Assembly (NCBI RefSeq): GCF_001044255.1
Contig: NZ_JYNX01000034.1
Coordinates: forward strand, 28,103-65,753
From: Mycolicibacterium chubuense
GTDB taxonomy: Bacteria > Actinomycetota > Actinomycetes > Mycobacteriales > Mycobacteriaceae
DNA: 37,651 bases
Reading direction: 5' to 3'
Shown here: positions 1 to 37,651 of the stretch, piece after piece
How the letters are laid out: every line of letters starts with the position of its first letter
Numbering within the stretch: the first letter of the stretch is position 1
Made by a program: the position numbers and the translations under genes
Notes under the pieces: generated by a model
What the model saw: only the letters and a program-made list of their open reading frames with translations
What the model was told of the DNA's origin: nothing
Databases searched by the model: none

Positions 1-717
1 CCACGTCGCGGCGACGATCCGGTCGCCGATGACGCGATGCTCGGTGGGATAGAGCTTGTCGACACCGGTGATCGTCAGCGTCGAGGAACCCGCACCCGAG
101 ATCTGCGCGCCCATCTGGTTGAGCATCGTGCACAGATCCACGACGTCGGGTTCGCGGGCGGCGTTGTGGATCGTCGTCACACCGTCGGCCAGCACTGCCG
201 CCATCAGGATGTTCTCGGTGGCGCCCACCGAGGGGAACTCCAGCTGGATCTCGGCGCCGTGCAGGTGGTCCGCCTCGGCCACCACACAGCCGTGCTCGAT
301 GTTGCACCGTGCGCCGAGCTGCCGCAGTCCGGCCTGGTGCATGTCGAGGGGACGGGAGCCGATCGCGTCACCGCCGGGCAGCGCCACCTTCGCCCGCCTG
401 CACCGGCCGACCAGCGGGCCCAGCACACACACCGACGCACGGAACTGACGTACGGCGGCGAAGTCGGCGTCGTACTTGGGTTCGTCCGGCGAGGCGATCC
501 GCACGACGTCACCGTCGAGTTCCACGGTGGCGCCGAGCCCGCGAAGGACCTCGGCCATCAGCGGGACATCGAGGATGTCCGGACAGTTCGTGATCGTGCT
601 GGTGCCCTCGGCGAGCAGAGTCGCGGCCATCAATTTCAGGACGCTGTTCTTGGCACCGCCGACGGTCACTTCGCCCGCCAACCGACTACCGCCGGTCACC
701 ACGAAACGCTCGCCCAC
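1..717 (-). CDS. murA: UDP-N-acetylglucosamine 1-carboxyvinyltransferase MurA (5' part; continues past left edge)
   Basis: MurA transfers enolpyruvate from PEP to UDP-GlcNAc, the first committed cytoplasmic step of peptidoglycan synthesis. The first 239 codons are present (family length about 418 aa), reading from GTG at 717 with N-terminus [13 protein letters not shown], then [20 protein letters not shown]. The active-site loop reads [15 protein letters not shown], so residue 117 is Asp where most bacteria have the fosfomycin-alkylated Cys. This Cys-to-Asp change is known in mycobacteria and explains their intrinsic fosfomycin resistance. The GTG start is preferred because the frame upstream has no ATG, the homologous N-terminus aligns there, and a promoter -10 sits 7 nt upstream, consistent with a leaderless transcript. 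It is divergent from the adenosyltransferase at 798. Confidence 0.96.
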
Positions 718-724
718 GCCGGTC

Positions 725-753
725 AGTGTAAACAGCGCTTCGGGCCATGTCAG
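725..753 (-). promoter_or_regulatory. SigA-type promoter of murA, probably leaderless
   Basis: On the minus strand, -35 CTGACA (753-748), a 17-bp spacer and -10 TACACT (730-725) lie directly before GACCGGC and the GTG start at 717. The 7-nt gap from the -10 to GTG puts the expected transcription start at the start codon. No Shine-Dalgarno is present. Assignment is by consensus match only. Confidence 0.6.
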
Positions 754-785
754 TCTCCTGCGCGACCGCCGGCATGCGCGTCCCG

Positions 786-791
786 TACGGT
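786..791 (+). promoter_or_regulatory. -10 element of the adenosyltransferase gene (probably leaderless)
   Basis: TACGGT fits the mycobacterial TAnnnT -10 pattern and ends 6 nt before the ATG at 798. There is no clear -35 and no Shine-Dalgarno. With the murA promoter it would form a compact divergent, doubly leaderless promoter region of 80 bp. Confidence 0.45.
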
Positions 792-797
792 TTGGGC

Positions 798-1373
798 ATG
801 GCAGTGCACCTGACGCGGATCTACACCCGGACCGGCGACGACGGCACCACAGGGCTCAGTGATTTCAGCCGGGTCTCGAAGAACGACGCGCGGTTGGTGG
901 CCTACGCCGATTGTGACGAGACCAACGCCGCGATCGGTGTCGCGGTGGCGCTCGGACAGCCCGATCAGCGGATCCTCGCGGTGCTGCGTCAGATCCAGAA
1001 CGACCTGTTCGACGCGGGTGCCGACCTGTCGACCCCGGTGGTCGAGAACCCGGAGTATCCGCCGCTGCGCATCCGGCAGAGCTACATCGACCGGCTCGAG
1101 CAGTGGTGCGACGAATTCAACGAGCCGCTGCCCGCGCTCAACTCGTTCATCCTGCCCGGCGGCACGGGTCTGTCGGCGCTCCTGCACGTGGCACGAACCG
1201 TGGCGCGCCGCGCGGAACGGTCCGCCTGGCATGCGGTCGAGACCCACGGGGAGTCGATCAGCGTGCTGCCGGCGAAGTACCTCAACCGGCTGTCCGACCT
1301 GCTGTTCATCCTGTCGCGGGTGGCCAACCCCGAGGGCGACGTGCTCTGGAAGCCGGGCGGCGGCAGTCAGTAA
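798..1373 (+). CDS. pduO: PduO-type ATP:cob(I)alamin adenosyltransferase
   Basis: This 191-aa cytoplasmic enzyme transfers the adenosyl group of ATP to cob(I)alamin, making adenosylcobalamin for B12-dependent mutases. The N-terminal ATP-binding signature [11 protein letters not shown] is at residues 9-19. The family helices [13 protein letters not shown] and [12 protein letters not shown] are near the C-terminus. Length matches the family (about 190 aa), and the gene is in the place held by the Rv1314c-type orthologue next to murA and the atp cluster. I chose ATG 798 ([16 protein letters not shown]), not an in-frame ATG at 747, because homology begins here and a -10 sits just upstream. Its 3' end overlaps the converging DUF2550 gene by 7 bp. 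It is distinct from the CobA/CobO-type adenosyltransferase of the B12 pathway. Confidence 0.93.
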
Positions 1374-1813
1374 CTGCGGCGCCGCGCGCGTGGTGAGGGC
1401 CGCGACTCCACCCAGGAGGTGAACGCGGTGAGCGCGCCGCGGTCCAGGGCGATCTCGTAGCCGCGCCCGCGGTCCGGGTCGAGATCGCGGAGTTCGAGCA
1501 CCACGATCTCGTCGGTCATGATGTCGAACTCGTCGCCGCGGGGCGGCCGCCGGGACACCACTTCCAGACCGCGCCGACTCAGGGTCCGGTCGGGCCACCA
1601 CCGCAGGCTCGACAGTCGGTAGAACTGCGCATCACCGCCGCGGTAACGCATCACGCCGTGGCGCCATCCGTGACCGCCGACCGCGGGCACGTCGCGCAGG
1701 ATCGCCGCCGTGCCACCGACCTGCCGGAGCTTCCACAGCCGGTAGCTGAGCGCGACGACGATCAGCAGGAGCACGCTGACCAGCGCGACCATGAACAGCA
1801 TGGACGCGCTCAT
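1367..1813 (-). CDS. DUF2550 family single-pass membrane protein
   Basis: This 148-aa protein has an N-terminal transmembrane segment (about residues 5-25, MLFMVALVSVLLLIVVALSY) followed by a basic, soluble domain (WRHGVMRYRGGDAQFYRL, SRRGLEV, TFTSW-like end). It corresponds to the conserved actinobacterial DUF2550 protein encoded immediately downstream of atpC (Rv1312 position). Function is unknown; orientation predicts a small domain on the cytoplasmic face. It starts 11 nt after the atpC stop, so it is probably the last gene of the ATP synthase transcript. Its stop overlaps the converging adenosyltransferase gene. Confidence 0.85.
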   Translation of the reverse strand: MSASMLFMVALVSVLLLIVVALSYRLWKLRQVGGTAAILRDVPAVGGHGWRHGVMRYRGGDAQFYRLSSLRWWPDRTLSRRGLEVVSRRPPRGDEFDIMTDEIVVLELRDLDPDRGRGYEIALDRGALTAFTSWVESRPSPRARRRSY

Positions 1814-1824
1814 CGGCTGACCCG

Positions 1825-2190
1825 CTAGTCGATCTGGCCCAGTGCCCGCAGTCGCGCGCGTCCCCAGGCAGCTTTCCGGGGATCGTCGGACTCGGAGTCC
1901 TGCTTGGCTTCGTCGGCGTTGATCTCGGACTCGAACTGCGCGTTCTCGACGAGAATGCGCACGGCCTCGTCGGTGACGGACAGGAACCCGCCGTCGACCG
2001 CGATGCGCAGGTCGTCCTCGCCGTCACGCTCGACGCGGACCATCGCGTCGTCGACGAGCTGGGCCACCAGCGGGATGTGACGCGGCAGGATGCCGATCTC
2101 ACCCGCGGTGGTGCGGGTGAACACGAACGTGGCCTCGCCGGCCCACAATTCGCGCTCCACGGCGACGATCTCGACGTTCATCTCCGCCAT
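1825..2190 (-). CDS. atpC: ATP synthase epsilon subunit
   Basis: The 121-aa epsilon subunit of the F1 central stalk couples rotation and restrains hydrolysis. The N-terminal beta-sandwich ([36 protein letters not shown]) is typical. The C-terminal helical part is short ([21 protein letters not shown]), as in mycobacteria, where 121 aa is the usual length. It follows atpD by 31 nt and is translated as part of the atp operon. Confidence 0.97.
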
Positions 2191-2221
2191 GTCACACCAC
2201 CTTCCGTCGTCTTCGCGTCAA

Positions 2222-4622
<2,401 letters not shown>

Positions 4623-4647
4623 CTAGCTCTCCAGAACCTTTCGGGTC

Positions 4648-6294
4648 CTACTTCTTGGGCGCCGGCTTGCGGACCTTGACGGACTCTTTCTCGACGTCCT
4701 CTTCGTCCATGGCCTCGGCCTCGTGCTCGTTGACCGCCACCGAGCTTCCGTCAGAGGCGGAGAACCCCTTCTTGAACTCGTTGATGACGTCGGTGAGCTT
4801 GTCCGCGGTCTCCTCGGAGAGCTTCTTGGTGTCGCGGATCTCGTCGAGGATCTCGCTGTGCGAGCCCTTGACGTGCTCGAGAACCTCGCGCTCGAAGCGT
4901 GAGACATCTTCCACCGGAACGGAATCCAGGTGGCCCTTGGTGCCGAGGAAGATCGCGATCACCTGGTCCTCGACCGGGTACGGGGTGTAGGCCGGCTGCT
5001 TGAGCAGCTCGACGAGGCGGGCGCCACGATCGAGCTGAGCCTTGGACGCGGGGTCGAGATCGGAGGCGAACGCCGCGAACGACTCGAGCTCGCGGTACTG
5101 CGAGAGCTCCAGACGCAGCGACCCGGCCACTTCCTTCATCGCCTTGATCTGCGCGGCGCCACCGACGCGCGACACCGACACACCGACGTTGATGGCCGGC
5201 CGGACGCCCTGGTTGAACAGATCGGACTCCAGGAAGCACTGGCCGTCGGTGATCGAGATGACGTTGGTGGGAATGAACGCCGAGATGTCGTTGGCCTTGG
5301 TCTCGATGATCGGCAGCCCCGTCATCGATCCGCCACCCAGTTCGTCGGACAGCTTCGCGCAACGCTCCAGCAGACGCGAGTGCAGGTAGAACACGTCGCC
5401 GGGGAACGCCTCGCGGCCCGGCGGGCGGCGCAGCAGCAGCGAGATCGCGCGGTAGGCGTCGGCCTGCTTGGACAGGTCGTCGAAGACGATCAGCACGTGC
5501 TTGCCGTCGTACATCCAGTGCTGGCCGATGGCCGAACCGGTGTAGGGCGCAAGCCATTTGAAGCCGGCAGCGTCAGAGGCGGGAGCCGCGACGATGGTGG
5601 TGTACTCCATCGCGCCTCCCTCCTCGAGGGCCCGCTTGACGGATGCGATCGTGGTGCCCTTCTGGCCGATCGCGACGTAGACGCAACGCACCTGCTGCTG
5701 GGGGTCACCGGTCTCCCAGGCCTGGCGCTGGTTGAGGATCGTGTCCACGCAGACAGCGGTCTTGCCCGTCTTGCGGTCACCGATGATCAACTGGCGCTGG
5801 CCGCGGCCGATCGGCGTCTGGGAGTCGATGGCCTTGATGCCGGTCTGCAGCGGCTCGGACACACCCTGTCGCTGCACCACCGAGGGGGCCTGCAGTTCCA
5901 GCGCGCGACGAGTCTCGGACTCGATGTCGCCCTGCCCGTCGAGCGGCTGCCCGAGCGGGTTGATCACCCGGCCGAGGAAGCCGTCGCCCACCGGCACCGA
6001 GAGCACCTCGCCGGTGCGCTTGACCTGCTGGCCCTCTTCGATCTTCTCGAAGTCGCCCAGGATCACCGCGCCGACGTTGTGCTCGTCGAGGTTCAGGGCC
6101 ACACCGAGAACCCCGCCGGGGAACTCGAGCAGCTCCTGGGTCATGACCGAGGGCAGACCCTCGACGTGGGCGATGCCGTCACCGGCGTCGATGACGACGC
6201 CCACCTCTTCGCGATCGGAGTCGGCGGTGAAGGAGGAGACGTAGTCCTCGATCGCCCCTTCGATGTCAGAAGCCGAGATTGTCAACTCTGCCAT
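4648..6294 (-). CDS. atpA: ATP synthase alpha subunit
   Basis: The 548-aa alpha subunit holds the non-catalytic nucleotide sites of F1. The P-loop GDRKTGKT is at residues 172-179 and the alpha-subunit signature [17 protein letters not shown] is present. The C-terminus extends about 35 residues beyond the usual end ([19 protein letters not shown] to KPAPKK). This is the mycobacterial alpha-CTD extension known to inhibit ATP hydrolysis. I chose ATG 6294 ([19 protein letters not shown]) because it gives the family length; an in-frame upstream extension to 6411 would overlap atpH and has no homology. Confidence 0.98.
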
Positions 6295-6343
6295 GGCTTT
6301 TCGTCTTCCTGCCTTCGTGTTTGATACTGCGCGAGTTCGTGGG

Positions 6344-7681
6344 TCAGTCCGGCAGCCCAGTGCGGGCGGCGGCCAACCGAGAGGAGATGGATCCGTCGAT
6401 GACCTCGTCACCGACGGTGATGAGGAGCCCGCCGAGGACGTCGGGGTCGACGTTCAGCTGGACCGATACCTCGGTGCCGTAGATCCGGCTGAGCACCTCG
6501 GTCAGGCGGGTGCGCTGCTCGTCGGACAGCTCGGCGGCAGCGGTCACCTCGGCGACGGCCTCCCCGCGCCGTGCGACGGCGAGTTCGGCCAGATCGCTCA
6601 CCGCCGCGTCGGCGAGTTCGCCGCGCAGCAGTTCGACCGTCTGCCGGAGCAGTGTCGCGGTGGTGTCGTTGACACCTCCGCCGGCCTCGAGCACCTTGTC
6701 CAACAGCTCGACCCGCTTCTCCGCGGGCACCGTGGGGTCCGAGAGGAGTCTGTTGAACCGCGACTCGTTGTCGAGCACACGGCCCACCCGGAAGAGCTGT
6801 TCCTCGACTTCTTCGCTCTGGTCGTCCCGTTCGGCACGAGCCAGCAGGGCCAGGCGCGCCACATGCTCGAGCGCGTCGATGAGATTGCCCTCGTCCGACC
6901 ACCGCTGCGAGACAGCTGTTTTCAGGATTTCGAGCGAGGAGTCGTCGACCTTGCCGCCGAACAGCCGCTCCACCAGCCGCACCTTGGCGTCCGACTCGTC
7001 GCTGGACTCCGCGAGGAGGCTGTTGAGGGCCGGCTCGGTAGCGAGCAGCTTGGCCACCGCACCGACGTTGTCGGCCAGCGTGGTCAGGGCACCCGCATCG
7101 GCGCCGTCGGCGACCGAATCGAATTTCTTGACCAGCTCGGCCAGGGCCTCGCGGCTGGACGCCCGGAGGTTCAGCGTCGCACCGGCTTCGAGCACGGCCG
7201 GCGACGGCGCCATCTCGTCGAGCTGGTCGAGGAACCGGTCGACCGTCTGCGATTGCGCGCCCGGGTCGGACACGTAGCTGCGGACGATCTCTTCGGCCTT
7301 GCCCACCGACTCGAGGCCCAGATGCTGCCGCAGGTTGCGGATGGTCTGCTGGCGGAGCAGGTGAATCTGTTGCTCGCCTTGGGCTTTGATGCGTTCGGCC
7401 TCGACATCGGCCTGTTCGCGCAGCTGCTCGGCGATGCGGGTCGAGTCGGCGCGAGCCTCCTCGGTCAGCTTGGCGCCGGCAGCCTTGGCGTCCTCGACGG
7501 CCTTGGCGTGCCGCTGGTCGGCGCTGGCCAGCTTGTCGGCCGCCGCTTTGCTCTCCTCGAGCGCCGCGCGGACCGCCTCCTGCTGGTTCTTCATCATCGT
7601 GCGCACCGGGGGCACGACCCACCGGACCACGATGTAGATGATGATCGCGAATCCGACCAGCTGTCCGATGAACGTGGACAT
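6344..7681 (-). CDS. atpH: ATP synthase b-delta fusion subunit
   Basis: This 445-aa protein fuses a b-like stalk to the delta subunit, an architecture specific to mycobacteria and close relatives. Residues 1-26 ([20 protein letters not shown], then WVVPPV) form a membrane anchor. A long Ala/Glu/Lys-rich coiled coil follows (to about 170), and then the delta domain with the C-terminal [32 protein letters not shown] signature region, which docks on top of F1. The ATG at 7681 shares its A with the TGA of atpF (TGATG), indicating translational coupling. A TTG one codon upstream is less likely. Confidence 0.97.
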
Positions 7682-8187
7682 CAACGCCTCCCGCTCGACG
7701 TGTCGTTGACGTCGACGCCGAGGATGCGGCTGGCCAACGTGCTCGACAGGCCGTCCACCGAGGACTCGAGCTCGCTCGTCGTCCTCGACGCGGTCTGCTC
7801 CAGTTCCGCGTTGGCGGACTGCAGCTTGTCGGACACCTCGCCGCCGGCCTCGGCCCGCGCCTCGTCGACGACTTTGCGGCCCTCGGACCGGGCCTCGTCA
7901 CGAATCGACGACGCCTCGCCGCGCGCAGCGGCCATCGTCTCGTCGTAGTCGGCCTGGGCCGCGGCCATCTGTTCTGCCGCCTTCTTGTTGTCGGCTGCCG
8001 TCTTCGCGAGCATCGCCTCGCGCTCGGCCAACACCTTGCTGACCGGTGGCACCACCCATTTCGCGATCACGCCGAGCACGATCAGGAAGATGAGCAGCAC
8101 GAAGAAGAAGGTGCCATTGGGCACCAGGAAGTTACTGGTTCCCCCACCCTCTTCGGCCGCCAGGACGGTTACGGTCAGTTCACCCAT
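7681..8187 (-). CDS. atpF: ATP synthase b subunit
   Basis: This 168-aa peripheral-stalk subunit has a transmembrane segment at about residues 26-45 ([20 protein letters not shown]) and an Ala/Glu-rich coiled coil. It would pair with the b-delta fusion as the b/b' pair of the stator. The C-terminus [17 protein letters not shown] overlaps the start of atpH by one base. It starts 9 nt after the atpE stop. Length fits mycobacterial AtpF. Confidence 0.97.
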
Positions 8188-8196
8188 GACGACGAA

Positions 8197-8445
<249 letters not shown>

Positions 8446-8449
8446 TTAT

Positions 8450-8456
8450 CCTCCTT
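8450..8456 (-). promoter_or_regulatory. Strong ribosome-binding site of atpE
   Basis: AAGGAGG is located 7 nt before the atpE ATG and is a full anti-SD match, stronger than those of neighbouring atp genes. It lies in the longest spacer of the operon's structural genes (72 nt) and is preceded by a small hairpin (CTGGC/GCCAG arms at 8462-8466 and 8478-8482). This fits the need for several c subunits per complex. Confidence 0.7.
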
Positions 8457-8514
8457 GATAACTGGCTGTTGGTTGTCGCCAGGTTCTGTGTGGGTCTAAC
8501 AGGTAATGCTGGTT

Positions 8515-9303
8515 CTAGTGCTTGTCGGCCGCGCCCTGTTCCGCATGGTCTGAGGCGTGATCGCTGTCGTGGTCGAGCTCCATCGACTGCCCGAAGTACA
8601 GGATCGTCAGCAGAGCGAAGATGAAGGCCTGGATCAGGCCGATGAAGAGGTCGAACGACTTCCAGATCGCGTTGGGCAGCCACATGATCCACGCCGGGAA
8701 CAGCGCGATCAGACCGACCATGATGCCGCCGGCGAAGATGTTGCCGAAGAGTCGCAGCGACAGCGAGATCGGCTTGGCGATCTCCTCGACGATGTTGATC
8801 GGCGCGAGGAAGGCCACGTGGCCCTTGGCGACCTTGATGGGGTGACCGATGATGCCGCGCCGCCAGATGCCGGCCAGGTGATAGCAGATGAACACGAACA
8901 CTGCGAGCGCGAGCACGAAGTTGATGTCCGAAGCCGGCGGCTTGATCAGCTCGGTGGTGACGCCCTCGGAATCGGTGTACTGCACCGGCAACACCGACAG
9001 CCAGTTCGCGAACAGGATGAAGCAGAACAGCGCGACCGCGAGCGGCAGCACGAACGGCGCGATGCGCATCCCGATCGCGCTCTCCACCTGGTTGCGCATC
9101 TGGATGGTGATCGCCTCGAAGAACAACTGGACGCCGCCGGGCACGCCGGTCGAGGTGACCTTGGCGCGCAGGAAGAACGCCAGCGCGATGACGATGGCAC
9201 CCGCGATCGCGGTGGACAACACGGTGTCCACGTTGACCGTCAGGCCGAACCACTTCTGCTCGATGTGGTGACCAACCTCGAGGGCGAGCACACTTTCAGT
9301 CAT
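8515..9303 (-). CDS. atpB: ATP synthase a subunit
   Basis: The 262-aa polytopic membrane subunit forms the proton half-channels against the c-ring. The essential Arg is in [20 protein letters not shown], and the [15 protein letters not shown] and [17 protein letters not shown] segments are typical of the C-terminal helices. The tail [18 protein letters not shown] is acidic and His-rich. It starts 19 nt after the AtpI-like gene. Confidence 0.98.
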
Positions 9304-9322
9304 CTACGAATCAGTCCTTGAG

Positions 9323-9787
9323 CTATCCGTCGTTGGATGTCGAAGCGTCGGGAGCGGGGTCCGCGGCCTGATCACCGTCGCCTGCGCGGAGCTTCTTGAG
9401 AACCGGCAGGGAGGTGCTGAGGACGAGGACCACCTGGAACAGTGCCAGACCGAAGAGCACGCCGAGGCCCATCGGACGGAAAACGAACGCGATGGTCAGC
9501 CCGACGACGGTGATCGCCAACAGACGCGAGGCCGAGTTGAGCGCCATCTTCTTCTTCAGCGGGTGATCGTCGGCGGTGATCGACTCGACCGCGCGACGGA
9601 CCATCAGGGCGTTGGTCAGGCCGAGGGCCATGCCGATCGCGAAGAACAGGCCGAACAGCGGATAGCCGACGAGCGCTGCGGCGAGCGTGATCAGGCCCGA
9701 GACGGCCGCGCAGATGAGAAGCAGGCGCAGCGGCCGGAAGGCCACGGACGGAAACACCAACGGCGCGTCCTGCGCTGGCGTCGTCAC
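9323..9787 (-). CDS. AtpI-like membrane protein, first gene of the atp cluster
   Basis: This 154-aa protein has about four predicted transmembrane segments ([65 protein letters not shown]) and a charged tail ([19 protein letters not shown]). Its position before atpB matches the conserved Rv1303-type gene, the mycobacterial counterpart of AtpI/UncI, proposed in other bacteria to assist c-ring assembly. Start is GTG at 9787, preceded by a good GAGGTGA Shine-Dalgarno. Function in mycobacteria is inferred from position and topology only. Confidence 0.85.
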
Positions 9788-9950
9788 TGCTTCACCTCAA
9801 TCCCGCGGTCGTCGTATGGAGTTCGAAGGAGCCGGTCCCGATGATTCCTGTGAGCGTCCGTAGCGTATCGGAGGGCGACGGGCGCGCGGGAATCACCCAA
9901 GGGGCAGCTCCTGTGGTCGGTCGATCTGTCGGTCGTTTGTCCGTTCCGAG

Positions 9951-9973
9951 CGGTGCCAGAAAGACTGGCGCCG
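9951..9973 (-). terminator. Stem-loop upstream of the atp cluster (candidate terminator of the wecA transcript)
   Basis: Read on the minus strand, CGGCGCCAG-TCTTT-CTGGCACCG forms a 9-bp stem with one G.U pair and a 5-nt loop. It lies about 85 nt after the wecA stop and 163 nt before the AtpI-like start. No U-tract follows, as is common in mycobacteria. It may separate the sua5-wecA transcript from the atp operon. The 9788-10058 spacer holds no supported gene. Confidence 0.45.
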
Positions 9974-10009
9974 ACGGCCCGGGGGCCGGCAACCCGCGAG
10001 GTCAATTCG

Positions 10010-10043
10010 GGTTCTCACCAAACCCTAACACATGGTGAGAGCC
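10010..10043 (-). other. Long inverted repeat between wecA and the atp operon, with a -10-like element in its loop
   Basis: GGCTCTCACCA (minus strand, 10043-10033) and TGGTGAGAACC (10020-10010) form an 11-bp stem with one G.U pair and a 12-nt loop. The loop contains TAGGGT (10027-10022), a good SigA -10 match. The element could be a wecA terminator, or an operator over an atp promoter. Either reading is inference. Confidence 0.45.
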
Positions 10044-10058
10044 ACAAAACGCGACCTA

Positions 10059-11252
10059 CTACTTTTTGTCGTACACCTCGCTGGTCGCGTCGTCGGCGGG
10101 GTCGTCCCGTCGTCTCAGCAACGGGATCAGCGTGACCACGACCGCGATCACGATCGCCGCCGCCATGACCGCCGCGGTGTGCCGGGGATCGAAGAAGATC
10201 GTGCTCGCCGCGCCCAGGGCCACGATGCCGACCCACAGGTAGATCAGCAGCACGACGCGGCGATGGGAGTGCCCGATCTCGAGCAGTCGGTGATGCAGGT
10301 GCATCTTGTCCGGGCTGAACGGGCTCAGCCCCGCGCGGGTGCGGCGGATGATCGCGAGCAGCATGTCGAGGGCGGGCACGAACATCACCGCGACCACGAG
10401 CAGGAAGGGTGACAGCAGCGCGAAGACGTCCCGTGCGCCGTAGGCCGTCTGCGAGATCGGCCCCGCGGCGGTGGTCGACGCGGCGGCCAACATCAGGCCG
10501 ATCAGCATGGAGCCGGAGTCGCCCATGAAGATTCGGGCCTTGTGGAAGTTGTGCGGCAGGAAGCCCAGACACGCGCCCGCGAGCACCACGGAGATCACCG
10601 CGGGCGGGTAGTACAGCACGTCGCCGCCGTGATCGCGCAGCAAACCGATCGAGAAGATGCAGATCGCCGACGCGGTGATCAGTCCCAGCCCGGCCGCCAG
10701 CCCGTCGAGTCCGTCGACGAAGTTCATCGCGTTCACGATCGCGACGGTCAGCGCCAGCGTCAGCAGGATCGACGCGACCTGGTCCAGCACGATGGTGCCG
10801 ACGCCGCCGATCGGGATGTAGAGCACGCTCCACGCGACGCCCATCGTGACCATCACGCTGGCCGCCGTGATCTGGCCGGCGAACTTGGTCAGCGCGTCGA
10901 GCCCCCACCGGTCGTCGATGAGCCCGACGACCATGATCAGGCCGCCCGCGACGACGACCGCCGGAAGGCCCGAGGAGTAGACGAAGCCGCGTGTCAGCGC
11001 CGGCAGCTGGGAGGCCAGCAGCACCGCGAACACCACGCCCACGTACATCGCGAGGCCGCCCATCCGCGGGGTCGGTTGCAGGTGGACGTCGCGTTCCCGC
11101 GGATAGGCCACCGCACCCCAGCGGGTCGCCAGCACCCGCACCCAGCCGGTGGCGAGGTAGGTGATGATCGTCGCGGTCAGGCCGACGAGCGCCAGCTCCC
11201 GCAGCGGTACGCCCGCCCCTCGGTCGGTGAGTGCCAGCAGCGTCGACGACAC
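10059..11252 (-). CDS. wecA: Decaprenyl-phosphate GlcNAc-1-phosphate transferase WecA
   Basis: This 397-aa polytopic enzyme moves GlcNAc-1-phosphate from UDP-GlcNAc to decaprenyl phosphate, the first step of the arabinogalactan linkage unit. Family motifs are the catalytic DD in GLIDDRWGLDALTK (113-114), NFVDGLDG (177-184), HNFHKARIFMGDSGS, and the HLHH motif (318-321). About eleven transmembrane segments are expected and the sequence is fully hydrophobic between motifs. GTG 11252 is chosen because it lies 2 nt after the sua5 stop and gives N-terminus VSSTLLALTDRGAGVPLREL, aligned with mycobacterial WecA. A longer in-frame extension into sua5 lacks homology. Confidence 0.95.
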   Translation of the reverse strand: MSSTLLALTDRGAGVPLRELALVGLTATIITYLATGWVRVLATRWGAVAYPRERDVHLQPTPRMGGLAMYVGVVFAVLLASQLPALTRGFVYSSGLPAVVVAGGLIMVVGLIDDRWGLDALTKFAGQITAASVMVTMGVAWSVLYIPIGGVGTIVLDQVASILLTLALTVAIVNAMNFVDGLDGLAAGLGLITASAICIFSIGLLRDHGGDVLYYPPAVISVVLAGACLGFLPHNFHKARIFMGDSGSMLIGLMLAAASTTAAGPISQTAYGARDVFALLSPFLLVVAVMFVPALDMLLAIIRRTRAGLSPFSPDKMHLHHRLLEIGHSHRRVVLLIYLWVGIVALGAASTIFFDPRHTAAVMAAAIVIAVVVTLIPLLRRRDDPADDATSEVYDKK

Positions 11253-11254
11253 GG

Positions 11255-11917
11255 TCAGTCCGTCGTGGCGGTCAGGCTCGCGGCCTCCACGCCCAGCACG
11301 GCGGCGATGGCTTCCGCGGACACCGGACCCTGCCGCAGCACCCGGGGATGCGCGCCGGTCAGGTCGACGATTGTCGACGCGGCCTGCTGCTCGGCCGGAC
11401 CGCCGTCGAGGTACACCTCGACCAGGTCGCCCAACTGATCGCGGGCCTGCGCGACGGTGACCGCCGGCGGCCGACCCGAGATGTTGGCGCTCGAGACGGC
11501 CATCGGGCCGACCTCGCGCAGCAGTTCGATCGCCACGGGATGCAGCGGCATCCGCAGCATGACGGTTCCGTTGGCGTCGCCGAGATCCCACTGCAGCGAC
11601 GGAGCCTGCCGTACGACGAGGCTGAGCGCGCCGGGCCAGAACGCGCGGATCAACTCCTGGGCGCTCTGCGGCACCGAGTACACCAGGCCGCCGATGGTGT
11701 CCCAGGAGCCCACCAGCACAGGCACCGGCATGTCGCGCCCGCGCCCCTTGGCCGCCAGCAGCGCGGCGACGGCGTCGCTGTCGAAGGCGTCGGCGCCGAT
11801 GCCGTAGACGGTGTCGGTGGGCATCACGACGAGGCGGCCGCCCTTGAGTGCGCTGATCGCCGACGCGATGCCCGTCTCGCGCTCGCCGGGGACGGCGCAG
11901 TCGAACTGTTCGCTCAC
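11255..11917 (-). CDS. sua5: L-threonylcarbamoyladenylate synthase (Sua5/YrdC/TsaC)
   Basis: The 220-aa enzyme makes threonylcarbamoyl-AMP from threonine, bicarbonate and ATP for the t6A37 modification of ANN-decoding tRNAs. YrdC-fold motifs are GGRLVVMPTDTVYGIGADAF near the N-terminus, AKGRGRDMPVPVLVG, and the nucleotide-site SSANISGRPPAVT. It lacks the extra Sua5 C-terminal domain, so it is the short form. It is 13 nt downstream of prmC and 2 nt upstream of wecA, so the block is co-transcribed. Biochemically unrelated to its neighbours, the arrangement is conserved in mycobacteria. Confidence 0.94.
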   Translation of the reverse strand: MSEQFDCAVPGERETGIASAISALKGGRLVVMPTDTVYGIGADAFDSDAVAALLAAKGRGRDMPVPVLVGSWDTIGGLVYSVPQSAQELIRAFWPGALSLVVRQAPSLQWDLGDANGTVMLRMPLHPVAIELLREVGPMAVSSANISGRPPAVTVAQARDQLGDLVEVYLDGGPAEQQAASTIVDLTGAHPRVLRQGPVSAEAIAAVLGVEAASLTATTD

Positions 11918-11930
11918 GTCTTCCAGCCTC

Positions 11931-12785
11931 TCACTCGCTCCGCACGGCGGTCACGAAGCGTGGCCGCCCGGTGAGGTCGCGTCGCGCCGTCACGCTGCCG
12001 AAGTGTCCGGTGCCGGCGAACGCTTCCACGGTGCGCTGCGAGGTGGTGTCGTCGTGCTCGACGGCGCAAAGGCCGCCGGGGCGCAGCAACCGCGCGGCGA
12101 CGTCGACGATCCGGTCGATCACCGCCATCCCGTCCGGGCCGCCGTACAACGCGTGCGCCGGATCATGGAGCGCCACTTCGGGTTCCAGCTCTGCATCGGC
12201 GGGGATGTAGGGCGGGTTGGCCACCAGGAGATCGACGGCGCCGTCGAGGTCGGCGAGAAGGTCGGATGCGGTGGCGTCGGCGCACAGCAGTTCCACCGCC
12301 GTGCCGGCGGTGTTGCGGCGGGCGTAGGTCAGGGCCTCGGCGGAGTCGTCGACGCCGATCACCCGCGCGGTCGGGCGCCCGGCAGCCAGCGCGACGGCCA
12401 GCGCACCCGAGCCGGTGCACAGGTCGACGATCACCGCCTCGGGCGGCAGGGGCTGGGCCAGCGCCCACTCCAGCAGCGCCTCGGTCTCGGGCCGCGGGAC
12501 GAACACCCCGGGGCCGACGTGCAGGTCGACCGGACCGAACGCCGCGGTACCGGTGAGGTGCTGCAGCGGGATGCGCTCGGCGCGCCGGGCGACGAGTCCG
12601 CCGAAGCGTTCGGCGACATCGTCGTCGAGGGCGGTGAAGGTGAGCCGGCCACGGTCGGTCCCCGCGGCATGGGCGGCGAGCAGTTCGGCGTCGACGCGCG
12701 GTGACCCGACTCCTGCGGCGGCCAACTCGTCCGTGGCGGCGTCGATCAGCTGACGCATCGTCACGGGCCTGTCGGCGACGCTCAC
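11931..12785 (-). CDS. prmC: Peptide chain release factor N5-glutamine methyltransferase PrmC (HemK)
   Basis: This 284-aa SAM-dependent enzyme methylates the Gln of the GGQ motif of release factors. The N-terminal helical domain ([17 protein letters not shown]) recognises the release factor. The SAM-binding motif [15 protein letters not shown] and the catalytic NPPY (in [19 protein letters not shown]) are present. The GTG start overlaps the prfA stop as GTGA, so enzyme and substrate are translationally coupled. Confidence 0.95.
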
Positions 12786-13858
12786 GAGGCGCTCTGCAGC
12801 CGGGCCTGCCGGTCGGCCGCGGCCAGCGCGTCGAACAAGGGATCAAGGTCCCCGTCGAGGACCTGGTCGAGGTTGTGGGCCTTGAAGTTGATCCGGTGGT
12901 CGGCGATGCGGTTCTCCGGGAAGTTGTAGGTCCGGATGCGCTCGCTGCGGTCGACGGTGCGGATCTGGCTCGCGCGGTCGGCCGACGCGTCGGCCTGGGC
13001 CTGCTCCTCGGCCAATGACTGCAGCCGGGCGGCGAGCACCTGCATCGCGCGCGCCTTGTTCTGCAACTGCGACCGCTCGTTCTGGCAGGTGACGACGATG
13101 CCGGTGGGCAGATGCGTGATGCGCACCGCCGAGTCGGTGGTGTTCACGCCCTGACCGCCCTTGCCCGAGGACCGGTAGACGTCGATGCGCAGATCGGACT
13201 CGTCGATCTGCACCTGCTCGACTTCCTCTGGCTCGGGGTACACCAGCACGCCCGCCGCGGAGGTGTGGACGCGCCCCTGCGACTCGGTGACCGGCACCCG
13301 CTGGACGCGGTGGACGCCGCCTTCGAACTTCAGGCGCGACCACACCCCGTCGGCGGCATCGCCCCTACTGCGGATGGACAGCGTCGCGTCCTTGTAGCCG
13401 CCGAGGTCGGATGCGGTCTCGTCGAGCACGGTCACGGTCCAGCCGTGCCGTTCGGCGTAGCGGGTGTACATGCGCGCGAGGTCGGCCGCGAACAACGCGG
13501 ACTCCTCGCCGCCTTCACCGGACTTCACCTCGAGCACGATGTCGTCGGCGTCATGGGGGTCGCGCGGCGCGAGCAAGTCGGTCAGGGAGGTCTCGAGCCG
13601 CTCGACCGTCGCCGTCAGTTCGTCGACCTCCGCGGCGAACGATGTGTCGTCGGCGGCGAGTTCGCGGGCGGCCTCCAGATCACCTCGCGCGGTCTCGAGC
13701 TTGCGGTAGGTGGCCACGATCGGCGAGATCTGCGCGAACCGCCGACCGACCTTGCGGGCGGCGGCGGGATCGGCGTGCAGTTCGGGTTCGGACAGCCGCA
13801 GTTCCAGCTCGGCGTGCTCGGCAAGGATGGCATCGATCGCCGATGCGGTGTCGCTCAT
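12782..13858 (-). CDS. prfA: Peptide chain release factor 1
   Basis: The 358-aa RF1 terminates translation at UAA and UAG. The catalytic GGQ is in [20 protein letters not shown]. The preceding acidic domain contains [20 protein letters not shown]. Its Gln is the target of the PrmC encoded next. Length is normal and the start [18 protein letters not shown] fits RF1. It follows rpmE after a 91-nt gap that contains a stem-loop. Confidence 0.96.
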
Positions 13859-13900
13859 CTCGCCTCCTTGGCCTCGCGCGGTCGTACCCTACCCACGAAA

Positions 13901-13940
13901 CGGCGCCCGGCCTGCGCATACAGCAGCAGAGCGGGCGCCG
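13901..13940 (-). terminator. Stem-loop downstream of rpmE
   Basis: A perfect 9-bp inverted repeat, CGGCGCCCG (13932-13940 on the minus strand) and CGGGCGCCG (13901-13909), with a 22-nt loop lies 9 nt after the rpmE stop and 42 nt before prfA. It probably terminates or attenuates most rpmE transcription so that r-protein mRNA exceeds prfA. No U-tract is visible. Confidence 0.55.
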
Positions 13941-13949
13941 ATCGGTCAG

Positions 13950-14186
13950 CTAGTTGGCGTCGGAAGCCCCAGCAGACTTGGTCCGCTTGCCGTAGCGCTT
14001 CTCGAAGCGCGCGACGCGGCCGCCGCTGTCGAGGATCTTCTGCTTGCCGGTGTAGAACGGGTGGCACTGCGAGCAGACCTCGACGGTGATGTTGCCGCTC
14101 TTCTTCGTGCTGCGGGTGGTGAAGCTCGCACCACAGCCGCACAGCACCGTGGTCTCGACATAGTCAGGGTGAATGCCCGATTTCAT
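13950..14186 (-). CDS. rpmE: 50S ribosomal protein L31 (zinc-binding, C+ form)
   Basis: The 78-aa ribosomal protein has four Cys ligands in CGC (LCGCGASF) and CSQC ([15 protein letters not shown]), so it is the zinc-containing form, not the zinc-independent YkgM-like paralogue. ATG 14186 gives [20 protein letters not shown] and is preceded by GAAGAGGAAACC. The tail [15 protein letters not shown] is basic then acidic. The gene has its own promoter about 80 nt upstream. Confidence 0.97.
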
Positions 14187-14271
14187 GGTTTCCTCTTCGA
14201 TCGTGGGCCCCGGGTCGCCAACCCAAGTCGGGATGCTGCGGCGTGAACCGGAACCGAGGTGTCGGCGGCCC

Positions 14272-14280
14272 ATTATGCCA
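14272..14280 (-). promoter_or_regulatory. Extended -10 promoter of rpmE
   Basis: TGG-CATAAT on the minus strand is an extended -10 with a 5/6 match to TATAAT. The expected start is near 14265, giving a 5' UTR of about 79 nt. No convincing -35 is seen. Confidence 0.5.
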
Positions 14281-14319
14281 GGTCAACCGCCAACAGCCTA
14301 AACACGCACCCGGCGGCCC

Positions 14320-15900
14320 CTATTCCTGCGCGCCGACCTCGGAGTAGGTGCGGCCGTCGCGGCGCCAGAGCCGCCTGCCCGCCGGTTCGGTGCCCAGGGC
14401 GACCAGTTCGCGCTTGAGCACCTTGTTGGTGGCGGTGCTGGGCAGCGCGTCGGCGATCCAGACATGGCGCGGCCAGGCCTTCGGCGAAAGATCCGGCTGC
14501 GCGGCGAGGAACGTGCCGAACTCGTCGGGCGTCAGCGTGGCAGCGCCTCCCAGCACGAGAGCGGCCATCACCTGATCGCCGACATGCTCGTCGGGCACCG
14601 GGTAGACGGCGACCTGGTTGATCGCGGGCTGGCGGATCAGGATGCGTTCGATCGGCGCCGCGGTCATGTTCTCGCCGTCCACCCGCATCCAGTCGGCGGT
14701 CCGGCCGGCCAGGTAGATCCAGCCGTCGGCGTCCCGGTAGGCCAGGTCGCCGGACCAGAACATGCCGTGCCGCATCCGCTCGTCGGTGGCGTCCCGATCG
14801 TTGTAGTAGCCGGCGAACATACCGGCGCCCTGCGTGTTGACCAGTTCCCCGATGGCGGCATCGCCGTTGACCAGCGCGCCGTGCTCGTCGAACTCGGCGA
14901 CGGCGCATTCGGTGATCGTCGCCGGGTCGTAGATGGCCACGCCCGGGAAGCCCTTGCCGATCGAGCCTGGCGGGCAGCCGTCCTCGCGGGTCACGGTGAC
15001 CGCATTCTCGGTGGACCCGAAGCCGTCCCAGACCTCGCAATCGAAGCGGCGCGCGAACTCCGCGATGTCCCGGTCACCGGCTTCGTTACCGAAGGCGACC
15101 CGCAGCGGATTGTCGTGATCGTCAGGCCGCTCCGGGCTGGCCAGGATGTAGGCCAGCGGCTTGCCGACGTAGTTCATGTAGGTGACGCCGTACCGGCGGA
15201 CGTCGTCGAGGAATCGGGAGGCGCTGAAGCGGGCGGGGGCCATCGCCGCACCGGAGTTCAGCGCCACCGACCAGCCGGCGAGCACCGCGTTGCTGTGGAA
15301 CAGCGGCATGGACAGGTAGCAGACGTCGTCGGCGGTGAGCTCGTAGCGGCCGGCCAGCGCCGCGCCGGCCAGCAGCACCATCGCGTGCATCATCTTGACG
15401 GCCTTCGGATCGCCGCTGGTTCCGGACGTGAAGATCAACATGAAGGTGTCGGTGGCACCGACCTCGCGATGGGGTGTCAGCGCGCCGGCCTGGGTCAGCA
15501 GTTCCTTCCACTCCCCGCTGCCGACCACGAGGAGGCGCAGCCCGGTGAGGTCCAGACCGGCCAGCAGACCGAGGTGCGTGTCGTCGGTGAGGAGGATCTG
15601 GCAGTCGGCCCGCCGGACATCGCGCAGGAGCGCCTCGCCGCGGCGGGTGTCGTTGATGCCGCACACCACGTACCCGCCCAGACCGGCGGCAGCCATCGCC
15701 GTGAGCATGTCGGGGGTGTTGCCGAGCAGGACGCCGACGTGGAGCGGGCGGTCGGGATCGGCGATCGCGATCAACGCCGCAGCCTGGGCCTCCGCTTCGG
15801 CCAGGTGCTCGCGCCAGGTCCAGCGCTGCCCGTCATAGGTGACCGCCACACCATCGTCACTTCGGAGTTCCCGGAGCAGCTGTTGCACCGTCTCGGCCAC
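14320..15900 (-). CDS. fadD1: FadD1-like fatty-acyl-CoA synthetase / acyl-AMP ligase family protein
   Basis: This 526-aa adenylating enzyme of the ANL superfamily probably activates a fatty or cyclic carboxylic acid to its CoA thioester. Motifs are the P-loop FTSGTSGDPKAVKMMH (A3), A5 GFGSTENAV, A7/A8 SGDLAYRDADGWIYLAGR then WMRVDGENM, and the C-terminal Lys loop PSTATNKVLKREL. The N-terminus (VAETVQQLLREL, then RWTWREHLAEA) resembles mycobacterial FadD1; FadD17 is the alternative, so the symbol is by resemblance. GTG 15900 is chosen for the GGGGGA Shine-Dalgarno and the family start. It is divergent from a TetR regulator 99 bp away that probably controls it. Substrate is unknown. Confidence 0.82.
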   Translation of the reverse strand: MAETVQQLLRELRSDDGVAVTYDGQRWTWREHLAEAEAQAAALIAIADPDRPLHVGVLLGNTPDMLTAMAAAGLGGYVVCGINDTRRGEALLRDVRRADCQILLTDDTHLGLLAGLDLTGLRLLVVGSGEWKELLTQAGALTPHREVGATDTFMLIFTSGTSGDPKAVKMMHAMVLLAGAALAGRYELTADDVCYLSMPLFHSNAVLAGWSVALNSGAAMAPARFSASRFLDDVRRYGVTYMNYVGKPLAYILASPERPDDHDNPLRVAFGNEAGDRDIAEFARRFDCEVWDGFGSTENAVTVTREDGCPPGSIGKGFPGVAIYDPATITECAVAEFDEHGALVNGDAAIGELVNTQGAGMFAGYYNDRDATDERMRHGMFWSGDLAYRDADGWIYLAGRTADWMRVDGENMTAAPIERILIRQPAINQVAVYPVPDEHVGDQVMAALVLGGAATLTPDEFGTFLAAQPDLSPKAWPRHVWIADALPSTATNKVLKRELVALGTEPAGRRLWRRDGRTYSEVGAQE

Positions 15901-15999
15901 TCGTCCCCCTTGTGAACAGATCTCGCGATGTGTCTTCTGGACCAACCGCGCGCAGCGTACATCACCGACGATGAGCCGGTCATTTGCGAAGATAAGGCG
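15901..15999. promoter_or_regulatory. Divergent fadD/tetR promoter region
   Basis: The 99-bp spacer must hold both promoters and probably the TetR operator. I see only weak, short dyads (for example CTCGCGAT around 15921-15928) and no clear long palindrome. The regulator-target pairing is inferred from the divergent arrangement. Confidence 0.4.
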
Positions 16000-16653
16000 G
16001 TGAGCGTGGACACCGGGACAGAATCAGTGACGGATTCCGCGGCCGCGCCGGCCGGCAGACCCGGAGCGCGGTCCGTTCGGGACCGGCTGATCGACGCGGC
16101 CGAAAAGTGCCTGACCGAGAAGGGAATCCGCGCCACGACCGTCTCCGAGGTCGCCGAGGTGGCCGGCGTCAGCCGCGGCTGGCTCTACCGGCACTTCCCG
16201 GACAAGGCCGAGCTGCTCGGAGCGGCCATCGTCCGTCTCAACGAGGCGTTCTGGACCGAGTCGCGCACCCGGCTGGACGCGGTGACCGGGCTCGATCAGC
16301 GGATCGCGGTCGGCGTGGCGCTGGCGCGCCGGGAGTCCGAGACCCCCGGGGCGCTGGTGCTCAAGCTGCGCCAGGAGGAGCCGGAGGCGTTCACCGCGTG
16401 CGTGGGCCTGGGCGTGCGCGGCCTCATCCCCGAGATCGCCGCGTTCTGGGTGCCCTACCTGCAGGCGGCCGTCGACAGCGGGGAGATCCATCCGGATACC
16501 GACTGCGCCGAGGCGGCCGAATGGATCGCCCGCATCATGATGAGCCTCGCGACCGTACCGGGTGAGCAGTGCGACCTCGACGACCACGAGTCCGTCCTGC
16601 GGCACGCGCGCCGCTACATCGTCGCCGGTCTGCGGGCCGAACCGGCCAACTGA
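16000..16653 (+). CDS. TetR/AcrR family transcriptional regulator
   Basis: This 217-aa regulator has an N-terminal helix-turn-helix (RLIDAAEKCLTEKGIRATTV, then VAGVSRGWLYRHFPDKAELL, about residues 28-70) and an all-helical ligand-binding domain. Start GTG 16000 follows AAGATAAGGCG; a second GTG at 16006 is possible, and an in-frame ATG at 15928 would overlap the promoter region. It is divergent from the FadD1-like gene, so it is likely to repress it in response to an acyl-CoA or fatty acid. Its stop is 1 nt from the stop of the converging DinB/MPI-like gene. Confidence 0.88.
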   Translation: MSVDTGTESVTDSAAAPAGRPGARSVRDRLIDAAEKCLTEKGIRATTVSEVAEVAGVSRGWLYRHFPDKAELLGAAIVRLNEAFWTESRTRLDAVTGLDQRIAVGVALARRESETPGALVLKLRQEEPEAFTACVGLGVRGLIPEIAAFWVPYLQAAVDSGEIHPDTDCAEAAEWIARIMMSLATVPGEQCDLDDHESVLRHARRYIVAGLRAEPAN

Positions 16654-16654
16654 C

Positions 16655-17251
16655 CTATCCGGCGCCGGCGACAGCAACCCGCCTGCCGGTGAGCAGCAGG
16701 AGCAGATCGCGGATCGGCGCGGCCACCTCCCGCCCCTCCCCGACCGCGAAGTCGGCATCGGTGGCCACCAGGCGCCGGCCCACGTAGCGGCGACGGGCGC
16801 GGAACGGGAAGCCCATGTCCCACACCCGCTGTGCGGCGGTGACGGCGGCATCGGCGGGCACCGGGCGGTCGATGCCCAGCGGGACACACAGGTCCTGCCC
16901 GTGCACCAGCAGGTCGATCAGCGGTTCGACCGCCGATGTGCCGGGCGGATGGCGTCGGGAGTCGGCCACCGAACGCAACGTCGACGCGATCTGGGTCGGG
17001 GTGCTGCGGTCGGCGCGGGCCATGCGGTCGACCACGGCGTCGAACCGGAAGCCGCTGCGCGTGGCCTCGAAGAGCATCCGGGGCAGCGGGAGGGTTCCGT
17101 GGGTGAGATGGGCGGCCACGTCCCGCACGGTCCAGCCCTCGCACAGCGACGGGGTGGCCCAGACGCGCGGGTCGGTGTCCAGCCCCTCGATCAGGTCGGC
17201 GAGCTCGCGGCGCTGGGTGCCGATGTGGCGCCAGACGGTGTGTTCGTCCAC
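16655..17251 (-). CDS. Maleylpyruvate isomerase / DinB-like mycothiol-dependent enzyme family protein
   Basis: This 198-aa protein has the N-terminal four-helix DinB-like fold seen in mycothiol-dependent maleylpyruvate isomerases: LCEGWTVRDVAAHLTHG (about 36-52) with the first metal-ligand His, and a second His in DLLVHGQDLCVPLG. The C-terminal part (FRARRRYVGRRLVATDADF) resembles the MDMPI C-terminal region. The exact reaction is unknown; members of this group act as thiol-dependent transferases or isomerases using mycothiol. GTG 17251 is preceded by GGAGGG. It is divergent from a MarR gene around a perfect palindrome and likely controlled by it. Confidence 0.8.
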   Translation of the reverse strand: MDEHTVWRHIGTQRRELADLIEGLDTDPRVWATPSLCEGWTVRDVAAHLTHGTLPLPRMLFEATRSGFRFDAVVDRMARADRSTPTQIASTLRSVADSRRHPPGTSAVEPLIDLLVHGQDLCVPLGIDRPVPADAAVTAAQRVWDMGFPFRARRRYVGRRLVATDADFAVGEGREVAAPIRDLLLLLTGRRVAVAGAG

Positions 17252-17275
17252 GAAGCCCTCCGATAGTTAGGAATT

Positions 17276-17292
17276 CTGACTAAATTAGTCAG
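17276..17292. promoter_or_regulatory. Perfect 17-bp palindrome, probable MarR operator
   Basis: CTGACTAA-A-TTAGTCAG is fully symmetric and lies between the two divergent start codons. It overlaps the predicted -10 of the leftward gene (TTGACT-N18-TAATTT on the minus strand) and the -35 region of the marR promoter. A further half-like element, TACTAAAGTCA, is at 17300-17310. Size and symmetry are typical of MarR sites. Confidence 0.72.
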
Positions 17293-17299
17293 ATCCTCG

Positions 17300-17305
17300 T
17301 ACTAA
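17300..17305 (+). promoter_or_regulatory. -10 element of the marR gene
   Basis: TACTAA lies 9-11 nt before the alternative GTG codons at 17315/17317, with CTGACT as a possible -35 18 bp upstream inside the palindrome. The leader would be absent or only a few nucleotides, and no Shine-Dalgarno is visible. Confidence 0.4.
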
Positions 17306-17316
17306 AGTCAACGGGT

Positions 17317-17751
17317 GTGACCGAACTGCCCGGGACGGCGACGTTGATGTTCATCGCGCATCGCGATGCCGAGAGCAGGGTGATGGCAGCGCTGGCCCGC
17401 TCGGGCGTCACCGATGTGACCGTCGCGCAGTCGCGGCTGCTCCAGCGGCTGAACCCCGGCGGATCCCGGCTCACCGACCTCGCCGAGCAGACGCGGGTGA
17501 CCAAGCAGACCGCCGGCGCGCTGGTCGACCAGCTCGAACGGGCGGGCTACGTCGTCCGTCGACCCGACCCGAGCGATGCGAGGGCGCGGCTGGTGACGTT
17601 GAGCGACAAGGGCGCCGACCTCTGCCGGACGGCCGCCGAGGAGGTCGCGCGCGTGGAACGCCAGTGGCGCGACCATCTCGGCCGGGAGTCCTTCGAGGCA
17701 CTGCGGGCGGCGTTGATCTCGCTACGCGAGATCACCGATCCCTACCGCTGA
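17317..17751 (+). CDS. MarR family transcriptional regulator
   Basis: This 144-aa winged-helix regulator contains the recognition region GGSRLTDLAEQTRVTKQTAG (residues 48-67), then ALVDQLERAGYVVRRPDPSD and the wing RARLVTLSDKGADL. These are standard MarR features. It is divergent from the DinB/MPI-like enzyme, and the perfect palindrome between them is the obvious binding site, so autoregulation plus control of the neighbour is expected. The inducer is unknown. The GTG at 17317 is chosen (VTELPGTATLMFIAHRDAES). Its stop is 2 nt from the rho stop on the other strand. Confidence 0.9.
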   Translation: MTELPGTATLMFIAHRDAESRVMAALARSGVTDVTVAQSRLLQRLNPGGSRLTDLAEQTRVTKQTAGALVDQLERAGYVVRRPDPSDARARLVTLSDKGADLCRTAAEEVARVERQWRDHLGRESFEALRAALISLREITDPYR

Positions 17752-17753
17752 CG

Positions 17754-19754
17754 TCAGTCGTCGCCGTTGCCGCCGGGGGTGTTCTTCGAGACCTGGACCA
17801 GGAACTCGTAGTTGTTCTTGGTCTTGCGCAGCTGGCTCATCAGCAGGTCGATGGCCTGATGCGGGTCCAGCCCGGACAGCACCCGGCGCAGCTTGTGCAC
17901 GATCGCGAACTCGTCGGGCGAGAGCAGCAGCTCGTCCTTGCGGGTGCCGGACGGGTTGACATCCACCGCGGGGAACACCCGGCGCTCGGCGATCTTGCGG
18001 TCGAGCTTGAGCTCGGCGTTACCCGTGCCCTTGAACTCCTCGAAGATGACCGTGTCGCCCGTGGACCCCGTCTCGACCATGGCCGTGGCGATGATCGTCA
18101 GCGAGCCGCCCTCCTCGATGTTGCGCGCCGCGCCGAGGAAGCGCTTCGGCGGGTACAACGCGGTCGAGTCGACACCACCGGACAGGATGCGGCCCGACGC
18201 CGGTGAGGCGTTGTTGTAGGCGCGGCCCAGACGGGTGATCGAGTCGAGCAGCACGACGACGTCCTTGCCCTGCTCGACCAGACGCTTGGCCCGCTCGATC
18301 GCGAGTTCGGCGGCCTGGGTGTGGTCTGACGGCGGCCGGTCGAAGGTCGAGGCGATGACCTCACCCTTGACCGAACGCTGCATGTCGGTGACCTCTTCGG
18401 GCCGCTCGTCGACGAGCACGACCATCAGGTGGCACTCGGGGTTGTTGCGGGTGATCGCGTTGGCGATGTCCTGCATGATCGTGGTCTTGCCGGCCTTGGG
18501 CGGCGACACGATCAGGGCGCGCTGCCCCTTGCCGATCGGCATGATCAGGTCGATCACGCGGGTGGTCAGCTTGTCGCCGCTGGTCTCCAGGCGCAGCCGC
18601 TGGTTCGGGTAGAGCGGGGTGAGCTTGGTGAACTCCGGCCGGTTGCGAGCCTCCTCGACCGGCTTGCCGTTGACCGAGTCGAGGCGGACCAGCGGGTTGA
18701 ACTTCTGCCGGGAGTTCTGTCCCCCGCCGTCCCCGTCCTTGGGGACGCGCACCGCACCGGTCACCGCGTCACCGCGGCGCAGACCGTTCTTGCGCACCAT
18801 GTTCATCGACACGTACACGTCGTTCGGCCCGGCCAGGTACCCCGAGGTGCGGACGAACGCGTAGTTGTCGAGCACGTCGAGGATGCCGGCGACCGGCTGG
18901 ACGACGTCGTCCTCGCGCAGTTCGGTGTCGCGGTCGTTTCCGCCGCCACCTTCACCGCCGCGCTCACGGCGCCGGCGATCGCGGAACCGGCGGCCGCGAC
19001 GGCCCTGCCGGCTGTCGTCGTCGTCGTTGTCGCCGCCGCCGCGCTGGGCGTCGTTCTGGCCGCGCCCGCCGCCATCGTTCTGATTGCGGTCGTTCTGACG
19101 GCCGCCGCCCTCGTTCTGATTGCGACCGCCGCCGTCGTTCTGGCCGCGCCCGCCGCCATCGTTCTGACGGCCGCCGCCCTCGTTCTGATTGCGACCGCCG
19201 CCGTCGTTCTGGCCGCGGTCGGTCTTCTCGGACTGGTCCTGGCGACCCTGATTGTCCTGCCGGCTCGCATTGTCCTGCCGGTTCTGGCTGCGACCCTCGT
19301 CGGTCTTGCGCTCAGCGGTGTCGGCAGCCTTCTCGGCGGCCTCCGGGCGCGCATCGTCTCGACCCTTGGGCTGGTCGGCAGCCGCAGGACCGCCCTGCTC
19401 GCGGGAGGCGGAGCGCCGCTCGCGACGCGGCGGGGCGGCCGGCGCCTGCTCGGCTGCAGTGTCGGCGGCCGGCGCCTGTTGGTTCGGGGCGGACTCGGCG
19501 GCCGGAGCGCCGCCGTTCTTCTCGCCGCGCCGTTCGCGGATGGCCGCGATGAGTTCGCTCTTGCGCATCCCGGAGGCGCCTTCGACGCCGATCTCCTTGG
19601 CCATCGCACGCAGTTCAGGCAGTACGAGGCTGGTCAGCGCGCCGCGGCGCGCTGGGGCCGCGGCAGGCGCGGACGGGGTGTCTGTGGCCACGGCCGTGGG
19701 CAGCGCATCGCTGCCGGTGCTGTCGCCAGCCGTGATGAGGTCCGTATCAGTCAC
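17754..19754 (-). CDS. rho: Transcription termination factor Rho with long disordered N-terminal insertion
   Basis: Rho is a hexameric RNA-dependent ATPase that ends transcription. The 666-aa product has a Rho N-terminal SAP-like helix bundle at about 45-72 (LPELRAMAKEIGVEG). A low-complexity Ala/Arg/Gly/Asn/Asp-rich region spans about 80-280. The OB-fold primary RNA site starts near 287, the P-loop PPKAGKTT is at 418-425, Walker B is VVVLLDSITRLGRAYN, and the secondary-site loops are intact. E. coli Rho is 419 aa; actinobacterial Rho commonly has such insertions, but the tandem GGGR-N/Q units here are long. GTG 19754 (VTDTDLITAGDSTGS) follows AAGGAAA. It has its own promoter and a long leader. 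Confidence 0.96.
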   Translation of the reverse strand: MTDTDLITAGDSTGSDALPTAVATDTPSAPAAAPARRGALTSLVLPELRAMAKEIGVEGASGMRKSELIAAIRERRGEKNGGAPAAESAPNQQAPAADTAAEQAPAAPPRRERRSASREQGGPAAADQPKGRDDARPEAAEKAADTAERKTDEGRSQNRQDNASRQDNQGRQDQSEKTDRGQNDGGGRNQNEGGGRQNDGGGRGQNDGGGRNQNEGGGRQNDRNQNDGGGRGQNDAQRGGGDNDDDDSRQGRRGRRFRDRRRRERGGEGGGGNDRDTELREDDVVQPVAGILDVLDNYAFVRTSGYLAGPNDVYVSMNMVRKNGLRRGDAVTGAVRVPKDGDGGGQNSRQKFNPLVRLDSVNGKPVEEARNRPEFTKLTPLYPNQRLRLETSGDKLTTRVIDLIMPIGKGQRALIVSPPKAGKTTIMQDIANAITRNNPECHLMVVLVDERPEEVTDMQRSVKGEVIASTFDRPPSDHTQAAELAIERAKRLVEQGKDVVVLLDSITRLGRAYNNASPASGRILSGGVDSTALYPPKRFLGAARNIEEGGSLTIIATAMVETGSTGDTVIFEEFKGTGNAELKLDRKIAERRVFPAVDVNPSGTRKDELLLSPDEFAIVHKLRRVLSGLDPHQAIDLLMSQLRKTKNNYEFLVQVSKNTPGGNGDD
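19049..19222 (-). repeat. In-frame tandem repeat in rho (69-bp period)
   Basis: An exact 59-bp direct repeat occurs at 19090-19148 and 19159-19217 with a 69-bp (23-codon) period, flanked by partial copies. It encodes Gly-Gly-Gly-Arg units alternating with GQND, NQNE and QND (about residues 180-236). The period is a multiple of three, so copy-number change would keep the frame. Confidence 0.85.
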
Positions 19755-19834
19755 GGATTTCCTTTCTTCCCTCGCTGAACTTTCGTCACGCGGGGGTTCT
19801 GTGCGTCCAGTCGATCCGCTGAACGCGGAGGTCA

Positions 19835-19856
19835 CACCATTGCCACTGCAACGGTG
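19835..19856 (-). other. Hairpin in the rho 5' leader
   Basis: On the minus strand, CACCGTTGC-AGTG-GCAATGGTG makes a 9-bp stem (one G.U) with a 4-nt loop, about 80 nt before the rho start and inside the predicted leader. It could take part in rho autoregulation, which is known in other bacteria. Function here is inference. Confidence 0.4.
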
Positions 19857-19982
19857 ATCGCCGGGGTTCGCCGGGATACGGCGCAACCGTCAGTCCACAA
19901 ATTGAGCACCTGAGAGAAGGGGTTGTCCTGAGGTCTCCGCAGTCGGCGCAGGTAGAGACGCTGCGATTGCTGGACGAGAGCG

Positions 19983-20011
19983 AGAATAACCCGCATCTGG
20001 GCCGGAAGCAA
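19983..20011 (-). promoter_or_regulatory. Promoter of rho
   Basis: -35 TTGCTT (20011-20006), 17-bp spacer and -10 TATTCT (19988-19983) lie in the 308-bp gap between thrB and rho. The predicted start near 19975 gives a leader of about 220 nt. The rest of the gap has no gene that I can support. Confidence 0.5.
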
Positions 20012-20062
20012 GAAACACCGTGATTCGCCTGTTGCGTGTGTGACTGACCGGGTAAGCCATGC

Positions 20063-22091
<2,029 letters not shown>

Positions 22092-22095
<4 letters not shown>

Positions 22096-23420
22096 TCGGT
22101 GGTCCCTTCCATCCGCAGGACGCTGTTGATGCTCGACACGACCTCTAGATCGGCCAGTGCCGCAACGGTTTCCGACAGTGCGGCGTCGGTGGCCTGGTGG
22201 GTCACCACGACGATGCGTGCGCCGCAACGCTGGCCACCCTCGTCGACCATGCCCTCCTGGCGCACCTCCGCGATGCTCACCTCACGCTTGGAGAACTCGG
22301 CCGCGACGGCCGACAGCACGCCGGGGCGGTCGGTGACGTTCATGTTGACGTAGTAGCGGGTCGGGATGAACCCGATGGGCGCCACGGGCAGCTTCGCGTA
22401 TTTGGACTCGCGGGGGCCACGGCCCCCCTGAACGCGGTTGCGGGCGGCCATCACCAGATCACCCAGCACGGCCGACGCGGTGGGTGCTCCCCCGGCGCCC
22501 TGGCCGTAGAACATCAGCCGGCCGGCCGCCTCGGCTTCCACCACGACAGCGTTGAAGGCACCGTTGACCGACGCCAGCGGATGGTCCAACGGCACGAGGG
22601 CCGGGTACACCCGGGCCGAAACCCGTTGTTGACCCTCGTCGTTGGTGAGCCGCTCGCAGATCGCCAACAGCTTGATGGTGCAGCCCAGAGCGCGCGCCGA
22701 CGCGAAGTCGGCCGATGTCACCTTCGTGATGCCCTCGCGGTAGACGTCGTCGGCGGTGACCCGGGTGTGGAACGCGATCGAGGCGAGGATGGCCGCCTTG
22801 GCGGCCGCATCGTAACCCTCGACGTCGGCGGTCGGATCGGCCTCGGCGTAGCCCAGCGCGCTGGCGTCGGCGAGGGCGCTGCCGTAATCGGCACCGGTGC
22901 TGTCCATCTCGGAGAGGATGTAGTTGGTGGTGCCGTTGACGATGCCGGCGACCCGCAGCACCGTGTCACCGGCCAGCGACTGGGTCAGCGGCCGGATGAC
23001 CGGGATGGCGCCGGCGACGGCGGCCTCGAAGTAGAGATCCACGTGCGCGTTCTCGGCGGCCTGCGCCAGCTCCCCGGCCGACACCGCCATCAGCGCCTTG
23101 TTCGCGGTGACCACCGACTTGCCCCGCTCGAGCGCGGCCAGGATGGCCTTGCGCGCGGGTTCCACGGGGCCCATCAGTTCGACGACGATGTCGACGTCGT
23201 CGCGGGACACCAGCTCGTCGATGTCGTCGGTGAGAAGCTCCACCGGCACGCCGCGGTCGTCGGCGACCCGGCGGACCCCGACGCCGCGCAGCGCCAGCGG
23301 TGCCCCGATCCGCGCGGTCAGGTCGGCCGCGCTCTGCTCGATGATGCGCACCACCTCGCTGCCCACGTTGCCCAGACCGAGCACGGCCACCCCGATTTCG
23401 CGGCCCTTGTCGTCGCTCAC
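22092..23420 (-). CDS. hom: Homoserine dehydrogenase with C-terminal ACT domain
   Basis: The 442-aa NAD(P)-dependent enzyme reduces aspartate semialdehyde to homoserine, the branch point to Thr and Met. N-terminal Rossmann motif is [12 protein letters not shown] (residues 15-26). The catalytic segment is [16 protein letters not shown], then [21 protein letters not shown]. The C-terminal ACT domain ([18 protein letters not shown]) would give threonine feedback control. GTG 23420; the preceding lysA stop is 4 nt away. Fusion to aspartokinase is absent, as expected in Actinobacteria. Confidence 0.97.
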
Positions 23421-23424
23421 CGCG

Positions 23425-24843
23425 TCACCTCACTTCCAGACTCAACAGATCGTCGACCGTCTCCCGGCGCAGGATCAGGCGGGTTCGCCCGTCGCGCACG
23501 GCCACCACGGCCGGCCGGCCGATCAGGTTGTACCGGCTCGACATCGAATAGCAGTATGCGCCCGTGGCGGCGACGCCGAGCAGGTCGCCCGGGCGGACGT
23601 CGTCGGGCAGCCATGCATCGCGCACCACGATGTCGCCGCTCTCGCAGTGTTTACCGACCACCCGGCACAGCGCCGGGGCGGCGTCGCCGGCGCGCGAGAG
23701 CAGCCGGACGTCGTACTCGGCCCCGTACAGCGAGGTCCTGATGTTGTCGCTCATCCCGCCGTCGACGCTGACGTAGCGCCGCTGCCGATCCGCGGCGACG
23801 GCCACGTCCTTGACGGTGCCGACCTCGTACAGGGTGATGGTGCCCGGGCCGGCGATGGCGCGTCCCGGTTCCACCACGAGCTTCGGCGCGGGCAGGCCGA
23901 CGGCGGCCGACTCCTGCTCGACGATCGACCCGATCTTGGCCGCGAGGTCCTCCATCGGCGGCGGATCGTCGGAGGGCAGATACGAGATGCCCAGCCCACC
24001 ACCGAGGTCGACGATCGACATCTGGGCGGTCTTGTCGACACCGAACTCGGCGACGACGTCGCGCAGCAGCCCGATCACGCGGTGCGCGGCCAGTTCGAAG
24101 CCGGCGACGTCGAAGATCTGGGAACCGATGTGGCTGTGCAACCCGACCAGACGCAGGTGGTCGGCCTCGAACACCTTGCGCACGGCGGCCATTGCCGCAC
24201 CACTAGCCAGCGACAACCCGAACTTCTGATCCTCGTGCGCGGTGGAGATGAACTCGTGGGTGTGCGCCTCGACGCCCACCGTGACACGGATCAGCACGTC
24301 CTGCACGACGCCCGCATCACCGGCGATCGCGTCCAGCCGCTCGATCTCGGTCATCGAGTCGACCACCACGTGCTCGATGCCCGCCTTGACCGCGGCGGTC
24401 AGCTCGTCGATCGATTTGTTGTTGCCGTGCAGGGCGATTCGCTCCGCGGGAAAGCCCGCGTGCAGCGCGACCGCCAGCTCGCCGCCACTGGCCACGTCCA
24501 GCGACAGGCCCTCCTCGGCGATCCACCGCGCCACCTCGGTGCACAGGAATGCCTTGGCGGCGTAGCGCACGTGGTCGCCGCCGCCGAACGCCGCCGAGAT
24601 CTGGCGGCAGCGGGTGCGGAAGTCGTCCTCGTCGATGACGAAGACCGGGGTGCCGTACTCGGCGGCGATGTCGGACACCGGCACACCGGCGATCGTCACG
24701 ACACCGCCGTCACGGCGAACGGCGTTGCGGGGCCACACATTCGGGGCGAGCGCGGCGACCTCGGCCGCGGTCTGCGGGCGATCCGGGGCGCCGGCGTGGT
24801 GGACCTCTTCGGCGTGGCGGGGGCCGGCGGGATGGGCGATCAC
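23425..24843 (-). CDS. lysA: Diaminopimelate decarboxylase
   Basis: The 472-aa PLP enzyme makes lysine from meso-diaminopimelate, the last step of lysine synthesis. The PLP Lys is in [13 protein letters not shown]. The glycine-rich phosphate site is [11 protein letters not shown], and the interface Cys is in [12 protein letters not shown]. The substrate-binding [10 protein letters not shown] is present. GTG 24843 overlaps the argS stop (GTGA), which supports this start over an in-frame upstream ATG. Lysine, threonine and methionine branches are thus co-expressed with arginyl-tRNA synthetase. Confidence 0.97.
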
Positions 24844-26492
24844 ATCCGCTCCGGGGCGCTGACGCCGAGAATGCCCAGTCCGTTGGCGATGACCTGGCGG
24901 GTGGCCGCACACAGGGCCAACCGCGCGGCGTGCAACTCACCGGGCTCCTCGTCGCCCTGCGGCAGGACGCGGCAGGAGTCGTAGAAACGGTGATAGTCCC
25001 CGGCGAAATCCTCGAGATAGCGCGACACCCGGTGCGGTTCACGCAGCGCCGCGGCGGTGGCGAGCACGCGCGGGAACTCGCCGATGTTGCGGATCAGCGT
25101 GCCTTCTTTGTCGTGAGTGAGCAGGTCGAGGTGCGCGGTGTCGGGCGCGATCCCCAGTTCGGCGGCGTTGCGGGCCAGCGCGCACAGCCGGGCGTGCGCG
25201 TATTGCACGTAGTAGACCGGGTTTTCGGCCGACGCCGACGACCACAGCGCGAGGTCGATGTCGATCGGGGTGTCGACCGAACTGCGGATCAGCGCGTAGC
25301 GCGCGGCGTCGACGCCGATCGCCTCGACCAGGTCGTCGAGGGTGATCACGGTGCCGGCCCGCTTGCTCATCCGGACGGGCTGACCGTCGCGCACGAGGTT
25401 GACCATCTGGCCGATGAGCACTTCGACGGTGTCGGGGTCGTCACCGAGCGCGGCCGCGGCGGCCTTGAGACGGGCGATGTAGCCGTGGTGGTCGGCGCCC
25501 AGCATGTAGATGCACAGGTCGAAGCCGCGCTGGCGCTTGTCCAGGAAGTAGGCGAGGTCACCGGCGATGTAGGCCGGCTGGCCGTCGCTCTTGATGACGA
25601 CGCGGTCCTTGTCGTCGCCGTAGTCGGTGGTGCGCAGCCACACCGCTCCGTCGGCTTCGTAGATGGAACCGTTCTCGCGCAGCTTCGCGATGGCCTGGTC
25701 CACCCGACCGGAGGTGTGCATGGAGTCTTCGTGGGTGTAGACGTCGAAGTCGGTGCCGAACTCGTGCAGCGAGGCCTTGATGTGGTCGAACATCAGGTTC
25801 ACGCCGATCGCGCGGAAGGTCTCCCGCATCTGCTCGGCGGGCAGGCTCAGCGCGTCGGGTTCCTTGGCGAGCACCTGGGTGGCGATGTCGCCGATGTAGG
25901 AGCCGGCGTAGCCGTCCTCGGGTGTCGGCTCGCCCTGGGCGGCGGCGATCAGCGAGTTGGTGAACCGGTCGATCTGCGCGCCGTGGTCGTTGAAGTAGTA
26001 CTCCCGTACCACCTCGGCGCCCTGGGTGCTGAGGAGCCGGCCCAGCGCGTCCCCGACGGCCGCCCACCGGGTGCCGCCGATGTGGATGGGTCCGGTCGGG
26101 TTGGCGGAGACGAACTCCAGGTTGACCCTGCGGCCACTCAGTTCGCCGGAGGTTCCGTAGCCGGTGCCTGCGGCGATGACGTCGCCGACCAGGACGTTCT
26201 GCGCCGCGGCCTCGATGCGCAGATTGACGAACCCGGGCCCGGCGACGTCGGCCGCCGCGATGCCGGCCTGCTCGGCCAGCGCGGCGGCCAGCCAGCCGGC
26301 CAGCTCGCGGGGGTTGGCGCCGACCTTCTTGCCGAGCTGCAGCGCCAGGTTGGTGGCATAGTCGCCGTGCTCGGGATTGCGTGGGCGCTCCACGGTCACG
26401 GTGGCCGGCAGCGCGGAGGAGTCCAGGCCGTGCGCGTCGAGCACCGCTGCAGCGGTGCTGCGGAGCAGCTCGGCCAGATCGGCGGGGGTCAC
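24840..26492 (-). CDS. argS: Arginyl-tRNA synthetase
   Basis: The 550-aa class I synthetase charges tRNA-Arg. N-terminal Add-1 domain occupies about the first 110 residues ([20 protein letters not shown]). The HIGH-type motif is [18 protein letters not shown], and the KMSKS-type loop is [15 protein letters not shown]. The C-terminal anticodon-binding domain ends SAPERM. GTG 26492 is the first in-frame start with homology and is 8 nt from a -10 hexamer, so the mRNA may be leaderless. It heads the amino-acid operon and lies divergent from, and close to, a tRNA-Arg(CCG). Confidence 0.97.
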
Positions 26493-26500
26493 GAGGGACC

Positions 26501-26506
26501 ATCCTA
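26501..26506 (-). promoter_or_regulatory. -10 element of the argS operon (probably leaderless)
   Basis: TAGGAT (minus strand) ends 8 nt before the argS GTG. No Shine-Dalgarno is present between them and no clear -35 is seen. Confidence 0.45.
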
Positions 26507-26592
26507 TGGTCTGGGGCCTTCCCGACCCGAATCCGTTTCCCCTCGTGGATGCGCTACGCTAGCCACGCCCGAACGGCGCAGTCTCGTCACGC

Positions 26593-26665
26593 GCCCCCGT
26601 AGCTCAGGGGATAGAGCGTCTGCCTCCGGAGCAGAAGGCCGCAGGTTCGAATCCTGCCGGGGGCA
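26593..26665 (+). tRNA. tRNA-Arg (anticodon CCG)
   Basis: The 73-nt cloverleaf folds fully: acceptor GCCCCCG/CGGGGGC, D-arm GCTC...GAGC, anticodon arm TCTGC-CTCCGGA-GCAGA with anticodon CCG (reads CGG), and T-arm GCAGG-TTCGAAT-CCTGC. The discriminator is A; CCA is not encoded. The gene lies between argS and the exported-protein/M50 cluster, so it marks the edge of the conserved block. Confidence 0.97.
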
Positions 26666-26748
26666 CTCTCTTCGAATTCACCACGCCGAGTGTTCGCTTT
26701 GTGACGCGAAACGCGAGTGACGACGTCAGAAACCGTGCGTTCGGCGCG

Positions 26749-29247
26749 TCACGGCGAGCTTGCCGTCCCCCCGTCCGACGCCGTGCCTCCGGACGTGGTG
26801 TCCCCTGACGACGCCGTTCCGGTCGACGGCGAACCGGCCGTCGCCGACGGGTCGACCGTTGCAGTGGGGTCGGACACCACCACGGTCGACGTCGAGTCCG
26901 CCGTCGTCGTCGGCGCCGCGGAGGTCGACGGGGCGGCCGTCTCACTCGGTGACGCTTCGGCGCTGGCGCTGGGTTCCGGAACTCCACTGGTCAGCGTCGC
27001 CACCGGGGTGGCCGACACACTCGGCACCGCGCTGGACGTCGGGGCGGCGGGCGCGGACGTCGTGGCCGCGACCGTGGACGTCGAGAAGGTGCCGGGTTGG
27101 TCCTCTTCGACGATGGCCTTGATCTCGTCGGTGTACGCCTGCAGCTGCGGTTGGATGTCGTCGAGCTTCACCTGGCCCGCCTCGATCTGTTTCTGGAACG
27201 CGCCGACGCGCGCCCACACTTGGTCGATCTTCGCCATCGCCCCGGGCGAGAGCGGCTCGTCGACGGTGATGAACAGCTGCTGCGCCAGCGCGTAGGTCAG
27301 GCAGTTGATGCAGTCGTAGCTCAACGCGCCCGCGAGGTTCTGCGGCGTGGCCACGTTGTCGTTGGTGTCGTCGCCGTCGATGACGAACACCACCTGGTAG
27401 GCCACGGCGACTGCACCGCAATTGCGGCACGACGCATAGGCTTCCGCGTCGTTGATGTTCTCTGCGTAGTCCTCGTCGGTCTGCCACACCAAGGCGAAGG
27501 CTGCCTCGTAGACGACGGTGTTGTTCCGGGTGTTCACGGCCAGCGCCTGATTGTCGCCGGGCCCGGGGGTCAGCGGCTTGTCGACCGGGAACACCCAGCC
27601 CTTGTCGGCCACCGTCGTGACGCCGGCCGGTCCGCCACCGCCGCGCAGGATCCGGGGAATCATGACGACCATCAACCGCGGCTGCCCCGCCGCCGGCAGC
27701 GGCGTACGGGTATCCCACATCACCTGCATCACACCGCGCTGTCCGGGCGCGATCGTCCGCGACGCGGCGATGGGCCGGGTGGGCTCCGACCGCAAGGGTG
27801 GCGTACCGAGACGCTCCATGCCGAGCGCGTAGGCGATGTCACCGACGGTGCCCCGCTCCCACGGCTGGATGGGCCGGTAGTTCGACTCCCCCGGCCACCA
27901 CGCATAGGCGACCCCGCTGGCAATCGCCGCGCCGGCCAGCACGACCAGCACCCGCATCAGCGGCTTGCCCGCCGTGGTCTTCCACGCACCCTGCGCGGTC
28001 TGCCGCACGAACCGGGCCAGCATGTAGAGCACACCGGCCACCGGGATGACGATCGCCACGATCGCCAGGACACGGGCGACGACCTGGATGAAGTCGCCGT
28101 CGGCCCACGAACTGGTGAGCACATCGCGCTGCGTACCCAGGGCCGACCACGCGGAGCCGAGCAGACGGGGCAACGCGAGGATCGCGCCGGCGATGGCGGA
28201 CAGCAGCATCGGCACCACGACCAGCACCCAGACCGTGACAAGGATGCGGGCCCACGGCTTGAGCATGCGCGCGTGCGGGTCACCCCACCGCCACGGCAAC
28301 AGCCCGAGCAGCGTCGGCTTGATCCGCGAGTAGAGGTCGGGGACACCGGTCAGGTCGGCCAGCACGTGGTAGCCGTCGAACCGCACCATCGGCGCGAGCT
28401 GGCGCAGCATCTGCAGGATCTGCGTCGCGACGACGAGCAGCAGCGCGTCGTACCGCAGCCACCACCACAGGCCCGCGATCGCCACCGCGACGATCGCGTT
28501 GAAGTACAGCCCGCCGAGGTCGGTGCGCACCCGGGCCCGTCGACCGAGGCGGTAGGTGTCGGTCACGTCGGTGTAGAACGCCGGCCAGACCAGGTAGACC
28601 CCGAATCCCATGGCGCCCGGCGTGGCGCCGCCGTAGCGCGCTGCGGCGGCATGCCCGAACTCGTGGAAGCCCGCGGACAGGATCGTCACGACGAACACGA
28701 GGATCAGCAGCCCGGGGCGCTCGAACGCGTCGTAGGCGGCGTGCGCCAGACCCTTGCGGAAGAACACCCACCAGCACACGACGGCGAACACTGCGAGTAG
28801 GGGAACGACCATCCATGGCCGGAACAGGAACCGGAAGGGATCGGTGAGCCGGCGGGTGCGGTCGGGTTCGGTCACCGCGTAGCGAAAGCGCAAGCCCAGC
28901 AACGGGTTTCGCTTCTTGGTCGCGGGCTGACTGCCGTCGGGGAGAACCAGCAGACCCAATGGCCGCAACTGCTTGTCGACGAGGTGGCGGATGTTGTCGT
29001 CGGTGACCGTGCGCTCGGTGGCCTCGGACACCGCGGCCGCGACCCCGTCGGCGGTGCGCGCACCGTCGATTTCACGCAGGATCGCGTAGAGCAGCGGCGT
29101 GAGCTGGATCGTCTGGCCGTCGGCGCGCCGGACCAGGGAGGGCGGGACTTTGTAGCCCGATCCCGCCATCTCCCCGATCAGTTCGACGCCGTCCGCCCGC
29201 CGCAGCACCTCCTGCGGAGGCGCCGACCCCTCGCTCGTCACGGTCAC
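26749..29247 (-). CDS. RRE/PqqD-like M50 zinc metalloprotease with exported CxxC domain
   Basis: This 832-aa protein has several parts. Residues 35-105 resemble a PqqD-like RiPP recognition element (LTPLLYAILREIDGARTADG, then DNIRHLVDKQLRPLGLL). A polytopic M50/S2P-type core carries zinc motif HEFGH (195-199) and FDGYHVLAD (290-298) with the third ligand. Transmembrane segments are about 146-163, 178-194, 246-263, 332-357, 389-411 and 431-450. The exported region 452-718 has two CxxC motifs (CRNC 607-610, CINC 646-649) and a putative helical segment. A Ser/Thr/Pro/Ala-rich tail covers 719-832. It resembles proteins annotated as peptide zinc metalloproteases in RiPP-like loci. GTG 29247 follows GAGGAG. 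It lies 41 nt after the 257-aa gene, its likely substrate. What it cleaves or exports is unknown. Confidence 0.82.
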   Translation of the reverse strand: MTVTSEGSAPPQEVLRRADGVELIGEMAGSGYKVPPSLVRRADGQTIQLTPLLYAILREIDGARTADGVAAAVSEATERTVTDDNIRHLVDKQLRPLGLLVLPDGSQPATKKRNPLLGLRFRYAVTEPDRTRRLTDPFRFLFRPWMVVPLLAVFAVVCWWVFFRKGLAHAAYDAFERPGLLILVFVVTILSAGFHEFGHAAAARYGGATPGAMGFGVYLVWPAFYTDVTDTYRLGRRARVRTDLGGLYFNAIVAVAIAGLWWWLRYDALLLVVATQILQMLRQLAPMVRFDGYHVLADLTGVPDLYSRIKPTLLGLLPWRWGDPHARMLKPWARILVTVWVLVVVPMLLSAIAGAILALPRLLGSAWSALGTQRDVLTSSWADGDFIQVVARVLAIVAIVIPVAGVLYMLARFVRQTAQGAWKTTAGKPLMRVLVVLAGAAIASGVAYAWWPGESNYRPIQPWERGTVGDIAYALGMERLGTPPLRSEPTRPIAASRTIAPGQRGVMQVMWDTRTPLPAAGQPRLMVVMIPRILRGGGGPAGVTTVADKGWVFPVDKPLTPGPGDNQALAVNTRNNTVVYEAAFALVWQTDEDYAENINDAEAYASCRNCGAVAVAYQVVFVIDGDDTNDNVATPQNLAGALSYDCINCLTYALAQQLFITVDEPLSPGAMAKIDQVWARVGAFQKQIEAGQVKLDDIQPQLQAYTDEIKAIVEEDQPGTFSTSTVAATTSAPAAPTSSAVPSVSATPVATLTSGVPEPSASAEASPSETAAPSTSAAPTTTADSTSTVVVSDPTATVDPSATAGSPSTGTASSGDTTSGGTASDGGTASSP

Positions 29248-29288
29248 CTGGACACTCCTCGATCGTCGAACCGCGTCAGCGTTGGCCG

Positions 29289-30062
29289 TCAGGCAGCAGA
29301 GCCGGCGCCGCCGCTGGTGCCGGAGGTGCCGCTCGAGGTCGTGCCGGCGCTGCTGGTGGCGCCGTCGGCCGCGCTGCTGGTGCCGCCCTGCGAGATGCTC
29401 GAGGTCTGATCGGAATCCGCGGTTGCGTGGACGTCGTTCATGCTCTGCGTGATGGTGGCGTCCTGGATCGACACCGCGTCCGCTGTCGAATCGACGGAGC
29501 CGATGTTGGCCGCGACGCCGGCATTGATCGGGGCCGCCACGTTCGCGTTGGCCGCGACCGCGCCGGCGATCGGCGCCGCGAGGTCGGCGTTCAGGTCGAC
29601 GTTGACGTCGACGTTGAGAAGCGCGCCGTCGGCAAAGGTTCCGGTGCCGGTGTCGACCGTCGCCCCGGTGTCGGTGCTCGTGTCGGTGCCGGTGTCCGTG
29701 CCGGGGCTGGTCACCGTTCCCGTCGATGTGTCGCCGGCCTGATCGATGCCGCTGTCCTGCAGCGACGTGGCATCGGCGGTCACGTCGTCCATCGACTGCA
29801 TGATCACCACGCCGCCGTCGGCGGAGTGCGTGACCGTGGCGTCCGCACCCGAGCCGTAGGTCAGCACGTTGGCGCCGGCGCCGGCCTGAATGGGCGCGGC
29901 GACATTGAGATTCGCGGCCGCAGACAGGTCGATCGGTGACGCCGCGTCGATCCCGACGTTGATGTCGGCGTTCACGTCGATGATCGACACGACCTCCTTG
30001 TCCGGTAGCGCGATACCAACCTCCGCCTGCAGCTCCTCAGGGGTCAGTCCTTGATTAGCCAT
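29289..30062 (-). CDS. Leader-bearing, internally duplicated Ala/Asp/Thr-rich protein; putative M50 substrate
   Basis: This 257-aa acidic protein has no Cys and no usual signal peptide. The N-terminus MANQGLTPEELQAEVGIALP, then DKEVVSIIDVNADINVG, is short, amphipathic and leader-like. The rest is in two related halves. Half one: NLNVAAPIQAGAGANV and MQSMDDVTADATSLQDSGI. Half two: NANVAAPINAGVAANI and TQSMNDVHATADSDQTSSI. A TDTGTDTSTD-type linker separates them, and the end is Gly/Ser/Thr-rich. ATG 30062 is chosen for the AGGAGAAGGAA Shine-Dalgarno; an in-frame upstream ATG lacks one. I do not recognise the family. Position directly before the RRE-like M50 protease suggests a precursor or exported substrate. 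Confidence 0.78.
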   Translation of the reverse strand: MANQGLTPEELQAEVGIALPDKEVVSIIDVNADINVGIDAASPIDLSAAANLNVAAPIQAGAGANVLTYGSGADATVTHSADGGVVIMQSMDDVTADATSLQDSGIDQAGDTSTGTVTSPGTDTGTDTSTDTGATVDTGTGTFADGALLNVDVNVDLNADLAAPIAGAVAANANVAAPINAGVAANIGSVDSTADAVSIQDATITQSMNDVHATADSDQTSSISQGGTSSAADGATSSAGTTSSGTSGTSGGAGSAA

Positions 30063-30137
30063 GGTTCCTTCTCCTGCGCTCGGCCGCGACCCCACCCTGG
30101 TGATCCGGGGCCATCTGTTCGTGAGCCTGGATGGACT

Positions 30138-30155
30138 TTTGACAGCGATGTCAAA
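30138..30155. promoter_or_regulatory. Inverted repeat TTTGACA-N4-TGTCAAA in the leader of the 257-aa gene
   Basis: Perfect 7-bp arms with a 4-bp spacer, about 80 nt before the start codon and downstream of the predicted promoter. As RNA it folds as a 7-bp stem with a 4-nt loop; as DNA it has the form of a repressor site. Confidence 0.55.
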
Positions 30156-30161
30156 CACGTT

Positions 30162-30178
30162 TCTGAGAATTTCTCAGA
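30162..30178. promoter_or_regulatory. 17-bp palindrome TCTGAGAA-T-TTCTCAGA in the leader of the 257-aa gene
   Basis: It is fully symmetric and lies only 6 bp from the TTTGACA repeat. It is a strong candidate operator, or the second of two tandem RNA hairpins. Confidence 0.55.
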
Positions 30179-30224
30179 CTAAGGACGTTTGCTCGAGATC
30201 GCTGGAAGCGGATTGCCCGTCGAC

Positions 30225-30252
30225 AACATACTGTTGAGCGGTCTTCAGTCAA
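30225..30252 (-). promoter_or_regulatory. Promoter of the 257-aa/M50 operon
   Basis: -35 TTGACT (30252-30247), 16-bp spacer and -10 TATGTT (30230-30225). The predicted start near 30218 gives a leader of about 155 nt that contains both palindromes. The rest of 30063-30330 holds no gene I can support. Confidence 0.5.
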
Positions 30253-30330
30253 GATCGATACGTTAGCTGCGTAGCTCAAAATTTCCTGTGCCAGCAATCA
30301 CAGGGTGATGGGTTCCGAGCGCCGCTCCCA

Positions 30331-31359
30331 TCACTGCCGGTGTGCACGACGCGCGCCGCGCCCCCTGTCTGTCCGTTCAACCAGTCGTTTGCCGGTCGAG
30401 GTCGTAGCGCGGTCCGCCCGAGATGCCCGAACGCCACGGGCGTGGTGCCCGCCCGCCGGGTCTGCCTCCCGGTCGCGGCGCTGAACCGTCGCCGGACCGA
30501 CGTCGCGTTCCGTTGCCCCGCGATGTGCGCGCGCGTCCCCGATCGCCGTGGCGACGTGCTGCAGTCCCGTGCGCACCGTCTGGCCCACCACGGACACGGC
30601 GGCGTGAACATGACCCGCGGCGTTGCGCACCCCCGCGCGCACAGCACGACCGAGGTTTCCCGAATCGGCGAGCTCGCGGGCGAACGCGTCCGGAGCGTCG
30701 AACACCGCGGACAAGACCTCGTTGAATGCTGGGAAAATCACGGCGCCAACGACATTGAGCGACTCGACCGCCACGACCTGCAGGACCCCGTCGGGTCGTG
30801 CGGTCGGCGCGGGGTTCGCGACGATCGGCGCATTCAACGCGGTGAAGGTGTCCTCGCGGGCGGCCTGAAGCGCCCGCGCCACGCCAGGGATCCCGTCGGC
30901 TGTCGCCGGCAGCACGTCGAGCAGACCCACCACACCGACTTCCAGCGCGTTGAGGAACCGGGGTGCGACGCGCGAGCCGTCGGCGAGGATCGTTGCCTGC
31001 GCCGCCTCGTTGGTCGGCCCCGTGACCGAGGCAGCTGCCGCGCCGACGGCCTGCAGCAGGTCACCGGACCGCAGGGCGGTCAGAAACGTCACGGGCACGC
31101 CGAGCGTCGTCACGCCGGCCGTGACGGCCGTGTCGACGACGAGCGGACAGATGATCGCGCAGTACTTGACCTGGTTGATCAGCACGCTCGCCAGCAGGCC
31201 ACCGGGCGGTACCGCCGCCGACGTCAAGGCGACGTCGCGCGCGACCGGAACCGGAGCGGGCCGCTCCGACAGCGGCGGACCGGCGATCACGGTGGCGACC
31301 GCCAGGGCGCAGAGCGCTGTCGTGGCGACACCGGTGTTCGTGGCACTGGACGGCTTCAT
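30331..31359 (-). CDS. Secreted mycobacterial protein of unknown function (342 aa)
   Basis: Residues 1-29 look like a signal peptide (ATTALCALAVATVIAGPPLS). The body has Ala/Val/Leu-rich helices with the motif INQVKYCAIICPLVVDTAVT, where two Cys could form a disulfide, and NALEVGVVGLLDVLPATADG. It resembles an exported mycobacterial family without known function. The last 70 residues change abruptly to Arg/His/Asp-rich sequence (ERDVGPATVQRRDREADPAG), unlike the body, so a late frameshift or a recruited tail is possible. ATG 31359 is preceded by AGGGGG, but that Shine-Dalgarno lies in a hairpin. It is on the same strand as its neighbours. Confidence 0.68.
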   Translation of the reverse strand: MKPSSATNTGVATTALCALAVATVIAGPPLSERPAPVPVARDVALTSAAVPPGGLLASVLINQVKYCAIICPLVVDTAVTAGVTTLGVPVTFLTALRSGDLLQAVGAAAASVTGPTNEAAQATILADGSRVAPRFLNALEVGVVGLLDVLPATADGIPGVARALQAAREDTFTALNAPIVANPAPTARPDGVLQVVAVESLNVVGAVIFPAFNEVLSAVFDAPDAFARELADSGNLGRAVRAGVRNAAGHVHAAVSVVGQTVRTGLQHVATAIGDARAHRGATERDVGPATVQRRDREADPAGGHHARGVRASRADRATTSTGKRLVERTDRGRGARRAHRQ

Positions 31360-31364
31360 CGTGG

Positions 31365-31392
31365 CCCCCTACATCGACGCTGATGTAGGGGG
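31365..31392 (-). promoter_or_regulatory. 11-bp hairpin covering the Shine-Dalgarno of the 342-aa gene
   Basis: CCCCCTACATC (5' arm, 31392-31382) and GATGTAGGGGG (31375-31365) on the minus strand form a perfect 11-bp stem with a 6-nt loop. The 3' arm contains AGGGGG, which ends 5 nt before the ATG at 31359. Translation should be restricted unless the stem opens. It could also act as a DNA operator. Confidence 0.65.
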
Positions 31393-31403
31393 CACGATTC
31401 ACA

Positions 31404-31431
31404 GCCCCGATCGGTTCAGTGCCCGCGGGGC
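31404..31431 (-). terminator. Stem-loop after the 178-aa gene
   Basis: GCCCCG (31426-31431 on the minus strand) and CGGGGC (31404-31409) give a 6-bp GC stem with a 16-nt loop, 4 nt past the stop. It is a weak terminator candidate between the 178-aa and 342-aa genes. Confidence 0.35.
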
Positions 31432-31435
31432 CGAG

Positions 31436-31972
31436 CTATGTCCCGAGTTGCCGGTCGATCGCGGCAACCTGATCGTCGCCGTACTGGGTGGCGAGGTCGG
31501 GCGGGACCGGGTCGTTGAGCGGACCGTCGAACTGCACGTCGACCGCCGCGTTGCCCCGGGTGAACATCAGGACGCCCACCGACTGCGTGCCGTTCGGCGA
31601 CACCCCGCTGACCCAGGTCCCGCCGGCGCCAACCGGAACCGGTCCGCTCGTCGGGTTGGTGACGACGGAGCCCAGCCCGTCGCGCCAGGCGTTCATCGCG
31701 TCGGTCGCCGCCTGCGCGGAGGGCAGAACGAGGATCGTCGTGGTGATCCCGCGGCTGCCGTCACGATGGTTGAACTCCTGCCGGACGCCCTGCTGGCCGT
31801 CGGGGTCGGAGACCGGCGGCGTGGGAACATACGCCGTCGAATCGGTGATGACGTTCGGGTTCACCGGCAGAGTCCCGTAATCCGGTGCGGCAGAGGCTGA
31901 TCCGAAACCAACGGTGACCGTCGCCGCCACTGCGGCGACTCCCCCGAGGGCAAATGTGGACATCGTCTTCAT
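31436..31972 (-). CDS. Secreted protein of unknown function (178 aa)
   Basis: The signal peptide (MKTMSTFALGGVAAVAATVT, then VGFGSASAA, cleavage after ASA) is typical of Sec export. The mature protein of about 150 aa has no Cys: APDYGTLPVNPNVITDSTAY, QEFNHRDGSRGITTTILV, TWVSGVSPNGTQSVGVLM and a C-terminus QVAAIDRQLGT. The regular beta-rich spacing suggests a small globular extracellular domain. I do not recognise the family. ATG 31972 is preceded by GGAGAGACAC; the ATG three codons later is a weaker alternative. It follows the 79-aa gene by 32 nt, so the two are probably co-transcribed. Confidence 0.75.
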   Translation of the reverse strand: MKTMSTFALGGVAAVAATVTVGFGSASAAPDYGTLPVNPNVITDSTAYVPTPPVSDPDGQQGVRQEFNHRDGSRGITTTILVLPSAQAATDAMNAWRDGLGSVVTNPTSGPVPVGAGGTWVSGVSPNGTQSVGVLMFTRGNAAVDVQFDGPLNDPVPPDLATQYGDDQVAAIDRQLGT

Positions 31973-32004
31973 GTGTCTCTCCTGCTGGTCGGTGGACGGT
32001 CGAA

Positions 32005-32244
32005 TCAGCAGGGGTAGCACGCGTAGCCGCGCCACCCGTCGCGCCAGAACCAGCCCGGGCCGCAGCCCATCCAGCCGGTGGTCCCCGCGCAGTCGAACAT
32101 CTGCACCACCGGGCGCTGCGGCGCGGGCGCCGGAATCGGAGCCGGCGCCGGGGCGGCGACCTGTGCCGCGCCGGCCGTGGGCGTCCCGAGCAGCGAGCCG
32201 ACGATCATGGCCGTCGCACCCACGGTCGTGGCGAGTGTGCGCAT
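32005..32244 (-). CDS. Small secreted Cys-containing protein (79 aa)
   Basis: The product has a signal peptide (MRTLATTVGATAMIVGSLLG, then TPTAGAA), an Ala/Pro linker (APAPAPIPAPAPQRP) and a compact C-terminal region with four Cys (DCAGTTGWMGCGPGWFW, then GYACYPC). Gly/Trp-rich four-Cys modules of this size form disulfide-stabilised folds. It is the first gene of the exported-protein run, with GAGGGGATTTGACC before ATG 32244 and a TAnnnT element (TAGCCT, 32290-32295 on the minus strand) upstream. Function is unknown. Confidence 0.72.
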   Translation of the reverse strand: MRTLATTVGATAMIVGSLLGTPTAGAAQVAAPAPAPIPAPAPQRPVVQMFDCAGTTGWMGCGPGWFWRDGWRGYACYPC

Positions 32245-32369
32245 GGTCAAATCCCCTCCTTGACGAGTTCCCTGGTCGAACACCTGGTGAGGCTACGCCG
32301 CAAACTGACGCTCGGGGCAATAACACGCATCGAGCGATGGCATTGTCCGCACCCGCGGGGGCACCGACC

Positions 32370-32381
32370 AACCAAGTGGTT
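32370..32381. promoter_or_regulatory. Palindromic operator upstream of the acyl-CoA dehydrogenase pair
   Basis: AACCA-AG-TGGTT is symmetric and overlaps a -10-like TAGTCT (32381-32386). It resembles the short dyads that TetR-type regulators use upstream of mycobacterial fatty-acid and sterol catabolic genes. It could also affect the divergent 79-aa gene. No regulator gene lies next to it in the window. Confidence 0.5.
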
Positions 32382-32420
32382 AGTCTGCATGCAGGTCCAT
32401 CGATGGAGCAGGAGGCCGCC

Positions 32421-33581
32421 ATGCAGCTGGCACTGACACCCGAGGAAGCCGCCTTTCGCGACGAGCTTCGCACCTTCTACGCGACGGAGATCCCGGCCGA
32501 GATCCGAGAACGCAGCCGCGCGGGCACGGAGATCAGCAAGGACGACATCGTCACTACGCACAAGATCCTCAACGACCACGGCCTGGCGGTGCCCAGCTGG
32601 CCGGTCGAGTGGGGCGGCAAGGACTGGACGCCGACGCAGCATCAGATCTGGCTCGACGAGATGCAGCTGGCCTGCGTCCCCGAGCCGCTGAACTTCAACG
32701 CCAAGATGGTCGGGCCGGTGATCGCCGAGTTCGGTTCCCAGGCCGTCAAGGAGCGCTTCCTGCCGCCGACCGCCGCGCTCGACATCTGGTGGTGCCAGGG
32801 CTTCTCCGAGCCCGAGGCCGGCTCCGACCTGGCGTCGCTGCGCACCACGGCGCTGCGCGACGGCGACAGCTACGTGGTCAACGGGCAGAAGACGTGGACG
32901 ACGCTGGGCCAGTACGCGGACTGGATCTTCTGCCTGGTCCGCACCGACCCCAACGCCCCGAAGAAGCAGGCCGGTATCTCCTTCCTGCTCATCGACCTCG
33001 ACACCCCCGGCATCACCATGCGGCCGATCAAACTGGTCGACGGCAGCGTCGAGGTGAACGAGGTGTTCTTCGAAGACGTCAGGGTCCCCGCCGAGAACCT
33101 GGTCGGCGAGGAGAACCAGGGCTGGTCCTACGCGAAGTTCCTGCTGGGCAACGAGCGCACCGGCATCGCCCAGGTCGGCCGGACCAAGGTGAAGCTCGCC
33201 GAGGTCAAGGAGCGGGCCAAGGCCAACGGCCTGCTCGAGGACCCGTTGTTCGCCGCCCGGCTGGCCGAGGCCGAAAACGACGTTCTGGCACTGGAACTGA
33301 CGCAGATGCGGGTTGCTTCGGGGTCGAAGGGCGGCAAACCCAACCCGGCGTCGTCGGTACTGAAACTGCGCGGCAGCCAACTGCAGCAGCTCGCCACCGA
33401 GCTGATGATGGAGGTGGCGGGCCCCGATATCCTGCCGTTCCCGAACGGTGCCGAGATCGCTTCACCGGACTGGGCGCAGCACAGCGCGCCGCGCTACCTC
33501 AACTACCGCAAGACCTCGATCTACGGCGGCAGCAACGAGGTGCAGCGCACGATCATCTCGTCGACCATCCTCGGACTGTAG
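32421..33581 (+). CDS. Acyl-CoA dehydrogenase, FAD-binding subunit of a probable heteromer
   Basis: This 386-aa FadE-family protein has FAD/substrate motifs CQGFSEPEAGSDLASLRT and GQKTWTTLGQYADWIFCLVR, the beta-domain FFEDVRVPAENLVGEENQGW, and C-terminal YGGSNEVQRTIISSTILGL. The region where single-gene enzymes have the catalytic-base Glu (LHGGxGxxxEYP) is replaced by a different sequence. That missing part is present in the next gene, 16 nt downstream, so the two proteins probably form an alpha2beta2 dehydrogenase like mycobacterial sterol side-chain FadE pairs. ATG 32421 is preceded by GGAGCAGGAGG; substrate unknown. Confidence 0.88.
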   Translation: MQLALTPEEAAFRDELRTFYATEIPAEIRERSRAGTEISKDDIVTTHKILNDHGLAVPSWPVEWGGKDWTPTQHQIWLDEMQLACVPEPLNFNAKMVGPVIAEFGSQAVKERFLPPTAALDIWWCQGFSEPEAGSDLASLRTTALRDGDSYVVNGQKTWTTLGQYADWIFCLVRTDPNAPKKQAGISFLLIDLDTPGITMRPIKLVDGSVEVNEVFFEDVRVPAENLVGEENQGWSYAKFLLGNERTGIAQVGRTKVKLAEVKERAKANGLLEDPLFAARLAEAENDVLALELTQMRVASGSKGGKPNPASSVLKLRGSQLQQLATELMMEVAGPDILPFPNGAEIASPDWAQHSAPRYLNYRKTSIYGGSNEVQRTIISSTILGL

Positions 33582-33597
33582 AGACAAGGCGGACATC

Positions 33598-34704
33598 ATG
33601 GACTTCCAACTCAGCGAAGAACAGACGCTGCTGCGCGACACCACCCGCGAAATGCTCACGCGCGCCTACGATCCCGAGAGCCGACTCAAGGCGCTCGACA
33701 CCGAGCTCGGCTGGAACCGTGAGGTGTGGAGTCAGCTGGCCGAGGTCGGCGTGCTCGGCCTCGGATTCGACGAGGACGCCGGCGGCCAGATCGAGATCCA
33801 CGCCGTACTCACCGAGGCCGGCCGCAGGCTGGCCCCGGAGCCGCTGCTGCACGCGGCGCTCGGACCCGGCGCGGTGATCGCCGAGGTGGGCACCGCCGAG
33901 CAACGCGCCCTCCTCGACGAGGTCGCCGCCGGCGAGCGGCTGCTGGCCTTCGCCCACACCGAGCCGGGAATGCGTCGGCCGACCGCCACTGTCTCGACAA
34001 CCGCTACGCGCCAGGGTGATTCGTGGACGGTCAGCGGCCGCAAGAATCCTGTGCTGGCCGGCGACTGTGCCGACACCTTGGTGATCAGTGCGGCACTTCC
34101 CGACGGCGGCACCGGGCTGTTCCTCGTCGACGGCGGCGCGGTGCAGCGCCGGGCCTACCGCACCTTCGACGGTCAGCGGGGCGCCGAGATCGACCTCGAC
34201 GCGACGGCCGCGGAGCCGCTCGGCGAGGCGGTGGACGCGTCGGCAGCGATCGAGCGGGCACTCGTGCGGTTCACCTCGGGCCTGTGCTCGGAGGCCCTCG
34301 GCGCGATGGAGGAGGCGCTGCGGCTGACCACGGAGTACCTGACCCAGCGCAAGCAGTTCGGCGTCACGCTCAACAAGTTCCAGACGCTGACCCAGCGCGC
34401 GGCCGACATGTACGTCTCGCTCGAACTGGCACGCAGCATGGCGCTGTACGCGGCGATGTCGATCGCCGACGGCGATCTGGACCCGACGATCGCCGCGCGG
34501 GCCAAGCTGCAGATCGGCCGCTCCGGCCGGCACATCAGCCAGGAGGCCATCCAGCTCCACGGTGGTATCGGGGTCACCGCGGAGTACCCGGTGGGCCATT
34601 ACGCCGCGCGGCTGACGGCGATCGAGCAGACGCTGGGCTCGTCGCAGGACCATCTGCACACCCTCATGGGGCAACTCGACGGATACGAGGTCGTGACGAT
34701 CTGA
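33598..34704 (+). CDS. Acyl-CoA dehydrogenase, catalytic-Glu subunit of a probable heteromer
   Basis: This 368-aa protein is the partner of the preceding gene. The C-terminal half is canonical: RKQFGVTLNKFQTLTQRAAD, then IQLHGGIGVTAEYPVGHYAA with Glu in the catalytic-base position. The mid-region is degenerate: the usual TEPxxGSD flavin motif is replaced by HTEPGMRRPTAT, and GRKNPVLAGDCADTLV replaces the standard FAD-contacting segment. This reciprocal degeneration supports a heterotetramer with one composite active site per pair. It is co-transcribed with gene 32421. Confidence 0.88.
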   Translation: MDFQLSEEQTLLRDTTREMLTRAYDPESRLKALDTELGWNREVWSQLAEVGVLGLGFDEDAGGQIEIHAVLTEAGRRLAPEPLLHAALGPGAVIAEVGTAEQRALLDEVAAGERLLAFAHTEPGMRRPTATVSTTATRQGDSWTVSGRKNPVLAGDCADTLVISAALPDGGTGLFLVDGGAVQRRAYRTFDGQRGAEIDLDATAAEPLGEAVDASAAIERALVRFTSGLCSEALGAMEEALRLTTEYLTQRKQFGVTLNKFQTLTQRAADMYVSLELARSMALYAAMSIADGDLDPTIAARAKLQIGRSGRHISQEAIQLHGGIGVTAEYPVGHYAARLTAIEQTLGSSQDHLHTLMGQLDGYEVVTI

Positions 34705-34742
34705 GGTCGCCGTTTCGGCCTGCTCGTTGCGGCGACATTGCG

Positions 34743-34748
34743 TAGCCT
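34743..34748 (+). promoter_or_regulatory. -10 element of the RCK channel gene (probably leaderless)
   Basis: TAGCCT ends 6 nt before ATG 34755 in a 50-bp spacer with no Shine-Dalgarno. No clear -35 is seen. Confidence 0.4.
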
Positions 34749-34754
34749 GCTGCA

Positions 34755-36431
34755 ATGGTCGGCCACACCATCGTCAGCGGTGCCGACGCGCTGGCGGTGC
34801 GCATCGCCGAGGAGTTGCGTAGCGCCGGCGCCACGGTCACGGTGATCGACCGTGCCGATCAGCTGACGTCGGCCGGCATCGCCACGGCGGCATCGGTGGT
34901 GTGCGCCGGGTCCGACGACGCCGCGAATCTGGAGATCGCCCTGCTGGCACGTCGTCTCAGTTCGACCGTGCGGGTGGTGACCCGACTCGCCAACGGTGTG
35001 CTGCGGGAGGCGATGGTGGCCCGGAACGGGCCGGGCGCCGTCCTCGACGTCGCGGATCTGGCCGCACCGTCGGTGGTCGAGGCGTGCCTGCAGCGCACCA
35101 CGCACTCCATCGCTGCCGGCGACCTGCGGTTCGTCGTCTCGGGCGCCGACACCCCGCGGTCGGGCACGCTGCGCGACATCTACGGTGATCTGGCGCCGGT
35201 GGCCGTCGTGCGGGGCGTGCATTCGCCGACCCCCGGTGAGGTGGCGGCCTGCCCCGGTCGCGATCTGCACGTCGACGAAGGCGACTGGGTGGCCATGATC
35301 GGCACCGAGGACGAACTGGCCGCCGACGGCCCGGTGGCCGGCGCGCGGGCGGCGGGGTCGCACCGCTCGCCACTGACTCGAATCGGCAACGCGGCGCGCG
35401 CCTTCCACGAGGACGTGAACCCCAACTTCTATCGGGCGCTGGCGGCGTCGCTGGGTCTGCTCCTCGGATCCACCATTCTGCTGTGGCTCACCTACGACAT
35501 GCCGGGCATGAGTTTCGTCGACGCCCTCTACTTCTCCACCGAGACGATCGCGACCGTCGGTTATGGCGACTTCAGCTTCAGCGGCCAGCCCACCTGGCTG
35601 CGGCTGTTCAGCATCGTGCTGATGTTCGCGGGCATCACCACCACCGCGGTGCTCGTGGCCTTCGTCGCCGATCTGTTGCTCTCGCGGCGGCTGGCGTACT
35701 CGGCGGGCCGGCGCAAGGTGCGCGAACTGCAGGACCACATGATCGTCGTCGGGCTGGGCTCCTTCGGCGTCCGGGTCGCCTCCGACCTCAAGGCCGCCGG
35801 CCACGACGTCGCCGTGATCGAACTCAACGACGAGAACCGCTACCTTTCCGCCGCCGCAGATCTGGAGATTCCGGTGATCTTCGGCGACGCGACGCTGCCG
35901 TCGACGCTGGAGGCGGCGCGCATCGACGACGCGGTGGCGGTGGCCGTGCTGACCGACGACGACATGGTCAACATCGAGACGGCGATCGTGTCCCGCGAAC
36001 GGTCCAAGGACCGGCCGCTGGACGTGCCGGTGGTTCTGCGCGTGTTCGACCGCGCCCTGGGTGCGGCGGTGGCCCACCGGTTCCGGTTCGAGAATGTGCT
36101 TTCCACCGTGGAATTGGCGGCGCCGTGGTTCATCGGCGCGGCGCTGGGGCTGACCGTGTTCGGCACCTTCTCGGTGGGTCAGGCGTCCTTCATGGTGGGC
36201 GGCGTGCGGGTCGGTGCCAGCAGCGAGCTCGACGGCATCCGCATGGCCGAGCTGTCGACACAGACCCGCGTCATTGCGATCGTGGGCCACGACGGCGCCC
36301 GCGAACTGCATCCGCGCCGCGATTCGCAGCTGCACGCCGGCGACATCGCCTATCTGGTGGGGCCGTACCGCGAACTGCTCGACACGTTGCGCAAGGGGCA
36401 GGGCAGCAGCGCGGCGACGGCGATCACGTGA
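34755..36431 (+). CDS. Potassium-channel-like protein with two RCK/TrkA domains flanking the pore
   Basis: This 558-aa protein has an N-terminal TrkA-N/RCK-like domain (about 1-185; nucleotide fold lacks a clean GxGxxG, MVGHTIVSGADALAVRIAEE). A two-helix pore follows (TM about 231-246 and 282-308) with selectivity filter TVGYGD (267-272). A second RCK domain starts near 328 with GLGSFGVRVASDL (333-345) and a TrkA-C-like end. Such proteins conduct K+ and are gated by nucleotide or divalent-ion binding to RCK rings. The placement of one RCK before and one after the pore is unusual for a two-TM channel. It overlaps the converging LLM gene by 8 bp. Confidence 0.86.
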   Translation: MVGHTIVSGADALAVRIAEELRSAGATVTVIDRADQLTSAGIATAASVVCAGSDDAANLEIALLARRLSSTVRVVTRLANGVLREAMVARNGPGAVLDVADLAAPSVVEACLQRTTHSIAAGDLRFVVSGADTPRSGTLRDIYGDLAPVAVVRGVHSPTPGEVAACPGRDLHVDEGDWVAMIGTEDELAADGPVAGARAAGSHRSPLTRIGNAARAFHEDVNPNFYRALAASLGLLLGSTILLWLTYDMPGMSFVDALYFSTETIATVGYGDFSFSGQPTWLRLFSIVLMFAGITTTAVLVAFVADLLLSRRLAYSAGRRKVRELQDHMIVVGLGSFGVRVASDLKAAGHDVAVIELNDENRYLSAAADLEIPVIFGDATLPSTLEAARIDDAVAVAVLTDDDMVNIETAIVSRERSKDRPLDVPVVLRVFDRALGAAVAHRFRFENVLSTVELAAPWFIGAALGLTVFGTFSVGQASFMVGGVRVGASSELDGIRMAELSTQTRVIAIVGHDGARELHPRRDSQLHAGDIAYLVGPYRELLDTLRKGQGSSAATAIT

Positions 36432-37317
36432 GGTCGGCGACCACCTCGGCGACCCGGCGCAGCTGCTCGAGATCGCTGCTGGTCGGAATCAGGTGGATCT
36501 CGTCGGTGCCGATGTCGGCGAACCTGGTGAGTACGGCACGCAAGTCGTCCTGGGTGCCGGCCCACCCCGTCGTCGGCGCCATCGCGTCGACGATGTCCGA
36601 CGGGATCCAATTCATGTAGCGCAGCAGGTGACGGTGCACCTGCTCGCGTGGCGCGCTGCCCTCGCCGACGGCGAACCAGAAGGAGGTCGCCAGGTGCGGC
36701 GCGGTCCTGCCGGCCGCTCGCCATGCGTCACGCGCCACGTCGAACAGCGCGTTCTGCGCGTCAGCGTCGAGGTCCAGGGTGATGCCCGCCAGTCCGTCGG
36801 CCCAGCCCGCCGCACTGCGCACCGTCTTGGGACCCGTTGTGCCGACCAGCAATTCGGGTCCGCCGTGCTGTACCGGCGGCGGCCCCACCGGCAGCGTCGA
36901 CTCGGTGACCTTCTCCCCCGCCCACACCCGCCGCATGATCGCGACCCTGTCGGCCATCTCTCGCATGGTCTGGGTCGCCGGATCGGCGCCGACGGCGCGG
37001 TAGTCCTCGTGCCGGCCGCCCACGCCGATGCCGACGGTCAGCCGTCCGCCGCTGAGCATGTCGCCGGTGGCCATCGCCTTGGCCAGCATCACCGGGTCGT
37101 GCAACTGGGGGATCACCACGGTGGTCACCAGCCGCACCCGGTCCGTCCACGCGGCCAGGGCGCCCAGCAGGGTCAGGCTCTCGGGATTGTCGAACGCGAT
37201 CCGTTCACCCCAGCACAGCGACGAGAACGGACCGTCGTCGATCAACCTCGCCCAGTCGCGCAGCAACGCGCGGTCCAGGTCGGGTTCCATCACCGGCATC
37301 GTCATCCCGATTCGCAC
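36424..37317 (-). CDS. LLM-class (luciferase-like, probably F420-dependent) oxidoreductase
   Basis: The 297-aa TIM-barrel protein starts MRIGMTMPVMEPDLDRALLR (GTG 37317). Family segments are WTDRVRLVTTVVIPQLHDPV, LSGGRLTVGIGVGGRHEDYR and the C-terminal WAGTQDDLRAVLTRFADIGT. Mycobacteria have dozens of such enzymes; cofactor F420 is likely but not shown by the sequence. It lies 30 nt after the desaturase-family gene, so the two may be co-transcribed. Substrate unknown. Confidence 0.87.
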   Translation of the reverse strand: MRIGMTMPVMEPDLDRALLRDWARLIDDGPFSSLCWGERIAFDNPESLTLLGALAAWTDRVRLVTTVVIPQLHDPVMLAKAMATGDMLSGGRLTVGIGVGGRHEDYRAVGADPATQTMREMADRVAIMRRVWAGEKVTESTLPVGPPPVQHGGPELLVGTTGPKTVRSAAGWADGLAGITLDLDADAQNALFDVARDAWRAAGRTAPHLATSFWFAVGEGSAPREQVHRHLLRYMNWIPSDIVDAMAPTTGWAGTQDDLRAVLTRFADIGTDEIHLIPTSSDLEQLRRVAEVVADLT

Positions 37318-37347
37318 GTGGCGATTCTGACATGCCGGTGGACGGCG

Positions 37348-37651
37348 TCAGGACGGCTGCCCGTGCAGGTTCTTCGCCGTAGGCGATGTGGCCACCGCCC
37401 CCGGATCCGGATAGGTGCCCAGCACGCGATCGGCGGTGCCCGCGCTGGTGACGGTGAACCAGTAGTGCTCGTTCTTGAAGTGGTGCTGGCGATGGTTGTG
37501 CCAAATCGCCCGATAGAAAGCTGATTTGGGCTTGTAGTCGCTGTGCACCAGGTAGTGGCACCACTCGTAGCCCAGGCCCAGCAGCGCCAAGGCGGTCAGG
37601 AACGTCATGCCCAGTGGTGCGCGGGGGAAGGCGAGCAGCGCGACGGCGACC
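37348..37651 (-). CDS. Sterol desaturase / fatty-acid hydroxylase family protein (3' part; continues past right edge)
   Basis: The last 100 codons are visible. A membrane segment (MTFLTALALLGLGYEWCHYL) leads to iron-ligand His clusters HYLVHSDY (HxxxH) and HNHRQHHFKNEHYWFTVTS (HxxHH). These match the diiron hydroxylase/desaturase superfamily. The reading frame stays open to the last base of the window, so the start lies outside. Substrate unknown. Confidence 0.85.
   Translation of the reverse strand, partial: VAVALLAFPRAPLGMTFLTALALLGLGYEWCHYLVHSDYKPKSAFYRAIWHNHRQHHFKNEHYWFTVTSAGTADRVLGTYPDPGAVATSPTAKNLHGQPS

Follow-up and report, generated by a model that had tools for sequence, protein, structure and literature searches.

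A leader-bearing repeat protein and an RRE-like M50 membrane protease as a putative processing and export pair in Mycolicibacterium chubuense

RRE domains are usually taken as marks of peptide-modifying pathways, which raises the question of what such a domain might do in a locus where a protease and its protein-sized substrate are all that it appears to serve. This arrangement is found in the soil mycobacterium Mycolicibacterium chubuense, as a two-gene unit with both ORFs on the minus strand of the 37,651-nucleotide stretch of DNA analysed here (the window). Its features are as follows.

30067..30075, minus strand: Shine-Dalgarno-like AGGAGAAGG before the 257-aa ORF
29289..30062, minus strand: 257-aa precursor-like protein, stop included; relatives lie directly upstream of the protease
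29976..30062, minus strand: putative leader, residues 1-29 (contains GLTPEELQAEVGIALPDKEVVSIID), a conserved N-terminal motif
29739..29948, minus strand: repeat module 1, residues 39-108
29388..29621, minus strand: repeat module 2, residues 148-225, the second match of the N-terminal query
29292..29387, minus strand: precursor tail, Ser/Thr/Gly-rich
26749..29247, minus strand: 832-aa protein with RRE-like, M50 and ectodomain parts, stop included
28918..29196, minus strand: RRE/PqqD-like domain, residues 18-110; the NF041824 match starts at residue 37
27892..28836, minus strand: predicted membrane protease core, residues 138-452, from hydropathy and the NF041824 and NF058609 matches
28651..28665, minus strand: HEFGH zinc motif, residues 195-199
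28366..28377, minus strand: DGYH, residues 291-294, with the presumed third zinc ligand Asp291
27178..27603, minus strand: CxxC domain, residues 549-690, presumed extracellular
27418..27429, minus strand: first CxxC, Cys607-Cys610
27301..27312, minus strand: second CxxC, Cys646-Cys649; the second unit aligns to the substrate repeat
26752..27105, minus strand: protease C-terminal tail, Ser/Thr/Pro-rich

Both ORFs were recovered as the initial annotation had described them, a Cys-free 257-aa ORF followed after a gap of 41 nt by that of an 832-aa M50 protease. For the former, the ATG at 30062 is favoured over a longer GTG frame (to 30158) because of the Shine-Dalgarno-like sequence at 30075-30067; the protease starts with a GTG at 29247 and has GAGGAG at 29260-29255. 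Co-occurrence in other genomes had been set as a test of the pairing, and it was borne out. Among 148 genomes of the genus, 14 have the precursor gene and exactly those 14 have the protease gene, and in draws by order and class the protease lies directly downstream in 44 of 44 positive genomes, in four of which (G124, G158, G427 and G395) a contig end cuts it. Because the pair is so widely conserved it is not a chance arrangement; judged from these sequences, it is real and old. In one genome (G738) the protease is on another contig than the precursors, in two (G800 and G618) it is on the opposite strand, and in one genome with precursors (G590) no protease was found. A match in G004 was rejected as a low-complexity false positive, its locus (L080) having neither gene, and a tblastn search of the 257-aa protein against plasmids gave no match. 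In the tree, for which we assigned the type labels ourselves and excluded L006, L012, L060 and L121 as duplicates or fragments, L013, which is without a precursor, was grouped with the long type.

The earlier claim that no modifying enzyme or exporter lies nearby also held. Pfam scoring of the 30 other window ORFs, which include several alternative frames, gave matches for 17 and none for 13; neither a RiPP enzyme nor an ABC exporter turned up. The matches were to F-type ATP synthase subunits, glycosyl transferase family 4, release factor, cobalamin adenosyltransferase, TetR, rho, GHMP kinase, a PALP enzyme, homoserine dehydrogenase, decarboxylase, argS, acyl-CoA dehydrogenase, a TrkA channel and luciferase-like monooxygenase. 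When the ORFs of 64 loci were clustered, the 23 commonest clusters likewise contained no further gene, modifying or immunity genes included; the survey misses genes below 100 aa and those that do not recur in at least nine further loci. One rival reading is a RiPP pathway with its modifying enzyme encoded elsewhere in the genome: an enzyme away from the locus is possible, and PMC7470986 treats modifying enzymes as the normal partners of RREs. We consider such a pathway very unlikely, given the lack of a further gene in those clusters and precursor cores that are repetitive and without Cys. A fixed insertion site at tRNA-Arg/argS was also considered and rejected: argS lies in the fetched stretch of three of nine named loci (L006, L009 and L012; L076 and L006 come from one genome, as do L050 and L012) and outside it in the other six, so the insertion site is not fixed.

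The 257-aa protein contains two copies of one module, an N-terminal query matching copy 2 at E 3.2e-5 with 53% identity. Past the leader, its 234 residues include neither Lys nor Arg, compared with a Lys/Arg content of 8-15% in the protease and in four proteins encoded nearby. Its structure model showed no fold (mean pLDDT 38.1), and neither it nor the relatives tested could be assigned to a Pfam or NCBIfam family, stray matches falling below cut-off. One leader-bearing relative (L159) matched the chaplin domain PF03777 weakly (E 0.03, below cut-off). No curlin or other fibre family was matched in Pfam by the precursors tested; a curlin-like resemblance seen by eye is kept as an analogy. A DRY_EERY match of L152 was set aside, as it falls in the Asp/Arg-rich tail of that protein. 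In other actinobacteria the place of the 257-aa protein is taken by short peptides in tandem, two to four of them, that have its leader and its repeat, and these short precursors appear to be new here.

Several paralogous precursors per locus are also a feature of daptides (MpaA1-A3, in the part of PMC10036551 consulted), and the curated families nearest to the protease are the daptide and epipeptide proteases. The pair might release un- or lightly modified, membrane-active peptides that act against competitors, with the ectodomain protecting the producer. The composition of the cores argues against this. Precursor cores generally have almost no Lys/Arg and many Asp/Glu, in tables that contain spurious ORFs, the source of much of the 461 Lys/Arg in the long class, and, in the second table, artefacts in two of 39 short rows and a mis-started L115. 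Most membrane-active peptides differ from such a composition. With no modifying or immunity gene in the window or among the commonest neighbours, and with a substrate-like ectodomain built into the protease itself, we regard antagonistic peptides as an unlikely product.

The leader is the part of the precursor that reaches furthest across the protease family. Small ORFs beside more distant homologous proteases have only the leader in common with the precursor. With a leader-only HMM (built with one junk row among 85), the top ORF lay upstream on the same strand in nine of the 11 loci with more distant proteases (scores of 6.0-28.7 bits, three of the nine being weak at 6.0-7.8 bits), compared with none of five remote M50 control loci. 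At L196 an unrelated ORF at 11.7 bits outranked the leader ORF, and L197 was missed by the HMM, an LPSRRL-like ORF being visible there by eye. A leader common to unrelated cores beside related proteases appears to be a new observation. It also bears on the idea that another route exports the precursor as a normal cell-wall or surface protein, which the protease merely trims or releases from the membrane in the manner of a site-2 protease. M50 proteases classically cut membrane-bound substrates, and the Ser/Thr-rich tails of both proteins could extend into the envelope. By eye, however, no signal peptide is visible in the precursor, its hydropathy, which peaks at 1.41 over 19 residues, points to no clear membrane segment, and its leader recurs on unrelated cores beside related proteases; we consider trimming alone improbable.

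If the leader is recognised, the candidate receptor is the protease's N-terminus, which had been proposed as RRE/PqqD-like. That proposal was borne out, with the limit that Pfam did not match the RRE region of the window when it was scored by itself; the call therefore rests on relatives, the daptide-protease profile NF041824 and the fold. Pfam PqqD was found in five of 14 relatives' RRE regions (best E 0.0014), although a winged-helix family, PKMT_2nd, matched one relative better (E 0.00021) than PqqD matched any. The structure model of the region is b3-a3, with pLDDT in blocks of 71-76 for residues 51-110 and 47-59 for the strand part, residues 21-50. Its highest-probability Foldseek match was a lasso RRE-leader complex (5v1u_B, prob 0.98, E 0.43), and a PDB sequence search placed the PqqD entry 3g2b at E 0.44, below unrelated chains. 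Residues 18-110 look like an RRE.

Hydropathy gives the protease six or seven segments, a count compatible with more than one topology. HEFGH and DGYH are invariant in a 10-member alignment, and DGY in another; from family M50 we take Asp291 of DGYH to be the third zinc ligand. As in daptide-type proteases, the HExxH and Asp zinc ligands are predicted to lie in membrane segments. Apart from the RRE, the protease was modelled with low confidence (mean pLDDT 44.5), and a PDB sequence search with the whole protease gave chance-like matches alone.

Beyond the core lies the CxxC domain, which the initial annotation did not mention and whose likeness to the substrate appears to be new here. In hhalign the ectodomain aligned to the substrate repeat with a score of 24.8, compared with at most 15.6 in 60 column shuffles; the first CxxC unit gave no alignment. 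When its profile was run against 7,763 ORFs, with 59 true members excluded before ranking, precursors took all of the first 45 further places and 59 of the first 60. With the threshold set at 11 bits, the profile matched 50 of 92 real cores and none of 1,840 shuffled ones; the window's own precursor (module 2) scores only 6.0 bits. A PDB sequence search with the ectodomain gave chance-like matches alone. In some other genomes the ectodomain is a separate gene, and four stand-alone copies (L145, L146, L151 and L228) have Sec-like signals at their start by eye, which would place the domain outside. It is present in 15 of 266 genomes of the phylum, 13 of them among the 19 precursor genomes. One genome (G411) has the ectodomain with a repeat-like precursor (by eye) and another (G627) has it without precursor or protease nearby; L079 has a protease without it.

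Taken together, the best reading of these sequences is a route, apparently enzyme-free, by which repeat proteins are processed and exported, and a compact RiPP-like pair combining leader binding and cleavage with some kind of surface role is reasonably probable. The precursor would be made without a recognisable Sec signal, and its leader (LTPEEL...ALPDKE) would be held by the cytoplasmic RRE, a step we consider very likely. Removal of the leader at the intramembrane zinc site is likely. The Lys/Arg-free repeat region would then reach the outer face through the protease itself or a housekeeping route, and help from this protease in export is slightly favoured. Outside, the CxxC domain might bind the product and anchor it or nucleate a coat or fibre from it on the surface; assembly on the ectodomain is a tentative suggestion. 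A more speculative and rather doubtful extension is a general actinobacterial secretion route apart from Sec, Tat and ABC, in which the RRE-protease would take any polypeptide with an LPDKE/LPERE leader and export it, the repeat branch having its own substrate-like nucleator. With that nucleator on the repeat-branch protease, one protein would capture, cut, export and seed a surface fibre. The cores interchangeable under such a route would be repeat proteins, two-Cys chaplin-like peptides, and His/Gly-rich or hydrophobic peptides.

Among the literature matches listed, with subscription journals mostly outside their scope, none described a system like the preferred enzyme-free pair. The daptide protease MpaP/DapP (NF041824; E 1.7e-29, residues 37-306) likewise combines an RRE at its N-terminus with an M50 protease within the membrane, and is said in PMC10036551 to take off the leader. 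As there, a leader-bearing gene lies in the same locus, its binding here being predicted. The window protease scores 103.1 bits against that profile, below the cut-off of 300, and unlike in daptides there is a large repeat substrate and an added substrate-like ectodomain. Daptide precursors end in Thr and come with MpaB, C, D and M; the 257-aa precursor ends in Ala, and none of these enzymes was seen among the 30 window ORFs. With the epipeptide protease YydH/LiaK/EpeP (NF058609) the M50 core is shared (E 1.7e-11; 44.2 bits, below the cut-off of 225), but the window protease has an RRE-like domain, and scoring of the 30 ORFs showed no radical SAM epimerase. PMC10885120 gives cleavage and export of EpeX as the presumed role of EpeP, and the pair would make it testable whether an M50 protease can export. 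The same source describes pearlin TglG/TmoG as M50 proteases of the membrane whose substrates are ribosomal peptides; unlike the window protease they set free modified amino acids from the C-terminus, and they are likened to it by description, not sequence.

Curli and chaplins are exported by the Sec route. The precursors tested gave no Pfam match to the curlin repeat family of functional amyloids, and fibre formation here is a prediction by analogy. What curli (CsgA/CsgB) and chaplins would share with the pair is the idea of a surface nucleator related to its subunit. If this reading is true, the roles of leader and RRE would widen from chemistry to protein delivery, and the pair is a candidate surface-assembly system of mycobacteria and other actinobacteria.

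The initial annotation had proposed that a 257-aa precursor gene lies 41 nt before the gene of an 832-aa M50 protease, and both ORFs were recovered as described.

30062-29289, minus strand: 257-aa ORF, the Cys-free precursor
29247-26749, minus strand: 832-aa ORF, the protease
26593-26666: tRNA-Arg (CCG), with the operon on one side and argS on the other

A fitting Shine-Dalgarno sequence precedes each ORF, and the protease is 97% identical to that of M. chlorophenolicum. The tRNA-Arg and argS adjoin the pair; beyond argS lie genes for a lysA-type decarboxylase, homoserine dehydrogenase, a PALP enzyme, a GHMP kinase and rho, and a release factor and ATP synthase genes are found farther away in the window. 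tRNA genes also occur near some relatives of the operon, and a tRNA-Leu lies 3' of the M. pyrenivorans protease gene (locus L013).

Co-occurrence of the two genes, suggested as a check, held within the genus, where the protease was found in 14 of 148 genomes and the precursor in exactly those 14. The precursor N-terminus matched 29/298 genomes of the order draw and 18/296 of the class draw, i.e., 44 positive genomes, as three were common to both. All 43 other than the window's own were fetched, and in 43/43 the protease lies directly 3' of the precursor on the same strand, truncated by a contig end in G124, G158, G427 and G395 and preceded by a short tandem array in G176, G089 and G336. In the phylum draw, a short-precursor profile matched 19 of 396 genomes and the protease profile (1e-10) matched 47; the 17 genomes with proteases above 360 bits all fall within those 19. 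Of the remaining two precursor genomes, G801 has two weaker proteases adjoining its precursors, and in G590, with precursors at a contig end, no protease was found. G738 carries precursors and protease on separate contigs. In M. pyrenivorans (L013:9500-10100) the search for a precursor was negative, and the protease match does not start until residue 24. The precursor and protease are one unit.

The precursors share a conserved leader (G-L-T-P-E-E-L...A-L-P-D-K-E-V-V-S). In the long type it is followed by two module copies, each with a terminal A-x-A...Q...I-x-Q pattern, and a Ser/Thr/Gly tail. Loci L078, L079, L122 and L143-L152 carry this leader on two to four short, one-module ORFs, mostly of 64-92 aa (some are listed as longer because the mechanical start was too early), with cores of 42 or 43 residues in 35/39 rows; L150 and L152 also contain two-module intermediates. 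Lys and Arg are absent after the leader in 35/54 long and 36/39 short rows, with two of the 39 short rows and the mis-started L115 being table artefacts. In a tree built from 79 protease cores, the long type (52 cores, counting L013) formed one group with support of 95/100. This fits fusion or duplication having happened once; the midpoint root does not prove direction. Separately, six loci have a small basic, leaderless ORF with a repeat-like stretch upstream of the short precursors or protease:

L144:1804-2064
L145:8328-8555
L198:8263-8520
L078:8577-8777
L079:5217-5417
L122:7680-7883

Frames 3' of the operon at L078:5039-5419 and L079:2703-3653 have a membrane segment and RERIVERPV repeats at their ends.

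The NCBIfam daptide protease (residues 37-306) and YydH/LiaK protease (180-304) families both matched the protease below cut-off. A model of residues 1-720 was poor apart from the N-terminus, where strands (22-26, 37-40, 46-49) precede helices (51-59, 66-77, 83-94), with block pLDDT of 47-59 in the strand part (21-50) and 71-76 in residues 51-110. Among the 50 Foldseek matches listed, the RRE of TbiB1 with leader peptide (5v1u_B) had the top probability (0.98; TM-score 0.66 on the target) and ranked sixth by E-value (0.43). Pfam PqqD did not match the window's own RRE region and matched those of 5/14 relatives (best E 0.0014); one relative's region matched a winged-helix family at 0.00021. In the RRE-Finder paper, RREs are presented as the leader-binding parts of modifying proteins, and their confusion with helix-turn-helix domains is pointed out (PMC7470986); conservation of the leader argues against mere DNA binding here.

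A 25-position leader profile was run on every ORF of at least 40 aa in eleven distant loci (258-337 bits). In nine, the top ORF lay upstream on the protease strand (28.7, 25.1, 23.3, 17.2, 14.3, 13.7, 7.8, 6.7 and 6.0 bits); in L196 the upstream ORF ranked second to an unrelated ORF at 11.7 bits, and in L197 it was missed. Five remote M50 loci had no ORF above 3.0 bits. The cores behind the leader vary: two-Cys and chaplin-like (L157-L159, L195; the chaplin model touched L159 only, weakly and below cut-off, E 0.03), His/Gly- or Gly-rich (L192), basic then Tyr/Pro-rich (L193), or hydrophobic (L190, L191, L196, L197). At L192:4514-5911 (G458, a 6.1 Mb genome), three His/Gly- or Gly-rich leader ORFs with two Cys precede an RRE-M50 protease, and very short hydrophobic peptides lie directly 5' of or overlap such proteases at L190:757-1157, L196:6050-6310 and L197:3364-3552.

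Protease residues 549-690, a presumed ectodomain, carry two CxxC units. Across 70 loci (two genomes entered twice, L006/L076 and L012/L050) the protease itself bears the domain in 52, a separate ORF does so in 8 (of which the L150 match is really a precursor), and in 10 it is absent. Of these ten, L060, L061, L117, L121, L144, L147 and L149 run into a contig edge, no more than 0.8 kb remains in L152 and L198 has its ectodomain on another contig (L148); L079 lacks it. Up to residue 452, hydropathy suggested six or seven segments, so it does not fix on which side of the membrane the C-terminal part lies; we place the ectodomain outside mainly because separate versions (L145, L146, L151, G590) begin, by eye, with Sec-like signals. 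It occurred in 15/266 phylum genomes, 13 of them among the 19 short-precursor genomes. Another, G411 (L194; 45 bits), has a precursor that by eye ends in a repeat-like stretch, and in G627 neither protease nor precursor was found within the 15 kb read around a lone ORF, possibly a relic:

L227:7170-7778 (G627): lone ectodomain ORF, two CxxC motifs

No ectodomain was found near the other ten of the eleven distant loci, whose precursors lack the repeat; some of their contigs are only 4-6 kb long.

In profile comparison, the second CxxC unit aligned to the precursor repeat through P-x-N-x-A-x-A-x-N-x-x-[S/C]-x-x-[S/C]...A-x-A-x-Q, scoring 24.8 with 7 short rows (maximum of 60 shuffles, 15.6) and 20.25 with 96 rows (13.6); the first unit did not align. 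A profile built from CxxC segments, with no precursor included, was run on 7,763 ORFs; with 59 true members set aside, precursors were the 45 best further matches and 59 of the best 60. Real cores reached at least 8 bits in 60/92 and at least 11 bits in 50/92, shuffled cores in 6/1,840 and 0/1,840, and reversed cores never reached 8 bits. Conversely, the precursor profile matched the lone G627 ectodomain (E 3.1e-5). The window's own precursor matched weakly (6.0 bits). Over some 25 columns, the likeness would suit common descent and convergence equally.

The simplest reading of these facts is that the RRE would capture the leader, the precursor would be cleaved in the membrane, the product would pass outward and the ectodomain would capture it; we infer export by the protease, and assembly. 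RRE-dependent leader removal by an intramembrane peptidase is stated for daptides (PMC10036551), and both cleavage and export are proposed for EpeP (PMC10885120). The protease has the sequence features of the broad RRE-M50 leader protease kind and probably functions like one. We do not class the system as daptide or epipeptide because the enzymes of those pathways were not seen in the window and the family cut-offs were not reached. New here are a repeat substrate of protein size and an ectodomain that resembles it.
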